Shown here piece by piece: positions 1-64,000 of a stretch of 64,000 nt of DNA. The DNA lies in the NCBI RefSeq assembly GCF_000328525.1, contig NC_019964.1:868001-932000 (forward strand), read 5' to 3'. Below the pieces are notes generated by a model that was not told the DNA's origin, searched no databases, and was given only the letters and a program-made list of their open reading frames with translations. Both the position numbers and the translations under genes were made by a program. This DNA is from Halovivax ruber XH-70 (lineage in GTDB: Archaea > Halobacteriota > Halobacteria > Halobacteriales > Natrialbaceae). Numbering within the stretch: the first letter of the stretch is position 1; every line of letters starts with the position of its first letter.

Positions 1-1
1 T

Positions 2-532
2 CGAAAACTAAAACCGATAAGCCAGTTCTTAGAGGCCAGTGCCGCCAATTTTGTGTCTAACAAATTTACCATCCTTTGGATAGCCCTTGAATCAAGTGCG
101 AACCGAAATTACGAGTCATATCAAGAAGAGGTGGGGGATTTATTTACAAAAGAAGAAAGAGAACAGGTCCAATCAATTCTATTAGAAAATGTGGAAGACC
201 AGTTCAGACAAAAACAGCTGGAATTTTTAGAATACAGGTTTGGGCAGAAATATCTATATGAGCACAGTATAGATGTGAAGATAAAAATATTCCTTGAGTA
301 TCTTGACATTGGGTTCGATATGGACGAAATTGAAGAGATTATCCAGGAATCCCGGGAAATCAGGAATTTAGTGGTGCATGAAGGTGACTCGGAACGCTTA
401 ATCGACAATACAAACCGTTGGACTGATTTACGTAAAATAGTAATATATGTGATTCTACGCAATCTGGGAGTAGATAATGAATTCCAAGAACGTCTTATTA
501 TGCCTATGATAGTCGGGCCGGACGTTTCCTAA
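2..532 (+). CDS. HEPN-domain protein, 5' end outside window
   Basis: The reading frame is open from the left edge (codons begin at position 2), so the GTG at 53 is probably internal and the gene starts upstream. The visible C-terminal part is helical and hydrophilic and contains RNLVVH (from about 383), which fits the R-x4-H catalytic motif of HEPN ribonucleases. The sequence around it (a LES-type helix followed by the RN..VH helix) resembles the C-terminal HEPN domain of ApeA-like proteins. In that family the domain often cuts RNA in phage defence or toxin systems. The family call is from memory of motifs. The N-terminal effector or sensor region is not visible. The gene is much AT-richer than the core DNA of this window, suggesting transfer. 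Confidence 0.6.
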   Translation, partial: RKLKPISQFLEASAANFVSNKFTILWIALESSANRNYESYQEEVGDLFTKEEREQVQSILLENVEDQFRQKQLEFLEYRFGQKYLYEHSIDVKIKIFLEYLDIGFDMDEIEEIIQESREIRNLVVHEGDSERLIDNTNRWTDLRKIVIYVILRNLGVDNEFQERLIMPMIVGPDVS

Positions 533-571
533 ATTCACTTCGACTTCTCTCCAGTTGATGTAGCGCTACTA

Positions 572-841
572 TCAGGACCATGACCAACCGGGGTCGTGTC
601 CAACCACATTAAATTCCAAAAATCTCCAGATGGCGTTTGGTTGTAGAACATCTTCACTTTGGATTTGTGCCTGAAGAATATCCCCCGGACTTACCTTCTC
701 AATCCTGGAGGTCATTTCATCATTATAATCACGATGTTTAGTTTCAACTGAAACTCCGCCCATAAAAGCGAGGTCTATTAAATCAATGTCCTCCTTATTA
801 ACTCTCATGACTGCATATTGACTCTCTTGAATTTGTGCCAT
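572..841 (-). CDS. Small hypothetical protein
   Basis: A protein of about 89 residues that I do not recognise. It is soluble, mixed in charge, with no membrane segment and no clear motif. The frame could start at a GTG (859), but the ATG at 841 is preferred because an AT-rich TATA-like element centred near 867 lies about 26 nt upstream, the distance expected for a leaderless haloarchaeal mRNA. It is divergent from the gene starting at 894 and shares that promoter region. Its base composition is AT-rich like the neighbouring genes, so it belongs to the same accessory segment. Confidence 0.5.
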   Translation of the reverse strand: MAQIQESQYAVMRVNKEDIDLIDLAFMGGVSVETKHRDYNDEMTSRIEKVSPGDILQAQIQSEDVLQPNAIWRFLEFNVVGHDPGWSWS

Positions 842-860
842 TCGTGAATAATCATGCACT

Positions 861-872
861 AAGAATTATAAC
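861..872. promoter_or_regulatory. Shared TATA element of a divergent gene pair
   Basis: The sequence AGAATTATAACT, centred near 867, is about 26-27 nt from both the ATG at 841 (minus strand) and the ATG at 894 (plus strand). Its near-symmetric AATTATAA core could act as a TATA box in both directions, giving leaderless transcripts both ways. Confidence 0.45.
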
Positions 873-893
873 TGTTTGGGACAATGGCTTACC

Positions 894-1709
894 ATGGTCG
901 TACGTCCCAGAGAGCTCCCAGGTAGAGATGTTATTTATTCTTTGCAACAGTTTGAATGGAGGTTTCAGACGCTAAAACGAGATGGGGAACAATTAAATCA
1001 GATTGAGGACCCGGGACTAGATAAGTCTGCAACTCAGCATCGATTCACTAATCGAGAGCACCTTCATGAAGCTGAAAGGCGATTACATCACTTTTTGTCT
1101 GGGTACTACACATTCAAATGTTTAGTCACGACACTTGCACAATCTGTACCAGACCCTGTGTGTACTGACCGTCTCAAGTATCGGAGAGACAACTTCGCAG
1201 ACAAGTCCAGCTCCCGTGTAATCCTTGGTATGAGGCATTATGTTCAACACCATAATGTCCTCCCAGTGCTGGTAAAAAACTCAACGTTCTCTAAGAGTTT
1301 TCCTAGGTATGCCATCAACGTAGATGACCTTCATATGGATGGGAACAGCTATCGTCTTCCTCAAATGGTTATTGATATTGGAGAGCACAACGATGGTTAC
1401 GACTATTTCTATGAGAGTGTGGACGACATCTGCATCTATCCTTTTGAAATAATAGCTGAGAACTGGGATGATGTAGTTGATCTAAGAGATGACGTATATG
1501 CCATTGTCAGAATGACATTGCAAGAGGAGTTGGACGAATATGTCGAACAAATTCGAGAGCTGAAAAGGGTTCGCGAAGAGTTGCGAGACGAACATGAAAT
1601 TTTTGATGATATGTTACAGGAATTGGAGAACGAAGGTGTCCTTCCGAGCATGAGGGAGCTACTAACGCCTGAAATACACGACCGGATTACGGAAGATGAC
1701 TGCTCTTAA
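894..1709 (+). CDS. Hypothetical protein with C-terminal coiled coil
   Basis: A 271-residue protein of unknown function. The first two thirds look like an alpha/beta soluble domain with several His and Arg residues. Residues roughly 205-255 are rich in E, L and R with heptad spacing and predict a coiled coil. A TTG at 876 is in frame, but ATG 894 is chosen because it sits about 27 nt from the shared TATA element. No catalytic motif, signal peptide or membrane segment is visible. The AT-rich composition and position between the HEPN gene and an integrase suggest a mobile accessory gene. Confidence 0.55.
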   Translation: MVVRPRELPGRDVIYSLQQFEWRFQTLKRDGEQLNQIEDPGLDKSATQHRFTNREHLHEAERRLHHFLSGYYTFKCLVTTLAQSVPDPVCTDRLKYRRDNFADKSSSRVILGMRHYVQHHNVLPVLVKNSTFSKSFPRYAINVDDLHMDGNSYRLPQMVIDIGEHNDGYDYFYESVDDICIYPFEIIAENWDDVVDLRDDVYAIVRMTLQEELDEYVEQIRELKRVREELRDEHEIFDDMLQELENEGVLPSMRELLTPEIHDRITEDDCS

Positions 1710-1720
1710 ATTAGTACGAA

Positions 1721-2494
1721 TTATAGTCCGTTAAGATATTTTGTTCTGTTTTGCCGCTTTTGCTCCTTGTCTCGTGCATCATAGTGATGGTCAAGCACTT
1801 TCTCAGAGACGTTCATCCGCTCAGAAACGATGGCCTTTGGAACATCAGAGTAGAGATGATGTGTTATTGCGCTCCGACGAATCGGATGACTGCTCACCGA
1901 ATCAGGATACTTTGAGTAGCCCCGATAGGAGGTTCCCTCACATTTTTCTATGTCTCGGTCATGTGGGCAACTCTTAGCGAAGTAACACGGTCGAGTGACT
2001 TTGTAGCAGATTTCAGATGTAGTCTTGTAATGGAAACGTCCTTGCTTCGAGGCCAGGAGCGGCTCCCTCTCGTTATCATCTGTCACGTCTGGGCGCTGCC
2101 GATTCACCCATTCATTGAAAGCCTCGACCAGCCGAGAATCGGTGACACTGACGTTCCGGTCACCTTCTGATTTGAGCTTCAGAGCAGTTCCCTGCTCCGG
2201 CCTGTGACGGACAGCCAGATACTGCTCGTCAGTGTACCAATCATCCACGTCAAGCGAGTAGAGCGACGAACGACGCATCCCCGTATGATAGAGGGTGTGG
2301 AAGGCGATGTTGGCGGTTGATGCCCACTCGTACTGGCAGAGATAGTCAATAATCTGCATTGCCCTGTCGTGTGAGATATGGACGTCACGGGCCTTCTTCG
2401 AGTCGGATACCTGTGGTACGATAATGTTCTCTGCGACGCCCTCATCGACTGCTCCGACGCTCTCACACTTTGGGAACTCCTGTGTATGAGACAA
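1721..2494 (-). CDS. Tyrosine recombinase/integrase, N-terminal domain missing
   Basis: A 257-residue catalytic domain of a phage-type integrase. The active-site residues can be seen in order: an Arg in TGMRRSS (about 74), HPIRR (His 203, Arg 206) and DHHYD (Tyr 238, the nucleophile). A Cys/His-rich insertion (about 170-185) is of a kind seen in haloarchaeal integrases. Such integrases usually also have an N-terminal SAM-like core-binding domain. Here the frame begins at a TTG (2494) and only about a dozen further codons are open upstream with no ATG, so the DNA-binding part is absent or lost. It may be a decayed integrase of the AT-rich segment to its left, or a short catalytic-only form. 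Confidence 0.8.
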   Translation of the reverse strand: MSHTQEFPKCESVGAVDEGVAENIIVPQVSDSKKARDVHISHDRAMQIIDYLCQYEWASTANIAFHTLYHTGMRRSSLYSLDVDDWYTDEQYLAVRHRPEQGTALKLKSEGDRNVSVTDSRLVEAFNEWVNRQRPDVTDDNEREPLLASKQGRFHYKTTSEICYKVTRPCYFAKSCPHDRDIEKCEGTSYRGYSKYPDSVSSHPIRRSAITHHLYSDVPKAIVSERMNVSEKVLDHHYDARDKEQKRQNRTKYLNGL

Positions 2495-2551
2495 GCGAAT
2501 AAACAGAGTGGGACCCGCTAAACGAAATTATTGGATGGCCGCAATAGGCTA

Positions 2552-3142
2552 TCAGTGAGTTTGAATACGAATTTTCCCCTGAGTGAAGAAGTACGCGAGT
2601 CCTCCTAGCCCGCCAAAGAATAATGGATAAATGATGCCTGAAACGATAAGTGCCATCCAGATATCGGGCCGCATTGTTCCCGAGATGCCCCAATCAGTCA
2701 TCGAGGCCGAGAAGATGACAACGCCAGCTCCGACAGCGATGAGATACCCGAAAAAGACAGATGCTCCATTGATGACTGAAGAAGAGATACGCTGCGTGCT
2801 TCTTGCACTCGCAGCTGCGAGAATTCCAGAGACGAATAGTGCGAGTGGTGGAATCACATAGAGGAATTCTAAATATCTGGATGTATCTTCCAATTTGATT
2901 AGGTTGTACCCTGAGGCAGTTGCTGTTTCGCCGAACGCTGTAACCTCTTCAGCAATCGGTACCGTGTGGGCGTTGTAATGGAACCAACCGGTGATCGTTG
3001 TTTCGCTGGCCTCCACACCGCTATCAGGCAGCGGGCCCATGAGTACCATATGCCGGGTCAGCAGATAGCCCAAGACGAAAGCGAATGCTCCGGCGATGAT
3101 TCCGTTCCACCAACTAATTCTATTTATGTTGAACTGTCTCAT
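2552..3142 (-). CDS. Four-helix membrane protein, unknown
   Basis: A 196-residue membrane protein with predicted helices near residues 11-30, 95-112, 125-145 and 168-188. A hydrophilic stretch of about 60 residues separates helices 1 and 2. No transport or enzyme motif is visible. The architecture matches small haloarchaeal membrane proteins of unknown function. The ATG at 3142 has a TATA-like ATATTTAC about 28 nt upstream (near 3165-3175), consistent with a leaderless mRNA. It lies between the integrase and the GC-rich chromosome, at moderate GC. Confidence 0.65.
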   Translation of the reverse strand: MRQFNINRISWWNGIIAGAFAFVLGYLLTRHMVLMGPLPDSGVEASETTITGWFHYNAHTVPIAEEVTAFGETATASGYNLIKLEDTSRYLEFLYVIPPLALFVSGILAAASARSTQRISSSVINGASVFFGYLIAVGAGVVIFSASMTDWGISGTMRPDIWMALIVSGIIYPLFFGGLGGLAYFFTQGKIRIQTH

Positions 3143-3335
3143 GGTCTGCTAATGAGCGTTCTACTACAAGTAAATATCCGCCGCATCCCCTCACTCTCGA
3201 AAACGGGTAACTTCAGACGCGCTTACATACAATCTTCATCCGCCGTATCAGCCGAACTTCTCAACAGAATAGATTGATAGAATCGGTGGTTCAGCATCCG
3301 TATGAACGAGACGATTGGCCAGTGAATCTGTCTGC

Positions 3336-3569
3336 CTATCCTAACCCGGCTTGTTCCTTCCACTCCTCGGTAAACTCCAGCATTCCCATCGCAGCGACGC
3401 AATCCTGACAGCAGAACCGGACCGAGTGGGCGTAGTCCGCCAGCGTGTCCGGCGGCGCCACGTCGATCCGGAAGAGCAGCGCTGGTGCCACGTCCCGATT
3501 ACACCGATAGCACTCGCGGTCACGAGTCCCATCGCCAGCTCCGTCGCTCGTTCGCTCGACGGATTTCAT
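3336..3569 (-). CDS. Small zinc-knuckle protein
   Basis: A 77-residue protein with a CYRC motif and a later CCQDC motif, together able to bind one zinc ion. This resembles the small treble-clef or zinc-ribbon proteins that are common in haloarchaea. A TTG farther upstream (3614) is in frame, but the internal ATG at 3569 is preferred because the extension is Arg-rich and looks like non-coding sequence. No partner gene suggests its role. Confidence 0.55.
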   Translation of the reverse strand: MKSVERTSDGAGDGTRDRECYRCNRDVAPALLFRIDVAPPDTLADYAHSVRFCCQDCVAAMGMLEFTEEWKEQAGLG

Positions 3570-3707
3570 CCGAGCACCTCGCAGCGTTGGCGATCGAAGT
3601 GACTCGGCCCCCAATCCCCGAAAACGAAGCTCTGCGACGGATAGCGATACGACTCTCTAAACCAGCGGCGTGCGAGACCTTTTTGTCTCGGAGGTGTCTT
3701 CCGGAAC

Positions 3708-3845
3708 ATGGCAACCAAATCGCGCAGCGGTTTGGAAGCCAAGCGTCTCGGGTGGTGCAACACCCGGGACATTTCTAACGCAGTCCCCTGCGACGGATGG
3801 AGACGCTGGCTTCCAGCGTGGGCTACGTGCTGCTGGCAAATATAA
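3708..3845 (+). CDS. Possible 45-residue Cys/Trp-rich microprotein
   Basis: An ATG-started frame of 45 codons ending in TAA. It is basic at the N-terminus and rich in Cys and Trp at the C-terminus (CDGWRRW, CCWQI). A strong Shine-Dalgarno match, GGAGGTG (3690-3696), lies 11 nt before the ATG, overlapping the 3' arm of a CGAGAC/GTCTCG hairpin (3673-3690). This is unusual for the window, where leaderless genes dominate. I do not recognise the sequence; without homologues it could be chance. Confidence 0.3.
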   Translation: MATKSRSGLEAKRLGWCNTRDISNAVPCDGWRRWLPAWATCCWQI

Positions 3846-4044
3846 TTGTTGGAGGGGATAGAAATCTAATAACTTGGTGCTGGAGTGGAATCCTCTCTGT
3901 GACTTTGGATCTTCGCCCCATTACCATTTTAGATAGTTGTGCAAAACGCCACATGGCCCTTCGATGCCCTTCATCGAGCCTCTATCGGAACGACCCCAAA
4001 CACTCTTTACTGTTTCTCTGTAAACTGTAATCAGACACAACGCC

Positions 4045-4641
4045 ATGTCGCGCACCTCGAACCGGACCGACGGCGATATCGTCCGCGACTTCCTCTCGGT
4101 CGCGGACCTCCTCGAAGAGCCGCCGCTGGCTCGGCTGTACGCGTACTTCGCTCGTGAGGGTGAAGCAACCGTCCAGGACGCACTGACGGCGCTCGATCTC
4201 GCACAGGGGACGGCCTACACCTACGTCAATCGGCTCGTCGACGCCGGTGTGGTCGAGGTGGCTGACGACGAACAGCCACGTCACTATGCGGCCCGCGAGA
4301 TCGACCTGACCGTGACGGCGGCCGACGATCGCACGTACACGATCACGCCGTCGCTGGTCGACGCCGTCGGTCGCCGCGAGACCGACGACGATATCGACGT
4401 CTACATCGACCGCCACGGGGTCGCCGGCCTCGCGACGGCGCTGTCCTACGCCGTCGCACGCGAACGCGGGAACGTGACTCACCGGCTGATGGCCCAGGAT
4501 CTCGACATCTCGCCGCTGGCCGCCGAGCTCGTTCTGCAGGCCCTCCGGCCCATCGTCCACGAGCACTACGGGATCGAGGACTCGGGGGCGTCGATAGACG
4601 CACTCGACGTCGACGACCGCGACGCGGCTGACCACGCGTGA
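4045..4641 (+). CDS. Winged-helix transcriptional regulator (DUF7437-type)
   Basis: A 198-residue protein. The N-terminal half (about 15-85) is a winged helix-turn-helix with an ARLYAYFAREGEATVQDAL-like first helix and an AYTYVNRLVDAGVV recognition region. The C-terminal half is the helical domain found in haloarchaeal regulators encoded next to PIN-domain proteins. The stop codon overlaps the GTG of the PIN remnant by the tetranucleotide GTGA, as in intact pairs. With its partner destroyed it may still repress its own promoter. The role as antitoxin-like regulator is inferred from gene order. Confidence 0.75.
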   Translation: MSRTSNRTDGDIVRDFLSVADLLEEPPLARLYAYFAREGEATVQDALTALDLAQGTAYTYVNRLVDAGVVEVADDEQPRHYAAREIDLTVTAADDRTYTITPSLVDAVGRRETDDDIDVYIDRHGVAGLATALSYAVARERGNVTHRLMAQDLDISPLAAELVLQALRPIVHEHYGIEDSGASIDALDVDDRDAADHA

Positions 4642-4823
4642 CTTCCCTCCACATCGCCGACAGCGGCCTGTTCATCGCGATGGGTCAGCCGTCGAACGAC
4701 CGATACAGGGCCGTCCGGTGATCATGACCCCTTGCGGAACTCATCGAAGCGGGTGCGTGGAGCGACGCACAGGCTGACCGGGCGAAGGAGTCGATCAGGC
4801 AGTCGCGGGAGAACTGGCGATGA
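4638..4823 (+). pseudogene. Internally deleted PIN-domain (VapC-like) gene
   Basis: The first 27 codons (from GTG 4638) read HIADSGLFIAMGQPSNDRY, the start of a PIN domain with the first acidic metal ligand. A stop follows at 4719-4721. After a small gap another frame (about 4725-4823) reads LAELIEAGAWSDAQADRAK and ends in a short Arg/Glu-rich helix, which looks like the C-terminal end of the same family. More than 100 residues of the catalytic middle are gone, so the nuclease cannot be functional. The 4-nt overlap with the preceding regulator preserves the ancestral operon structure. Confidence 0.7.
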
Positions 4824-4901
4824 CGTTTCTGGGCGGTGGGTCAATAGCCACTCACACTTCTCCCCAACAAGTATACCACAAAGCCGTCGAATCTGGTAGC
4901 C

Positions 4902-5912
4902 GTGTTCGTCCGCGATGCGCTCTCCGCGGCCGTCGAGACCGCCTGCGACCCGGACCCCGCCATCGACACCATCTCCACTATCGAGGCGGGGAACAATCAC
5001 GCGTATCGCGTCACCCTGGCGGACGACACCGATCTTCTCCTCAAAGTCGGGACGCGGTTTCCCGACGCGTTTCCGGCCGAACCGGCGACGATGCGACGTG
5101 TTCGCGCCGAAACGGACCTTCCCGTCCCGCGCGTTCACGGCACCGGGACGGACCCGCTGGAGTACCCCTACGCCGTCTACGAGTACGTCCCCGACTGCGA
5201 GGCCGAGTGGGTCGGCGACCTCTCCCACGAGGCTGCCCAGCACCTCTGTCGGGAGGCCGGTCGGCACCTGCGCGAACTCCACCGGATCACGTTCCCCGAG
5301 TTCGGCCGAATCGGCCTCGATACAGACGCTTCCGCTGACGATACTCCCGTCGCCGACGTTCTCGACGCTGACGCCCTCACTGTCGTCGATCCGACGCCGC
5401 TCGACGACCTCCTTCGCCAGTCGCTCGACCGGCAGCTCGGTGACCTGGCGGACACCCCATTCGACACACGACGCGACTCGCTCGAAGCGCTTGGAACGGA
5501 CCTCGTCGAGCGAATCGATTACGACGACGTGACTCCAGCGCTCGTCCACGGCGACTATCGACTCGACAACCTCTGCGTCGATCCGAGTGCCGACCGGGTC
5601 ACTGCCGCCGTCCTCGACTGGGAGCTGCCGACGGCGCTCGACCCGCTCTGGGATGCGGTGATGGCCCAGTCGCTCCTCACAGCGGGCCACCGACTCGATC
5701 CGGACTCCCGCCGGTCGCTCCGGCGTGCGTTCTGGGACGCCTACGGCAACGGCGTGGTCGACACGCCCCGGCGGCGATGTTACGAACTCCTCGCACGAAT
5801 TCGACTGGCGCGCCATCTCGACACGGAGTGTCGGGGACTGTCGGATGCAGCGCGTCGCGCCCGCATCACCGACCATCACGAAGCGTTCGACGAACTGCTG
5901 GCGGATCGGTGA
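4902..5912 (+). CDS. Aminoglycoside phosphotransferase (APH) family kinase
   Basis: A 336-residue APH/choline-kinase fold protein. The N-lobe carries LLLKVG (Lys 48, ATP-binding), the hinge is AVYEYVP, the catalytic loop is HGDYRLDNL (His 216 to Leu 224, with Asp 218 and Asn 223), and the metal-binding Asp is in LDWE (Asp 239). The family phosphorylates small molecules or sugars. The true substrate is unknown, and drug resistance should not be assumed. A GTG start at 4902 gives the expected length. A TATA-like GTATACC lies near 4870. It is followed by two genes in the same direction with short spacers. Confidence 0.85.
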   Translation: MFVRDALSAAVETACDPDPAIDTISTIEAGNNHAYRVTLADDTDLLLKVGTRFPDAFPAEPATMRRVRAETDLPVPRVHGTGTDPLEYPYAVYEYVPDCEAEWVGDLSHEAAQHLCREAGRHLRELHRITFPEFGRIGLDTDASADDTPVADVLDADALTVVDPTPLDDLLRQSLDRQLGDLADTPFDTRRDSLEALGTDLVERIDYDDVTPALVHGDYRLDNLCVDPSADRVTAAVLDWELPTALDPLWDAVMAQSLLTAGHRLDPDSRRSLRRAFWDAYGNGVVDTPRRRCYELLARIRLARHLDTECRGLSDAARRARITDHHEAFDELLADR

Positions 5913-5984
5913 CGAGCGAGGAGGTCAAACTAGCCTCTCGTCGGTCCCGGAACAGCTAAAACATCGGCGTATAGACACCTTTCC

Positions 5985-6761
5985 ATGACCGACACACGAG
6001 CGGAAAATCGGAAGCTCTGGGAGGAGTGGAGCGAGGACTTCCAGGCGCTCTGGAACGCGAACACGGCCGAGGGCGAGGCCCCGCCGGCGCCGTGTCCGTT
6101 CACCGACGACCCGCCCGGCGGGAGTCAGCCCGACCTCCTCCCGACGGTCGAGGGAATCGACTTCGTCGAACTGGGTTGTGGCGGCGGCCAGGGCAGCGTC
6201 GGGACGGCGCTGGAAGGTGCGGACACGGTCGTCGGTGTGGACTTCTCTGCGGCCCAGCTCGACCACGCGCGCCACCTGCGGGACCACTACGGCGTCGACG
6301 CGCGGTTCGTCCGCGGCGACGTCACGAATCTGCCCCTCCCGGACGCGTCCTTCGACGTGGCCTTTTCCGGCTGGGTCTACCAGATGGTGCCGGACCTCGA
6401 GGCCTGTCTGGCGGAAGCCCGCCGCGTCCTCAGGGACGACGGCCTCCTGGTGTTCGACGTGCCGCACCCGATGTACGAACGCATGGATCCGGAGACGAAC
6501 ACGCTGACCCGGAGTTACCACGCCGACCCGCGGCGCGAGATCGTCATCGACGAGGACTACGAGGCGGACATGGTCGCGTTCGACCGGAAGGTCAGTACGC
6601 TCCACAACGCGGCGGTTGCGGCCGGTTTCGACGTGCAGCGACTCCTCGAGCCAGGGACCGCCGACCCGGACGACTACGAGGACAAGCCACTCGAAAGCGA
6701 TCGACCGGACCTGAAGGCGATGGTCCCGCGAACCGTCCGCTTCTGGGCGACGGCACGGTGA
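5985..6761 (+). CDS. Class I SAM-dependent methyltransferase
   Basis: A 258-residue Rossmann-type methyltransferase. Motif I is VELGCGGGQG (about 61-70), followed by an acidic residue in VVGVDFS and the post-I region DVTNLPLPDASFD. The sequence resembles methyltransferase type 11 enzymes acting on small molecules, with an N-terminal extension. The substrate cannot be told from sequence. It stands 72 nt after the kinase gene and 82 nt before the hydratase gene, so co-transcription is possible. Confidence 0.85.
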   Translation: MTDTRAENRKLWEEWSEDFQALWNANTAEGEAPPAPCPFTDDPPGGSQPDLLPTVEGIDFVELGCGGGQGSVGTALEGADTVVGVDFSAAQLDHARHLRDHYGVDARFVRGDVTNLPLPDASFDVAFSGWVYQMVPDLEACLAEARRVLRDDGLLVFDVPHPMYERMDPETNTLTRSYHADPRREIVIDEDYEADMVAFDRKVSTLHNAAVAAGFDVQRLLEPGTADPDDYEDKPLESDRPDLKAMVPRTVRFWATAR

Positions 6762-6843
6762 CCGACGGGGACACCCGTACTGGACGTGACGAGCACCACC
6801 GCCATCTCAACGCTTTTCGCGATCCGCGGCGAACCCGTGGAGG

Positions 6844-7230
6844 ATGACCGAACCAGTCGAAGGGGAGACCCGATCGTTCGAGCGGACGTTCACCGTCGAC
6901 GACGTCCGGCAGTTCGGCACCGTCTCGGGCGACGATCAGGCCCGCCACACGGAGCCAAACGAGGACGGCGAGGTGATGGTTCAGGGGCTGTTGACGGCGA
7001 CGTTACCCACGAAGCTGGGGAGTGAGGACGAGGTACTGGCCAGTTCGATGGATATCGATTTTCACCGGCCCGTCTACACCGGCGACCCGATCACGTGCCG
7101 GTCGACGTACGAAACCGTAGTCGAACGCGACGATCGCTACGAGTTCACCTCCGACGTGGTCTGCGAGAACGGTGACGGCGATGTCGTGCTGACCGCGGCG
7201 GTCGAGGGCATGATCTGGAAGGATCGGTGA
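6844..7230 (+). CDS. MaoC-like hotdog-fold hydratase
   Basis: A 128-residue single hotdog domain. SGDDQARHTEPN (about 29-40) corresponds to the hydratase motif of R-specific enoyl-CoA hydratases, retaining the Asp and His positions. The C-terminal half has the usual beta strands with a DIDFHRPVYTGD segment. Members hydrate acyl-CoA double bonds, but many small MaoC proteins are uncharacterised. The length is close to that of stand-alone (R)-hydratases. Confidence 0.75.
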   Translation: MTEPVEGETRSFERTFTVDDVRQFGTVSGDDQARHTEPNEDGEVMVQGLLTATLPTKLGSEDEVLASSMDIDFHRPVYTGDPITCRSTYETVVERDDRYEFTSDVVCENGDGDVVLTAAVEGMIWKDR

Positions 7231-7465
7231 TCGAAGCGCTACCGACGTGGTTCGTTGCGTACCGAGGGTTCTCCGTATCACGACGCGCCCGTCGCGAACC
7301 CCCTACGGTCGCCACGCATCGTTCGGACGCCGTGCGGTACGCGACGCGGCGCTGGCCCGCCGGACCGACGACGCGGCAGTCGGAGATCGTCGCCCCGAGC
7401 GACTCGGCGTCGCGGTGTTGTGCGGGTGGACCGTCCTTCCCACTCGGCCGAGTCGACGCGTCACG

Positions 7466-9739
7466 CTACACCGAACTCAACACGGCAACGGGGCACGCCG
7501 CCGTCGTTGCCACGCGTTCGACGGTGGGGCCGAAAAACGCCCGTCGGGAGATCCGTCGCGTGCTCGACCCCATCACGATCGCGTCGGCCCCCGTTTCGTC
7601 GGCCAGGTCCACGATCGCCTCGCCAGGATCGCTCGCTTGCGTGACTGTCGTCGTCACCTTCGCGTCGAGTTTTCGTCCGAGTTCGGCCTCGCGATCGACG
7701 ATTTGTCGCCCGATTTCCCGCTCTCGGGAGACGTCGGGGGGACCGGCGAACTGGTCGCTCGGATCCGGACGGCTGATCACGTGAACGATCTCGACCAGCG
7801 CCCGTTCGGCCGTGGCGATCGCGAACGCCACTTCGGCGGCGTGACGGCTGGATTGCGTGCCGACCGTCGGCAGCAGGATCCGTCGGATCGGTTCGTCGAT
7901 CAGCGCCGGGTCGCGCTTTACTCGATCGGACGTGCTGACGACCATCGTCGGACAGGGGATCTCCTGGACGACGCGATCGATCGACTTGCTGAATAGTGGC
8001 TCGTCGAGCCCCCGTCCGAGCGTTCGTTCGCCGAAGACGACCAGGTCGTAGTCGGTGCGCGCGGTCTCGAGGATGGCGTCCGAGACGTTGCCGTCGGCAT
8101 CGCGTGTGAGTCGCCGCCCGGGTCGATTCCACCGGGCGAGCTGGGCGTCGATATCGTCGAAGGCGTCAGCGGGAGGGGGCTCTGCACTTCGTTCCCCGCG
8201 CTCCGGGTGGTCGCCTCGGCGAACGATGGTCTTCCATGCGGAGCGTCCTCCCGGGCGGAGCCAGCGTCGGAGCCGCCCGCCTCCGCCGTTCCGGTCCGAC
8301 CGCAGCGTCACGGACAACACGTCGAGGTCGGCTTCCGTCTCTCGAAGCAGTGGCCCGAGTAGTCGGGCGGCGTAGCGGGCGTCGACGGTGCCTCGCGTCG
8401 ACAATAACACTCGAGTCAGGCTCCCTACGAAGCTCTCCCTGGCGTATTGCTCCCGCTCGATCCTCGCCCGTTCGGCCTCGCTCATCTCGATCTTCGGAAT
8501 CGACCAGCGCATGATCGCGGGAGCCATGAGGGAGGTGACGATGGCGACGGCGACGATGATGCTGAACGTACTGGTCGTGAGGATCCCGAGTCCGAGGCCG
8601 ATCGTCGCCACGATTATCTCCATCGCTCCGCGGGCGTTCATCCCACCGCCGATCGTAATGGCCTCCCACCAGGAGAGACCTGCGGGACGTGCGACGCCGA
8701 CGACCCCGCCGAACTTCCCGATGCAGGCGACGCCGAGCACGATGAGCCCGACGCCGAAGACCGTCGGATCGGCCAGCGCGACGAGATCCGTCCGCAGCCC
8801 CGCGATCGCGAAGAACAACGGTGCGAAGACGGCGAGCGTAACCGTCTCGAAGCTGCGTCGAACGCGGCGCTCGAACCGGTTGACTCGGCCGACCAGTACG
8901 CCGACGACGAACGCGCCGAGAATCGCTTCGAGTCCCAGAAACTGGGTGACCGCGCCCGCGGCGAGCGCGAAGAGCATCAGTGTCGAACACAGCGCGATGT
9001 CGCCGCCGACAGCGTTGTCCACCCATCTGATCGTCGTCGCGACGACGCGCCGACCGACCGTGATCGCGAGTCCCAGAAAGACGAGGACGGAGAGCACGGT
9101 CGTCGCGGCCGTGCCGAGGTCCACGCCACCCGTCCGGGCGAGTCCGGCGACGGTGGCGAGCAGGATCCATCCGATCGTATCGTCGATCATGCCGGCCGCG
9201 AGGATCAGCTGTCCGACGTCGCGGCGGATGACGTCGAGTTCGAGGAGGACCTTCGCGATGACCGGAATCGCGGAGATACTCATCGCCGTCGCGATGAAGA
9301 GGCTGAACACCAGCCGCTGTCCGGGCGCGGCGATGAACGCGACCGGCATGACCCACCCGAGCGCGAAGCCGGTGGTGAACGGCACGACGATGCCGCCGAG
9401 TGAGAGGACGAGCGCGGTTCGGCCGTTGGCGAGGATCAGGTCGAGGTCGGTTTCGAGACCGGTGACGATCAGCAGCATGATGAGCCCGAGCCAGGAGACG
9501 ACTTCGAGCAGGTGGAACTGGGCCTCGGACACGGCGAACAGCGATCGGTAGACCCCCGGCGCGATCAGTCCGAGAACGGATGGGCCGAGGAGGACGCCCG
9601 CGAGCAACTCTCCCACCACCGCCGGCTGGCCGATCGACGCGAACGCCTCGCCGAGAACCCTCGCGACGAGGAGCAACACCGTCAGCTGGACGATGACGAC
9701 GAGTAGTTCGTGGTGATCGAGCGGAGCGATGACTTCCAT
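7466..9739 (-). CDS. CPA2 cation:proton antiporter with C-terminal USP domains
   Basis: A 757-residue protein. Residues about 10-410 form a 12-13-helix Na+/H+ exchanger domain of the KefB/NapA type, with the paired aspartates of the ion site in GMIDDTIGW (Asp 186-187). Residues about 430-757 are soluble and appear to be two universal-stress-protein-like domains; the last has the nucleotide-loop-like segment MGSSTRRISRRAFFG and ends AACPVAVLSS. The frame extends upstream to 9916, but that part is Arg/Pro-rich and unconvincing; ATG 9739 directly precedes the first helix. It probably exchanges Na+ or K+ for H+, with USP domains sensing nucleotide. Confidence 0.88.
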   Translation of the reverse strand: MEVIAPLDHHELLVVIVQLTVLLLVARVLGEAFASIGQPAVVGELLAGVLLGPSVLGLIAPGVYRSLFAVSEAQFHLLEVVSWLGLIMLLIVTGLETDLDLILANGRTALVLSLGGIVVPFTTGFALGWVMPVAFIAAPGQRLVFSLFIATAMSISAIPVIAKVLLELDVIRRDVGQLILAAGMIDDTIGWILLATVAGLARTGGVDLGTAATTVLSVLVFLGLAITVGRRVVATTIRWVDNAVGGDIALCSTLMLFALAAGAVTQFLGLEAILGAFVVGVLVGRVNRFERRVRRSFETVTLAVFAPLFFAIAGLRTDLVALADPTVFGVGLIVLGVACIGKFGGVVGVARPAGLSWWEAITIGGGMNARGAMEIIVATIGLGLGILTTSTFSIIVAVAIVTSLMAPAIMRWSIPKIEMSEAERARIEREQYARESFVGSLTRVLLSTRGTVDARYAARLLGPLLRETEADLDVLSVTLRSDRNGGGGRLRRWLRPGGRSAWKTIVRRGDHPERGERSAEPPPADAFDDIDAQLARWNRPGRRLTRDADGNVSDAILETARTDYDLVVFGERTLGRGLDEPLFSKSIDRVVQEIPCPTMVVSTSDRVKRDPALIDEPIRRILLPTVGTQSSRHAAEVAFAIATAERALVEIVHVISRPDPSDQFAGPPDVSREREIGRQIVDREAELGRKLDAKVTTTVTQASDPGEAIVDLADETGADAIVMGSSTRRISRRAFFGPTVERVATTAACPVAVLSSV

Positions 9740-10044
9740 TGTTCCACCGGTGGGACGGGCTGCTACACCGTCGAGGTATTTCGTTCCGCACCCCGCACGA
9801 CAACTGCTTCGGCGCCGTCGACGCCGAAGTCCCGGTGGCGGCTCCGGAATGGGCCACCTCCGTAGCCCGTTCGAGACCGGGGCGTTTCGCTGAAGGAGAT
9901 CCGGATCGTCGAACACCTCCCTCCCCGTCTCGACTGGTACCGGCTATCTCGAGGTATTCTCGCCATCTGCCGACCGCCTCGGCTACCGCGGCTGCGAACG
10001 CCAGCGACCGATCGGTTCGATCGACTCGTCGTCCCAGCGATCAC
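9740..10044. other. Intergenic spacer, no feature recognised
   Basis: About 305 nt between the antiporter start and the stop of the acyl-CoA synthetase gene, both on the minus strand. The spacer is GC-rich. The open frames crossing it are Arg-rich and look like chance. The antiporter promoter should lie in its left part, but I see no clear TATA box. Confidence 0.4.
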
Positions 10045-11688
10045 TCACCCGAACCGCGCTCGCTCCTGTTCTCGCAGTTCGATCCGTCGGATCTTCCCAC
10101 TAGAGGTCTTGGGGAGTTCGTCGACGAACTCGATCCGACGCGGATACTTGTACGGTGCCGTCTCCGCTTCCATGAACTCCTGTAGCTCCGTTTTTAGCTC
10201 CTCACTCGCCGTGGCTCCCGCCGCCAGGACGATGTAGGCTTTGACGACGCTGCCCCGTTCATCGTGCGGGCTGTCGACCGCGGCGGCCTCGGCGACGGCG
10301 TCGTGACTGACGAGTGCGTCTTCGACCTCGAAGGGGCCGATGCGGTAGCCCGCCGAGATGATGATGTCGTCGGCCCGACCCTCGAAGAAGAAGAAGGAGC
10401 CGTCCTCGTCCATCGACGCGAGGTCGCCGGTCCGGTAGTACTCGCCCGAGAACGTCCGATCGTCGAGGTGGGGCTTCTCGTAGTAGCCGTCGAAGATGGC
10501 GGGCGAGTCGATCGGGACCGCGATCTCGCCGATCTCGCCCGGCTCGACGGGTACCTCGTCGTCCACGTCGAGGATGGTGGTCTCGATGCCCGGCGACGGT
10601 TTTCCCATGCTACCGGGTTTGACCGCCATCTCGGGCGTGTTCAGCACCAGCGCGACGGTCTCGGTCTGGCCGTAGCCGTCTCGCGGCGTCACGCCCCAGG
10701 CGGCTTCGATCTGTTCGATCTGTTCGATCGGTTCGCGGTTGAGCGGCTCGCCGGCCGAGAGTGCGTCGGTCAACTGGACGTCGTAGGCCGCGAGGTCGGC
10801 GCTAGCGAACATCCGGTACTGGGTCGGCACTGCACAGAGTTTGGTGACACCCTCGGCTTCGAGCACCTCGAGGAAGCGCTCGGGTTCGAAGTCGCCGTCG
10901 TAGATGAACTGCGACGCGCCGGTCGTGGGGCCGACGCCGACCGGGCTCCAGAACCACTTCGCCCAGCCGGTGCCCGTCGTCGCCCACAGGAGTTCGTCGT
11001 CGAGATCCGTCTCTTCGTCGATCCCCCACCAGTGGCGGGCGTTCACCCGGTTGAAGCAGTACTGCCAGCGGTGTTTGTGCAGGACGGGTTTGGGCTTGCC
11101 CGTCGTTCCGCTCGTGTAGTTGATCGACATCGGGTCCTCGGCGCCGACGTCGGGACCGTCGTACGCTGTCGACTGGCCGTCCATCACGGCCTCGACCGTC
11201 GTCCACCGGTCGTCTGCGACCGCGCCTGTCCCGTCGAGGACGATCACCCGTTCGATCGGGCTCTCGGTCAGGACGGGCTCGACCATGTCGGTGAGCGACT
11301 CGTGGACGACGATGGTCTCGGCCGCACAGTCGTTCGCGCGGAATTCGATGTCCGCGGGCTGCAACATCGCCGAACTGGGAACGAGCAAGGCCCCGACCGA
11401 GAGGGCGCCGAGTTGTACCGCGAACGCGTCGGGGTGGCGGGGAAAGAGGTGCATCACCCGGTCGCCCTGACCGACGCCTAGCTGTTCGAGCCCGTTCGCG
11501 AAGCGATGCATGTCGTCCCGAAGGTCGGCGTACGTCCGCTCCGCTCGATCACCGGTCTCGCTCAGAAACGAGAGGGCGACTCGATCCCCGACTGCCGCTG
11601 CGTGTTCCTCGACGGCCGACGCGACCGTGTACTCCGGCGGGATCTCCCAGTCGATCGTCTCGGGTCCGCCTGTGTCATCCGCTTCCAT
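10045..11688 (-). CDS. Acyl-CoA synthetase, AMP-forming (ANL superfamily)
   Basis: A 547-residue enzyme that activates a carboxylic acid to its acyl-CoA through an acyl-adenylate. All core motifs are present: YTSGTTGKPK (191-200), DGYGQTET, YYRTGD, RADDIIISAGYRIGPFEVE at the hinge, and the catalytic Lys in KTSSGKIRR near the C-terminus. It resembles the medium-chain/acetate-like synthetases abundant in haloarchaea. The exact chain-length preference cannot be read. It is monocistronic, with spacers on both sides. Confidence 0.9.
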   Translation of the reverse strand: MEADDTGGPETIDWEIPPEYTVASAVEEHAAAVGDRVALSFLSETGDRAERTYADLRDDMHRFANGLEQLGVGQGDRVMHLFPRHPDAFAVQLGALSVGALLVPSSAMLQPADIEFRANDCAAETIVVHESLTDMVEPVLTESPIERVIVLDGTGAVADDRWTTVEAVMDGQSTAYDGPDVGAEDPMSINYTSGTTGKPKPVLHKHRWQYCFNRVNARHWWGIDEETDLDDELLWATTGTGWAKWFWSPVGVGPTTGASQFIYDGDFEPERFLEVLEAEGVTKLCAVPTQYRMFASADLAAYDVQLTDALSAGEPLNREPIEQIEQIEAAWGVTPRDGYGQTETVALVLNTPEMAVKPGSMGKPSPGIETTILDVDDEVPVEPGEIGEIAVPIDSPAIFDGYYEKPHLDDRTFSGEYYRTGDLASMDEDGSFFFFEGRADDIIISAGYRIGPFEVEDALVSHDAVAEAAAVDSPHDERGSVVKAYIVLAAGATASEELKTELQEFMEAETAPYKYPRRIEFVDELPKTSSGKIRRIELREQERARFG

Positions 11689-11844
11689 GGGGGTCGAGAC
11701 AATTGCTCGCCATTTACCAGTTTCCCTCGGAAACAGCGACTGGCGACGCCATCGATGATCGCCACACTAGCGGTGTCGTCCACGCTTGCCAGGTCGTCGT
11801 TTGACGGCCGTTGTGAGTCGCATATTCTTGCTTTCGTCTGCCGC

Positions 11845-14319
11845 CTAGCCGGACTCGTTTCCACCCGTGCTCGAGTCGGTTCCCGTTGCATCGTCCTCAT
11901 CGACACCCGTGTCACTACTGCTGGAGCCGGTTTCGCCACCCTCGTCGGTCGATCCGCCGTTCGCTCCACTGGTGTCCCCCGAACCGCTTTCGCCGTCTCC
12001 GTCGTCGGTGCCGTCGCTCGCTCCATCGTCCGCACCCTGTGACGATCCACTGTCACTGTCGTCGCTCGTTCCACCGCCGTCTCCGCTATCGGTAGACCCG
12101 CCGTTGGCCGGGTCCGTTCCGTCACTCTCGCCACCGGATGATCCACTTGCGTTGCCATCGCTCGTGCCGTCGGTCGCTCCAGCGCTCTCGCCGGTCGTTC
12201 CGTCACTCCCACCGTCCGTCGACCCGCTGTCGGCGCTGTCATCCGACCCTTCGCCGTTTTCGGCGTCGGACTCACTCCCACTCACCCCGCGGACGGACAC
12301 CGACGTGGACGCGCTCGCGCCGTCGACGCGCACCGTCACGGGGAAGGTCACGTCCTGTTGGACCGGGTAGGTCGAATAGCCAAGCGTCACCGGTTGTGAC
12401 CCGCCCGCGGGGACCGACACACCCCGCGAAGCGACCGTCTCGCCACCGACGACCAGCGAGGCGGTCGCCGACCCGTCGGCATCGCCCGCGTTGGTGATCG
12501 TCGTCGAGATGTCCAGCCGGTCACCACCGTCGACCGGCGCGTTGGTGCCGTCGATCGACACGCCGAACGAGGCGGACCCACCGTCACTGTCGTCACCGTC
12601 GTCCGACCCGCCGTCTTCACTACCGGACTCGTCACCCGATTTCGACGACTCGTCAGCGCCGTCGCCCTCCGTGCCGTACACCGTCACCGGCGTCGCGACG
12701 CTCCCGTCCGCCGTGCGCACCGTCACTTCGAACGTGGAGTCGTTCTTGACCGGATAGGTGTCGTACCCCAGCGTGATCGACTGGGACGACCCGGCACCCA
12801 GCGATACCGTCTTCGCGTCCACTACCTCGCCCCCGACGACCAGTTCGACGACCGCGTCGGTGGTGGCCGTCCCGTCGTTGGTCACCGTCGCGGAGACGTC
12901 CAGGCGCTCGCCACCGGTCACCGGCGCGGTCGTGCCCGTAATCGACGCGGTGACCGGGCCTTCGTGGTCGGTGCCGAAGACTTCGACCTGCGTGGTCGCC
13001 GAGTCGTCGGGCGTGCGTACCGTCACGGGGAAGGTCACGTCGTTCGTCACCGGGTAGGTGTCGTATCCCAGTGTGCGGATGACCGTCGACTGGCCCGCCA
13101 TCTCGATCTCGCGCGTGTCGACCACTTCGTCACCGACGACCAGCTCGGCGGTGAACGACCCGCGGTCGTCACCGCTGTTGACGAACGAGGCGGCCACCTC
13201 GAGACGGTCGCCACCCGCGACGGGGTCGTTCACCTGGAAGATGGCGACGCCGAACGGCCCGTCGCGGTCCGGGTCGGACCCGGCGGCGGCGACCGACACC
13301 GTCACGGTATCCGACCCGTAGGGCGTACACACCGCCATTTCGAACTCGACGTCGGTTTTCACCGGGTAGGTCTTGTACGCGAAGACGAGTTCCTGCGTCT
13401 CGCCCGGGTCCAGGACCACCTGCGCTTCGTTGACGACTGCCCCTTTGCCGACCGAGACGAGTTGCGCGACCGTGTTGATGCGCGTGTCGCCCGTGTTCTC
13501 GAACTCGGCGGTGATTTCGAGCGTCTCGCCGCCGCGGACGCCATCGTCGTCGACGTCGGTGATCGAGACCCGAAGGTCCTGCTCGGGTGGCGTCGTGTCC
13601 GCCGCCGGGCCAACTCGGATGTCGATCTCGTCGGCGTCGTCGGGCCCTTCTGCACGAACGGGAAACTCGACGGCCTGCTGGACGGGGTACGTGTCGTAGC
13701 CGAGGACGATCGTCGTCGATTGTCCGTAGCCGAGATCCACCGTCGTTCGGTCGACCGTGGTGCGGTCGCCACCGACGCGCAGGCGAATCTCCTGTTCGGA
13801 CGGCCCGACGTGCTGGAGATCGCCGACGTCCTCGACGCTGATCGTCGCGTCGAAGCGGTCGCCGCCCGACAGCGGCATGGTCGTGTCCACGATATCGACC
13901 GCGTACGGGCGACGCACTGCTGGGCCCTCGATATCGACGCGGGCGGTCTCGCGCCCGTCCGTCGTCGTCGCGCGGACCATCGTGGGGTAGCCGGCCCGGA
14001 GCCACTTGGGGACTTCGTCGAACGAGACGGTGCTGGTAGCCTCTGTGCCCGAAACGTCGTCCGTCTGGAAGACCAGCACGTTACGCCCGTCGATCCACTC
14101 GATCGTGTCGAGTCGTCCCTCGGGATCGACAGCCGTCGCCGTCGCGGTAATCGAGTCGTTCACGCCGACGACCGCGTCGGGTCCCGGGTCGTGGGACCCA
14201 CTGGTGATCCTGAGGCCGGTCTGGTCCGTTGCCAGTTCCGACTGCGCTCCGCGAGGGGTGGCGATGCACCCAGCCACGCCGAAACTGGCGGCGCCAGCGA
14301 GGAGCGTTCTCCTGTCCAT
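11845..14319 (-). CDS. Tat lipoprotein with five CARDB-like repeats and acidic tail
   Basis: An 824-residue surface protein. The start has a twin-Arg signal (MDRRTLL) and lipobox ending at Cys 18 (GVAGC), so it should be exported folded and lipid-anchored. Five repeats of about 105 residues follow the first region; each contains a GGDRLDVS-like strand and ends in a signature close to LGYDTYPV followed by a VTFPVTVR-like strand. This pattern resembles CARDB/NEW3-type immunoglobulin-like domains. The last ~147 residues (11848-12288) are almost only S, G, D, T, E, a flexible linker with no recognisable C-terminal anchor. Function may be adhesion or cell-surface spacing. Confidence 0.8.
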   Translation of the reverse strand: MDRRTLLAGAASFGVAGCIATPRGAQSELATDQTGLRITSGSHDPGPDAVVGVNDSITATATAVDPEGRLDTIEWIDGRNVLVFQTDDVSGTEATSTVSFDEVPKWLRAGYPTMVRATTTDGRETARVDIEGPAVRRPYAVDIVDTTMPLSGGDRFDATISVEDVGDLQHVGPSEQEIRLRVGGDRTTVDRTTVDLGYGQSTTIVLGYDTYPVQQAVEFPVRAEGPDDADEIDIRVGPAADTTPPEQDLRVSITDVDDDGVRGGETLEITAEFENTGDTRINTVAQLVSVGKGAVVNEAQVVLDPGETQELVFAYKTYPVKTDVEFEMAVCTPYGSDTVTVSVAAAGSDPDRDGPFGVAIFQVNDPVAGGDRLEVAASFVNSGDDRGSFTAELVVGDEVVDTREIEMAGQSTVIRTLGYDTYPVTNDVTFPVTVRTPDDSATTQVEVFGTDHEGPVTASITGTTAPVTGGERLDVSATVTNDGTATTDAVVELVVGGEVVDAKTVSLGAGSSQSITLGYDTYPVKNDSTFEVTVRTADGSVATPVTVYGTEGDGADESSKSGDESGSEDGGSDDGDDSDGGSASFGVSIDGTNAPVDGGDRLDISTTITNAGDADGSATASLVVGGETVASRGVSVPAGGSQPVTLGYSTYPVQQDVTFPVTVRVDGASASTSVSVRGVSGSESDAENGEGSDDSADSGSTDGGSDGTTGESAGATDGTSDGNASGSSGGESDGTDPANGGSTDSGDGGGTSDDSDSGSSQGADDGASDGTDDGDGESGSGDTSGANGGSTDEGGETGSSSSDTGVDEDDATGTDSSTGGNESG

Positions 14320-14470
14320 GTGTGTAACTCACAAACACGGGGTCGAAAACCTACGCGCGGCGTGGGACGGGGACTTATGGGACGTCGTTCACGCACTCTC
14401 GAGAACCACATCCGTGATTCACGACCGTCGGGAGACGATACCTTCTGCAACCGGGATCCGTACCGATCGC

Positions 14471-14821
14471 TCAGACGAACGCGCCGACGAAATACAGCGG
14501 GACGTAACTCGCGAGTGCCCACCACGGTTCGTGGCGAACCGTCCGCAGGCCGATCGAGCGGGGGTACTCGACGTGGTCGTGGGGCAGCGAGTGAAACCGT
14601 GGGCGCCCCAGGATTGCGTACAGCGGCAGGAGCGGCCCGAGGACCGGGACGCTGTAGCCGACCAACAGCCCCACTGTCCCGAGGAGCGCGGCGTGGACTT
14701 CGTTGATCGTGATCGGGTGTCCGAGTGGGCGAGCGAGGGCCTCGTCACCTTCGTCCAGTCGTGTTCGCGCCTTCGACGGTTGACTCACGGTCGATCTGAA
14801 CGTACTCGTGGGCATCATCAT
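14471..14821 (-). CDS. Small membrane protein, unknown
   Basis: A 116-residue protein with two predicted hydrophobic segments (VHAALLGTVGLLVGYSVPVLG and the C-terminal WWALASYVPLYFVGAFV) flanking a polar loop rich in His and Arg. I do not recognise the family. Three ATGs occur in a row; the first (14821) is used. A CTTTTGG element 26 nt upstream supports a leaderless start there rather than the TTG at 14845. Confidence 0.6.
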   Translation of the reverse strand: MMMPTSTFRSTVSQPSKARTRLDEGDEALARPLGHPITINEVHAALLGTVGLLVGYSVPVLGPLLPLYAILGRPRFHSLPHDHVEYPRSIGLRTVRHEPWWALASYVPLYFVGAFV

Positions 14822-14893
14822 ATAATTTGGCGTGGAAGTCACCAAAAGCTATGCGCGTTCCAACAGATCTCGACCAGACGCGAATCGGGTTTC

Positions 14894-15169
14894 TTACTCT
14901 TCGGCGGAGACGGCGTCGCCGTCCTCCATGGGCCACGCCAGTTCGACCTCGAGTTCCGCTTCGTCGGCCGCTACCTCGTACTCCACCTCGAGTTCGAACT
15001 GTTCCGGAATTTCCGCCGTGAACCCGTTCTCACCCTCGATCTCGATTCGCCCGTCCTCGACCCCGTCGGCGACCTCGCGAAGGATCGCCGCACCGTCAGC
15101 CCGGTCCATGACGCGCTCGCCTTCGTGTTCGGTCTCGTCGGACTCGTTTTCAGTTTCATCGGCTGCCAT
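14894..15169 (-). CDS. amphi-Trp domain protein
   Basis: A 91-residue acidic protein. After an E/D-rich N-terminus, residues about 25-90 match the amphi-Trp domain: a helix containing AAILREVADGVEDGRI, a central strand with a conserved acidic/hydrophobic pattern, and a final ELAWPM strand carrying the eponymous Trp. The function of the family is unknown. The frame extends to 15289 but the ATG at 15169 fits the domain start. A second member lies at 32186. Confidence 0.8.
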   Translation of the reverse strand: MAADETENESDETEHEGERVMDRADGAAILREVADGVEDGRIEIEGENGFTAEIPEQFELEVEYEVAADEAELEVELAWPMEDGDAVSAEE

Positions 15170-15403
15170 ACCGTGCTCTTCGACCCGCCGATTCAAAGTA
15201 CCACACCCATGGGGCCCGCCGTTCGTCTCCCGGCGTCGCGACTCGTCGGTGCTATCTCGACAACTGTGACTGACGATCGACCGGGGCACACTCGTTCCTC
15301 CGTACGCGCTTCGAGTCTCGGGTCGCCCCTCGTCTTCGTCGGTCCCGAGCCCTGAAGCCGTCTCAACGTGGTACTAACCGTCGCTTCGTGGTTAGTCGAG
15401 ACG

Positions 15404-16741
15404 ATGCGATACGTCGAAATCGCGATCCCCGAGGGGCGGCGCGGGGCCGTCCTCGGCGTCCTCGACGACGCGGGAATCAACTACGTCATGAGCGACGAGA
15501 CCAGCGGGGCCCGGTACAGTTCCGTCGTCCGGTTCCCGGTCCCGACGAACGCGGTCGAACCGGTGCTGGACGACCTGGCGCGGGTGGACCTCGAAGACGC
15601 CCACGTCGTCGTGGTCAACGCCGAGACGGTCGTCTCCGAGGCGTTCGACGAGGTCCGCGACCAGTACAGCGCGAGCGGTGCGGGCGGGGCCCGCACGTCC
15701 CGCCAGGTGCTGCGGACGAAGGCCGACGAGTTCACGCCCGCGCTGTCGATCTACCTCGTCATGCTGTTGATCAGCGCCGTGGTCGCGACGGCTGGCCTCC
15801 TCGCGGACTCCCCGGCGGTCGTCGTCGGCTCGATGGTCATCGCGCCCCTACTCGGTCCGGCGCTCGCGGCCAGCGTCGGTATCGTCACGGGCGACGACGC
15901 CCTCCGGCGCGGGGGCTTTCGGTACCAGGTCCTCGGCGTGAGCGTCGTCGTCCTCGCCTCGATCGGCCTCGCGACGCTCGCTCGCCTGGCCGGCCTCGAA
16001 CCCGCCGGTGTGGACATCGTACTCGTCGCAGAGTTGGAAGAGCGCGTCTCGCCGAACCTGTTCTCGGTGCTGGTCGCCCTGGGAGCCGGCGTCGCCGGCA
16101 TCCTGAGTCTCACCCGCGGGTTCTCCGAGGCCATCGTCGGCGTGATGATCGCCGCCGCGCTCATCCCACCCGCAGCGGCCGTCGGTATCACGACCGCCTG
16201 GGGGATGAACGGCGCCGCGCTCGGCGCCCTGATCCTCGTCACGGTGAACCTGCTCTCGATCAACCTGGCGGCGCTGGTGACCCTCTGGATTGCCGGCTAC
16301 CGGCCCCAGGGTCTCTTCGAGGTGTCGCCGACCCGACGGGCGACGATGCGGTACATCGCCGTCTTCGGAGTCGGTCTGCTGGTGCTGGCGGTGCCCCTCG
16401 CCGGATTGACGCTGAACGACTTCCAGACGACGGAACTCGAGGCGACCGCCCAGGACGAAGTCGAGCGAATCCTCGACGATCCGCAGTACAACGAGGTGAC
16501 AAACGACGACGTCACGGTCGTGCTCGACGACGACTACCCGGCACGGTCGGTCGAGCGCGTGATCGTCGTCGTCAAGGGGTTCGATCCAGGGCCGGACCCG
16601 GAACTCAGTGACCGGATCTACCAGGCCATCAGCGAGGAGACGGACGCGTCGTTCCTCGTGGAAGTGCAGTACGTCGTCGCCGAGGAACGCGGTGAGACGG
16701 GTGAAGAGCGAATCGTTCGGACAGCGGGAGCCGACGGGTGA
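15404..16741 (+). CDS. DUF389/TIGR00341 membrane protein
   Basis: A 445-residue protein. Residues 1-90 form a soluble ferredoxin-like domain (MRYVEIAIPEG...). Residues about 125-345 contain six or more membrane helices with the family's glycine-rich stretches (GSMVIAPLLGP and VGVMIAAALIPPAAAVG). A soluble C-terminal domain of about 90 residues follows. The family is widespread in haloarchaea and uncharacterised; transport has been suggested from its topology. ATG 15404 is used instead of the upstream GTG 15368 because it begins the conserved domain. Confidence 0.85.
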   Translation: MRYVEIAIPEGRRGAVLGVLDDAGINYVMSDETSGARYSSVVRFPVPTNAVEPVLDDLARVDLEDAHVVVVNAETVVSEAFDEVRDQYSASGAGGARTSRQVLRTKADEFTPALSIYLVMLLISAVVATAGLLADSPAVVVGSMVIAPLLGPALAASVGIVTGDDALRRGGFRYQVLGVSVVVLASIGLATLARLAGLEPAGVDIVLVAELEERVSPNLFSVLVALGAGVAGILSLTRGFSEAIVGVMIAAALIPPAAAVGITTAWGMNGAALGALILVTVNLLSINLAALVTLWIAGYRPQGLFEVSPTRRATMRYIAVFGVGLLVLAVPLAGLTLNDFQTTELEATAQDEVERILDDPQYNEVTNDDVTVVLDDDYPARSVERVIVVVKGFDPGPDPELSDRIYQAISEETDASFLVEVQYVVAEERGETGEERIVRTAGADG

Positions 16742-16772
16742 GGTCGGAGATCCCGTGGGATCTGCTACTGCG

Positions 16773-16882
16773 GTGAAAGACAGCAGCCGGTGCATTGCCC
16801 TCTCTCGAAAGTGTCCAGCGATGGGCGGAGAAAGCCCACGGCGCAAGCTGTGGGATGAATCCGGTTCAGTCGTCGCTTTCAC
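16773..16882 (+). mobile_element. IS200/IS605-type right-end scar (omega-RNA-like), no tnpB
   Basis: Within the spacer is GAAAGCCCACGGCGCAAGC followed by TGTGGGATGAAT. CCCACGGC (16835-16842) pairs with GCTGTGGG (16847-16854) across a GCAA tetraloop. Hairpins of this form followed by GATGAAT typify right ends of IS200/IS605/IS1341 elements, where they form the 3' end of the TnpB guide (omega) RNA. The segment is bounded by GTGAAAG (16773) and CTTTCAC (16876-16882), an inverted pair. No tnpA or tnpB is adjacent, so this is probably the relic of a lost element. The assignment is by recall, not by search. Confidence 0.55.
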
Positions 16883-16966
16883 TACCGATAGCTCGTCGCG
16901 GCCGGGTCCGGTCGGATCGCGTGTTCCCCGGCCGATCTCGAGCGAGCGGTTCCACCGGCTACTCGA

Positions 16967-18751
16967 TTACTCGTCGGATTCGTTCCCCACTGACGCGTTG
17001 CCATCGTCGATCGATTCGTTGTCCGCACCGTCGTCCACGGATTCGTTCCCGACGTCTCCACTCTCGTTTCCGGCACCGTCGACGGATTCGTTATCGGTTT
17101 CGTTGTCCATTCCATCGTCGCCGGCTGCGTCGTCGTCTATCTCGTCGTCTTCCCCGTCTTCGGTGTCTGCTTCCTCTTCGTCTTCCTCCTCACTGCCGAC
17201 GGCGTTCTCGTGCGGTTCGATGGTCTCACCTTCGCCCTCGGGGACGATGCGCCAGACTTCGCCGGTTTCGCCGTCGGTGTAGCGCGCGGTGGTCAGGACG
17301 TAGAGTTCGTCGTCGTGGTCGCGACCGAACGCGAGGACGAAGCGATTGATCCGATCGTTCGGCGCGTCAGAGACCGAGAGCTCTTGAATGTCCCAGAGAT
17401 CGTCCTCGGAGCGGTCGGCGGACGGTTCGTAGTCCTGTACGGGCGAGGCGAACAGCGACCCGTCGGGCGACCCGAACCCACGGCTCCAGTCACCGTAGAC
17501 GTACATGTCCTGCAATTCCGAGGCGGCCTCGCCCTCGTAGACGTAGCCGCCGGTGATCGAGATCCCGAGCGTCTCGCCGTCGACGATGTGTGGGTACTGG
17601 ATCACCGGGTCGAGCAGGTCCTCGCCGCCGCGAACGTCTTCGGGGGTCGAACTCGGACACTCGTCGCCGGGTTCGCCCGGGTCCTCGGTGCTGAAGCACT
17701 CGATCCCCTCCTTGACGTTCCACCCGTAGTTGCCGCCGTTCTCGACGATGTTGACTTCCTCGAAGAGATTCTGCCCCACGTCGGCGACGTAGAAGTTCCC
17801 CTCGCTGTCGAAGGAGACGCGCCATGGGTTGCGCAGCCCCCACGCGTAGTACTCGTCGAACCCCTCGTCGCTATCGACGAACGGGTTGTCGTCGGGGATG
17901 CCGTAGGGCCGGTCACCGTCGCCATCGGCGTCGACGTCGATCCGGTGGATCCCGCCGAGGAGGGTGTCCGTCGTGTTCTGGCCGTTGCCGCCTTCGTTCT
18001 CGTCGTACCAGTCCTCAACGTGGCCGAGACCGGTGTCGTCGGCGTCTCCACCGTCTCCGAGGGGGACGTAGAGGTATCCGTCCGGCCCGAAGACCACGGC
18101 GCCGGCGTTGTGGTTGAACTGCGGTTCCGGCACTTCGAGCAGTATCTCTTCGGACTCGGGGTCAGCGGTCGAGTGTTCGTCGTCAGCGGTGGTGAACTCC
18201 GAGAGGACGGCCGTGTGGTCGTAGTCGTCCGGCGTGTCCTCACTCGGTGGTGCGCTGTAGCGGACGAAGAATCGCCCGTTCTCCTGGAAGTCCGGGTGGA
18301 ACGCGAGTCCGAGCAACCCCCGCTCGTCGAACTCGCCCGTCCCGCCGCTCACCTCCACCATCCGATCGCTCACGTCGAGGAACGGTTCGTCCCGAAGCTG
18401 GAGCGGACCGCCATCGCCGTTCGAGGCCCCTTCCAGTACGTGGATCTGGCCGAGTTGATCGACGACGAAGTATCGGTCCTCGTCGTCCGGTGCGACCTCG
18501 AATCCGACCGGCGAGGTGAAGCCCTCGCCGACGAGTTCGAGGCCGATCGTCGGTCCGTCGGTCACGACCTCGTCGGCCTGCGAATCGCTCGCGTCGCTGT
18601 CGTCCGTCTCGTTGTCCTCGTCGTCTTGCGCGACGCTGACGCCTGAGATACTCGCGACCGCACCGGTTGCGGCAGTCACTTGCAGGAAGCGCCGTCGCGA
18701 CGAATTCCTGCGCCTTTGCTGTCCGTCTCGCCCGGGTGGTGAGTGGGTCAT
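16967..18751 (-). CDS. Secreted PQQ-type sugar dehydrogenase with sequon-rich tail
   Basis: A 594-residue protein. A Tat signal (SSRRRFLQV then an Ala/Gly-rich helix ending near VSVAQ) is followed by a six-bladed beta-propeller of the glucose/sorbosone dehydrogenase family, with typical segments LGLAFHPDF, NHNAGAVVFGPDGYLYVPLGDG, GLRNPWR and GDWSRGF. Such enzymes oxidise aldose sugars outside the cell using PQQ or act on related substrates. The last ~90 residues are extremely acidic and hold seven N-x-S/T sequons (NET, NES, NAS). ATG 18751 is the natural start; a TATA element (TTTATAG on the minus strand near 18781-18788) lies about 34 nt upstream. Confidence 0.88.
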   Translation of the reverse strand: MTHSPPGRDGQQRRRNSSRRRFLQVTAATGAVASISGVSVAQDDEDNETDDSDASDSQADEVVTDGPTIGLELVGEGFTSPVGFEVAPDDEDRYFVVDQLGQIHVLEGASNGDGGPLQLRDEPFLDVSDRMVEVSGGTGEFDERGLLGLAFHPDFQENGRFFVRYSAPPSEDTPDDYDHTAVLSEFTTADDEHSTADPESEEILLEVPEPQFNHNAGAVVFGPDGYLYVPLGDGGDADDTGLGHVEDWYDENEGGNGQNTTDTLLGGIHRIDVDADGDGDRPYGIPDDNPFVDSDEGFDEYYAWGLRNPWRVSFDSEGNFYVADVGQNLFEEVNIVENGGNYGWNVKEGIECFSTEDPGEPGDECPSSTPEDVRGGEDLLDPVIQYPHIVDGETLGISITGGYVYEGEAASELQDMYVYGDWSRGFGSPDGSLFASPVQDYEPSADRSEDDLWDIQELSVSDAPNDRINRFVLAFGRDHDDELYVLTTARYTDGETGEVWRIVPEGEGETIEPHENAVGSEEEDEEEADTEDGEDDEIDDDAAGDDGMDNETDNESVDGAGNESGDVGNESVDDGADNESIDDGNASVGNESDE

Positions 18752-19328
18752 GTCTCCCTCACTTCCCGGGTGAGATGTGTCTATAAATGGACGATATCGT
18801 TCCACGCGAAACCCAGGTTTTCCGCTCGCCCGCCGCCAGTAATGACGGTTTCGTCCGGTCGAAAATCGGTTGGATTCCGTCGCTGACGGGAGAGATTGTC
18901 GTTGAGGGATCGCCGAACCGCGCCGGCCGATCGTCCGCGCCCGTATCGGATGCCTACCGTCGGGATATCTGGTCCACACCTTCGCTGGATCGCAGGACAG
19001 TAGTGCGAGAACCGACCCGGCCGGGAGGTGCGGCAAGCCTGGGAGAGCGGCCACTGGATCGTTACGCGTGAAGACACGTGGTGAGCGCAACGTCAGTGGC
19101 GAGGGGAACGTCATCGATCGGAGCCGTCAGTGGTGAGGGGAACAATCGGAGCCCCGCGCACGGGTCGGGTTCGGTGACAGTCGTGCACCCAAACTGTTTT
19201 GGGGGCCCGCGAGCACCGTCCCCTGTGCGTTCGTTCGCTCGTCACGCCGAATCGCTGCGCCCGCAACCCCGTCCGCTCCCGACGCCGTTTCGGGCTGGGC
19301 AGCGGTGTCGATGGCCGGGTTCGGATCG
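18752..19328. other. Divergent promoter region with imperfect tandem repeat
   Basis: A 577-nt spacer between the minus-strand dehydrogenase and the plus-strand permease. It holds the dehydrogenase TATA element near 18785 and a repeat at 19091-19152. I see no convincing gene: crossing frames are short and unlike known proteins. Confidence 0.4.
19091..19152. repeat. Two-copy imperfect tandem repeat upstream of permease gene
   Basis: Unit 1 (19091-19124) and unit 2 (19125-19152) share CGTCAGTGG, then C or T, then GAGGGGAAC, and after a variable short insert ATCGGAGC. The copies abut directly. Position about 180-240 nt before the permease start suggests regulator sites, or a recent local duplication. 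Confidence 0.6.
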
Positions 19329-21365
19329 ATGACCGATCCCGTTCTCTCGACTGGTGCCCTCGTCGTCTTTGCCCTGATCGCTGTCACGCTGGTTCTGTTC
19401 GTCACGGAGGCCATCCCGACCGACGTGACTGCGATCGGCGTGCTGGTCTCACTCGCCGTCCTCGAACCGCTGACCGGTGTGTCGGCTGGCGACGCCATCT
19501 CCGGCTTCGCCAGCACGGCGACGATCACCATCGTCGCGATGTACATGCTGAGTGCGGGCATCCAGCAAACTGGTCTCGTCCAGCGACTGGGTCTCTCGCT
19601 CGCACGCTTCGCCCGCGGCAGCGAGACACGTGCGCTCGCGGCCACGATCGTGACCACCGGTCCTCTCGCAGGGTTCGTCAACAACACGCCGATCGTGGCC
19701 GTCTTCATCCCGATGATCTCGGAACTCGCCCAGAAGACGGGGATGTCGCCCTCGAAACTCCTGTTGCCGCTTTCGTACGCGGCCATCCTCGGGGGCACGC
19801 TGACGCTCATCGGGACGTCGACGAACCTGCTCGCGAGCGAGTTCGCCGTGGAGCTCGTCGGCCGCGACCCCATCGGGTTGTTCGAGTTCAGCGCACTGGG
19901 CGTCGTGATCCTCGTGGTCGGACTCGCGTACCTCATGACGGTCGGTCGCTGGTTGACACCCGGACGAGCGCCCATCGAGGGGGACCTCGTCGACGAGTTC
20001 GACCTCCAGGACCACCTCACCCAGGTTCGGGTGCGCCCGGACGCATCGGCCATCGGGTCGACCGTGGGCGAGCTCGAATCGCGATCGACGGCGAAGATAC
20101 GCATCCTCCAGTTGCGACGCGAGGACGCCCCCGAACTGACGTACGACGAGTCAGTGTCGAGCGGGACGACCGCCAGCGAGCCACCGACCGAACACCCACC
20201 GACGGCGGCCGATGCAACCGGTGACACCCACACGATCGACCACCGCGGACACGACGGGCCCGTTGCGGAACGCTCCGATTCACCGTCGGTTTCGGCGGGT
20301 GCGGGTGTCGACGAGACGATCTCGTTCGCATCGGTCAGCCCGGACACACGGATCGAGGCGGACGACGTCCTCACCGTCCACGGTACGCTGCAGGCGGTCA
20401 ATCGCTTCGTCGGTAATCAGGGACTATCGCAACTGGTCCGCCGATCGGTCACGGAAGAGACGTTCGAGGCGGCCGCGAGCGACGACGTACTCGCGAAGGC
20501 CGTCGTCCCGCCGGAATCGTCGTTCGCCGGCGAGCGCCTGGCCGATTCACACCTCCGAGAGGTCTACCGGACGACAGTACTCGCGATCCGTCGCGACGGC
20601 GAGTTGCTCCGCACTGACCTGGGCGAACAGCGGCTGCAGCCCGGTGATCTACTCCTGATCCAGACCGTTCCCGAGACCGTCGATTACTTCGGCGACGGGA
20701 CGGACCTGGTCGTCGTCGACGAGGACGTCCTCGACCGATTGCTCGAAGACGACTCGACCGAACGGGCGTCCCTCTCGCCGAAGACGCCGGTCGCGGTGGC
20801 GATCATGGCGGGCGTGATCGGCGCGGCTGCACTGGGACTGGTCCCGATCGTGATCTCGGCGCTGGCCGGCGTCTTCTGCATGGTCGTCACCGGCTGTCTC
20901 TCGACGAGCGACGCCTACGACGCGGTCTCCTGGAACGTGGTGTTCCTCCTCGCCGGCGTCTTACCGCTGGGGATCGCACTCGAGGCGACGGGCGGGTCGG
21001 CGGTCATCGCAGGTGCGCTCGGCGGGACGGCGTCGTACCTTCCGCACGCGGGGATCCTGTTCCTCTGTTACCTCGCGACGGGAGTGCTCGCGAACGTCAT
21101 CACGCCCGTGGCGACGATCGTTTTGATGGCGCCGATCGCCGTGGATACCGCGACGAGCCTCGGCGCCGCACCGTACCCGTTCTTGCTCGCGGTGACGTTC
21201 GCCGCGGCGACGTCGTTCTCGACGCCGGTCGGCTACCAGACCAACCTGATGGTGTACGGTCCTGGGCAGTACGAGTTCACCGACTTCCTTCGGGTCGGCG
21301 GCCCGCTCCAGCTGTTGCTCTCGGTCGTCACGTCGATCGGTATCGTCGCCATCTGGGGCGTGTGA
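19329..21365 (+). CDS. SLC13-type permease with TrkA-C-like insert
   Basis: A 678-residue membrane transporter. The first membrane half (about 10-210) carries VNNTPIVAVFIP and GTSTNLLASE, signature loops of the CitT/SLC13 (DASS) group. A soluble insert (about 215-490) contains two TrkA-C-like regions, one with DDVLTVHGT and one with LQPGDLLLIQ, separated by a Ser/Thr/Pro/Asp-rich linker. The second membrane half carries VITPVATIVLMAPIA and SFSTPVGYQTNLMVYG. Related proteins import sulfate or dicarboxylates with Na+. The ATG at 19329 is preferred over the GTG at 19305. Confidence 0.85.
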   Translation: MTDPVLSTGALVVFALIAVTLVLFVTEAIPTDVTAIGVLVSLAVLEPLTGVSAGDAISGFASTATITIVAMYMLSAGIQQTGLVQRLGLSLARFARGSETRALAATIVTTGPLAGFVNNTPIVAVFIPMISELAQKTGMSPSKLLLPLSYAAILGGTLTLIGTSTNLLASEFAVELVGRDPIGLFEFSALGVVILVVGLAYLMTVGRWLTPGRAPIEGDLVDEFDLQDHLTQVRVRPDASAIGSTVGELESRSTAKIRILQLRREDAPELTYDESVSSGTTASEPPTEHPPTAADATGDTHTIDHRGHDGPVAERSDSPSVSAGAGVDETISFASVSPDTRIEADDVLTVHGTLQAVNRFVGNQGLSQLVRRSVTEETFEAAASDDVLAKAVVPPESSFAGERLADSHLREVYRTTVLAIRRDGELLRTDLGEQRLQPGDLLLIQTVPETVDYFGDGTDLVVVDEDVLDRLLEDDSTERASLSPKTPVAVAIMAGVIGAAALGLVPIVISALAGVFCMVVTGCLSTSDAYDAVSWNVVFLLAGVLPLGIALEATGGSAVIAGALGGTASYLPHAGILFLCYLATGVLANVITPVATIVLMAPIAVDTATSLGAAPYPFLLAVTFAAATSFSTPVGYQTNLMVYGPGQYEFTDFLRVGGPLQLLLSVVTSIGIVAIWGV

Positions 21366-21513
21366 CGTCGTCGCGACGGTCGGAAGCGGGTCCCGGTAGG
21401 TGCCGCTTGCGTCGGTGACTGCCATCACTCGATGCACTTTCGATCGCTCTTCCACCCGCGGCAACTCTCTCGGCAGGGTGCCCGCTGGAGGGACGCGTGA
21501 CCACCCCGATAAC

Positions 21514-22224
21514 TCACAGCGGCAAGAACGAGACCCCGATCGTGTAACTGGCGACGATGTCGAGGGCGAAGAGGAGGAAGATTCCGGCTGCGATCCGGTG
21601 GAGCCACGTCCGATCGACCCGGTGGGCGCTCCGATCGATGAGCAGCGCCGTCGCCAGGCTCACCGGGACGATCGCGAGCATTTCGCCGATCCAGATCGCG
21701 GACGTCACGCCGTACTGGGCGGCCAGCCCGATGGTGACGAGCTGGGTCTTGTCGCCGAACTCGCCGACGACCATCAGGGAGAACGCCGGACCGAACCCGC
21801 GATACCCCTCGGGGACGACCGATTCGAGCCGCGAACCGGTGTGGCCACCGTCAGTGTGTGGACTCGCACTGGCCTGGACGCCACCATCGGTCGTGGCGAT
21901 GTCGCCGGCTGTGTCTGCCCCGTTGGTTTCCGCGTCGCTGGTCTCGTTTCCACTCGAGGCGTACAGGATCCAGACGGCGAAGACGACGAATAAGCCAGCG
22001 GTGATGGCGTCGAGATAGCCGGCGGGAAGGGCTCCTTCGAGGGCACTCCCGAGGAGGATCTCGATCACGGTCCAGCCGCCGAACGCCGTCGCCGCGCCGG
22101 CGACGACCATGTACGGATTGTACCTGGTCGCGAGACTGGCGATGACGAGCTGGCCCTTCTCACCGGGGAGCGCGAGGAGCTGGGCGATGAACGCAATCCA
22201 GACGATGTCGACGAAGTCGCTCAT
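21514..22224 (-). CDS. TMEM165/GDT1 family membrane protein
   Basis: A 236-residue protein made of two repeats of three helices separated by an acidic linker (about 105-145). The second repeat carries the family motif as GEFGDKTQL. In the first repeat the equivalent is ALPGEKGQL, so the acidic and Thr positions are changed. GDT1 proteins move Ca2+, Mn2+ or H+ across membranes. ATG 22224 begins the first helix; the frame upstream to 22278 looks non-coding. Confidence 0.85.
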   Translation of the reverse strand: MSDFVDIVWIAFIAQLLALPGEKGQLVIASLATRYNPYMVVAGAATAFGGWTVIEILLGSALEGALPAGYLDAITAGLFVVFAVWILYASSGNETSDAETNGADTAGDIATTDGGVQASASPHTDGGHTGSRLESVVPEGYRGFGPAFSLMVVGEFGDKTQLVTIGLAAQYGVTSAIWIGEMLAIVPVSLATALLIDRSAHRVDRTWLHRIAAGIFLLFALDIVASYTIGVSFLPL

Positions 22225-22463
22225 CGTCGACACCACCTCGGTCGACCCGGCTGGGTCCGGTGCTGGACACCAGCCCACGTTCGTCGCGTCGCTATCCCTG
22301 TCTCGTCCATTCGAACGTGACCGAATTAGACTGGGCTAACAAAGAGGCTTGTGGTAACTAACGTCGATTGCTGCCGGTTTCGCGGTGCGTCGATGTACTG
22401 CTCGCTGTGACGACGTGTGCTCACTTCGATCGAAAACTCAGTGTTGTCTCGAGAATCGAGCGC

Positions 22464-23270
22464 TCAGATCGTCGAACCGCTCGTCGTCTCGGCTTCCTCG
22501 CGTCCCTCGTCGGGGACGGTCGTATCGAACTCCTCGTCGATATCGTCGATCTGCATCTCGAAGGTGTACTCGACGGCCTGGTCGCCCTGGACCATCTCTG
22601 CCGTCATCTCGGTCGATCGAAGGTGGTTACTCTCGGCGTCGAAGCGCTCGACGATCTCGACGTCTCGCCACTCGACGGACCCGGCGTCGGCGACGGTCGG
22701 GTCGGCCGATTCGGCCTCGTCGATGAACGCGGCCATCTCGTCGCTGTCGAGCGTCGTCGTGACCTCGATGATGTCCGATCCTGCATCGACGTGCACGTCG
22801 CCGTGTTCGTACTGGGCGTCGGCGATAGCGAGCTGCCCCTCGACGTCCCAGACGTTCTGGTTCGCCTGATCGGCTGGCATCTGCACCCACTCGCCGTCTA
22901 CGTTCATGAAGGCATCCTGTCCGTCGATGTACATGACGAAGTCGCTGGGGCCGACCATCCCCATCCCACTCATATCGAAGTCCATCTTCATCTCTTCGGC
23001 GGCGAGGTCGGTGACGCCGGATGCATCCATCGTGATCTGCTCACCCGCACCGCTCATCTCCATCGACATGTCGAACGAGAACGAGTCCAGTTCCTCGTTC
23101 GCCGTCGTCGCCCCCGAGAGGAGGGTATCGAACTCGTCCGCCGAGTAATCGCCGGTCAGTTCTGACTCCGCCTCTTCGGGGTTCGTGTCGCTTAGCGGAC
23201 CGAGACAGCCAGCTGTGAGCAGGCACAGTGCGAGTACACCGACCACTGCACGAACGCGAACCCCTCCCAT
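22464..23270 (-). CDS. Secreted lipoprotein, LolA/LppX-like
   Basis: A 268-residue protein with a signal peptide ending in a lipobox (LLTAGC, Cys 21). The mature part is acidic and methionine-rich around residues 70-110 (SMEMSGAGEQ, EEMKMDFDMSGMGM) and resembles the beta-rich lipoprotein fold of haloarchaeal DUF7537/DUF6612-like proteins. Its ligand is unknown. ATG 23270 has a TATA-like TTATTATTC 26 nt upstream (23292-23300), a leaderless arrangement. The extension to 23312 is therefore rejected. Confidence 0.75.
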   Translation of the reverse strand: MGGVRVRAVVGVLALCLLTAGCLGPLSDTNPEEAESELTGDYSADEFDTLLSGATTANEELDSFSFDMSMEMSGAGEQITMDASGVTDLAAEEMKMDFDMSGMGMVGPSDFVMYIDGQDAFMNVDGEWVQMPADQANQNVWDVEGQLAIADAQYEHGDVHVDAGSDIIEVTTTLDSDEMAAFIDEAESADPTVADAGSVEWRDVEIVERFDAESNHLRSTEMTAEMVQGDQAVEYTFEMQIDDIDEEFDTTVPDEGREEAETTSGSTI

Positions 23271-23423
23271 AGTGATAGTTGCGTTAAAGGTGAATAATAA
23301 GTCTATCGACACTGACTACAGAACCGACACGGCGCCGTCCGTTTCTGTCGTCCGAAGCTGTGGCGATCCGTTCGAGTACGCCGTTCGACCCGCCGATGGG
23401 AAACAGGTCACCTAACGGGTCAC

Positions 23424-23801
23424 CTACTCGTTCAGATGCGAGCGATAGCCTTTGGGTTCGAAACCGCGTCTGCAGATGATGCGCTGTCGACCGACGGTGA
23501 TCGCACTGACTTGGTCGTCGTCTTCCATCTCGGAGACGACGCTCTCGAGTCGCTCCGACGTCCACCCGGTCTGCTCGATGACGGTCTCGCGATCGACGCG
23601 CCCGCCGCGCTTGACCAGGAGCCGCAGGACGCGATCCTCGTCGGCGAGGTCGTTCTCGTCGACGCCGTACTCGACCTGTTCGGCGTAGCTCAACGTCTCC
23701 TCGTCGTCCGCCTCGCGATTCGCCGGTCGCGACTCGCTCTCGTCGATGGAGTCGCCGGCGAATCGGGCGGACAACTGTGACCAGATGTTCTTGAGTCCCA
23801 T
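23424..23801 (-). CDS. Winged-helix regulatory protein
   Basis: A 125-residue protein. Residues about 58-115 form a winged helix-turn-helix: DRVLRLLVKRGGRVDRETVI, the recognition helix WTSERLESVVSEME, and a wing with ITVGRQRIICRRG. This resembles the C-terminal wHTH of haloarchaeal MarR/TrmB-like regulators. The N-terminus is charged and probably disordered. Targets are unknown. ATG 23801 is used. Confidence 0.75.
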   Translation of the reverse strand: MGLKNIWSQLSARFAGDSIDESESRPANREADDEETLSYAEQVEYGVDENDLADEDRVLRLLVKRGGRVDRETVIEQTGWTSERLESVVSEMEDDDQVSAITVGRQRIICRRGFEPKGYRSHLNE

Positions 23802-23926
23802 GTGTGAGATCACCGTTCGCAATTGGTCGTCCTTCGACGCCCTCCTACCTTTCCCTTGTGTCCGGACTCACATATCGGTGGCGGGTGTCACCAGTCGATA
23901 TACACGACGCCGGTGGCCGGATTCAA

Positions 23927-23950
23927 CGCCCTGCTTGCGGGGGCAGGGCG
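23927..23950. repeat. GC-rich hairpin downstream of surE
   Basis: CGCCCTGC (23927-23934) and GCAGGGCG (23943-23950) form an 8-bp stem with an 8-nt loop, about 90 nt past the surE stop. There is no clear T-run, so its role as a terminator is uncertain. Confidence 0.35.
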
Positions 23951-24040
23951 GTGCCACGCGGTTTCCCAGTCCCGGATTCTGCCGCCAGACCACGTCGCGA
24001 CCACTGGTGACGGTCGAACGTGCGTTTCCCGCCACCTGAT

Positions 24041-24823
24041 TCACGGATACGCGGCGGCGATCGACTCCAGCGCGTCGACCGATCCCGACGTGTGGGGCGC
24101 GACGAGTGGGGAGACGCTGATTCGTCCCTCCGCGACTGCGCGCCGATCGGTTCCCGGCGGGTCCGGAATGGTCTCCGGATCCATCGACTCCCAGACGCGA
24201 TCCTCGACCGTGATCGTCGTCCCGTCGCGCTCGGCGGTCATCTCGTAGCGCGTCGAGGGGATCGTGACGTCCATCGGGAGGTTCGCGCCGGCGTCCATCG
24301 GGACGTTGACGTTCAGATACGAGGCCTCCTCGAAGACGCCGCCCTCGATCGACTGCTCGACCAGGTGTCGCGTCGCTCGCACCGGTTCGGCGAAGTCGTC
24401 TGGCGTCGTCTGAACGTCGGCGAGCGTCCCCTCGCCCACGGGAACGTACATCGAGGTGGCGATCGCCGGCGCGCCGAAGAAGGCGGCTTCGACGGCGGCG
24501 CTGATCGTCCCGGAGCGCCCGAGGACGTATGCACCCAGGTTCGCCCCTTCGTTGCAGCCCGCGACCACCAGGTCCGGATCCGGGACCAGTTCCGAGAAGC
24601 CGGCGACGACGCAGTCGGCGGGCGTCCCGCTCACGGCGTAGCCGTCCGACCGTTCTTCGACCGTCACCTCTTCCGAGAGGCGCCGCCCCACGGCACTCTG
24701 GTCGTCTGCCGGCGCCACGACCGTGACGTCGCCGACGGCCGCGAGCCCGTCCGCCATGGCCTGGATTCCCGGCGCGTCGATACCGTCGTCGTTCGTCACC
24801 AGGATCTCCAGCTCGTCGTCCAT
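24041..24823 (-). CDS. surE: 5'/3'-nucleotidase SurE
   Basis: A 260-residue SurE-family metal-dependent phosphatase. Motifs: VTNDDGIDAPG (paired metal-binding Asp), the APADDQSAVGRR loop, SGTPADCV, and AGCNEGANLGAYVLGRSGTISAAVEA, which carries the metal-binding Asn. It removes phosphate from nucleoside monophosphates. ATG 24823 gives the canonical start. Length is normal for the family. It is monocistronic, with no partner gene seen. Confidence 0.9.
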   Translation of the reverse strand: MDDELEILVTNDDGIDAPGIQAMADGLAAVGDVTVVAPADDQSAVGRRLSEEVTVEERSDGYAVSGTPADCVVAGFSELVPDPDLVVAGCNEGANLGAYVLGRSGTISAAVEAAFFGAPAIATSMYVPVGEGTLADVQTTPDDFAEPVRATRHLVEQSIEGGVFEEASYLNVNVPMDAGANLPMDVTIPSTRYEMTAERDGTTITVEDRVWESMDPETIPDPPGTDRRAVAEGRISVSPLVAPHTSGSVDALESIAAAYP

Positions 24824-25025
24824 ACAGGTGTCGTTCACGCGAACTGCGAAAAGCGCGTCGGAGTCTCGACTCGCCTGGCGCTGGCTGGTCACCCAACCGG
24901 TCCACCGATTGGTAGCGGACTCATGTCGACGGCCGATCGCTGGCAGGCCCGAGTCGGTGACCGGTCGCTGGTGGGCCCGAGGTAGTCGGCCGGTCGCCGG
25001 ACGGCTGATCGGCCGCTCGATCCGG

Positions 25026-26543
25026 TCACGCGAGCGGGTCGACGATCGTCTCTTCGTCGACGACGAGGTTGTACGCCGCTTCGTCGTCGTTCCACAGCGC
25101 CAGGACGGACTCGAACGCGAGCAGGTCGCCGTAGTCGGCTTCGATAAGGGGTCGGTTGAGCGCCGTCTCTTTCGTCACGACGGCGTAGTGGTCGCGCGAC
25201 TCACTGCCGTCCGTGATCTTGAAGAGCGGATTCGGGTCGTCGGCCTGACCACCGCGCTGGGTCGCGTTTTCCTCCGACAACGCCCCGCCCTCGCTCAGTG
25301 ACCGACTCACCTTGGCCGCGACGAGGTCGATGCGGTTCGAGACGTGGCGGTCCATCTCGGCCATCTTCGCCCACTGACTCGTATCGAGCGAGACGTTGGT
25401 GTGTCGCGTCCCGTCCGTCCGCAGGATGCTGTAGGCAAACTGCACGTCGACGTTCTCGAACTCACCGGGTGCGTGGTCGGGGTCGTCGGCGTCGTCGTCC
25501 AGACGAGATTGCACCGACGGGACGGCGAGGTCGGGCCGGACGTCGAACGACCAGCCGCGATCGGTCGGGCGCTCACCCGGCCAGAGTCGGACCATGGGGC
25601 CGTAGACGCTGACGCTTCGGTGTTCGTCGGCGTCGATGTCGTCGTCGGCGCTCCCTCCCGAACTTCCGTCTTCCAGGGCGCGCTCGATCTCGCGCAGGCC
25701 GATGGCCGTCTCGCGGTCGGCGGGTGCCATCGCGAGTAGCGAGCCGTCCTCGGCGAGGGCGTCTATGTACCGCCGGGCGACCGCGACCGGTTCGTCGAGT
25801 TCGCTGAGAACGTTACACGCCAGGATCAGGTCGTAGGTCCCATCGTCGGTGCCGTCGGTCGGCTCGAAGGCCTCCGCCGTCGTCCGGTGGACCGTCGCGT
25901 GGACGTTGCGGCCGGTCTCCTCGAGCATCGCTTCGAGGACGTCTGCGGCGGCGCTGGGCTCGACGGCGTGGTACTCGATCAGGGCGTCGTCCGGGAGATA
26001 GTCGAACAGGCCGAGGGCGGGCCCGCCGACGCCGGCGCCCACGTCGAGCACCCGGAGGTGGCGGTCTAACAGGCGCCGCTCGGCGAGGTCGTCGAGCGCG
26101 TACTGGATCGCCGCGTAGTAGCCCGGGAGGTGGTAGATCGCGTAGCTCGCTGCGACGTCCTCGTCGTAAGTGACGGGGCCACCCTCCAGGTACTGCGCCT
26201 TCGTCCGGCGGAGCGTCGAGCGTAGAAGGTCGCCCGAGGCCCCCTCGTGCCAGTTCGGCCCGTAGCGATCGGCCAGCCAGTCGTCCAGCCGCCGGACGTA
26301 TCGAGCGGGGAACTCGTGAATCGGGTCCGTGCGCTGGGGTACCGGCTCGTCGGAGACGGGGACGAAGGTGCCGTCGTCGCGCTCGATCAGGCCGAGATCT
26401 GGCGCCTCCTCGCGAAGGAGCTGGCGGACCACGGCCGGGTGCGCCTGCCCCTCGACGTACTCGGCGATCTCCTCGGGGTCGATCGGCCGGACGTGCTGGA
26501 GGTACAACGCGTTCTGCCGGACCGCTTCGCGCTGATCCGTCAC
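25026..26543 (-). CDS. Rsm22-like small-subunit rRNA methyltransferase
   Basis: A 505-residue protein. A charged N-terminal region (1-150) is followed by a SAM-binding Rossmann fold with motif I LRVLDVGAGVGGPAL (about 164-178), VEPSAAA and LILACNVLSEL. This organisation resembles Rsm22-family proteins linked to small ribosomal subunit maturation. Only one Cys is present, so the Fe-S cluster of mitochondrial relatives is not expected. The start overlaps the stop of tyrA by ATGA, so the two genes are co-transcribed with tyrA first. Confidence 0.72.
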   Translation of the reverse strand: MTDQREAVRQNALYLQHVRPIDPEEIAEYVEGQAHPAVVRQLLREEAPDLGLIERDDGTFVPVSDEPVPQRTDPIHEFPARYVRRLDDWLADRYGPNWHEGASGDLLRSTLRRTKAQYLEGGPVTYDEDVAASYAIYHLPGYYAAIQYALDDLAERRLLDRHLRVLDVGAGVGGPALGLFDYLPDDALIEYHAVEPSAAADVLEAMLEETGRNVHATVHRTTAEAFEPTDGTDDGTYDLILACNVLSELDEPVAVARRYIDALAEDGSLLAMAPADRETAIGLREIERALEDGSSGGSADDDIDADEHRSVSVYGPMVRLWPGERPTDRGWSFDVRPDLAVPSVQSRLDDDADDPDHAPGEFENVDVQFAYSILRTDGTRHTNVSLDTSQWAKMAEMDRHVSNRIDLVAAKVSRSLSEGGALSEENATQRGGQADDPNPLFKITDGSESRDHYAVVTKETALNRPLIEADYGDLLAFESVLALWNDDEAAYNLVVDEETIVDPLA

Positions 26544-27346
26544 GCGCCGTCACCTCCACCGTCGGCCCACCGATCACCGAGTTCGGCGACGATCGCTTCG
26601 AGTTCGTCGTGATCGGCGCTCGCCACCCGCTCGGCGGCCGCGGCCACGTCGGTCGAGCCGTCGAATCGCGCCTGAATGTCCGCGTAGACGCGCGGTGTCC
26701 CGCCGGCCAGCCGCTCGACCTGCTCACGAAGGGCGGCGTACACAGGTGTCTCGAACGTCGACGGGACGCGTTCAGCGGCCAGTCCGAACGAGAGGACGGC
26801 CGCGTGCGTCGCGGCCTGAACGGATCCCATCGCCGCGTCGTGCTCGGCGGCCGTCGTCTCGACGAGGTCGTTGCCGGCGGCTTCGAGGTCAGCCAGAATC
26901 GCGGCGGTCAACGGCCCCCGGTTTTCGGCGACGACGGCGATGGAACCCGGCGCTCGCTCGGGTGCGAACAGCGGGTGGAGGCTGCAGTGTTCCAGGTCGG
27001 GGGCGTGGCCGGCCATCGCCTCGAGCGCGGGTTCCATCACGCCAGTGACGTCGACGAGTACACCGCGAGCACGGTCCGCGTGAGCCGCGACCGCCTCCTC
27101 GACGAGTGCCATCGGGACGGCGAGACAGACCACGTCGAATTCGGCCGACGCCCCATCCGCATCACCGTCGGCCTCGCCGTCGGCAGCGGGTCCGGTGACC
27201 GGGTCGAGCGGTGCGACTCTTCCCCCGACGGCCGCGGCCGTCTCCCGTGCCACGGCCTCGTCGACGTCGGCGACGGCCACCTCCGCGTCGAGTACGTCGG
27301 CGATCCAGCGCCCCATCGCGCCGGCGCCGACGACGAGTACGTCCAT
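26540..27346 (-). CDS. tyrA: Prephenate dehydrogenase (TyrA)
   Basis: A 268-residue NAD(P)-dependent dehydrogenase for tyrosine synthesis. The N-terminal Rossmann motif is VLVVGAGAMGRW (about 3-14), and the middle holds LEHCSLHPLFAPER, with the HP segment typical of TyrA. The C-terminal helical dimerisation domain follows. It is short, as in other haloarchaeal TyrA, without a fused chorismate mutase. ATG 27346 starts directly at the Rossmann fold. It overlaps the downstream Rsm22-like gene by 4 nt. Confidence 0.85.
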   Translation of the reverse strand: MDVLVVGAGAMGRWIADVLDAEVAVADVDEAVARETAAAVGGRVAPLDPVTGPAADGEADGDADGASAEFDVVCLAVPMALVEEAVAAHADRARGVLVDVTGVMEPALEAMAGHAPDLEHCSLHPLFAPERAPGSIAVVAENRGPLTAAILADLEAAGNDLVETTAAEHDAAMGSVQAATHAAVLSFGLAAERVPSTFETPVYAALREQVERLAGGTPRVYADIQARFDGSTDVAAAAERVASADHDELEAIVAELGDRWADGGGDGA

Positions 27347-27438
27347 TGGCGGGTGGTATCCGGCGCCCCCGCAAAAGGAGTTCGGTCGGTGCAGGGTGTC
27401 GGCATGCTGCTGCGCTGAAGCACGAACCGTGACGCAGC

Positions 27439-27867
27439 TCAACGAGTCCCTTCTCGCAGGCCCTGTCGATCAGGGCCCGATCTGGCCCACAGGAGGAACG
27501 AAGCGACGTACACCGTAACTCCGAGGAGCCCACCGAGCAACACGTTTGCAACCGCCGCGAAGGGAACGGGAACGAACACCACGATCAGAACCATCACACA
27601 GCAATACAGCGCGGTGACTGTCAGCCGACCGCCCAGCCCGATCGCCCGGAACCAGTGACCGATGGTGTCCCCAAGCGCTGTATTGGCAACCGGACCGAGC
27701 GCGAGAACGGCCGTGACGAATCCGGCGCCGATGCCCGGCCACCACGGTGACGCAAGCATCGATCCGATCAGGAGGACGAGCGCGACGCCGCTCCCTGCGG
27801 AGAGGGACTCGCTCCGTTTCGGCGGCCGTTCGGGGAACCACAGTGCTGGACCGATTCGATCACGCAT
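27439..27867 (-). CDS. Small membrane protein, unknown
   Basis: A 142-residue protein with four predicted hydrophobic helices (near residues 28-45, 48-66, 80-100 and 103-123) and a polar N-terminus. No motif is recognised. ATG 27867 is used; another ATG two codons earlier (27873) is equally possible. It sits upstream of tyrA in the same direction, 92 nt away, and may be co-transcribed. Confidence 0.6.
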   Translation of the reverse strand: MRDRIGPALWFPERPPKRSESLSAGSGVALVLLIGSMLASPWWPGIGAGFVTAVLALGPVANTALGDTIGHWFRAIGLGGRLTVTALYCCVMVLIVVFVPVPFAAVANVLLGGLLGVTVYVASFLLWARSGPDRQGLREGTR

Positions 27868-27954
27868 ACGCACATTCGATTGGCAACCGCTATTACTGTT
27901 TGTGAGGTGGCCGGGTGGGCGTCGCCGTGACTGGACTGTCGGTCGCGGGTCCGA

Positions 27955-29139
27955 TCAGCGTCGATCTTCGGGCTCGATAGCGATCGGGTAGTCCGTGAGG
28001 TTCTCGTAGCCGTCCTCGGTGACGACGACGAGGTCCTCGATCCGGACGCCGCCGACCGCGGGGTCGTAGATTCCGGGTTCGACGGTGACCACGTGGCCGG
28101 GTTCGAGCTCCTCGCCGCCGAACGAGAGGCGCGGTCCCTCGTGGATGTCGAGGCCGACGCCGTGGCCGGTGCCGTGGATGTAGCCGGTGTCGGTCTCCGG
28201 GTCGCTCCGCAGGGTCGCGTAGCCCGCGTCTTCGATCACGTCACAGACGATCCCGTGGACCTCGTCACCGGTGACGCCCGGCTCGATGGCGTCGAGAGCG
28301 GCCTCGAACGCCTCGTCGGTCGCGTCGTAGCGGCGCTTCAGTTCGTCACTCGGCTGCCCGCGGACGAACGTTCGGGTCATGTCGCCGAAGTAGCCCGTCT
28401 CCTTGTCGCGCGGGAAGATGTCGATCACGATCGACTCGCCGGCTTCGAGCGGGCCGCTCCCGCGGTCGTGGGGATCGGCGGCGTCGGCGCCGCAGGCGAC
28501 GATCGTCTCGTCTAACGCACAGCCCTCGCGCAGGAGCGCGATCTCGATCTCGGTCGTGACGCGCTCGCTCGTCAGTGGCTCGCCCTCGTGGTAGAGGACG
28601 CCGTCGCGAACCTCGGCGGCTGCGATCAGCCCCTCGGCGACGGCCATCGCCCGCTGGTTCGCCGCCTGCGTCTCGTGGATGGCATCGATTTCGGCGCCGG
28701 ACTTCGTCGCGCGGATCTCGCCCACGACGTCGTCGGCCTCGACCGTGACGTCGACGCCGAGGTCGCGCAATCCGTCGGCCGTTCCGATGGGGCAGTGCTG
28801 AGGGACCGCGATCGACGAGACGTCGTGGTCGGCGAGAAAGGCCTCGATCGTCCGGAGCCGTCCCTCGCGAGGCCCGTACTCGTCCCGCAGGTCCTGTGCA
28901 TCGTACGCCGCCGTGTTGGTGACGGAGTCGGCGTCGGCCTCGCTTCGAGCGCGGCCGTACTCGAGCCCGGAGACGAGGAGGTGGACGCCGTCGTCGGTGA
29001 CGAGCGTCTGGAACGGGTCAGGTGCACTGAATCCGGAGACGTAGCGCTGTTCGGGTTCGTCGCCAGCCGCGTCGATCAGGTAGCCGTCGACGTCGGTCGT
29101 CGTGAGCGCCGATCGCAGGGCAGCAAGCTCGCCAGTCAT
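27955..29139 (-). CDS. M24 family metallopeptidase (Xaa-Pro peptidase-like)
   Basis: A 394-residue protein with a creatinase-type N-terminal domain (1-155) and a pita-bread catalytic domain. Metal ligands can be seen: Asp in VIDIFPRD, Asp in GYFGDMTRT, His in [12 protein letters not shown], Glu in TVEPGIY and Glu in [10 protein letters not shown]. It probably removes N-terminal residues next to proline or cleaves Xaa-Pro dipeptides. Length is typical for PepQ-type enzymes. It is monocistronic and convergent with none of its neighbours. Confidence 0.88.
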
Positions 29140-29367
29140 ACCCGTCCGTTTCGCGGGATCGACCTTAATCCCCCGCTTCCCGGCGGAATCGTGCCGGTTC
29201 GTGGGGCGATCTGGTCTACTCGGACGGAACCCGTCCTCGTTCGTAGTGTACTGGGTCTATCGAGCCGGCCCGACGTCGGACCCGTCCTTCACGACCGCTC
29301 GGCTCTGGCGACCCGCCCCGTTGTCGCGACCGGTACCGTGATAGGCGAACCGGCCGACACCGTCTGT

Positions 29368-30693
29368 ATGGACGTCACGATCTCGCCAGGTCCCGTCGGT
29401 GGCACGGTTTCCGCTCCGCCGTCGAAGAGCTACACGCACCGGGCGATCCTCGCTGCGGGCTGTGGCCAGCGCGCCGTCGTCGCGGACCCGCTCTGGAGCG
29501 CCGACACCCGGGCCACCGCCCGCGCCGTCGAGGCGTTCGGCGGATCCATCGAGCGACGGACGGACGGTGCGCTCGAGATTCAGGGCTTCGACGGGGGCCC
29601 CACAATTCCCGGGGATGTGATCGACTGTACGAACTCGGGCACGACGATGCGTCTGGTCACGGCGATTGCCGCCCTCGCCGACGGGACGACGGTCCTGACG
29701 GGCGACGCGTCGCTCCGATCCCGGCCGCAGGGTCCGCTTCTCGACGCGCTCTCGGAACTCGGTGCGACGGCCCGTAGCACCCGCGGAAACGGCCAGGCAC
29801 CGCTGATCGTCGACGGACCGATGGCGGGCGGGACGGTCTCGATCCCGGGCGACGTCTCCTCGCAGTACGTGACGGCGCTGCTCTTCGCCGGCGCGCTCAC
29901 CGACGCTGGCGTCGACCTTCGCCTCGAAACCGAACTGAAGTCCGCACCGTACGTCGAGGTGACGCGCGAACTCCTCGCGGACTTCGGCGTCGAGACCCGG
30001 GAAACGACCGACGGTTTCGCGGTCGAAGGTGGACAGTCGTACCGCCCGGCCGATGGCACGTACGCCGTCCCCGGCGACTTCTCCTCGATCTCGTACCTCC
30101 TCGCGGCGGGTGCCGTGGCCGACGGGGACGTGGGCGGTGCTACTGCGGGAACTGGGGAGGGGACGCTCGAAATAACGGGCGCCCGACCGAGCGCCCAGGG
30201 CGATAGCGCCATCGTCGAACACGTCACCGAGTTCGGCGCGCCAGTCGAGTGGGATCGCGACGACGGCACGCTGACGATCGAACCCGCGCCGCTGTCCGGC
30301 ATCGAGGTCTCGGTCGCCGACACGCCGGACTTGCTCCCGACGCTCGCCGTCCTCGGTGCGGTCGCCGACGGCGAGACCAGCATCGTCGATGCCGAGCACG
30401 TCCGGTACAAGGAGACAGATCGGATCGACGCGATGGCGAGCGAACTCGCGAAACTCGGCGTCGAGACGACCGAGGAGCGCGACTCGCTGACCGTCCACGG
30501 CGACGAGTCGACGCTCACCGGGGCGACGGTCGACGGCCACGGCGATCACCGGATCGTCATGGCGCTTGCCGTCGCCGCGCTGGTTGCCGACGGTGAGACG
30601 ACGATCCGGGGCGCCGAGCACGTCGACGTCTCCTTTCCAAACTTCTTCGATGCGTTCGAATCGCTCGGCGTCGTGATCGATCGCCACGAATGA
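29368..30693 (+). CDS. aroA: 3-phosphoshikimate 1-carboxyvinyltransferase (EPSP synthase)
   Basis: A 441-residue enzyme of the shikimate pathway joining PEP to shikimate 3-phosphate. Motifs: [11 protein letters not shown] (Lys 20), [11 protein letters not shown], and RYKETDRI with [10 protein letters not shown] near the C-terminus. The tandem beta-alpha-beta repeats of the family run the full length. ATG 29368 is the correct start; the open frame upstream to 28588 is the antisense of the M24 gene. Its product feeds chorismate toward tyrosine, used by TyrA encoded 2 kb away on the other strand. Confidence 0.93.
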
Positions 30694-30779
30694 CGGCCTC
30701 ACGAACCGGATAGTGGTTGCGGAACCGGCTGGCCAGCGTCGCCGAAAGTGTTAGGACGTCGGACCGGTTCGACTGTGGC

Positions 30780-32054
30780 ATGCGTCGGCACGAACTGGTC
30801 GACGAGTTGTGTGCCAGGGGCGAGGAGGGCGTCGTCGAACCGGCCTACGGCGGCGACTGCGTGACGAACGCTGCCGAGTCGGCGCTCGCTCTCCTGAACC
30901 CGGCGTTCGAGCGTACTTTGCCGGACGAAGCGTTTCGCGGCGTCGAGACCGACGTCGAGACGGTGGTCTTCGTCTTGCTCGACGGGTTCGGCTACGACGA
31001 GTGGACGCGGTTCGAATCGCGCCGGACGCTCGCCCGCCGATTCGCCGAGTCGGGAGCGGTCCGTCCACTCACGTCGATCTATCCCTCCGAGACGGCGGCG
31101 GCCTTCACCTCGATCACGACCGGCACGAACCCCGTCGAACACGGACTCCTCGGCTGGTTCCAGTATCTGGAGCCGATCGATCGCGACGTCGTCACCTTAC
31201 CGTTTACCACGCTCGACGGGACGCCCATCGACGAGGTCGACCCGTCGCTAGACGGGACGGCCCTCTTCGACGCCGACCCGCTCTCGGCCCGCGCGGCCGA
31301 GACCGACGTCTCGTTCGAGACGGTCCTCCCGGCGTCGATCGCCGACTCGCCGTACAGCCGGGCGATCTTCGACGGCGCGAGACGGACCGGATACGAGGAA
31401 CGGGAGACGTTCGCGACCCAGCTTCGCGACCGCGTCGAGGCGGCGTCCGGGCCGACGTTCGTCTTCGGCTACGAGCCGTCGATCGACGCGGTCGCCCACG
31501 AGGAAGGGTTGACGAGCCGGTCGGCCCGACAGACGATGGCGGACGTCCTCACCGGATTGCAGGCCGATCTCGTCGATGCGCTCTCGCCGTCGATCGCCGC
31601 GGACACGCTCCTCGTCGTCTCGGCCGACCACGGCCTCGTCGACACGCCGCCCGCCGAAAATATTGACGTGACCGAGTGGTCACACTGGGATACCCTTCAG
31701 GGCCGATTCCGTCGTGACGCGGCCGGAGGACCCCGACGCCCGACGGGCAGTCCACGGAACGCGCACTTCCACGTCGAACCCGAGGAACTCGATGCGGCCC
31801 ACGCCGAACTAGAAGACGCCGTCGAGGGACGAGTGTACACGCGCACCGAGGCCGTCGATTCGGGCCTGTTCGGCGAGGGAGAGCCCACCGAACGCTTCGA
31901 ACGCCGGTGCGGTGACCTGGTCGCGATCCATCGCGAGCGCGGCCTGTGCTGGCGGGCCGACGATCGCTCGAATCGCGGGATGCACGGCGGGCTCACCCGG
32001 GCCGAGATGCTCGTCCCGTTCGCCGCGGCACGCGTCGACGCGTTGCAGAACTGA
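30780..32054 (+). CDS. Alkaline-phosphatase-superfamily phosphodiesterase/pyrophosphatase
   Basis: A 424-residue protein of the nucleotide pyrophosphatase/phosphodiesterase branch. Metal and nucleophile positions appear in FVLLDGFGYDEW (first Asp), IYPSETAAAFTSITTG (Thr/Ser nucleophile region), FGYEPSIDAVAHEEG (Asp and His) and VSADHGLV (Asp-His). There is no signal peptide, so it acts inside the cell. The substrate is unknown. ATG 30780 is preferred over the GTG-type start 21 codons upstream. Confidence 0.82.
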   Translation: MRRHELVDELCARGEEGVVEPAYGGDCVTNAAESALALLNPAFERTLPDEAFRGVETDVETVVFVLLDGFGYDEWTRFESRRTLARRFAESGAVRPLTSIYPSETAAAFTSITTGTNPVEHGLLGWFQYLEPIDRDVVTLPFTTLDGTPIDEVDPSLDGTALFDADPLSARAAETDVSFETVLPASIADSPYSRAIFDGARRTGYEERETFATQLRDRVEAASGPTFVFGYEPSIDAVAHEEGLTSRSARQTMADVLTGLQADLVDALSPSIAADTLLVVSADHGLVDTPPAENIDVTEWSHWDTLQGRFRRDAAGGPRRPTGSPRNAHFHVEPEELDAAHAELEDAVEGRVYTRTEAVDSGLFGEGEPTERFERRCGDLVAIHRERGLCWRADDRSNRGMHGGLTRAEMLVPFAAARVDALQN

Positions 32055-32156
32055 GCCGCCAGCGGTCGGCGGGCAGCCCGCGAGTGGGCCGGGTGGATCG
32101 AACGGCCCTGCACTGCTGCGTCGCCGGCGACTGCCCGTCACACTCACCCTGTACCA

Positions 32157-32163
32157 TTTTACC
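32157..32163 (+). promoter_or_regulatory. TATA-like box of amphi-Trp gene
   Basis: TTTTACC is centred 26 nt before the ATG at 32186, implying a leaderless mRNA. Confidence 0.4.
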
Positions 32164-32185
32164 CGAGAAGCCCGTTTAAGGGGCT

Positions 32186-32524
32186 ATGGTCGTACGAACC
32201 GACGACAGCCGGGAACTCGGGCGCACGGACGTGGCGGCGCTCTTTCGCGAACTCGCGGACGAGTTCGAGCGGGGCGGCGAGACGGTGTCGATCCCCGTCG
32301 GAAACAAGACCGTCGCCTTGCGTCCGCCCGACGACGTAACGACGGAGGTCGAAGTGTTAGAACGGTCGGGGATGGTCCGCGGGGATCAGGAGCGCCTCCG
32401 AATCGACGTTCGATGGGCGCCAGCCGCGAAGGAAGAGCCACGGCCGGTCGGCGAGGCGGACGACGGCGGGACGGAGCAAGAGCGTCTCGATCGACAGCCC
32501 GCGAGTGACCGCCAGGAGTCGTGA
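32186..32524 (+). CDS. amphi-Trp domain protein (second copy)
   Basis: A 112-residue protein. Residues 1-78 fit the amphi-Trp pattern: helix with VAALFRELADEFERGG, strand SIPVGNKTVALRPP and a final DVRWAP strand. The remaining 35 residues are polar and probably disordered. Function unknown. The gene stands 94 nt upstream of the AglJ-type glycosyltransferase gene in the same direction. Confidence 0.75.
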   Translation: MVVRTDDSRELGRTDVAALFRELADEFERGGETVSIPVGNKTVALRPPDDVTTEVEVLERSGMVRGDQERLRIDVRWAPAAKEEPRPVGEADDGGTEQERLDRQPASDRQES

Positions 32525-32618
32525 TCGGCGAATGTCGTCCTGGCCACGGACGACGCCGTTCCCGGCGGGCACCCACCGACCAGTAGCCTTTTTGGGTCGC
32601 CGACCCGAGGTCCCGCCA

Positions 32619-33653
32619 ATGTCCCCCGAGGCGGCCGGAGCGAGCACGCGCGCCCAGCAGCCGGCGCCAGCGCAGTCGCCCGGCGTTCCGAAATCGTCCG
32701 TCTGCATTCTTCTCCCGACGCTGAACGAAGCGGCGACCATCGGCGACATCGTGAGCGACTTTCGAGCGCGCGGGTACGACAACGTCCTCGTGATGGACGG
32801 TGGATCGACCGACCAGACGAGAGATATTGCCCGCGAGGCGGGCGCTCGCGTCGTCGAACAATCGGGTGAGGGAAAGGGCCAGGCGATTCGCGAGGCGATG
32901 GCGTACGTCGACGTCCCGTACGTTCTCATGCTGGACGGCGACGGCACGTACGACCCCGCGGACGCCGAACGGATGCTCGAGCCGCTCGCCGACGGCTACG
33001 AACACGTCATCGGCGATCGGTTCGCCGACATCGATCCGGACGCGATGACTCGTCTCAATCGCGTCGGCAACCGACTCATCAACCGCTCGTTCACGACGAT
33101 CCACGGCGCCGAGTACGCCGACATCCTCTCGGGCTACCGGGCCTTCACCGTCGACTCGTTCGAGCGCTGTTCGCCGTCGGCGGATGGCTTTACGATCGAG
33201 ACCGAACTGGCCGTCGAGTGTGTCAAGCAGGGAATCGACACGACGGTCGTCCCGATCAGCTACGGCGCTCGGCCGGACGACTCGGAGACGAACTTACGCC
33301 CCGTCCGCGACGGCGGGCGGATCATCGTCTCGCTGTACTCGCTGGCCCGGACCAACAACCCGCTCTTTTTCTTCGGGAGTCTCGGGCTCGCGAGCATCGT
33401 CGTCGGCGCGGCCGTCGCGCTGTTCGTCCTCACGCAGTGGCTCGTCCACGACATCGGCCACAACATCCTCGCGCTCGTCGGTGCGGCCGCAATCTTGCTC
33501 GGCGTCCAGCTGCTCATGTTCGGTGTCCTCTCCGATATGATCGTCTCGTTGCATCGCGATCAGCGTCGGCAACTCCAGCGTCTCAGCCACGTCGAACGGA
33601 CGCACTCGGCCGATCGACCGGCCCACCGTGAGCACGATCCCGACGACGAGTAA
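32619..33653 (+). CDS. aglJ: S-layer N-glycosyltransferase, AglJ-like
   Basis: A 344-residue family 2 glycosyltransferase. The catalytic domain (about 26-240) carries ILLPTLNEAATIGD, VMDGGSTDQTRD and the DGDGTYD motif (Asp 106-Asp 108, metal/sugar-nucleotide binding). Two membrane helices follow (about 255-275, 285-310), then a charged tail. In Haloferax, AglJ adds the first hexose to dolichol phosphate in protein N-glycosylation; the assignment to that subfamily is by resemblance. Other agl genes are not in the window. Confidence 0.75.
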   Translation: MSPEAAGASTRAQQPAPAQSPGVPKSSVCILLPTLNEAATIGDIVSDFRARGYDNVLVMDGGSTDQTRDIAREAGARVVEQSGEGKGQAIREAMAYVDVPYVLMLDGDGTYDPADAERMLEPLADGYEHVIGDRFADIDPDAMTRLNRVGNRLINRSFTTIHGAEYADILSGYRAFTVDSFERCSPSADGFTIETELAVECVKQGIDTTVVPISYGARPDDSETNLRPVRDGGRIIVSLYSLARTNNPLFFFGSLGLASIVVGAAVALFVLTQWLVHDIGHNILALVGAAAILLGVQLLMFGVLSDMIVSLHRDQRRQLQRLSHVERTHSADRPAHREHDPDDE

Positions 33654-33726
33654 TCGAATCGACGACGCAACTCCCGATCCGGCGACGCAGTTTCCTCATA
33701 CGTCAACGCGGCACCCGGTCCTTCAC

Positions 33727-34056
33727 TCAAAACGGCAAGAGCCCACGAAGCCGGCCGATCAGCGACGCGCCACGATTGGCTCGATACGCTTCGAACACGG
33801 GGTGCAGTTCGTTCAATAGTTCCTGTCGGGAGTCGAACGAGCTCGTGTCCACCTCGGCGAGCGCCTCCGAGAGCGACACCGTCGAACCAGCCGGGTCGTA
33901 CGGGACCGGCCGGTCGCCGAGTGCACTGTCGACGGCGTCGGCCGAGGCCGGAAAGTCGAGATCGGCGTCGCGCAATCGAGCGTCGACTGCGGCGATGCCG
34001 AATTCGATCGTTTCGGGCTCCGTATCGTCGCCTCCCTGTGGCGGCCGAACTCCCAT
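33727..34056 (-). CDS. DUF5789 family protein
   Basis: A 109-residue acidic haloarchaeal protein. The conserved core reads AAVDARLRDADLDFPASAD, then YDPAGSTVSLSEAL and a final FDSRQELLNELHPVFEAYR helix. The function is unknown. ATG 34056 is used rather than the start eight codons upstream. Confidence 0.7.
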   Translation of the reverse strand: MGVRPPQGGDDTEPETIEFGIAAVDARLRDADLDFPASADAVDSALGDRPVPYDPAGSTVSLSEALAEVDTSSFDSRQELLNELHPVFEAYRANRGASLIGRLRGLLPF

Positions 34057-34208
34057 GGCCGGAGGTAGGGGACTCCCCACAAAAAACCGCTACGCTGCGC
34101 GACGCCGGTCGACGGCGAGCCGTCGGTCGGCAGACGGGATGGATGACGCGGCGGTCAGTGAACGCCGGTTGTCGACATCCCTTTGGGAATCCACGGCGAT
34201 ATCCCGCC

Positions 34209-34418
34209 ATGACCGAGTACACGACGGTCTCGATTCCGAAGGAGCTCGCCGAACGCGTCGACGAGACGATCGAGGGAACGAGTTTCACGTCGACGAGCGA
34301 TCTGGTCCGCTTCTTGCTTCGGAGCATCGTCATCCAGCACCAGCGCTCTGGCAAACTCACCGAATCCGAGTTCGAAGAGATCGCCGAACAGCTCCGCGGC
34401 CTGGGCTATCTCGAGTGA
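34209..34418 (+). CDS. Ribbon-helix-helix (CopG-like) DNA-binding protein
   Basis: A 69-residue protein: strand TTVSIPKELAERVDE, a helix, then STSDLVRFLLRSIV, the classic ribbon-helix-helix arrangement. It should dimerise and bind DNA through the N-terminal strand. ATG 34209 is chosen; the longer frame upstream is Arg-rich noise. No toxin gene is adjacent. Confidence 0.75.
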   Translation: MTEYTTVSIPKELAERVDETIEGTSFTSTSDLVRFLLRSIVIQHQRSGKLTESEFEEIAEQLRGLGYLE

Positions 34419-34447
34419 AGCGGGGTTCGCGGCCGGCGGCGGTCGAC

Positions 34448-34912
34448 TCAGTCCTCGAACGGCCGTTCCGGTGGTTCGGCGTCGAGTAACTTGAGCGCCA
34501 GTCGATCACCCGACCGATCGAAGGCACGAAGGGACGTTTCGTTGGGTTCCCACGGCGGGACGGCCACGAGAACGACCGCGCCGAGATCGTCGCGGAGCGT
34601 CACGTCCAGGACGCCGTCGGGATGGGAGACGAACCGGCCCTGCGTACTCCGGTTCGGCGTCGAGAGTTCGACGCCGAAGACGTGCGTGAGCGAGTTCCCC
34701 GGATCGGGGAGCAGATACTCGGCGAAGACGGACTGTGCCGGGTCGAGCGATTCGACACCGTCGCCGTCGAGCTCGCCGGCCGGGACGGTCGAGATACCGG
34801 TCGAGACTGGGTCGGGATCGTTGGCACTCGCCAGTTCGAGCAACGCTTCGACCATCCCGTTCGTGATATAGACGGTTCGAGGCCCAGAACCCGGGTCTGC
34901 GCTGGCGGTCAC
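34448..34912 (-). CDS. Conserved haloarchaeal hypothetical protein
   Basis: A 154-residue protein. It contains YITNGMVEALLELA, VFAEYLLPDPGNS, GRFVSHPDGVLDVT and VVLVAVPPWEP, a layout reminiscent of JAB/MPN-fold proteins, but the JAMM metal motif (HxH...SxxD) is not apparent. So an enzymatic role is not supported. GTG 34912 is the likely start; the frame upstream to TTG 34993 is less convincing. It is convergent with the CopG-like gene. Confidence 0.5.
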   Translation of the reverse strand: MTASADPGSGPRTVYITNGMVEALLELASANDPDPVSTGISTVPAGELDGDGVESLDPAQSVFAEYLLPDPGNSLTHVFGVELSTPNRSTQGRFVSHPDGVLDVTLRDDLGAVVLVAVPPWEPNETSLRAFDRSGDRLALKLLDAEPPERPFED

Positions 34913-35029
34913 GACTCGGTCACCGGGAGTTGCATGTGTGCCCTTCGTCCGCGATGGCCGTAACCGTTCGGGCGTGTCGAAGACTCTCGGCAAATCGGGC
35001 GACCCGACGAGGCGCTGATCCGGGGCGGT

Positions 35030-36007
35030 TCACCCGCTCCACTCCTCGAACGAGCCGTAGATCCCCTTCGAGAGGTAGCGTTCGCTGGAGTCCGGAAAGA
35101 CCGTGACGACGGAGTCGTGCGGGGCATCGATCTCGCCGTCGGCGATCTGGGTCGCGACGTGTCGGGCCGCGACGCTCGCCGCACCGGCGCTCGAGCCGAC
35201 CAGGTGGCCCTCCTCGGCGGCGAGTCGCGCGAGTTCTTCGTGTGCGTGCTCGTCCGGGATCGGATAGATGTCGTCGACGAGTTCCGGTTCGAACAGCTCG
35301 TTCGTGTCGGTGTTGTGGGTACCGATCCCCTCGATCTTGTACTCGCCTTCCGATCGATCTTCGCCGAGGAACTCGCCGTAGAGCGAGCCCTCGGGTTCGA
35401 CCGCCGCGACGTAGGTGTCGGGATTCTGCTCGCGTGCGTAGCGGGCGATTCCCATGAGCGTCCCCGCCGTTCCACAGCCGGCGACGACGGCGCCGACCTC
35501 GTCCAGCGCGTCGTAGATCTCCGGGCCGGTCGTCTCGTAGTGGGCCTCCGTGTTGAGCGGGTTCGAGAACTGCTGGGGGACGACCGCGTCGTCCAGCTCG
35601 TCGGCGAGTTCGTGGGCACGATCAATCGCGCCACCCATGCCGTCGTCGGTGGGCGTGTTGATGACCTCGGCACCCAGCGCCCGCATGAGTTGCTGTTTTT
35701 CGAGACTGAATCGCTCGGGGACCACGAAGACGGCGTCGAGGCCCAGCTGTTGGGCGGCGACGGCGAACCCGATCCCCGTGTTCCCCGCGGTGGGCTCGAC
35801 GACGGTCCCGCCTTCGCCGACGTCGCCCCGTTCGAGCAGCCGCTCTAACATGTAGGCGCCGATTCGATCCTTGACGCTCGCGCCAGGGTTGAACGATTCG
35901 AGTTTCGCGTAGATGGAGACGTCGGCCGGCCCGGCCTGCACACAGACCAGCGGCGTGTTCCCCACGGTGTCGAGCACCGACGACAGCGCTCGGTCGTGTT
36001 CGGTCAT
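35030..36007 (-). CDS. PLP-dependent cysteine synthase
   Basis: A 325-residue fold-type II PLP enzyme. The PLP lysine is in NPGASVKDRIG (Lys 46), the substrate loop is PTAGNTGIG (about 72-80), the phosphate-binding loop is GCGTAGTLMG and the late motif is GHLVGSSAGAA. It should make cysteine from O-acetylserine or O-phosphoserine, or act as cystathionine beta-synthase; the PTAGNTG form is compatible with either. Full length, ATG start. Confidence 0.85.
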   Translation of the reverse strand: MTEHDRALSSVLDTVGNTPLVCVQAGPADVSIYAKLESFNPGASVKDRIGAYMLERLLERGDVGEGGTVVEPTAGNTGIGFAVAAQQLGLDAVFVVPERFSLEKQQLMRALGAEVINTPTDDGMGGAIDRAHELADELDDAVVPQQFSNPLNTEAHYETTGPEIYDALDEVGAVVAGCGTAGTLMGIARYAREQNPDTYVAAVEPEGSLYGEFLGEDRSEGEYKIEGIGTHNTDTNELFEPELVDDIYPIPDEHAHEELARLAAEEGHLVGSSAGAASVAARHVATQIADGEIDAPHDSVVTVFPDSSERYLSKGIYGSFEEWSG

Positions 36008-36072
36008 GTTCGAGGCAACGTTTGCCCCGGGTGATAGCTGTTATTATCGAGCGGAACCCGCCCGCCGGTCGA

Positions 36073-36423
36073 TCAGGCGTTGGGCTCGGACGCGGCCGTG
36101 GCGTCGGCCCCGTCTTCCGCCGTTCCGTCGCCGTCGGTCGCCGCCGTCTCCGTTTCGTCTTCATCCGCTGGTTCCGTTCCATCGTCGGTCGCGGCCTCGG
36201 CCAGAATCGCCTCGACGTCGAGGCCGCGGTCCTCCGCGATCGCTTCGAGGAGCGCGTGCTGTTCGGCGACGTCGGCTTCGAGATCGGTGACCGTGTCGTG
36301 TGTCTCGTCGACTTCGCCCTCGAGGTTGATGATTCGCTGCTGGAGCTGCTGGACCTGTGTGTACATCTGCTCGGCCTTTTCGGAGACGAGCTGGATCTTC
36401 TTCGCCGTCGAGCCTAATCCCAT
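36073..36423 (-). CDS. DUF5798 coiled-coil protein
   Basis: A 116-residue haloarchaeal protein. MGLGSTAKKIQLVSEKAEQ is followed by a long amphipathic helix with heptads (about 15-65), then an acidic, Ala-rich disordered tail. No function is known. ATG 36423 begins the conserved part. The gene ends 65 nt before the cysK-like start region on the same strand, so it is downstream of no obvious operon. Confidence 0.7.
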   Translation of the reverse strand: MGLGSTAKKIQLVSEKAEQMYTQVQQLQQRIINLEGEVDETHDTVTDLEADVAEQHALLEAIAEDRGLDVEAILAEAATDDGTEPADEDETETAATDGDGTAEDGADATAASEPNA

Positions 36424-36498
36424 ACATCCTCCTGTGTGATCCAGCCAGTTGGTTCTTTCCACTCGAATTTCCGATGGTACCAGCGCTGGGTCGGTTGC

Positions 36499-36531
36499 GT
36501 GTCACCGCCGGTGTGTGTGTGTGTGTGACAC
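36499..36531. repeat. GT microsatellite inside a palindrome
   Basis: GTGTCAC (36499-36505) and GTGACAC (36525-36531) are inverted copies enclosing an eight-unit GT run (36511-36526). It lies about 110 nt upstream of the SRP RNA, between divergent transcripts. Confidence 0.6.
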
Positions 36532-36611
36532 GCCCACCTTTCTTGCGTGGACACCACCGATCGGGAGTGGAAACGTCGCCGCAGTCTGGTGATCGTGGAG
36601 GCGAAAGGTCC

Positions 36612-36616
36612 TTAAG
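36612..36616 (+). promoter_or_regulatory. Likely TATA box of SRP RNA gene
   Basis: TTAAG within GGTCCTTAAGTCGG, centred about 26 nt before the proposed RNA start at 36639. Confidence 0.35.
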
Positions 36617-36638
36617 TCGGACCTGCCTAGTAGCACCC

Positions 36639-36948
36639 GGACTAGGTCGGGCAGTTAGGCCCTGCTCGCCACCCGCGATATGGCCTTTAGCGGGGACCGA
36701 ACACCGCGGGCGTCCGGTCTGCCCGACCGGGGCCCCGGGAGCCAACGTGGAAGCCTCGTCCGTCGGGGACAGCGGTCCGCGATGATCGTCCGCAGGGACG
36801 TCCCATCGCGGTTAGCCGGCGACAGCCCATCAGGCGCGGAAGCGAGCAGTGGACCGTCGGACACCTGTCGCTCGTCGGGTTGCGGGGTGGAGGAGGCAAC
36901 CGGGATTCCCCCGGCCGGAACGCCGGGCAAGCGTGGCCGTCCACTTCC
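36639..36948 (+). ncRNA. ffs: Archaeal 7S / SRP RNA
   Basis: About 310 nt, the size of haloarchaeal SRP RNA. GGTCGGGCAG (36646-36655) pairs perfectly with CTGCCCGACC (36719-36728), closing the Alu-domain helices. The SRP54-binding region of helix 8 is recognisable as CAGGCGCGGAAGCGAGCAG (about 36829-36848), with the opposite strand further on. The proposed ends GGA/TCC can pair as helix 1. A T-run (ATTTTAC) just after the 3' end may terminate transcription. The RNA scaffolds SRP19/SRP54 for co-translational targeting. Ends are approximate. Confidence 0.85.
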
Positions 36949-36963
36949 GAAATTTTACACTGC

Positions 36964-36991
36964 GGAGCAGCGGCGCTGTGCGCCGCGCTCC
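36964..36991. repeat. 12-bp hairpin with bulged A
   Basis: GGAGC, a bulged A, GCGGCGC, loop TGT, then GCGCCGC and GCTCC: a 12-bp stem directly downstream of the SRP RNA. It could form a terminator or processing signal. Confidence 0.6.
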
Positions 36992-37004
36992 TCGGCAAAA
37001 TCTT

Positions 37005-37029
37005 CAAAAGAGCGCAAAGCGCTCTTTTG
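37005..37029. terminator. Perfect 11-bp hairpin ending in T-run
   Basis: CAAAAGAGCGC (37005-37015), loop AAA, GCGCTCTTTTG (37019-37029). The stem ends in TTTT on the plus strand and, by symmetry, also on the minus strand, so it could end transcripts from both sides. Bacterial-type hairpin terminators are not the rule in archaea, so the function is inferred only from shape. Confidence 0.4.
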
Positions 37030-37035
37030 GACCTC

Positions 37036-37054
37036 GCGGGATCTTCGATCCCGC
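37036..37054. repeat. 8-bp hairpin with TTC loop
   Basis: GCGGGATC, loop TTC, GATCCCGC. The same loop occurs in the hairpin at 37090-37108. Confidence 0.6.
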
Positions 37055-37089
37055 TCAGTTTCGATAAAAAGCACTCCTCCCTTCCCTCC

Positions 37090-37108
37090 AGCGACGCTTC
37101 GCGTCGCT
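37090..37108. repeat. 8-bp hairpin with TTC loop
   Basis: AGCGACGC, loop TTC, GCGTCGCT; second member of the TTC-loop pair downstream of the SRP RNA. Confidence 0.6.
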
Positions 37109-37367
37109 TCCGGGTCGGTCGTCGGCCCGCTCGCTCGGGCACACGGCGCCCTCGCTAGCGGTGATGATCCCTTCGAGAGGCCTGCCCTTCCCCGTCGTTG
37201 CGCGGATCGCTGGCGCGATCACGCGCTCCGGGCCACCGACGCCCTCGCAGGAACGTACGGATGAAAAAAACCTGAACGGTCGGTCCGTCGCGTCGTCAGC
37301 TATCGCCGTGGCCGCAACAGGGTCTGGGTGTGCTTTTTCCGTCGCCGGACCCGTGTAACGTGCGCTC

Positions 37368-37616
37368 CTATCGGTACAACACGGCCGTGTGGCCGCGCGT
37401 ATCGTGAATCTTTGCGTTGACCTCCTCGGCCAGATCAGTCGCGAGTGCTTCGGTGTCGGTTCCCCCGCGAGCGGCGCGCAAGAACTTCACTTTCACGAGG
37501 TCGTTATCTGCCAGCTGGTCGTTCAGTTCGTCGACGACTGATTCGATGCCGTGCTTGCCGACCCAGACGGTCACGTCGAGATCGTGTGCGCGCGACGTCC
37601 GCTCTGTTTCGTCCAT
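37368..37616 (-). CDS. YhbY/CRM-domain RNA-binding protein
   Basis: An 82-residue single CRM domain. The motif VWVGKHGIESVVDELND corresponds to the family's conserved GKxG loop, and VKVKFLRAA follows. In bacteria YhbY associates with pre-50S subunits; archaeal copies are often encoded next to RNase P protein 4, as here (74 nt downstream). ATG 37616 is used; the frame upstream to 37721 is not conserved-looking. Confidence 0.82.
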   Translation of the reverse strand: MDETERTSRAHDLDVTVWVGKHGIESVVDELNDQLADNDLVKVKFLRAARGGTDTEALATDLAEEVNAKIHDTRGHTAVLYR

Positions 37617-37689
37617 GAGCGGACGAACGGTCGGCCGGGGTTTGAATGGCCCGTCTCGCGACGGCGCGGATGTCTGGCGTCGTGTGTCG

Positions 37690-37986
37690 TCACTCGTACG
37701 GATATCTGGCCTGTTCGCCACAGTCGCAGGTGACGACGACGTGGCCGTCTCGGAGCCGGACGCGGGCGTTGGCGCCCGGTCGGAGGTAGGCGTCGCAAGC
37801 GTCGCAGGTAAACCGTGTGAACGATCGTGGCAGCGCGAGCCGGTTGCGCTCTGCGATCCGCCTCGCCAGCCGGACGTACGAGCGGGCCCGATCGTCGTTC
37901 CCTTCGGCTGCGGCCGCGGCTGCGAGTGCTTCGAGCCGCTCTACGCGTTCCGCAGCGATACTCACACGTACATCGCGACGGGCCAC
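37690..37986 (-). CDS. rnp4: Ribonuclease P protein component 4 (Rpr2/Rpp21)
   Basis: A 98-residue protein. The helical N-terminal half reads IAAERVERLEALAAAAAAEG and RARSYVRLARRIAERNRLALP; the zinc ribbon follows with CDACDAYLRPGANARVR and TCDCGEQARYPY. It is a protein subunit of the RNase P ribozyme maturing tRNA 5' ends. The ORF runs far upstream, but domain length points to GTG 37986 (or GTG 37965). The second metal-binding pair is C-x-C. Upstream partner of the YhbY gene in a two-gene unit. Confidence 0.82.
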   Translation of the reverse strand: MARRDVRVSIAAERVERLEALAAAAAAEGNDDRARSYVRLARRIAERNRLALPRSFTRFTCDACDAYLRPGANARVRLRDGHVVVTCDCGEQARYPYE

Positions 37987-38320
37987 GTAAATCGGTGTTT
38001 CGTTCTCCGGGATCCGTGCCGACCCCGCTAGACTGGGGCTGCAAGTCGAACCACAAGACTGGTAGGGACGACACGAGTACGGGGATGATAGTATGCAGTT
38101 CGGTCGCCATCGCCAACGTCTCTCCCCGCGCACACCTCGGCCTGTAGCCGGTCGCAGGCGGCGACCGACCAACGCGTTCGGTCGCATCTCTCCGTGTGAG
38201 CGAATCGGAGCGAGCCACTCCTGGGTGAGCGGCCCACATGGCCGTTCCGGGTGGGTTACCCGACTGAATGGGCGCTCACGGGCCGCAAAATGGCAGTCGT
38301 TCACATGGCAGCTTGTCTGT
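37987..38320. other. Divergent spacer, no gene recognised
   Basis: Between minus-strand rnp4 and the plus-strand substrate-binding protein gene. The long minus-strand frame here is the open extension of rnp4. Beyond the promoter element at 38321, I see no supported feature. Confidence 0.4.
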
Positions 38321-38336
38321 CGTAATGTAGTTATAG
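38321..38336 (+). promoter_or_regulatory. Promoter element shared with second SBP gene, copy 1
   Basis: CGTAATGTAGTTATAG ends 29 nt before ATG 38366. It matches the element before the paralogous gene (41078-41093) at 13 of 16 positions and the same distance from the start. The TTATAG part can serve as TATA box. Confidence 0.55.
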
Positions 38337-38365
38337 GCCGAGAGACACAACCGAGGTAAGACAGC

Positions 38366-40108
38366 ATGACCGGAACCGGACCGCGCTCGAGCGGTCGACA
38401 CTCCCGTCGGACGTTTCTCGCAACCGTCGGGACTGGTGTCACCCTTTCGACCAGCGGTTGCACCGAACTGTTCACCGAGGTCTCGTCGTGGGGCGATCAA
38501 CTTTCGGTGACGATTACGACGGTTCCGGACGACGACGATCGACAGAGCAACGGGATCTTCAAACACCTCGAATCGTCGCTTCGGGCGGCCGGTATCGACG
38601 TCACACCGGAGCTCAGGACGACTGCCCAGTTCGAGAAGAAGGTCCTGATAGACCAAGATTTCGACATTTTTGTCGGTCGGTATCCCGGAACACCACGGCC
38701 CGACGGGCTGTACGAACTCCTCCACTCGACGTTCGCCTACGAGCCCGGGTGGCAGAACCCCTACGGGATGACGGACATCGATCTCGACGACCGGCTCGAA
38801 CGGCTCCGTCACGCGACCGGAACCGACCGATCCGCCGCGATCGAGTCCGTCTTCGATAGCTTCCTCGATACGAAGCCGTTCGTCCCGATCTGTGCCCCCT
38901 CGATCTACTACGCCGTCAACGACCAGCAGTTCACCGGGTGGGACCGCCAGTCGTTTCGGACCCGACTCGGCTACGTCGACCTCGATCCGGCCGCCGCCGT
39001 CGACCAGTTCGACGGCCTCGTCACGGATGCCCGTCCGATGCAGAACCTGAACCCCCTCGCCACTCACTACCGCCACACGGGTGCCATTACCTCGCTCCTG
39101 TACGACTCGCTGGCAACCCGGTCGGGTGCCGGATTGTCTCCCTGGATGGCCCACGACTGGGAGTGGCGAGACGGACGCCTCACAGCGACGATGCGGCCCG
39201 ACCTGACGAGTCACGACGAGGAACCGGTCACTGCCGAAGACGTCGCGTTCACGTTCGAGTTCCTCGCCGACCTCTCGCTCGGGCGAGCGGACTCCCCGAT
39301 CCCGGCGCCTCGGTTTCGCCGGGAGACGTCGGCAGTCACCTCGGCGACGGCAACCGACGACGAGACGGTCGAATTTACCGTCGACGCCTCCCGAGAGGTG
39401 GCGACGTCCGTCCTCACCGTTCCGATCCTTCCGGAGCACGTCTGGCGTCCGATCGTCGACGAACTCGACGAGGAGACGGCCTCGACGGCCACCTGGCTCC
39501 GTGAGGAACTCATGAACGAGGAGATTAGCCGCGTCGGCAGCGGTCCGTACCGGTTCGGGAGCTGGGTACAGGGCGACCTGCTCACGCTCGATCGATTCGA
39601 CGGGCACTTCTCGGTGGAGGATCCGGACCTTCCGGGCGTTCCGGTCGAGTCGCTCGTCCTTCGAAACGCCTCCAACGGGTCGGTCGCGATCGAGATGGTC
39701 GACGCCGGTGACGCCTCGGCTCTCGTTACACCGATCGAAGCCGACGTCATCGGCGAGACCCAGGAGATGGAGACGGCCGCCCGAATCCACGATCCGGGAT
39801 GGGCGTATTACCAGATCGGGTTCAACACCCAGAAACACCCGTTCAGCAACCACCGATTCCGCCGGGCCGTCGCCTCCCTGATCGATCGCCAGTGGCTCGC
39901 GGAGACCGTCTTCCACGGCCACGCACAACCACTCTCGGTCCCAAAAGTCGACTCGTCGGCGATGGATGACTACGCGTGGACGGGTGCCGATCCGGAGACG
40001 CCGTTCGTCGGCACAGACGGTGAGATCGACGTCGAGGCCGCCCGGGACCTGTTCCGGAAGGCGAGTTTCGAGTACAACGACTCGGGCGAACTGGTGGTGG
40101 ACGACTGA
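38366..40108 (+). CDS. Circularly permuted SBP_bac_5-like Tat lipoprotein
   Basis: A 580-residue protein. A Tat signal (SRRTFLATVG) ends in a lipobox Cys 32 (STSGC). Residues about 45-205 look like the C-terminal portion of an oligopeptide-binding protein: LRAAGIDV (72-79), DFDIFVGRYPGTPRPDGLYELLHS (98-121), GWQNPYG (128-134), PFVPICAP. Residues about 217-580 look like its N-terminal portion: NLNPLATHYR (228-236), LSPWMAHDWEWRDGRLTATMRP, PVTAEDVAFTFEFL (287-300), GSGPYRFGSW, NHRFRRAVASLIDR, and the chain ends at FEYNDSGELVV, where normal family members continue into the first-named region. This is a circular permutation by motif order. The stop overlaps the next ATG by one base. Confidence 0.8.
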   Translation: MTGTGPRSSGRHSRRTFLATVGTGVTLSTSGCTELFTEVSSWGDQLSVTITTVPDDDDRQSNGIFKHLESSLRAAGIDVTPELRTTAQFEKKVLIDQDFDIFVGRYPGTPRPDGLYELLHSTFAYEPGWQNPYGMTDIDLDDRLERLRHATGTDRSAAIESVFDSFLDTKPFVPICAPSIYYAVNDQQFTGWDRQSFRTRLGYVDLDPAAAVDQFDGLVTDARPMQNLNPLATHYRHTGAITSLLYDSLATRSGAGLSPWMAHDWEWRDGRLTATMRPDLTSHDEEPVTAEDVAFTFEFLADLSLGRADSPIPAPRFRRETSAVTSATATDDETVEFTVDASREVATSVLTVPILPEHVWRPIVDELDEETASTATWLREELMNEEISRVGSGPYRFGSWVQGDLLTLDRFDGHFSVEDPDLPGVPVESLVLRNASNGSVAIEMVDAGDASALVTPIEADVIGETQEMETAARIHDPGWAYYQIGFNTQKHPFSNHRFRRAVASLIDRQWLAETVFHGHAQPLSVPKVDSSAMDDYAWTGADPETPFVGTDGEIDVEAARDLFRKASFEYNDSGELVVDD

Positions 40109-40995
40109 TGCTCGTCGGCCTCCTCAGCCGGGCGACCGTCATCGTGGCGCTCTTGCTCGTGATCGCGATCTGGCAGGTTATCGGGTTCGATACGCTCTTC
40201 CGGGCGCTTCGCAACTGGCGACCGCGTGTCCGTGCTGCGTTGCCCGTGACGCTCGCGCTCGTCCCCGTGTTGATCGTGAACAAACTCGCCAGACAGGACC
40301 TCGTCACCATTTCACAGGAGTACGGCTTCCGGGTCGGCGACCTCTTCTGGGTCATCGAGGGCGAGTTTATCCTCCTCTTCGAGTCGGTCGCTTCGACACC
40401 ACTCACGCAGTACTTCTCGTTCATCTACATCTACGGATACGCGTTCTTGCTGATCTTCCCGGTCGTGATGTACTTCACGCTGCGGGACTCGACGAGATTG
40501 CGGCGTCTGCTCGGTGCGTACGCGCTCAACTATACCATCGGCGTCACGCTGTACGTACTGTTTCACGCCTTCGGCCCACGACAGTACTTCGGGAGCGACG
40601 TCGAGACGATGCTCTATACGTTCGAACCCTCCTATCAACTGCTCACCAGAGAGATCAACCACTACACGAACGTGTTTCCGTCGCTTCACACGTCGCTCTC
40701 TGCGACCGTCATGATCTTCGCGATCAGGTCCAGATCGCAGTTCCCTGCGTGGACACCGACGGCAAGTGTTCTGGCCGTAAGCGTCTGGCTCTCGACGATG
40801 TATCTGGGCATTCACTGGGCGATCGACGTCCTGGGGGGACTGCTCCTGGCGGGGACGTGTGTGTGGCTCTCGTGTCGCTTGATCGGCCGATACGACGTCG
40901 ACAGCCACCTCCAGCCCGCCTACGATCGACTGGCTGCGGTCGTCGATCGGGTCAAGACGACCGGCGACAGTGCGGACGAACGAGGGCACCGGTAA
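40108..40995 (+). CDS. PAP2/Aur1-like membrane phosphatase
   Basis: A 295-residue protein with six or so membrane helices. The PAP2 active-site motifs are present in the Aur1-like form: NVFPSLHTSLSATVM (His as acid/base in motif 2) and STMYLGIHWAIDVLGG (nucleophilic His and Asp, motif 3). Related proteins dephosphorylate lipid phosphates or transfer inositol phosphate onto ceramide. The ATG overlaps the last base of the preceding gene's stop, so it is translationally coupled to the first binding protein. The substrate is unknown; an isoprenoid or phospholipid phosphate at the membrane is plausible. Confidence 0.82.
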   Translation: MLVGLLSRATVIVALLLVIAIWQVIGFDTLFRALRNWRPRVRAALPVTLALVPVLIVNKLARQDLVTISQEYGFRVGDLFWVIEGEFILLFESVASTPLTQYFSFIYIYGYAFLLIFPVVMYFTLRDSTRLRRLLGAYALNYTIGVTLYVLFHAFGPRQYFGSDVETMLYTFEPSYQLLTREINHYTNVFPSLHTSLSATVMIFAIRSRSQFPAWTPTASVLAVSVWLSTMYLGIHWAIDVLGGLLLAGTCVWLSCRLIGRYDVDSHLQPAYDRLAAVVDRVKTTGDSADERGHR

Positions 40996-41077
40996 CGCAT
41001 CGAGCAGTGAAGAGACGTCCGCCCAGCCTGCACCAGTCCACTCGCTGTTGGGGGATTGCCCGCACGTCGTGCTCGGG

Positions 41078-41093
41078 CGTAATACTGTTATAG
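41078..41093 (+). promoter_or_regulatory. Promoter element shared with first SBP gene, copy 2
   Basis: CGTAATACTGTTATAG ends 28 nt before ATG 41122, matching the copy at 38321-38336 at 13 of 16 positions with nearly equal spacing. It implies that the second binding protein has its own promoter, co-regulated with the first. Confidence 0.55.
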
Positions 41094-41121
41094 TCAGCCC
41101 GTCGAACGGTGAACGAACTGA

Positions 41122-42861
41122 ATGGATTCGACTACCCGCGAGTCTCCCCTCTCTCGGCGAACGGTGCTCGGGACGGCGACGGCTGGTGCCGTTCTCGGCC
41201 TCTCCGGCTGTCTGCGCGGAATCAGGAACCTCTTTCGCGACGAACCGGCCGACGGGTTCTCGCTCTCAGTCGCGAGTGTCAGCCCCGCCGACGATCCCCA
41301 GGCTGCCGCCGTGGCGGACCGGCTCGAGTCGGCACTCGAGACCGCCGGGATCGACGTCGAGCGAGAAACACTTCCCCAATCGCGCTTTCTCCGCCGGATT
41401 CTGATCGATCACGAGTTCGATCTCTTCGTCGATCGAACGCCGCGACTTGCCGATCCGTCGGCGCTGTACGGACTGTTGCACACCCGGTTCGACGCGGAGT
41501 GGGGCTGGCAGAATCCCTACGGCTACTCGAACGTGACGATCGATTCGGCCCTCGACCGGCAGCGAGGCCGAACGGGAGCCGCCCGCGACCGGGCCGTCGA
41601 GCAGACACTCGAATCGTTCGCCAACGACCAGCCGTTTACCCCGCTGTGTCGGCCGACCGCGAAACACGTCTGGAACGGCGATCGATTCGTCGGCTTCGAC
41701 CGCCATCCACTCTCCGAACGATACGCGTTCGTGGACATCGAGTCGATCGCCCCCGACGGGACGCTTCGGGCCGTCGTGACCGACGAGCGCGTGACGCGTC
41801 ACTTCAATCCGCTCGGAATCGGGGGTCGCCACTCGTGTTCGCCGATCGACGACCTCCTCTACGACTCGCTCGCGACGACCGTCGACGGCGACGTGCACCC
41901 GTGGCTGGCCGACTCCTGGGCGTGGGAGGACGGCACCGCGACGCTGACACTCCGCGAGACGTCGTGGCACGACGGTGAGCCGGTCTCCGCCGAGGATGTC
42001 GTGTTTACGTACGACTTTCTGGCGGACACGTCGATGGATTCCGCCGAGGCGCCGATTCCCGCACCACTCTACCGTGGCCTGGCGACGGCGATTGCGGACG
42101 TCACCCGTCTCGACGACCACCGGGTTCGGATCACGGCCGAAGCCGGGAGGGCCGCCGCAGAACAGGCGTTCACGATCCCGATCTTGCCAGCCCACATCTG
42201 GCGGGACCGGACCGAGTCGGCCGAGTTCGTCGACGTGGAGACGCCCAGTGGTGCGACGGTCGCCGTCGTCACGGATAACGTTCCGCCGATCGGGAGCGGA
42301 CTCTTCACGTTCGACGACCGGGAGGAAGGCGAGCGCCTCACCCTCTCTCGAAACGGTGACCACTTTACGACGACCGCCGATCTTCCGGAGACGCCGATCA
42401 CCACGCTCGAAGTGACCGTTACGGAAGACACCGAGGCGGCGGTCGCGGCGATCGAAGACAGTGAGGCCGACCTGACGCTGTCGGCACTCGATCCCGAGAC
42501 GGCGAGTTCGTACACCGCGGCGCCACCCCTGGTCACGCACGAACGCCCCAGCCAGTCGCTTTACTACATCGGATACAACGTCCGCAACGCCCCGTTGTTG
42601 AACCCGAACTTCCGCCGGACGATCGCCAGTCTCCTCGACAAGGCATCGATCGCCGAGTCGATTTTCGCCGGTGCGGCCACGCCGGTGGCCTCGCCGCTCG
42701 GCAATCCATGGCAACCTGCCTCGCTCGAGTGGGACGGGGCCGACCCGGTGACGCCGTTCCTCGGCGAAGACGGCGAACTCGATGTGGACGCCGTACGCAG
42801 CGAGTTCAGGTCGATCGGCCACCGGTACGACGACGACGGAAACCTGCTCGTCCGCTCGTAG
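41122..42861 (+). CDS. Circularly permuted SBP_bac_5-like Tat lipoprotein (paralog)
   Basis: A 579-residue paralog of the protein at 38366, colinear almost residue for residue. Tat signal SRRTVLGTAT and lipobox Cys 30 (GLSGC). The permuted C-terminal-type segment comes first: LETAGIDV (72-79), EFDLFVDRTPRLADPSALYGLLH (98-120), GWQNPYGYSN (128-137), PFTPLCRP. Then the N-terminal-type segment: HFNPLGIGGR, VHPWLADSWAWEDG (258-271), WHDGEPVSAEDVVFTYDFL (282-300), IGSGLFTF, NPNFRRTIASLLDK, ending in HRYDDDGNLLV. It should bind a peptide-like or other ligand at the outer face. No permease or ATPase gene is adjacent. Confidence 0.8.
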   Translation: MDSTTRESPLSRRTVLGTATAGAVLGLSGCLRGIRNLFRDEPADGFSLSVASVSPADDPQAAAVADRLESALETAGIDVERETLPQSRFLRRILIDHEFDLFVDRTPRLADPSALYGLLHTRFDAEWGWQNPYGYSNVTIDSALDRQRGRTGAARDRAVEQTLESFANDQPFTPLCRPTAKHVWNGDRFVGFDRHPLSERYAFVDIESIAPDGTLRAVVTDERVTRHFNPLGIGGRHSCSPIDDLLYDSLATTVDGDVHPWLADSWAWEDGTATLTLRETSWHDGEPVSAEDVVFTYDFLADTSMDSAEAPIPAPLYRGLATAIADVTRLDDHRVRITAEAGRAAAEQAFTIPILPAHIWRDRTESAEFVDVETPSGATVAVVTDNVPPIGSGLFTFDDREEGERLTLSRNGDHFTTTADLPETPITTLEVTVTEDTEAAVAAIEDSEADLTLSALDPETASSYTAAPPLVTHERPSQSLYYIGYNVRNAPLLNPNFRRTIASLLDKASIAESIFAGAATPVASPLGNPWQPASLEWDGADPVTPFLGEDGELDVDAVRSEFRSIGHRYDDDGNLLVRS

Positions 42862-43057
42862 CCATTGTGGCGGCTAGAATCCGTCAGTTACCGGTTTTCG
42901 ATCGTCGCGAGAACGTGCTTGGAGCCGATCAGTACACGGCATCGGTCCCACACGTCGTTCGACGACGAGAGTACACAGCAGTCGCTCACTCGTCGTTCGA
43001 CGGCGAGCACTGGCGATTCAGGATCGACTGGAAAATCTCGAAACGGCAGCGAGCGCG

Positions 43058-43417
43058 TCAGTCGTCTTCGAGGGCGTCAGCGATCCGCTGGAGCTGTCGC
43101 GTCGCGTCGCGAACCTCGTCGCGGAGCTGGCGGACTTCGCGGGTGAGTTCCTCGTTGCCGGCCTCGCCGCCTGGGCCACCGCCGCCCGGGCCGCCTCCCA
43201 TCATGCCGCCCATCATCTGTGCGAAGGGATTGCCACCACCCATGCCACCGCCGCCCATTCCGCCACCGCCGCCGAACGGACTCTCGGGGGCGTCGTCGCC
43301 GCCTTCCTGTTCGCGCTTCTCTCGGATCTCCTCGACGCGCTCGCGGAACGACTTTTCTTCGCCGTCGTCCTCGCCCGTTCCCTCGTCCGTCGCATCCTCG
43401 GTAGGATCGTCCGACAT
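43058..43417 (-). CDS. Gly/Met-rich haloarchaeal protein with C-terminal helix
   Basis: A 119-residue protein. Acidic N-terminus with a short basic helix (FRERVEEIREKREQ), a central low-complexity region (GGGGGMGGGGMGGGNPFAQMM), and a C-terminal coiled coil (LTREVRQLRDEVRDATRQLQRIADAL). No enzyme motif. It is probably a small assembly or adaptor protein; function unknown. ATG 43417 is used; longer frames upstream are noise. Confidence 0.65.
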   Translation of the reverse strand: MSDDPTEDATDEGTGEDDGEEKSFRERVEEIREKREQEGGDDAPESPFGGGGGMGGGGMGGGNPFAQMMGGMMGGGPGGGGPGGEAGNEELTREVRQLRDEVRDATRQLQRIADALEDD

Positions 43418-43490
43418 GCCCGCGAATTCACCTGCGGGTCGGAAAAACGTTGTCATGGCTATGGAGTGGGTCGGTGGACGCGGGTCGAAC

Positions 43491-44255
43491 TCAGTCACCG
43501 GCAAAGGCGCCGAGTGACGACTGTCGGTCGGCCGTCGCATCGTCCGCGTCGAGTTCGTGTCCGACCAGTTCCCGGAGGTCGACCGCGTAGGTCGTTCCAC
43601 GCCGTTCGAGGACGAGCAGGCGCCCCTTCAGGCCGACGACGGTACCCGTTCCCACGAGTTCGGTGACCGGCCGTGTCGCAAGCGAGAGGCCGTAGTCGAA
43701 CGAGAAGCGCTCGATCGGGTCGAACGTCGCGAGCACGGATTCCCAGGCGTCGTCGTCGACGTCGGCGGCGAGTCCTTCGATCTTGCGCTCGATCCGGACC
43801 CGGTCGGTGAGATCGGTCGCGATCTCGGCCTCGAGCTCCCGGGCGATCCGGCCGTTGGTGACCGTGTGGATGTGGGCTGCCCGATCTGCGCCCTGTTCTC
43901 TGAGACGGGTTTCGAGCCGTTCCAGCTGGGTGACGCCGACCTTGAACGTGGTCGGTGCGAACGCGGCGAGATAGACGGCGTGGTCCGTGTAACAGTCCAT
44001 CTCGTCTTTGAGACAGGTCCCGGTGCAGCGCGCACAGACCCACGTCGACGTGTGCGCGTCGCAGTACGGCGCCGCGTCGCGATCGCACGGGACGTGTTCG
44101 CCGGTTTCGTAATCGATGGCCCCCGCGCAGTGGCGATCCCCGAGCCCGAACGCGATGGTCTCGTCGCGGCTGAGCGGTGTGAGAGAGAGGTCGCCGTCGT
44201 CACTCACCAACAGCGAAGATCCTCGTCCCGACCGCTCGTAGCCGACGATCTGCAC
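43491..44255 (-). CDS. DUF2797 protein with Cys/His cluster
   Basis: A 254-residue protein. The N-terminal part has HCAGAIDYETGEHVPC, YCDAH, VCARCTGTC and CYTDHAVYLAAF, a likely multi-Cys zinc-binding region; the middle has FKVGVTQLERLETRLREQGA, resembling a GIY-YIG-like layout, with downstream beta-rich domain. The DUF2797 family is common in haloarchaea and uncharacterised. The GTG at 44255 (VQIVGYE) is preferred; an open frame continues to 44411. Confidence 0.72.
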   Translation of the reverse strand: MQIVGYERSGRGSSLLVSDDGDLSLTPLSRDETIAFGLGDRHCAGAIDYETGEHVPCDRDAAPYCDAHTSTWVCARCTGTCLKDEMDCYTDHAVYLAAFAPTTFKVGVTQLERLETRLREQGADRAAHIHTVTNGRIARELEAEIATDLTDRVRIERKIEGLAADVDDDAWESVLATFDPIERFSFDYGLSLATRPVTELVGTGTVVGLKGRLLVLERRGTTYAVDLRELVGHELDADDATADRQSSLGAFAGD

Positions 44256-44492
44256 ACCATCGACTACGCGATGGCTTCCTATAGGCGTGACGTTACCTCG
44301 GACCCGTCGGTCGATACCCTGCCAGGCCGGTCGTAACTTCGGACCGCCGATCCGTACCCGGACCCGCCGATCACGTGACCCGCCTGTCCCGGCGCTCACC
44401 GTCGCCACCAACTACCGAGTCCGGTCCCGATCGCTGACGGTTCGGCCCCACTGTGGCAAAGATTTACGATCGCTCATCGGAAATCCACCGGT

Positions 44493-44825
44493 ATGTCACT
44501 CGAAGGGACCCTCGACGCGACGTCGGCCGATGGGACCGTCCAGTTCACACTCTCCGTCGAAAACACGGGCGACGATCCCGTCACGGCACAGTTTAGTAAC
44601 GGGTGCCGGGCAGATGTGGCCGTCGTGGACGACGGGACGGAGATCTGGCGCTACACCGACGGGCGAATGTTCACACAGGTGCTCGGCAGCGAGGAGTTCG
44701 ACCCGGGCGAGACCCGAACGTTCGACGTCGAGTGGGACGATCCCACGCCAGGGTCGTACACCGCCGTCGGTGAACTCACGGCGGCAAACTGTTCGTGCGA
44801 GGCGGAGACGACGCTCTCGATCTGA
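44493..44825 (+). CDS. BsuPI-like protease-inhibitor domain protein
   Basis: A 110-residue beta-sandwich protein. VQFTLSVENTGDDPVTAQFSNGCRADVAVVDDG and FDPGETRTFDVEWDD are typical of the intracellular proteinase inhibitor BsuPI fold. No signal peptide. A TATA-like GATTTACGA 28 nt upstream of ATG supports a leaderless start. Whether it inhibits a protease here is untested. Confidence 0.75.
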   Translation: MSLEGTLDATSADGTVQFTLSVENTGDDPVTAQFSNGCRADVAVVDDGTEIWRYTDGRMFTQVLGSEEFDPGETRTFDVEWDDPTPGSYTAVGELTAANCSCEAETTLSI

Positions 44826-44927
44826 GGGACGTCGGTCCTGTCCTGCCGAGAGCCTGCTGCGTGGCGCCTGCCCACCCGCGACTTCGAAGAGAAAGCATAT
44901 GGGCCAGGCGTTCCTGGAACTGGTGAA

Positions 44928-45128
44928 ATGGCGAATGGACGGACGGTTGGTGAGGTGCTAGAACGGGTTCGCGACCGACGACGGTCGCAGCGCTGCCCGA
45001 CGTGTGATTCGACCGTGACGATTCGGGGCTATCACGGCGAGTACCGGTGGTCCTGTCTCGACTGTGACGCCGTGGGCTTCGGCTATCGGTCGCGATCGGA
45101 AGCCATCGACGGGGCTCGATCGCGATGA
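44928..45128 (+). CDS. Small zinc-ribbon protein
   Basis: A 66-residue protein with CPTCDSTVTIRGYHGEY and SCLDCDAVGFGY, two CxxC knuckles making one zinc ribbon, preceded by a basic helix. Such small zinc-finger proteins are numerous in haloarchaea; the function of this one is unknown. Confidence 0.68.
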   Translation: MANGRTVGEVLERVRDRRRSQRCPTCDSTVTIRGYHGEYRWSCLDCDAVGFGYRSRSEAIDGARSR

Positions 45129-45300
45129 TCGGCTAACGCTGGTCGGGATGACCAGCCGGGTCCGATCGCAGTGATCGTCGTGGTCCGCCGCAGTCCTCCC
45201 CAGGATACCCTTTCTGCCGGCCGAAGCACGGTCGAGCGGTCGCTTCGTGTATCGCCGCCGGTGGAAACACCTTTCTCGGCTGGCCCGCGAGACACGCTCG

Positions 45301-45636
45301 ATGCGGGGCACATCTACGGACGTGGAATCGTCGGCCGATCGGTCGCGCAGGCGGCTGGTCGGGTGGGGACTGGGGATCGTCGTTTTCGTAGTGGGAATCG
45401 GCCACCTCTTCGTCGTGCAATCGGTGACGGGGCTGTACTGGGGGATTCCGGGCTGGTTGTGGGTCCAGCTCGCCGTCTTGGGTGGGTTGCTCGTCCTGGC
45501 CTGGCTCGCGATTTCCGCGGTCGCCGGTGGCGAGGCGTCCACGGCGTCGACGCCGATGGATGGTGACTCGTCCAGGTCGGTTGGTAACTCGCCCGAGTCG
45601 GAAGGTGGCTCGGCCACGACGGGTGGTGACTCGTGA
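45301..45636 (+). CDS. DUF3311 small membrane protein
   Basis: A 111-residue protein with two membrane helices (WGLGIVVFVVGIGHLFVVQ and WLWVQLAVLGGLLVLAWLAI) and a Ser/Gly/Thr-rich C-terminal tail. DUF3311 proteins usually accompany a sodium:solute symporter, as here: the stop overlaps the symporter's GTG by 4 nt (GTGA). Probably an accessory subunit. ATG 45301 is used. Confidence 0.75.
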   Translation: MRGTSTDVESSADRSRRRLVGWGLGIVVFVVGIGHLFVVQSVTGLYWGIPGWLWVQLAVLGGLLVLAWLAISAVAGGEASTASTPMDGDSSRSVGNSPESEGGSATTGGDS

Positions 45637-47102
45637 CGGCGTCGATCGCGCAGGTGACCTTCGCCGGCTACCTCGCGCTGATGCTGGTGATCGGCGTCTA
45701 CGCCGGCCGGTTTACCGAGCGAACGCCCGCCGATTTCTACGTCGCGGGTCGGACGGTCGGCCCGCTCGCACTGGCGTTGACGCTCGTCGCGACCGTCCTG
45801 AGTGCGTTTACCGTCTTCGGCATCGGTGCGCAGACAGTCGGGACCGGGCTCGGCGCGTTCTCGTTTCTCGGCCTCGCGGCCGTCTTCTACACGTTCGTCT
45901 TCGCGTCGGTCGGCGTGACACTCTATCGCATCGGCCGGCAACGCGACGTGCTCACGCCCGCGGAGTACATCAGGGAGCGATACGAGAGTCCGACCCTGGG
46001 CATCGTCTACCTCGCCGTCACGGGCATCTTCATGATCGCGATGCTCGCCGGCCAGCTCATCGGCGGCGGCGTCGCGCTCGATACACTGGTCGACATTCCG
46101 TACACGGCCGCTATCCTGGTCATGGCCGCGTTCATGATCGTCTACGTCCACCTGGCCGGCTACCGCGGCGTCGTCTGGTCCGACGTCGTTCAGTCGACGG
46201 TCCTGTTCGTCGTCCTGGCCGGCGTCGTCGGCTACGTGATGATCGGTCTCGACAGCGCGTCCATCGCGGCCGAGGCGGCGACGGTCGAACCGTCGCTCTT
46301 CACTCTCCCTGGGCCGAAGGGGACCTGGACACCGCTCGCGATCGCGACCGCTGCCCTCGCCTTCACGGTCGGCGTCCCCGGCTACCCGCACACGATACAG
46401 CGGTACTTCTCGGCCGCCGACGAGACGACGCTTCGCCGGTCGGGCGTGCTGTTCGCGCTGGTCGCGATCCCGATCTATCTGTTCGGCACGCTACTCGGGG
46501 CGTGGGCGCTCGGCGTCGTCTCGGTCCCAGACCCGTCGGATCACGTTATCCCGGTGTTCATCGAGTCGATCTCGCACCCGGTCGTGTTCGGGATCGCGAT
46601 GGCGGCGGCGACGGCGGCGATCATGTCGACGGCCGACTCCGTCGCGCTCACGATGAGTTCGATGCTAAGCCGGGACGTCTACCGGGTCGTCGTCGATCCG
46701 GCCGCGAGTGACGAGCGCGAGGTAGTGATGACGCAGGCCTTCCTGATCGCCACCGTGGTCCTGTCGGTCCTGCTCGCCCTCGCCCAACCGGCGGGGATCT
46801 TCGACCTGATCGCGTTCGCCGTCGTCGGCTTCGCGACGACGACCGCCCCCGTCTTCCTCGGTGCCTACTGGCGTGGTGCGACGGTCGCCGGTGGCGTCGC
46901 GTCGCTCGTGCTCGGGCCGGGCGTGACGATCCTGTTCTTCCTCGAGGTCATCCCACCGACGTACACCTTCGGGATGCACTACGGATTTGTCGGTGTCCTC
47001 GTCGCCTACGGTATCTTCGTCGGCGTGAGTCTGCTCACCTCGGCGCCGGATGCTCACTCGATTAGCGCGTACAGCCGATCGATCGTCCTCGATCGAGAGT
47101 GA
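45633..47102 (+). CDS. Sodium:solute symporter (SSS family)
   Basis: A 489-residue transporter with about 13 membrane helices of the LeuT fold. Family landmarks: DFYVAGRTVGPLAL, AGYRGVVWSDVVQ (Na+-site region) and MAAATAAIMSTADS. Relatives with a DUF3311 partner include pantothenate and organic-acid transporters; the substrate here is unknown. It starts at a GTG overlapping the upstream gene, so the two are translated together. Confidence 0.87.
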   Translation: MTASIAQVTFAGYLALMLVIGVYAGRFTERTPADFYVAGRTVGPLALALTLVATVLSAFTVFGIGAQTVGTGLGAFSFLGLAAVFYTFVFASVGVTLYRIGRQRDVLTPAEYIRERYESPTLGIVYLAVTGIFMIAMLAGQLIGGGVALDTLVDIPYTAAILVMAAFMIVYVHLAGYRGVVWSDVVQSTVLFVVLAGVVGYVMIGLDSASIAAEAATVEPSLFTLPGPKGTWTPLAIATAALAFTVGVPGYPHTIQRYFSAADETTLRRSGVLFALVAIPIYLFGTLLGAWALGVVSVPDPSDHVIPVFIESISHPVVFGIAMAAATAAIMSTADSVALTMSSMLSRDVYRVVVDPAASDEREVVMTQAFLIATVVLSVLLALAQPAGIFDLIAFAVVGFATTTAPVFLGAYWRGATVAGGVASLVLGPGVTILFFLEVIPPTYTFGMHYGFVGVLVAYGIFVGVSLLTSAPDAHSISAYSRSIVLDRE

Positions 47103-47305
47103 TCGCACGGTTGGCCGCACGACTGGTTGGCCGGACACGGCAACGCTTTCCGGAAGGCCGGACGTCTCCGAATCGGTGCTGACGGAGCGTGCAGTCCGGT
47201 CTGCACCTGTCCGTCCGGCATCTCGCTCTCGCCGGCGTCAGCGCCCGCGGTGAATCCGGACCCCACTGACAGCACTATTTGACTGGCTTCCGTAGGTCCG
47301 GCTGC

Positions 47306-48193
47306 ATGACGGACCACGATACGACCGCACTCGTGACGGCGGACTGGGTCGAGAATCATCTCGATGACTTTCAGTCGGACGATCCCGCGTACCGACTGCT
47401 CGAAGTCAACAATCCGACGGTAACGGCGGATTCGGACTACACACCCTACGAGGAGGGCCACATTCCGGGGGCGACCTTCTTCGACTGGGACGAGGACCTG
47501 AGCGATCCGGTCCAGCGAGACCTCCTGGGGAAGGAGGCGTTCGAGGACCTGAACGCCCAGGCGGGGATCACCGAGGACTCGACGGTCGTCATCTACGGCG
47601 GCGGGCGTGTCCCCAACTGGTTCGCGCTCTTCGCCTACTGGGAGTACAAGTACTACGGCCACGACGACGTTCGCGTGATCGACGGGGGCAAGCCCTACTG
47701 GGTCGCGAACGACTACCCGCTGACCACGGACGTCCCCGAGTTCTCACCCCAGGCGTACACTGCGTCCGGCCCGTTCGAGGACATCCGCGCCTACCGGGAC
47801 GACGTCGAGCAGGCGGTCGACACCGGCGTCCCGCTGGTCGACGTTCGCTCGCCCGAGGAGTTCACCGGTGAGGTCATCGCGCCTGAGGGCCTGCAGGAGA
47901 CGGCCCAGCGCGGTGGGCACATTCCCGGCGCGCAGAACGTCCCAACGACCTCGGTGCTGAACGAGGACGGCACGTTCAAAGACCCCGACGAACTGCGCGA
48001 ACTGTATCGTGACGTGGGGATCGAGGACGATCAGGAGGTCGTCACCTACTGCCGCGTCGGTGAGCGCTCGTCGATCGAGTGGTACGTCCTCGCCGAACTG
48101 CTCGGCTTCGACGACGTGCAGAACTACGACGGCTCCTGGACGGAGTGGGGGAACATCATCCGGGCACCGATCGAGACCGGCGAGGCCGAGTGA
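47306..48193 (+). CDS. Tandem-rhodanese sulfurtransferase
   Basis: A 295-residue protein with two rhodanese domains: an inactive N-terminal one (DWVENHLDD... GHIPGATFFDWDEDL) and a catalytic C-terminal one (VPLVDVRSPEEF, GHIPGAQNVP) with active-site loop YCRVGERSS (Cys 249). It transfers sulfane sulfur from thiosulfate or 3-mercaptopyruvate to thiol acceptors. ATG 47306 begins the mature domain; the TTG/GTG-type start nine codons upstream is less likely. Confidence 0.88.
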   Translation: MTDHDTTALVTADWVENHLDDFQSDDPAYRLLEVNNPTVTADSDYTPYEEGHIPGATFFDWDEDLSDPVQRDLLGKEAFEDLNAQAGITEDSTVVIYGGGRVPNWFALFAYWEYKYYGHDDVRVIDGGKPYWVANDYPLTTDVPEFSPQAYTASGPFEDIRAYRDDVEQAVDTGVPLVDVRSPEEFTGEVIAPEGLQETAQRGGHIPGAQNVPTTSVLNEDGTFKDPDELRELYRDVGIEDDQEVVTYCRVGERSSIEWYVLAELLGFDDVQNYDGSWTEWGNIIRAPIETGEAE

Positions 48194-48320
48194 CGCCCAG
48201 TCGGGTCCGGTGAGTGGCCAGCCTCGCCGATCGGGTGGCCCGCGTTCGATCGTGTGCCGTGGGCACACGACACGATGGTGTTTCGAGCCGAAAGGGGTAT
48301 ACCGCCCCCTGACCAACCAG

Positions 48321-48335
48321 TCAGTCAGTGACTGA
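48321..48335. promoter_or_regulatory. Palindromic TetR-type operator overlapping tetR start
   Basis: TCAGTCA, central G, TGACTGA: a perfect 7-bp inverted repeat spanning the GTG start (48328). A GGGGTATACC box about 30 nt upstream is the likely TATA element, so a dimeric repressor bound here would block transcription of tetR and the MATE gene. Confidence 0.55.
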
Positions 48336-49062
48336 CGACGCACGCGACGCGATCATGCAGGCGACGTACGAGGCGCTCTGTGCGGACGGCTACAGTGACC
48401 TCACTGCCCAGCGCATCGCCGATCGAACCGAGATGAGCAAGGGGTCGCTGTTCTACCACTACGACTCCGTCGACGACTTGCTCGCATCGTTTATCGAGTA
48501 TCTACTCGCCGGCTACGGGCACCGTGCCGAGGCACTCGATGGCTTCCCGCCGGAAGAGCGCCTCGCCGCGTACGTCGAGTGGTGGTTCGACATCTCGACG
48601 GCCGAGGGAACCGGCCACCACACGGCGATGCTGGAACTGCGCGCGCAGGCACCGTACAACGAACTGTTTCAGGAGAAGCTACGGGAGAGCGACGAGGCGC
48701 TGCGCGACACGCTGGTCGATATCCTGACGGCGGGCATCGAGACCGGGGCATTCGTCGATCACGACCCGGCGATCGCGGCCGATTTCCTCCTGGGCGCGTT
48801 CGTTGGGGCGCGAGTTCGTCACTTCACGCTTGGGCGAGCGACCTACAGTGAACACGCCTACGAGGCGACCAGGGAGTACATCGAGACCGAAATCCTGACA
48901 CCTGAGACGACGTATCCCGACGAACCGGCCGTCACGTTTCCGCCGGACGAGCGGTTCGCGGATACTGGCGACGAACACGCTGTCCCCAGTGGCGCTGAAC
49001 AGGACGATCGAACCGAGGCCGCGACGGCCGACGCGGCGAGCGAGCACGAGGACACCGAATGA
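48328..49062 (+). CDS. TetR/AcrR family repressor
   Basis: A 244-residue regulator. N-terminal HTH: YEALCADGYSDLTAQRIADRTEMSKGSLFYHYDSVDDLL, the classic TetR signature. The rest is the helical ligand/dimer domain, with an acidic C-terminal tail. It overlaps the downstream MATE gene by ATGA, so it probably represses the efflux pump and itself through the palindrome at its start codon. Leaderless or near-leaderless, GTG start. Confidence 0.87.
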   Translation: MTDDARDAIMQATYEALCADGYSDLTAQRIADRTEMSKGSLFYHYDSVDDLLASFIEYLLAGYGHRAEALDGFPPEERLAAYVEWWFDISTAEGTGHHTAMLELRAQAPYNELFQEKLRESDEALRDTLVDILTAGIETGAFVDHDPAIAADFLLGAFVGARVRHFTLGRATYSEHAYEATREYIETEILTPETTYPDEPAVTFPPDERFADTGDEHAVPSGAEQDDRTEAATADAASEHEDTE

Positions 49063-50537
49063 GCTCGGAGACGGATCGGTCAGTCAACGTCACCGACGGT
49101 GACCTGTTCAAGCCCCTGATGGTGCTGTCGGCGCCCATCGTCGGTTCACAGGTCCTGAACGTCGGCTACAACATGGCCGACACGTTCTGGGTCGGCCGGC
49201 TCGGCGGCGACGCCATCGCGGCGCTGTCGTACTCCTGGGCGGTCGTCTTCCTGATGATCAGCGTCGGTGGCGGACTCACCGTCGCGGGGACGGTTCTCAT
49301 CGCCCAGAACAAGGGTGCGGGCAAGACGGCTCGCGCGAGTCACATCGCCGGCCAGACGCTCGCGTTCGTGACGGTCGTCGCGCTGGCCCTCGCCACGGTG
49401 GGCTATCTCCTCACGCCGTGGCTCATGCGGATGGTCGGTGCCGATCCGGGCGGCGATGCCTACGCCTTCGCGGTCGGCTACACCCGGATCATGTTCGTCG
49501 GGATCGCCTTCATGTTCTGGTTCTTCATCTTCGACGCGCTCTCGCGCGGCTGGGGTGACACCCGAACGCCGCTGTACCTGATGGCGATCAGCGTCGGCCT
49601 GAACGTCGTGATCGATCCCGTTTTGATCCTCGGATTCGACGGCAATCCGCTGTTCGCCTGGCTCGGGCTGACCGATCTCGAGTCGTCGCTGTACGCCGCG
49701 ACTGGCTTCACCGGCTGGGGCGTCGACGGGGCGGCGATCGCGACGATCTTCTCGCGGGCAGTCGCGGCGATAATCGGGCTCTTCTTGCTCTTTTCGGGGC
49801 GCGTCGGGCTCGAACCCTCGCTGTCCGATCTGTGGCTCGAACGCGAGACCGTCCGGAAGATACTCGATATCGGCGCGCCGATCGCCACCGAGCAGGGCTT
49901 TCGGGCGTTCGGCATCACTGTCCTGACGGCCATCATCGCGCTGGCCGGGACCGAGGCGGTCGCCGCGTACGGGATCGTCACGCGACTGTCGTCGCTGCTT
50001 TACATGCCTGCACTGGGGCTCGCGCGCGGCACCGAGACCGTCGTCGGGCAGAACCTCGGCGCCGATCAGGTCGACCGGGCGAAACGAGCCGTCAAGTTGA
50101 GTTCGATGGTCATCGTCGGCGTCTTCGTCGTGGTCATCGCGATCGCCTATCCCTACGCCGAGGCCATCGCAGGCGTCTTCATCACGCCCGACGCCGAGAA
50201 CGCCGACGTGGTGATCGAGTACGCCGCCGCCTACGTCTTCATCGCCGGCCCGTCGTACGTCTTCCTCGGCGTCTTCCAGATCCTCCTGGGCGGACTCCGG
50301 GGGAGCGGGTCGACGAAAGCCGCGATGGTCCTCTCCGTACAGGAGCTGTGGGTCTGGCGGATCCCAATCGCCATCGTCGCCGTCGTCGCCTTCGAGATGG
50401 GCGTCGTCGGCGTTTGGTACGCCGTCGCCATCTCGTTCGTCGCCTCGGCGATCGTCACGGGACTGTGGTTCCTCCGCGGAACCTGGACGGACAACGTCGT
50501 CGAGGAGGACGTCGCGACGCCTGTCGCGGGAGACTGA
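49059..50537 (+). CDS. MATE family efflux transporter
   Basis: A 492-residue protein with 12 membrane helices. MATE features: PLMVLSAPIVGSQVLNVGYNMADTFWVGRLG at the start, GTVLIAQNKGAGK, and a repeat of the same pattern in the second half (APIATEQGFRAFG, GTETVVGQNLGA). It exports drugs or metabolites against Na+ or H+. Its start overlaps the tetR stop by 4 nt, indicating a regulated operon. Confidence 0.9.
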   Translation: MSSETDRSVNVTDGDLFKPLMVLSAPIVGSQVLNVGYNMADTFWVGRLGGDAIAALSYSWAVVFLMISVGGGLTVAGTVLIAQNKGAGKTARASHIAGQTLAFVTVVALALATVGYLLTPWLMRMVGADPGGDAYAFAVGYTRIMFVGIAFMFWFFIFDALSRGWGDTRTPLYLMAISVGLNVVIDPVLILGFDGNPLFAWLGLTDLESSLYAATGFTGWGVDGAAIATIFSRAVAAIIGLFLLFSGRVGLEPSLSDLWLERETVRKILDIGAPIATEQGFRAFGITVLTAIIALAGTEAVAAYGIVTRLSSLLYMPALGLARGTETVVGQNLGADQVDRAKRAVKLSSMVIVGVFVVVIAIAYPYAEAIAGVFITPDAENADVVIEYAAAYVFIAGPSYVFLGVFQILLGGLRGSGSTKAAMVLSVQELWVWRIPIAIVAVVAFEMGVVGVWYAVAISFVASAIVTGLWFLRGTWTDNVVEEDVATPVAGD

Positions 50538-50563
50538 TTTCTTCGGCTGCTGATCCGTTCCCC

Positions 50564-51841
50564 CTACCACGCTGTCAGCGCCCGGGGCCCGTGGAGCCAG
50601 ACGAGGACGGCGAGGAAGGCCCCTGCGCCGGTCAGTGCGAACGCGCCGCCGACGTAGAAGACCGAGGCCATACTCACTTCGTACATGAGCCAGCCACCGA
50701 GCAGCGGCGCGATCACGCTGCCGGGGCGCCAGACGAGTTCGCGAATCCCGAAACTGGAGGCGACGCCGCCGTCCTCGGTGCCTTCGTCGGCGAACAGCGC
50801 CATACTGGCGGGTTCGCGGAAACTGTCCGCGACGCCGAGGAGGGCAGAGAGGGTGACGAGTGGAACGAACGCCGGCGAGACGTCGCCGACGAGGGGTAAC
50901 GCGGTCGGCAGGCCCACCGCGGAGCCGATCGCCGGCGCGAAGGGGACGACGAGTGCGACGAGTCCGTACGCCGCCCCGCCGGCGAAGACGAACAGCGCAC
51001 GTCCGTGTATGTCCGAGAGCCGGCCGGTGAACGTCTGGCCCACCATATTGGTGAATTTCTCACTCGTGACGGCGACGGCCACCGCTAACCCGCCGTAGGC
51101 GAGGCCGCCGTCCGCCGCTTCGACGCCGGCGAAGATGGGCACCCACGTCCGAACGAGCGTCACGGCGAAGGCGTACTGGAAGCGAAAGGTCGAGAGCGTG
51201 ATGATCCGTCGGTTCAGCGCGAGATCGCTGAAGGGAAATCCCTCGATTCGAGTCTCGTCGGGATCGAGATACCGATAGGTCACTGCCCAGGCGACGAGCA
51301 TGGTCACAACGATGATCGCGAAAATCGGGCCGAAACCGACAGCGTCGTAGATCGCTCCGGCGCTGAGTCCACCGATGATCGACGCGGCGAAGCTTGCGGC
51401 GTTCGCCTTCCCGATGTGGGTGGCACGCGTCTCTTCGCGTGCGAGCTGGCCGACGAGCGAGAGCGTCATGAGTCCGGCACCGGTGACGATGACTCCATGG
51501 AGTGCCCTGACCGCGATGAACGATGCACTGGAGTCGACGAACGGGAACGCCGCGTAGACGAATACCCCGCAGCCGAAGACGACGAGCAGTACCGACCGCT
51601 TGTCGAACCGGTCGCCGGCCCAGGCCAGTGGGACCACGGCGACGGTCTGTGCAAACGTAAAGCCAGTCGTGTACAAACCGACAATCAGGCCAGCACTGAT
51701 TGTCAACCCAAAGATGGACACACCGCTTGGGTCCAGGACGTTGATGTATTCCGGCAACAGCGTGATCAGCGTGATAAAGCCGAAGCCCTCGGCGAATCGG
51801 GCGAGATACAGTGCGCGGAACTGGGTGCTGGACTCGGCCAC
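50564..51841 (-). CDS. Major facilitator superfamily transporter
   Basis: A 425-residue protein with 12 membrane helices and the MFS motif-A-like loops WAGDRFDKRSVL between helices 2 and 3 and GRLSDIHGRALF in the second half. The substrate is unknown. The frame is open to 51946, but GTG 51841 (MAESSTQFRALYLARF) is chosen because it directly precedes the first helix, and an AACATATAC box about 30 nt upstream (near 51870) gives a promoter. Confidence 0.85.
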   Translation of the reverse strand: MAESSTQFRALYLARFAEGFGFITLITLLPEYINVLDPSGVSIFGLTISAGLIVGLYTTGFTFAQTVAVVPLAWAGDRFDKRSVLLVVFGCGVFVYAAFPFVDSSASFIAVRALHGVIVTGAGLMTLSLVGQLAREETRATHIGKANAASFAASIIGGLSAGAIYDAVGFGPIFAIIVVTMLVAWAVTYRYLDPDETRIEGFPFSDLALNRRIITLSTFRFQYAFAVTLVRTWVPIFAGVEAADGGLAYGGLAVAVAVTSEKFTNMVGQTFTGRLSDIHGRALFVFAGGAAYGLVALVVPFAPAIGSAVGLPTALPLVGDVSPAFVPLVTLSALLGVADSFREPASMALFADEGTEDGGVASSFGIRELVWRPGSVIAPLLGGWLMYEVSMASVFYVGGAFALTGAGAFLAVLVWLHGPRALTAW

Positions 51842-52195
51842 GCTGGGAGGTTCGACCGGTTCGGCGTATATGTTTCGAACCGTAACGAATTGACGATACC
51901 ACACCGTCAGACATCCGTCTGCCGAACCTTTTTCAGGAATTACCACCGACTATAGTCTGGCCGCAACGCTCCAGGTTCGCATCCCATTCCCGTGTCCCCC
52001 CTGGGCGTCGGCCCTTTTGAGACGGCGAGCGACGAGCCGCGTATGCCGGCTTCGACACACCCGCTCGCCTTCGACACACCCATCGATTTTCTCTGACTCC
52101 CGTCTCTCGGCCAGCGGCAGCTGTCCGTCGGCGTCCGTCGTTCGAGCAGGCGACCGACGGCACGAGGCTTCCGTCACTGGGGACGTACGGGCCTC
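51842..52195. other. Spacer before zinc-knuckle gene, no gene recognised
   Basis: It contains the MFS promoter (near 51870) and a 10-bp palindrome GACTATAGTC (51948-51957). Open frames on the minus strand (51933-52177) are Arg-rich and unlike known proteins. Nothing else supported. Confidence 0.4.
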
Positions 52196-52345
52196 ATGAA
52201 CGATTCCGAAGCCGAAACCGTTCGCCAGTTGTACGCGTGTGAAACGTGTGGCCTGGTGTACGCCAGATTGGAAGAACCACAGACCTGCCGACTGTGTGAG
52301 ACCGCGCTGTTCGTCGCTGTCTACCCGGCGCCGGTCGACCAGTGA
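52196..52345 (+). CDS. 49-residue double CxxC zinc protein
   Basis: A short ATG frame with YACETCGLVYARLEEPQTC and RLCETALFVAV: two CxxC knuckles 14-15 residues apart, which can bind one zinc ion. This resembles the rubredoxin-like/zinc-finger microproteins (often under 60 residues) of haloarchaea, some involved in stress adaptation. No strong promoter or Shine-Dalgarno sequence is visible. The stop precedes the GNAT gene end by 13 nt, on the opposite strand. Confidence 0.65.
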   Translation: MNDSEAETVRQLYACETCGLVYARLEEPQTCRLCETALFVAVYPAPVDQ

Positions 52346-52358
52346 GGAACGGCGATTA

Positions 52359-53747
52359 TTAGCCGACGCGTTTCTCCATGACGATCTCGTCGTAGTCGCG
52401 TTCGTCTAACGGATACTCGTCGATTCGTTCGTACCCTCGATCGCGATAGAAGTCGGGAAGGAACGGATGTTCTGGCGGTGTCGTCAGCCAGATCGTGTCC
52501 GCGTTTCCGGCGTCGACGGCGGCCTCTGCCGCCGCCAGCAGTTTCGATCCAACGCCCTGCGCTTTCCAGTCGGCGTGAACACCGAGTCGACTCACTTTGA
52601 CCCGATCCGGTGCGGTCGCCTCGAGTCGGACGCCCCCGACGACGGTGTCTTCGACCGTCGCGACGATGACGCCGTTCTCGTCGATCCACGCGCGGAGCAT
52701 CGCCGGCGTCACCGACTCGGCTTTCGCCGGGAAGCCGAGTTCGCGGTTCTGCGCGTACGCACTCCGGTACACGGCCGCGAGCCGGTCCGCATCGTCCGGC
52801 CGCGCCTGCCGGATCCGGACACTCGCCTCACGAACGCCCGTCTCGCCTCGGTCGGTCGGTTCCGTGTCTTCGTTCCCACCTGTCTCGGCGGGTGGGTCAG
52901 TACGCGCTGGATCGTTGGGTGCCTCGTGCTCGTCGGCCGTCGGGTCGGCGGCCTGGTCGCTCGTCGTCTCCTCGGTGTCGGGACGATCTGTGACGTCTTC
53001 GGTGTCGTTCGACTCGTTGCTATCGCTGTCGTCGGACCCGCTCCCGCCGCGTCGACTCTCATCGCGTTCGGCGCCTGCATTCGGTGCCCCCTCGTCGTGA
53101 CCAGTGGTCGCTTCGCCCGTTCCGCCCTGGGATGCCTGTCCGGCTGGGGCGGGCCCGTCGGCGATGGCCCTGTCTGTCGTGACTGACCCGTCTTCTTCGG
53201 CGTGCGTGGGAGACGGTGTGTGATCCGGCGCGGTGTCGGTGTCCTCGCCACCAGCACCAGACTCGGTATCGACGGTCGGCGACGATGGTGCTGCGCCGGG
53301 GTCTGCCGACGGGGATACGCTGTCAGTCCCGGTCGCCGACTCGGGCTCGTCGGCTTCCTGGGTGTCGTTTGACTCCTCATCTCGATCGCCAGCAGTTCTG
53401 TCGTCCCGGCTGTCGTCAGCCCGTTCGTCCTGCTTCTCGTCCGCCTCGTCGGTATGGCTGTCGTCGTCCGCAGCGTCCCGGCGGAACCGGTAGGTGAACC
53501 CGTCCAGGACCTCCCAGAGGTGTTCGTCGTCGACGATCTCCCAGCCGTGGTCGGCGAGGCGCTCGCCGTGTTCGGTGTCCACGGTAAATCGCCACGTCAC
53601 AGCGCCGCTGGCGCGTTCACCCTCGTCCGGCGGTGTCTCCTCGCGCACGGCCCTCAGGACGAGGCCGTCCTCACGCCGGAGGGTGACCGCCTCGTCTCCC
53701 AGCTCCTCCAGATCCCAGTTCATTGGATGGTCATTCTTACTCACCAT
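52359..53747 (-). CDS. GNAT acetyltransferase with long acidic linker
   Basis: A 462-residue protein. N-terminal ~90 residues form a small globular domain (MNWDLEELGDEAVTLRRED... LWEVLDGFTYRFRR). About 220 residues of Glu/Asp/Thr/Ser-rich low complexity follow. The last ~150 residues are a GNAT domain with the acetyl-CoA loop VSRLGVHADWKAQGVGSKLL. It should acetylate an amine; target unknown. The start may be ATG 53747 or ATG 53723 (MNWD). The long linker may tether the enzyme to a complex. Confidence 0.78.
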   Translation of the reverse strand: MVSKNDHPMNWDLEELGDEAVTLRREDGLVLRAVREETPPDEGERASGAVTWRFTVDTEHGERLADHGWEIVDDEHLWEVLDGFTYRFRRDAADDDSHTDEADEKQDERADDSRDDRTAGDRDEESNDTQEADEPESATGTDSVSPSADPGAAPSSPTVDTESGAGGEDTDTAPDHTPSPTHAEEDGSVTTDRAIADGPAPAGQASQGGTGEATTGHDEGAPNAGAERDESRRGGSGSDDSDSNESNDTEDVTDRPDTEETTSDQAADPTADEHEAPNDPARTDPPAETGGNEDTEPTDRGETGVREASVRIRQARPDDADRLAAVYRSAYAQNRELGFPAKAESVTPAMLRAWIDENGVIVATVEDTVVGGVRLEATAPDRVKVSRLGVHADWKAQGVGSKLLAAAEAAVDAGNADTIWLTTPPEHPFLPDFYRDRGYERIDEYPLDERDYDEIVMEKRVG

Positions 53748-53952
53748 TGAAAACGGTCGCGGTGATCGGATTGTCCGTTCAAACGGAGTCGCGTCCGCGA
53801 TCGTGGGGGAGATCTGCCTCGATCCCCGGCGAGGGTCCGGCTGGGGCTCCGTTCTACCCACTGGCAGTCTTCGTCCTCTTCGCTCCCAATGGAGTTGTCC
53901 CGTTTTCGAAACGAGTTCGACTGCTTGCGCCACTGGTCACCCGCACAAACGC

Positions 53953-53960
53953 TTTTAGTA
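53953..53960 (+). promoter_or_regulatory. TATA-like box of APC permease gene
   Basis: TTTTAGTA is centred 26 nt before the GTG at 53982, consistent with a leaderless mRNA. Confidence 0.45.
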
Positions 53961-53981
53961 TTACACTTCGAGTGAGAGAAT

Positions 53982-55316
53982 GTGTCGCACGAATCGGGAC
54001 AGGAGACGGGTAACGTCGGACTCTTCGATGCGGTCGCCATCGAGGTCGGCCTCATCGTCGGGGGTGCGCTGTTCAGTTTGACCGGCGTCGCGGTGGCCCT
54101 CACGGGTCCGGGGGTGGTGATCGCCTTCGCTATCGCGTTCTCGATCGCCATCCTCGGACTCGTCCCGACAGCGATGCTCGGCTCCGCCTACCCGACGACG
54201 GGCGGCAACTACCGCTACCCCGCCCGGTTCGTCTCCCCGGCGCTGGCCTTCCTGGCCGCCTGGGGGCTGGCGATCAGCATGTTCGGCGGCGGTCTCCCGC
54301 TGTACGCCTTGACGGCCGGACAGTACGTCGACGCCATCGTCGCGGTCGAACCGACTCTGGTCGGCCTGGCGCTATTGACCGGCTTCTTCCTCGTGAACCT
54401 GCGTGGCATCCGACCCGCGGCCCAGGTCCAGTCGATCCTGTTCGTCGCGCTCGTCGCCGCGCTCGGGGCGTTCGTCGTCTTCGGCGTCCCCGCCGTCGAG
54501 GCGGCGAACCTGCGGCCCACGTTCACGGGTGGTCCCGTCGGCCTCGTGACGGCCGCCGGCGTGCTGTACTTCGTCTGTCTCGGGGCCAACTTCGTCGTCG
54601 ACATCGGCGGCGAGGTCCGCGACGCGACGCTGACCATCCCGCGCTCGTTCGCCGTCAGCGTGCCGCTCGTCCTCGGGCTGTACGCGCTGCTCGGATTCGT
54701 CGCGGTGGGGTCGGTCGGGGCCGAGGCGATGGCCGGCGAGACGCTCGCGGTCGCGGCCGAGGCGTTCCTTCCGGCGTCGCTCCGGGCCGCGTTCGTCGTC
54801 GGCGGCGCCCTGTTCGCGATCGCCACGAGCGTGAACGCCGTCTTCATCATCGCGCCGAAGTACTTGGAGGTGCTCGCGGCCGACGGTCTGATTCCGTCCG
54901 TCTTCGCCCGTCGTAACGAGCGGTTCGGCACGAACCACTGGGGGCTGGCGCTGGTCTACGTGCTCTCGGCCGCAGCGCTGGTCTCGCCGATCCCCATCGA
55001 CCAGTTGGGCTCCCTGCTCGGCTTCGGCGGGGCGTTCCTCGTCGTGCCGGTGATGCTCGCCGCGATTCACGTCGTCCGCCACCGCCCGCCGGACTTCGAC
55101 TCGACCGCGTTCCCGCTCTCGCCGCGGCTCGTCGCGGGAATGGCCGTCCTCGCGATTCCGCTCAACCTCTGCTTGCTCGTCCTGCTGGCCACGACCGCGC
55201 CGCGTGTGTTCGCCGGATGGCTCGGTCTCCTCGTGATCGGCGGTGTTTACTACTTCGCCCGGTCACGGTATCGGCCTCAGCAGGAGTCGCCACCGACCCT
55301 TCGACCAGAACCATGA
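53982..55316 (+). CDS. APC-superfamily amino acid permease
   Basis: A 444-residue transporter with about 12 membrane helices. It begins with the APC signature (VGLIVGGALFSLTGVA; GGNYRYPARFVSP) and carries CLGANFVVDIGGEVRDATLTIPRS. It imports amino acids or polyamines. GTG start supported by the TATA-like box. The stop overlaps the next ATG (ATGA at 55313-55316), so it forms an operon with the hydroxyacyl-CoA dehydrogenase gene. Confidence 0.87.
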   Translation: MSHESGQETGNVGLFDAVAIEVGLIVGGALFSLTGVAVALTGPGVVIAFAIAFSIAILGLVPTAMLGSAYPTTGGNYRYPARFVSPALAFLAAWGLAISMFGGGLPLYALTAGQYVDAIVAVEPTLVGLALLTGFFLVNLRGIRPAAQVQSILFVALVAALGAFVVFGVPAVEAANLRPTFTGGPVGLVTAAGVLYFVCLGANFVVDIGGEVRDATLTIPRSFAVSVPLVLGLYALLGFVAVGSVGAEAMAGETLAVAAEAFLPASLRAAFVVGGALFAIATSVNAVFIIAPKYLEVLAADGLIPSVFARRNERFGTNHWGLALVYVLSAAALVSPIPIDQLGSLLGFGGAFLVVPVMLAAIHVVRHRPPDFDSTAFPLSPRLVAGMAVLAIPLNLCLLVLLATTAPRVFAGWLGLLVIGGVYYFARSRYRPQQESPPTLRPEP

Positions 55317-56473
55317 CACCACACAGTACTCGTTCCGATACTCGGCCCGACAATCGTTCCGACACCGCGTTCGATATCGACCGCACCGGCGTCGTCGGTG
55401 CGGGCGTGATGGGCCGCGACATCGCGGCGTTGCTCGCGACGGCGGGCTATCGCGTCACGCTCGTCGACGTCGACGCCGACGCACTGACTGACGCACAATC
55501 CTACCACCGCAGCAACGTCGCTGACTCACTCGCCGACGCGGGATACGAACCACCGGACGACCTCGCCGCCCGGATCAGCTACGACACGGAACTCGACGCG
55601 CTCGCGGACGCAACGTTCGTCGTCGAGGCCGTCCCGGAGGACCTCGGGCTGAAACGCGACCTCGTCGGCTCCCTCGCCGACGTACTCGACGACGACGCGA
55701 TCGTGGCGACCAACACCTCGTCGCTCACCCCGGGCGATATCGCAGCTGACGTCGTCGATCCCTCCCGCGTCGTCCTCTTTCACTTCGCGAACCCGGCGAT
55801 TCCGCGCGACCTGGTCGAGATCGCCGGCGATGACGCCGCCGACCGGGCGCTAGAGACGGCCGCGGCGGTGGCGACCGCGATCGGCAAGCGTCCGATCCGC
55901 CTGGAACGAGAGTACCGGGCGAACGGCCTCTCGCGGCTGTCGGCGAGCATCAAGTGTGCGGCGACGTGGGAGCTGCGGGACGCGTCGCCGGCGGCCATCG
56001 ACACCGCCGCGACGGCGGTCGGCTTCGCACAGGGTCCGCTGGAACTGATCGACCGAATCGGACTCGACGTCCACCTCGCGACGGTCGAGAACCTCGAGGA
56101 CGCGTACGGTGATCGGTACGCCCCACCGCCAGCCGCCCGGGAGCGCATGGCGTCGATGATCGAGGACGGGCGACTCGGCAAGAAGACTGGCGAGGGCTTC
56201 TTCGAGTGGGTCGACGGCCAGGCGGTCGTTCCCGACCCCGAGGAGTCACACGACGTCGCGCCGATCCTCGCCGCCCTCGTCAACGAGGGACACCGGCTGG
56301 TCGACGACGGCGTCGCCGACGCCGACGCGATCGACGAGATCCTCAGGCGCGGCTCGGCCGGCGACGTCGGTCCGTTCGACGTGGAGTCGATGCTCGGTCG
56401 CGACTTCCTGCGTGACACCCTGTCCGAGCGCTACGCGGAGACAGGCGCGGGCGTCTACGAACCGGTATTCTGA
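55313..56473 (+). CDS. 3-hydroxyacyl-CoA dehydrogenase
   Basis: A 386-residue NAD-dependent dehydrogenase. Rossmann motif VVGAGVMGRDIAALLATAGYRV followed by VDVD; catalytic His in HFANPAIPRDLVEI, a variant of the usual HFFNP form; and the C-terminal helical domain with ATAVGFAQGPLELIDRIGLDV. It oxidises 3-hydroxyacyl-CoA in beta-oxidation or a related catabolic route. Coupled to the upstream permease by a 4-nt overlap, suggesting joint degradation of an imported compound. Confidence 0.82.
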   Translation: MTPHSTRSDTRPDNRSDTAFDIDRTGVVGAGVMGRDIAALLATAGYRVTLVDVDADALTDAQSYHRSNVADSLADAGYEPPDDLAARISYDTELDALADATFVVEAVPEDLGLKRDLVGSLADVLDDDAIVATNTSSLTPGDIAADVVDPSRVVLFHFANPAIPRDLVEIAGDDAADRALETAAAVATAIGKRPIRLEREYRANGLSRLSASIKCAATWELRDASPAAIDTAATAVGFAQGPLELIDRIGLDVHLATVENLEDAYGDRYAPPPAARERMASMIEDGRLGKKTGEGFFEWVDGQAVVPDPEESHDVAPILAALVNEGHRLVDDGVADADAIDEILRRGSAGDVGPFDVESMLGRDFLRDTLSERYAETGAGVYEPVF

Positions 56474-56495
56474 GAGATAGGAGGGTTGCGAACCG

Positions 56496-56889
56496 CTGTT
56501 GAATCTCTCAGAAGGTGATAAATCCTGACCCTGATGTGTTCTATACAGGTTAGACACCTACTGTTCAACAGATGTCGGTTTGGGTTCGAAGTATTGGCTT
56601 ATAACTCCAAAAATGACACCCATAACCACTCCAATCTGAATTCCCCTGTTCAGATCTCCTTCAGTGAGTAAACCCAAGAGAATTGGAACACTGAATGCGA
56701 CAACGAAGAACACACCTGCTCTGGTAAACTTGTTTTCAAGCATAAGAGTATCCTCAACATCAGTTGACAAATTTCTTTTGAGATTCTATCTATTCCGTAG
56801 TGAGTACCATCCCGACCCGCTCAGTACGCAACTCTCATTGATCGGCTGTTTCACTCGAAAATATGTCTGATGAATAGGTGTTCAACAGA
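56496..56889. repeat. AT-rich islet bounded by CTGTTGAA-like repeats
   Basis: TGTTCAACAGA occurs at 56562-56572 and 56879-56889 (direct copies), and the inverted form CTGTTGAA occurs at 56496-56503. The DNA between is conspicuously AT-rich compared with both flanks and holds one small gene. It may be a small mobile element or its relic. Confidence 0.4.
56558..56743 (-). CDS. Small two-helix membrane protein
   Basis: A 61-residue protein with two hydrophobic helices (GVFFVVAFSVPILLGLL and IGVVMGVIFGVISQYF). No family recognised. ATG 56743 has an AT-rich stretch about 30 nt upstream; a TTG nine codons earlier is also open. It is encoded in the AT-rich islet, and its codon use is unlike its neighbours. 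Its last codons lie in the first TGTTCAACAGA copy. Confidence 0.5.
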   Translation of the reverse strand: MLENKFTRAGVFFVVAFSVPILLGLLTEGDLNRGIQIGVVMGVIFGVISQYFEPKPTSVEQ

Positions 56890-56921
56890 GCCGGTCGCGA
56901 ACGCTTTGCTGCCCGTCTCGA

Positions 56922-58592
56922 TCACACGAGCAGCGGTGGCGCGGCGTAGGGATCCACCTGCACGTCGAGCAGTGTGGGTTCGTCGCTCGCGATCGCCGAT
57001 TCGATAGCGTCCGGCAGCGCGGCCGCGTCCTCGATCACCGTCCCGGCACAGCCGAAGCCGCGGGCGACCTGCGCGTAGTCGACGCCGGGTTCGAAGTCCG
57101 TCGACTGGTCGACGTTGTAACTCCCCATCTGACTCATCTTCGAGGAGCCCAGCGAGTCGTTGTTCGTCACGATCACGGTGAGCGGGAGGTCCTCGCGGGC
57201 GGCCGTCTCCAGGTCAGCGATGTGGTAGCCGATGCCGCCGTCGCCCGAGAGCGCGACCACCGACGCGTCGGGGCGGGCGAGTTGCACACCGATCGCCTGG
57301 GGCAGACAGGCGTTGATGCCGTCGCTGCCGCGGGCCTGCAGGTATCGGAGGCCGGGTTCGGCCGGTTCGTAGAATGCGCCGGAGAAGAAGCCGGGGAAGC
57401 TCGTCGCGCTCACCAGCACGCCGTCCGCCGGGATCGTCCGGTTCAGTTCCGCGATCACTCGCTGGGGTGTGATCGGGGACGCGTCGCTTTCGAACTCGTC
57501 GGCGTGGGACTCGCGCCACGCGTCGCGAGCGGCGGCCAGCTCGTCGATCCGGTCGGCGCGGTCGGCGACCGCCGCCTCGTCGGTGCGCCCTGCGTCGCCG
57601 GCGGCCCCGACCAGCGCGTCGAGCGTCGCCCGGAGGTCGGCCTCGATCGGGACGTCGGCCTCGTAGTTCCGGCCCAGCCACGCGGGGTCGCGGTCGACGT
57701 GGACGACGGCGGCGTCGTCGGGGACCAGCGACCAGCCGACGGTCGTGAGATCGCCGAAGCGGGTCCCGAGGCCGATCACGAGGTCGGCGTCCGCGACGGC
57801 GTCGTTCGCGACCTGACAGAACCCCCAGCGCCCGACCACGCCCAGGGCGTACGGGGCGGTCTCGGCGACGGCGCCTTTCCCGTTCATCGACGTGACGACC
57901 GGCGTGTTCGTCCGTTCGGCGAACGCGCTCAGTTCCGCGCACGCGTCGGCGCGGACGATCCCTTCGCCGGCGAGTATCACCGGCCGGTCGGCGTCGGAGA
58001 GCTTCTCGAGGACGGCGTCGACGTCGGCCGCCGACGGTCGCGGACGCGCCGAGGGAAACGTCGCGTCGAGGTCGTCGCGGGGTTCGCGATCGGTCGCCGC
58101 CCGGACGACGTCCTCCGGGAGGTTGACGTGGGCCGGCCCGGGAACGCCGCCCGTGGCCTCGCGCACGGCCGCTTCGACGGCCTCGACGGCGCGGCCCGGC
58201 GTCTCGGCGTCGGCCGTGGTCTTCGTGAACGGGTCGAGGATGGCCTCGTTGTCGGCGTCCTGGATGACGCCCTTGCCGCGCGTCTCGCGGTCGTTCCCGC
58301 CAGTGAGCGCCAGGACGGGACTCGAGGCGCCCGCCGCCTCGCAGAGCCCGGCGCCGAGGTAGGCAGCGCCGGGCCCGCTGACGCCGTCGACGATGCCGAG
58401 GGAGCCGCTCGCTCGTGCGTAGCCGTCGGCCATCAGTGCCGCGCTCGCCTCGCTTCGCGCGAGCACGTGTCGAAGGTCCGAGTCGGCCAGACTCGCGTAG
58501 TAGGGATCCAGCTGTTCGCAGGGAAAGCCGAACACGGTCTCCACGCCGGCGCGTTCGAAGAGGGAGACGATGCGGTCGGTGACGCGCGTCAT
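56922..58592 (-). CDS. Thiamine-diphosphate enzyme, acetolactate-synthase-like
   Basis: A 556-residue enzyme. N-terminal Pyr domain with catalytic Glu in RSEASAALMADGYARASG, a central FAD-type domain (TPVVTSMNGKGAV), and the C-terminal PP domain with ALSGDGGIGYH through VTNNDS, the GDG...NN motif for Mg-ThDP. It could be a decarboxylase or carboligase, and need not be the biosynthetic acetolactate synthase. ATG 58592 is the natural start; the upstream frame is noise. Confidence 0.83.
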   Translation of the reverse strand: MTRVTDRIVSLFERAGVETVFGFPCEQLDPYYASLADSDLRHVLARSEASAALMADGYARASGSLGIVDGVSGPGAAYLGAGLCEAAGASSPVLALTGGNDRETRGKGVIQDADNEAILDPFTKTTADAETPGRAVEAVEAAVREATGGVPGPAHVNLPEDVVRAATDREPRDDLDATFPSARPRPSAADVDAVLEKLSDADRPVILAGEGIVRADACAELSAFAERTNTPVVTSMNGKGAVAETAPYALGVVGRWGFCQVANDAVADADLVIGLGTRFGDLTTVGWSLVPDDAAVVHVDRDPAWLGRNYEADVPIEADLRATLDALVGAAGDAGRTDEAAVADRADRIDELAAARDAWRESHADEFESDASPITPQRVIAELNRTIPADGVLVSATSFPGFFSGAFYEPAEPGLRYLQARGSDGINACLPQAIGVQLARPDASVVALSGDGGIGYHIADLETAAREDLPLTVIVTNNDSLGSSKMSQMGSYNVDQSTDFEPGVDYAQVARGFGCAGTVIEDAAALPDAIESAIASDEPTLLDVQVDPYAAPPLLV

Positions 58593-58757
58593 TGCACCAC
58601 CGCCCGTTGCAGCGACGCACTCGTCGTCGCGCCAGTCGACGGCCAGCCTATGGTATCGAGTAACACTCGTCGCATACGATGACACGTCGGTTATGGCGCA
58701 AAAAGCTTGCGCAGCCTGTCGGACGGCGTCGATTCGGTCAGAATCCGGATCCGTTGG

Positions 58758-60740
58758 TTACACGTGCTCGTCGAGGAAGTCGACGATGCGCTCGAACTGC
58801 TCGATGCGGTTCTCACGGGAGGTCGTGTGGTGGCCTTCGTCGTCGAAGATGCAGGTTTCGACGGGGATCCCCTGCGATTCGACGGCGTCGGCGATCTGGC
58901 GCGCCTCGTCGACCGGGACCCGCGGGTCGTTCTCGCCGTGCTGGACGAAGAGCGGACACTCGATCCGATCGACCGCGTGGATCGGTGAGATGGATTCGAG
59001 GAATTCGCGGTCCTCGGCGAGCGACCCGTACTCGGCTTCGCGGTGCGAGCGGCGGTAGTCCCCGGTGTTCTCGAGGAAGGTGACCCAGTTGGCGATGCCG
59101 ACGAAGTCGACGGCGGCCGCCCAGTGGTCGGGGTACTCGGTGATACAGGACAGGACCATGAACCCGCCGTATGAGCGGCCGTAGCAGACGATCCGGTCGG
59201 AATCGATCGCGGGGTGATCGGCAAGCCACTCGACCGCAGCGTCGATATCCCGAACCGAGTCCATTCGCTTTTCGACGTCGTCGAGTGCTGCGTAGGTCGC
59301 GCCGTACCCCGTCGAGCCGCGGACGTTCGGCTCGAAGAGCGCGTAGCCGGCGTCGAGGAAGTACTGCCGGATCGGCCGGTTGCGCCAGGATGGGCGACGC
59401 TGGGCGCTCGGCCCGCCGTGGATGTCGACGATGACGGGCGTCTCGCCGGGTTCGTAGTCGTCCGGGAGCGTGACGAATGCGGGGATCTCCCGGCCAACGC
59501 GAGACTCCGTCTCGCGAGCAGACGCGCGTCGCCCGTCGACGTCGAACGTCTCGTACCGGATCAGTTCGGGTTCGTGGTACCGATCGAGCGTGACGCCGCC
59601 GGGCGAGGGCGTCGTCCACCGGGTGGCCTCGGGTCCGGCGACGCCGCCATCCGCGAGGTCGATCCCGAAGATCGAGTAGTTCAGGTTCGTCGCCGAGACC
59701 GTCATCGCGGCGCGTTCGCCGTCGGCGCCGATCGTTAGTTCGGAGACGACACCGGCGGGGTGGTCGACCGGGACGGCGGCCACGTCGGTCGCGCTGGCCA
59801 ATCGGCCGGCGGCCGTCACGGAGTAGCCCTCGACGTTCCAAGTGTAGACGAGCCGGCCCGAGTCGGCGTCGAGGGCGAACCCGTCGATACTCCAGTCACG
59901 GTCGTGCGCGCTGGCCGTGACGGTATCGTCGTCCGGGAGTGCGGCATCTCCAGCTGCGGCGGCGTCGAGAATGTCGTCGTCGCTCCCAACGACGGTCGTG
60001 ACGTCGCCGCCCGCTTCGTCGATGCGGACGAGTTCCATCGTGTCGGCGTTCGCATCGCTCAGGCAGTAGACGTCGTCGTTCGGGCCGAACGTCGCGTGCG
60101 TGTACCGAACGTCGCCATCGTGGGGCGTGACGTGCTCACGCTCGCCCGTCTCGACGTCGACGACGAAGAGGTCCGTGTCCGAACTGGCGTTGGCGGTACT
60201 CACGAGGAGTCGCTCCCCGTCCGGACTCCAGTCGTCGACGCTGTAGAACCCCTCGCCCTCGCAGACGAGTCGGGGTTCCGGGCCGTCGGCCGCGGTCTCC
60301 TCGTCGGCATCCGTTGCTCCCGGCTCGATGCCGTCGACAGCCATCACGTAGACGTCGAAGGCGGCGCTGTCTCGACGATTCGCGGTGAACGCGATCCGAT
60401 CGCCCGCGGGACTCCAGCCGCCCCACAGGTGGATCGCGTCGGGTCTGTCGGTCAGTCGGGAGATCTCGTTCGTCTCGGGATCGAGCGCGAAGAGTTGATC
60501 GTGTTCGTCGGCGCCGCTGTCCTTCCCGAACGCGATCGCGCCGCCGTCCGGCGACCAGTCAGCGATTGAGATCCGGTCCTCGTAGAACGTTCGCTGTGTG
60601 GGCCAGGTATCCGGTTCCTCGCTCGTCCAGACCTGCATCGTCCCGGTCGTGTCGGCGAGGAAGGCGAGGCGGCCGTCGGGCGCGACGGTCGGGGCCTTCG
60701 TCTCCCGCGCGGAGAGGTAGTCTCGAAGCTCGCGTGGCAT
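58758..60740 (-). CDS. S9 family serine peptidase (acylaminoacyl/DPP-type)
   Basis: A 660-residue protein. Residues about 1-400 form a WD40-like beta-propeller; the C-terminal alpha/beta hydrolase has VIVDIHGGPSAQ, the nucleophile in CYGRSYGGFM, the Asp in ENDPRVPVDEAR and the His in DEGHHTT. No signal peptide, so a cytoplasmic oligopeptidase. ATG 60740 has a GGTAAAC box about 27 nt upstream. Monocistronic. Confidence 0.9.
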   Translation of the reverse strand: MPRELRDYLSARETKAPTVAPDGRLAFLADTTGTMQVWTSEEPDTWPTQRTFYEDRISIADWSPDGGAIAFGKDSGADEHDQLFALDPETNEISRLTDRPDAIHLWGGWSPAGDRIAFTANRRDSAAFDVYVMAVDGIEPGATDADEETAADGPEPRLVCEGEGFYSVDDWSPDGERLLVSTANASSDTDLFVVDVETGEREHVTPHDGDVRYTHATFGPNDDVYCLSDANADTMELVRIDEAGGDVTTVVGSDDDILDAAAAGDAALPDDDTVTASAHDRDWSIDGFALDADSGRLVYTWNVEGYSVTAAGRLASATDVAAVPVDHPAGVVSELTIGADGERAAMTVSATNLNYSIFGIDLADGGVAGPEATRWTTPSPGGVTLDRYHEPELIRYETFDVDGRRASARETESRVGREIPAFVTLPDDYEPGETPVIVDIHGGPSAQRRPSWRNRPIRQYFLDAGYALFEPNVRGSTGYGATYAALDDVEKRMDSVRDIDAAVEWLADHPAIDSDRIVCYGRSYGGFMVLSCITEYPDHWAAAVDFVGIANWVTFLENTGDYRRSHREAEYGSLAEDREFLESISPIHAVDRIECPLFVQHGENDPRVPVDEARQIADAVESQGIPVETCIFDDEGHHTTSRENRIEQFERIVDFLDEHV

Positions 60741-61003
60741 GGATCGAGTGGCGGACCGGGGCCTGTTTACCCTTTGGGTCTCGGCACCGTCTCACCTTGG
60801 CGCCTCTCCAGACACGTGAGGGAGTTCACCGGCGATACCTCGGGGGCAACAGGGAATCCAACAGAGCCGACGATGGACAACCGCGTCTCTGCACTGGTCG
60901 TGCGTGCGAAACGGATCGTTGGGGGCGGCGAACCGCTGTGGCCGTCGATGACACCGAACTACTGTCGCGGTCCGTCTCGTCGAGGAGTCCGTTCCGGCCG
61001 TCC

Positions 61004-61726
61004 TCAGTGAGCCATATCGAGGAGGAAGATGAGGAGAAACCCGACGAAAAACAGCGTCGTCGATGTCGGCGTTTCTGGCACCTTCTGGGCCTTCACGAGG
61101 AGTTCCTCCGTCACCAGATAGAGGAGGGCGGCAGACCCGAACGCGAGCACGAGTGCGATCGGCGTTCCCGACACGCCGCTGAGTGCGAACACGCCGACGA
61201 GCACGCCGAGGAGCAACAACACGCCGAAACTTCCTGGCACGGCGAGCTTCCTGAAGGTCCCCATCTCCTCGGGCAACGCGATGACGCCGGTGACGCCGAG
61301 GAACAGGACCTCGATGGCGAGTGCGACCGCGATGAGGACGCCGGTGGCCGGTTCCGTCAGGAACGCCACCCCGATAAGCACGCCGTCGATCACCATGTCG
61401 ATGCCGACGGTGACGAGCAGGCTGGCCGCGCCCGCGATCTTCCCGCCGATACCTCGCCTCTCGACGTACGTTCCGAGACGGGGGACGCCGAGCATCGTCA
61501 CGACGCCGATCGCGAAGCCGATAACGACCACGCTCGGGGCGCGAGTGTGGACGTCAGGCAGGAGTTCGGCGGCGACGGCGGCGAACACGACGCCGGCCGC
61601 GAAGTGCTGAACGTTGCTCTCCATCTGCGCCGACGGCTGCCGGTAGATCGCGATCACGCCACCGACGAGTGCGGCGACGACCGCCAGCATCGTGTACGAA
61701 ACCGCCTGGACCAGTACTTCGGTCAT
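61004..61726 (-). CDS. ZIP-family-like metal transporter
   Basis: A 240-residue protein with about eight membrane helices. Features of ZIP proteins: HFAAGVVFAAVAAELLPDV and GIDMVIDGVLIGVAF. In the helix-4 region the usual His-rich motif (HNIPEG-like) is replaced by DMVIDG, so metal binding would rely on Asp. Its stop on the minus strand is at 61004; the start lies next to the ATPase remnant. Confidence 0.68.
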   Translation of the reverse strand: MTEVLVQAVSYTMLAVVAALVGGVIAIYRQPSAQMESNVQHFAAGVVFAAVAAELLPDVHTRAPSVVVIGFAIGVVTMLGVPRLGTYVERRGIGGKIAGAASLLVTVGIDMVIDGVLIGVAFLTEPATGVLIAVALAIEVLFLGVTGVIALPEEMGTFRKLAVPGSFGVLLLLGVLVGVFALSGVSGTPIALVLAFGSAALLYLVTEELLVKAQKVPETPTSTTLFFVGFLLIFLLDMAH

Positions 61727-61749
61727 CCTTCTCTCCTCCCTCGTCCAGC

Positions 61750-61959
61750 TAGTTGAGTGCTGTCAGTTTGGCGATCAGGTCGACGAAGGGGAATGCGTCC
61801 AGGGTGAGAACGTAGACGCCGACGGCGGGGAGCAGCAGGCGGCCGGGGCTGTGGCGGGAGGACGTTCGGCCCGTCGCGTTCACGTCGTCGTTCGACCTCG
61901 ACAGTCGTGAGTCCCGCTCGGCGACGGACCGATCGTGCGTCGACGGCGTCTCCGGTCAT
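61750..61959 (-). pseudogene. Remnant of P-type cation ATPase
   Basis: The N-terminal portion reads GLTTVEVERRRERDGPNVLPP, the start of the cation-ATPase N-terminal domain (canonical form GLT..EVE.R....GPN.LP). Beyond about codon 37 this frame turns into Arg/Pro-rich noise, while the adjacent frame reads the hydrophobic RLLLPAVGVYVLTLDAFPF to FVDLIAKLTALN and a stop at 61750. A frameshift and massive deletion have removed the rest of the roughly 900-residue pump. Confidence 0.5.
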
Positions 61960-62006
61960 TTGTGGGCCTCAGGGCACTACGGCGAAAACCCACCGTTCGC
62001 GTTCAC

Positions 62007-62468
62007 TCACTGCCGCTCCGGCTGTGGCCCGCCGCCCGTCTGAGCCTCCTGTGCGTCGCTCCATCCGCCGGCGTCGACGACCTCGAACAGCTTTCGCCAG
62101 TTCTGCGTGTCCTCGCTCTCGGGAAGCTGGTTTCGAAGCTGTTCGAAGTCCGACCCGGGCACCTGCTCGCGGACCAGATCGATGATCACCCGGGTGTGGT
62201 AGGCGACGGTGGCCTTGTCGCGTCCCTCGATCTCGCTGGCCCGGTCCAGAAACTCCGCCCAGTCGAATCGCTGGCCGTGTTCGTCGACGGCACCGGTCAG
62301 GTACCACTTGATCTCCATCGGGAGCGACGCCGCCAGATCGGCTGCGTTCTCGGCGGGAATACGCTGACCGAGCGGGTACAGCGTCGCCCGGATCGCTCGC
62401 ACGGTTTCTCCGGTTCCCGGGAGTTCGAGTCGGTGCTGTACCTCACCTGTGAACTCGTTGAAGTTCAT
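62007..62468 (-). CDS. DUF2267 family protein
   Basis: A 153-residue helical protein. MNFNEFTGEVQHRLELPGTGETVRAIRATLYPLGQRI and the DLAASLPMEIKWYLTG segment are typical of DUF2267. A second half-repeat follows. Function unknown; bacterial members have been linked to stress or membrane-associated processes. ATG 62468 is used. Confidence 0.75.
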   Translation of the reverse strand: MNFNEFTGEVQHRLELPGTGETVRAIRATLYPLGQRIPAENAADLAASLPMEIKWYLTGAVDEHGQRFDWAEFLDRASEIEGRDKATVAYHTRVIIDLVREQVPGSDFEQLRNQLPESEDTQNWRKLFEVVDAGGWSDAQEAQTGGGPQPERQ

Positions 62469-62965
62469 ACCCAAACCGCCCACGACCACCCTCATCACTG
62501 CTAGTGGTACGTGTTAGGCCGAACGAACGTCTCGCGATCGGGTCTTTGCACCGATTCCTGCTGACACCGGTCTGCTCACAACGGGTCGAAACCCGCGCTC
62601 GCATTCGGGGTTGCACCGCCCAGGCGGGACAGTCGGGGTCGTGTTATATACTCCTCGACACCGTTCGATCAGTCCGACGGCGGACGGGAGAACCCGCTTG
62701 CGCCGGGTATCGGACCGTCGATCGTTGTCGAAGCCCGCACACTGAGACAAACTCGCTCGCACGGTCTGCCCGATCGTCGGGAGCGACTGGCAGCTGGCGT
62801 GGGCGGCGCGATCGAACACGAACGGTACGGGCCGGCGCGACTCAACGCAACGGTCCGCTCGCGGCTGTCCGAGTACCCGTCCACGATGTGACCGTCGGCG
62901 CGTCGCACGTGGACCGACGGTGGACGAGCGGTGGACCGTCTTCCGAACGACCCGCTTACAGATCC
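62469..62965. other. Spacer with TATA-like site, no gene recognised
   Basis: 497 nt between the DUF2267 start and the CBS protein. TTATATA (62644-62650) could be a promoter, but no recognisable product follows; one short open stretch ends at 62888-62890 without supporting motif. The CBS promoter must lie in the right part; I see no clear TATA box there. Confidence 0.35.
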
Positions 62966-64000
62966 ATGGACATCGAAGATATCGTTTCGACCGAGTATGT
63001 CGAGTTCGACCCCAAGACACCCGTCTCGAAGCTCGCCGGGGCGTTCGCGGACTCCGAGGTCACCGGGGTCGTCGTGCACGGCGACGAGTTCGACGGCGTC
63101 GTCACCAGGCGCCAACTCGCTCGCTCGCACGTACAGCCCGGACAGACGATCGGATCGCTCGTCTGGCACGTCCCGCGACTCACACCGGACGAGGACGTCC
63201 GCCACGTGGCGCAGTTGATGATCGACAGCGACTCGCAGTTGCTCCCCGTGTTCGACGGTCAGCACCTGGCCGGCGTCGTCACCGCCGACGACATCCTGCG
63301 GGCGGTCCAGCCGTTTCTCGACGCGGCGACGGTCGCGGAGGCGCACACGGCGGACCTCGTGACGCTCGACCCGGACTCGACGCTGGGCGACGCGCTCTCC
63401 CTGTTTCGCGAGGAGCACATCACACACCTTCCAGTGGTCGAGGACGACGCCGCTGTCGGCGTGTTGAGCCTCTACGACGTGACCGACCTGACGGTCAGGG
63501 CCGAAGTACAGAGCCAGGGTGGCGACGCTGGTGGTGTCGACCCGTTCGGCGGCGAACTCGCGGACAGCACCGGTCGGACCCACGGTGGATTCGGCGCCCG
63601 TGAGGGAGAGAGCGATCGGATGCTCGATTTGCCCGTCCGAGACGTGATGGCGTCGCCGGTCCGGACGATTCACCCCGACGAGACGCTCGAGGTTGCCGTC
63701 GACGAGATGTTCGACGTCGGCGGCTCGTCGCTCGTCGTCACGACCGACGGGTCGCCTCACGGCATCGTCACGACGACGGACGTGCTCGACTCGTTGACGT
63801 GGGAAGCCGAGGGCAATCGGGCGGTCCAGGTCTACGGGACGGATCTGATCGACGACACGACTTACGAGGACATCGTTCAGATGGTCGATGGGTTCGACGA
63901 TCGAGACCACGGCATGTCGATCCTGGACGCGAAGGTCCACCTGCACGAACACGACGAGCGCCGTCGCGGCGTGCCGCTCTTGCTCGCGCGGATCAGGCTG
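62966..64000 (+). CDS. CBS-domain protein with HPF-like C-terminal part, truncated by window
   Basis: An open frame from ATG 62966 to the window edge (345 residues visible). It contains four CBS motifs: VVVHGDEFDGVVTRRQLA, LLPVFDGQHLAGVVTADDIL, LPVVEDDAAVGVLSLYDVT and LVVTTDGSPHGIVTTTDVL. A Gly/Asp-rich insertion lies between motifs 3 and 4. The final region (YEDIVQMVDGFDDRDHGMSI, then HLHEHDERRRGVPLLLARIRL) resembles the ribosome hibernation-promoting-factor fold. CBS pairs bind adenine nucleotides. A nucleotide-sensing ribosome-associated role is an inference. Confidence 0.75.
   Translation, partial: MDIEDIVSTEYVEFDPKTPVSKLAGAFADSEVTGVVVHGDEFDGVVTRRQLARSHVQPGQTIGSLVWHVPRLTPDEDVRHVAQLMIDSDSQLLPVFDGQHLAGVVTADDILRAVQPFLDAATVAEAHTADLVTLDPDSTLGDALSLFREEHITHLPVVEDDAAVGVLSLYDVTDLTVRAEVQSQGGDAGGVDPFGGELADSTGRTHGGFGAREGESDRMLDLPVRDVMASPVRTIHPDETLEVAVDEMFDVGGSSLVVTTDGSPHGIVTTTDVLDSLTWEAEGNRAVQVYGTDLIDDTTYEDIVQMVDGFDDRDHGMSILDAKVHLHEHDERRRGVPLLLARIRL

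Follow-up and report, generated by a model that had tools for sequence, protein, structure and literature searches.

The window analysed here is a 64,000-nucleotide stretch of the 3.22-Mb genome of Halovivax ruber XH-70 (NC_019964.1, positions 868,001 to 932,000), in which two genes for lipoproteins of the SBP_bac_5 family of substrate-binding proteins (SBPs; PF00496) flank a gene for a PAP2_3 membrane protein (Table 1). Both lipoproteins scored far above the PF00496 cut-off of 32.4 bits (P0001: 146.3 bits, E = 1.7e-42, in two stretches; P0002: 145.5 bits, E = 2.9e-42), and P0001 is 91% identical to its counterpart in Halovivax asiaticus. Their signal sequences read SRRTFL...TSGC (P0001) and SRRTVL...LSGC (P0002), with residues R14 R15 ... 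C32 of P0001 kept in 29 relatives. The PAP2_3 gene begins with an ATG that overlaps the P0001 stop codon by a single base. Beyond P0002, a minus-strand gene at window positions 43061-43600 is conserved in 43 loci, carries a stretch very rich in Gly, Met and Pro (GGGGGMGGGGMGGGNPFAQMMGGMMGGGPGGGGPGGE) and adjoins a DUF2797 gene (43494-44408).

Table 1. Features of the SBP-PAP2-SBP array (window coordinates; model, the 478-position profile of ordinary haloarchaeal SBPs)
Feature	Position	Strand	Basis
P0001, circularly permuted SBP_bac_5-type lipoprotein, 580 aa	38366..40108	+	intact ORF; PF00496; permuted order; AF2 model
P0001 Tat signal (SRRTFL) and lipobox ending at Cys32	38366..38461	+	read in translation; conserved in relatives
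P0001 first segment, residues 39-187, equivalent to the C-terminal part of ordinary SBP5 (model 317-460 of 478)	38480..38926	+	profiles, fold
P0001 linker, residues 188-221, old C-terminus to old N-terminus	38927..39028	+	gap between profile matches; ordered in AF2
P0001 second segment, residues 222-568, equivalent to the N-terminal part of ordinary SBP5 (model 11-320)	39029..40069	+	profiles
PAP2_3 (AUR1/lipid phosphatase superfamily) membrane protein, 295 aa	40108..40995	+	PF14378; conserved motifs; linkage to permuted SBP
P0002, second circularly permuted SBP_bac_5-type lipoprotein, 579 aa	41122..42861	+	intact ORF; PF00496; permuted order
P0002 first segment, residues 46-177, equivalent to the C-terminal part of SBP5 (model 324-450)	41257..41652	+	profile
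P0002 second segment, residues 246-551, equivalent to the N-terminal part of SBP5 (model 34-304)	41857..42774	+	profile

A sequence-only reading of this locus had proposed that the segment normally forming the C-terminal third of SBP_bac_5 proteins comes first in both chains (residues ~45-205), and that residues 217 to the end correspond to the N-terminal two thirds. Both assignments held, the former by profile and by the fold of the segment modelled alone, the latter by profiles and Foldseek matches. Against a 478-position profile built from 28 ordinary haloarchaeal SBPs only, each protein aligned in two blocks of inverted order (E = 1.2e-07 for the first block and 2.9e-43 for the second in P0001; 2.2e-05 and 2.2e-40 in P0002), and an ordinary SBP used as a control (locus L196) was colinear with the same profile (residues 28-491 on positions 3-469). 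The canonical order of the family (lobes I and II, then lobe III and the C-terminal strands) is not that of P0001, in which model positions 317-460 lie ahead of 11-320. When searched against solved structures, a family profile of the first segment matched only the C-terminal part of SBP5-type chains (AppA 360-505, for example), and a profile of the second segment matched the N-terminal part (AppA 45-311). The further statement that the chains end where an ordinary protein would enter its C-terminal segment was also accurate: P0001 stops 12 residues past its second segment, and on PF00496 the break lies at profile position 286/287. In the permuted proteins tested, the breakpoints are complementary (~320/324 of the 478-position model) and the parent is covered once, with no second C-lobe; a tandem or duplicated-lobe intermediate was sought in 117 family ORFs and none was found.

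An order of this kind could in principle be an artefact of a frameshift, a gene fusion or a chance likeness of motifs. Yet the ORF is uninterrupted with its signal peptide in place, E-values reach 1e-43, the AlphaFold2 (AF2) model described below is confident, all 116 permuted relatives first scored have the same segment order and the matches of a survey across the class span the junction, which leaves an artefact vanishingly improbable. A mis-called start or a frameshift was rejected because both ORFs are intact, with no internal stop, signal peptides where they should be and an order constant in relatives; since the Tat motif and lipobox immediately precede the C-lobe-like segment, the start is not mis-called. 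An unrelated N-terminal domain was likewise rejected, as the first segment matches SBP5 structures both by profile and as a standalone model. P0001 and P0002 are thereby confirmed as surface-anchored, circularly permuted SBP_bac_5 proteins.

The AF2 model of P0001 (residues 42-580; 66 sequences) reached a pLDDT of 92.7 and a pTM of 0.90, and all best Foldseek matches listed for it were SBP5-type binding proteins with TM scores near 0.4-0.5, as should be expected from a sequential aligner applied to a chain with one third displaced. Modelled alone, the first segment was predicted less well (pLDDT 73.7, falling to 50-65 in its C-terminal part) and matched SBP5-type structures at low TM (0.4-0.54). 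Strands at model residues 131-144 are present in the full-length model and were missing and poorly predicted in the lone segment; the two segments are therefore predicted to pack together, and the permuted chain is predicted to fold still as one SBP5-type (cluster C) unit. Measured on an ABC-type permuted relative, the break falls near AppA residue 343-345. Domain III of OppA spans about 271-486 in the usual numbering, and by that numbering the break presumably lies inside domain III. Computation shows that a short linker bridges the former termini, which both belong to lobe I, and that the new ones lie inside lobe III. With the break inside domain III, the lipid anchor would hang from lobe III and no longer from lobe I.

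A profile spanning the junction was searched against genomes of the class. It matched 316 of the 391 Halobacteria genomes drawn (E ≤ 1e-10), a count in which the weakest may be partial matches to ordinary SBPs, most lie far below 1e-40 and those listed span the junction. At E ≤ 1e-25, the window-type junction profile found no match outside the order in 295 genomes. A restriction of the permutation to Halobacteria was nevertheless rejected, because a broader, ABC-type junction profile and searches of plasmids gave relatives in another family of Halobacteriota and in Alphaproteobacteria. The former (family f21; loci L214, L215 and L216) comprises small genomes outside Halobacteriales, has the same permuted architecture and carries genes for OppB, OppC and an oligo_HPY ATPase beside the permuted SBPs of L214 and L215. 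Alphaproteobacteria with permuted SBPs include Nitratireductor, Ketogulonicigenium, Roseomonas, Maritalea and Neorhizobium; their plasmid loci (L190, L191, L193, L194, L195 and L197) are SBP-permease-permease-ATPase operons wherever annotated, and the proteins are labelled merely “ABC transporter substrate-binding protein”. Within haloarchaea, other SBPs with the same break directly adjoin BPD_transp_1 permeases. One ABC-linked permuted SBP (G029:C3:36457-38100, locus L186) has an in-frame TAG flagged in one of its profile matches and is possibly a recent pseudogene.

These ABC-linked proteins share the permutation, the breakpoint and the side of the tree with the window pair, and have ~25% identity to P0001 in cases such as Nitratireductor for which tblastn gives an alignment; they differ in standing beside Dpp-type permeases, several of them in complete ABC operons. 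In unrooted trees that included archaeal and bacterial ordinary SBPs, all permuted proteins, rotated back and used at full length, lay on one side of one branch (100 SH-aLRT), and the N-lobe alone, in which no junction is involved, again separated permuted from ordinary SBPs by a single branch (100/99.7). The window proteins fall in a derived haloarchaeal clade with support of 100. The segment order of ordinary SBP_bac_5 proteins is the general one, and the direction of the permutation rests on that generality. Taken as sequence comparisons, the data fit one ancient permutation event, and the gene neighbourhoods show that permuted proteins of sister groups serve ABC importers in other archaea and in Alphaproteobacteria. 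The suggestion that the permutation predates the duplication of the two paralogs was correct and can be extended: an order common to the ABC-linked SBPs of other archaea and Alphaproteobacteria is far older than the pair.

The sequence-only reading had passed over both the PAP2 gene, tightly linked to the lipoproteins, and the lack of an ABC transporter. The gene between the two lipoproteins encodes a protein that matches PF14378 with 60.2 bits (cut-off 27), and its motifs NVFPSLHTSL and STMYLGIHW..DV (PSLH, H...D) are conserved in 84 aligned sequences. This putative lipid-phosphate enzyme shares the Pfam match and the PSLH and H...D motifs with AUR1-type phosphotransferases (PAP2_3) and PgpB-type lipid phosphatases; unlike other PAP2_3 proteins, members of the window clade nearly always adjoin a permuted SBP. 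Among the 117 window-type permuted SBP genes with downstream sequence, a PAP2_3 gene follows directly in 99, mostly with a 1-nt stop/start overlap, and most of the remaining 18 are the downstream SBP in arrays of the form SBP-PAP2-SBP like that of the window, some Natrialbaceae (the source organism included) having a second SBP without a PAP2 gene of its own. At loci L087 and L107, no PAP2 gene directly adjoins the permuted SBP. Across 100 mutually non-independent genomes, the same for both searches (SBP: E ≤ 1e-50; PAP2: E ≤ 1e-39), the two genes occurred together in 76 and were both missing from 23; the SBP occurred alone in one (G074, fragmentary) and the PAP2 gene alone in none. Genomes lacking the pair are scattered over several families, so their distribution does not reflect a single event. 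Elsewhere in the H. ruber genome, another PAP2_3 gene of this type (G000:C1:500948-501625) has no SBP_bac_5 gene beside it. A literature search on PAP2 in haloarchaea gave no match.

The ordinary members of the family (PF00496: DppA, OppA, AppA and NikA) are homologous to both segments of the window proteins, their structures are matched by the AF2 model and they too are secreted lipoproteins; the window pair departs from them in its reversed segments, its termini in lobe III, the lack of a nearby ABC permease and the link to PAP2. In the H. ruber genome, 5 of 5 ordinary SBPs adjoin permeases, and no BPD_transp_1 permease was found within 180 kb of the permuted pair. Computation shows the window clade in Halobacteria to be without an ABC partner nearby and coupled instead to a PAP2_3 enzyme. 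A permease encoded far away can be shared by orphan SBPs, which counts against a non-import reading. P0001 and P0002 might be ordinary importer receptors for a Dpp/Opp permease encoded elsewhere, with the PAP2 gene merely co-transcribed. Their fold is that of importer receptors, and sister permuted SBPs adjoin Dpp-type permeases in archaea and bacteria alike. However, the difference between ordinary and permuted SBPs within the genome, together with a PAP2 link that holds across distant haloarchaeal families and a pair of genes gained and lost together, makes such a role improbable, though still worth serious consideration.

We put at about even odds the proposal that the permuted SBP is a surface receptor paired with a PAP2_3 lipid-phosphate enzyme in the processing of envelope lipids or glycans, not in import. 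On the outer side of the membrane, the lipoprotein would bind a ligand and either hand it to the PAP2_3 enzyme or gate that enzyme, whose putative PSLH/H...D active site may act on a lipid- or polyprenyl-linked phosphate; the reaction could be a step in assembling or modifying the lipids or glycans of the envelope, and the window-type lipoprotein would not import nutrients. A precedent for such a role is the mycobacterial lipoprotein LpqW, which has the SBP5 fold and channels lipoglycan synthesis instead of importing a substrate (PMC3229680, PMC10928101). The likeness is an analogy of role only: the structure of LpqW (PDB 2grv) was matched weakly by the first segment, whose profile covered residues 410-473 of 621 (E = 0.088), which does not indicate orthology with the permuted SBPs and, by its position, suggests that LpqW itself has the ordinary order. 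LpqW is not known to have a PAP2 partner.

A further alternative is that the permuted lipoproteins are sensors, in which a surface ligand switches PAP2 or another membrane partner without itself being processed. A near-obligate single membrane partner and the absence of a transporter are as compatible with a regulator as with a subunit that presents substrate, and LpqW, too, works by channelling a pathway; against this, the survey of neighbours revealed no signalling gene widely recurrent beside the module, and we consider a purely sensory function unlikely. In favour of the envelope reading, there are genes for an arylsulfotransferase-like protein (ASST) and PMT_2 (a GT-C glycosyltransferase) beside ~10 of 29 distant haloarchaeal loci (L087-L115), with an aryl-sulfate sulfotransferase and sugar-modifying genes near the module in Haloferax gibbonsii; that glycan-type neighbours occur at a minority of loci and are absent from the window counts against this reading, as does the second SBP lacking its own PAP2 gene in some Natrialbaceae. 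A conserved protein of ~430 aa with no Pfam match (e.g., L091:6601-7827) also recurs by the SBP-PAP2 module in distant haloarchaea (L087-L112).

Our most far-reaching interpretation is that one ancient permutation founded an archaeal-bacterial clade of SBP_bac_5 proteins, and that one haloarchaeal branch left ABC transport entirely for an undescribed two-component surface module of permuted receptor and PAP2_3 enzyme that would process lipid-linked phosphates in the archaeal envelope; we assign this a probability of roughly 0.45. No natural permutation of SBP_bac_5 was found in the open-access literature, where the permuted binding proteins found were engineered biosensors only; “undescribed” applies to that literature. 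We rate the finding as a known fold and family in permuted form, in a haloarchaeal branch with a new partner. Automatic annotation conceals the permutation by labelling such genes “ABC transporter substrate-binding protein”; for the PAP2-linked branch, found in most haloarchaea, this name probably misleads. A natural, ancient and widespread permutation in a very large family of binding proteins indicates that new termini in lobe III are compatible with the fold, and the move of the membrane tether to the opposite lobe bears on how SBPs dock with their partners. For haloarchaea, the SBP-PAP2 pair offers a concrete, testable proposal of a non-transport role.
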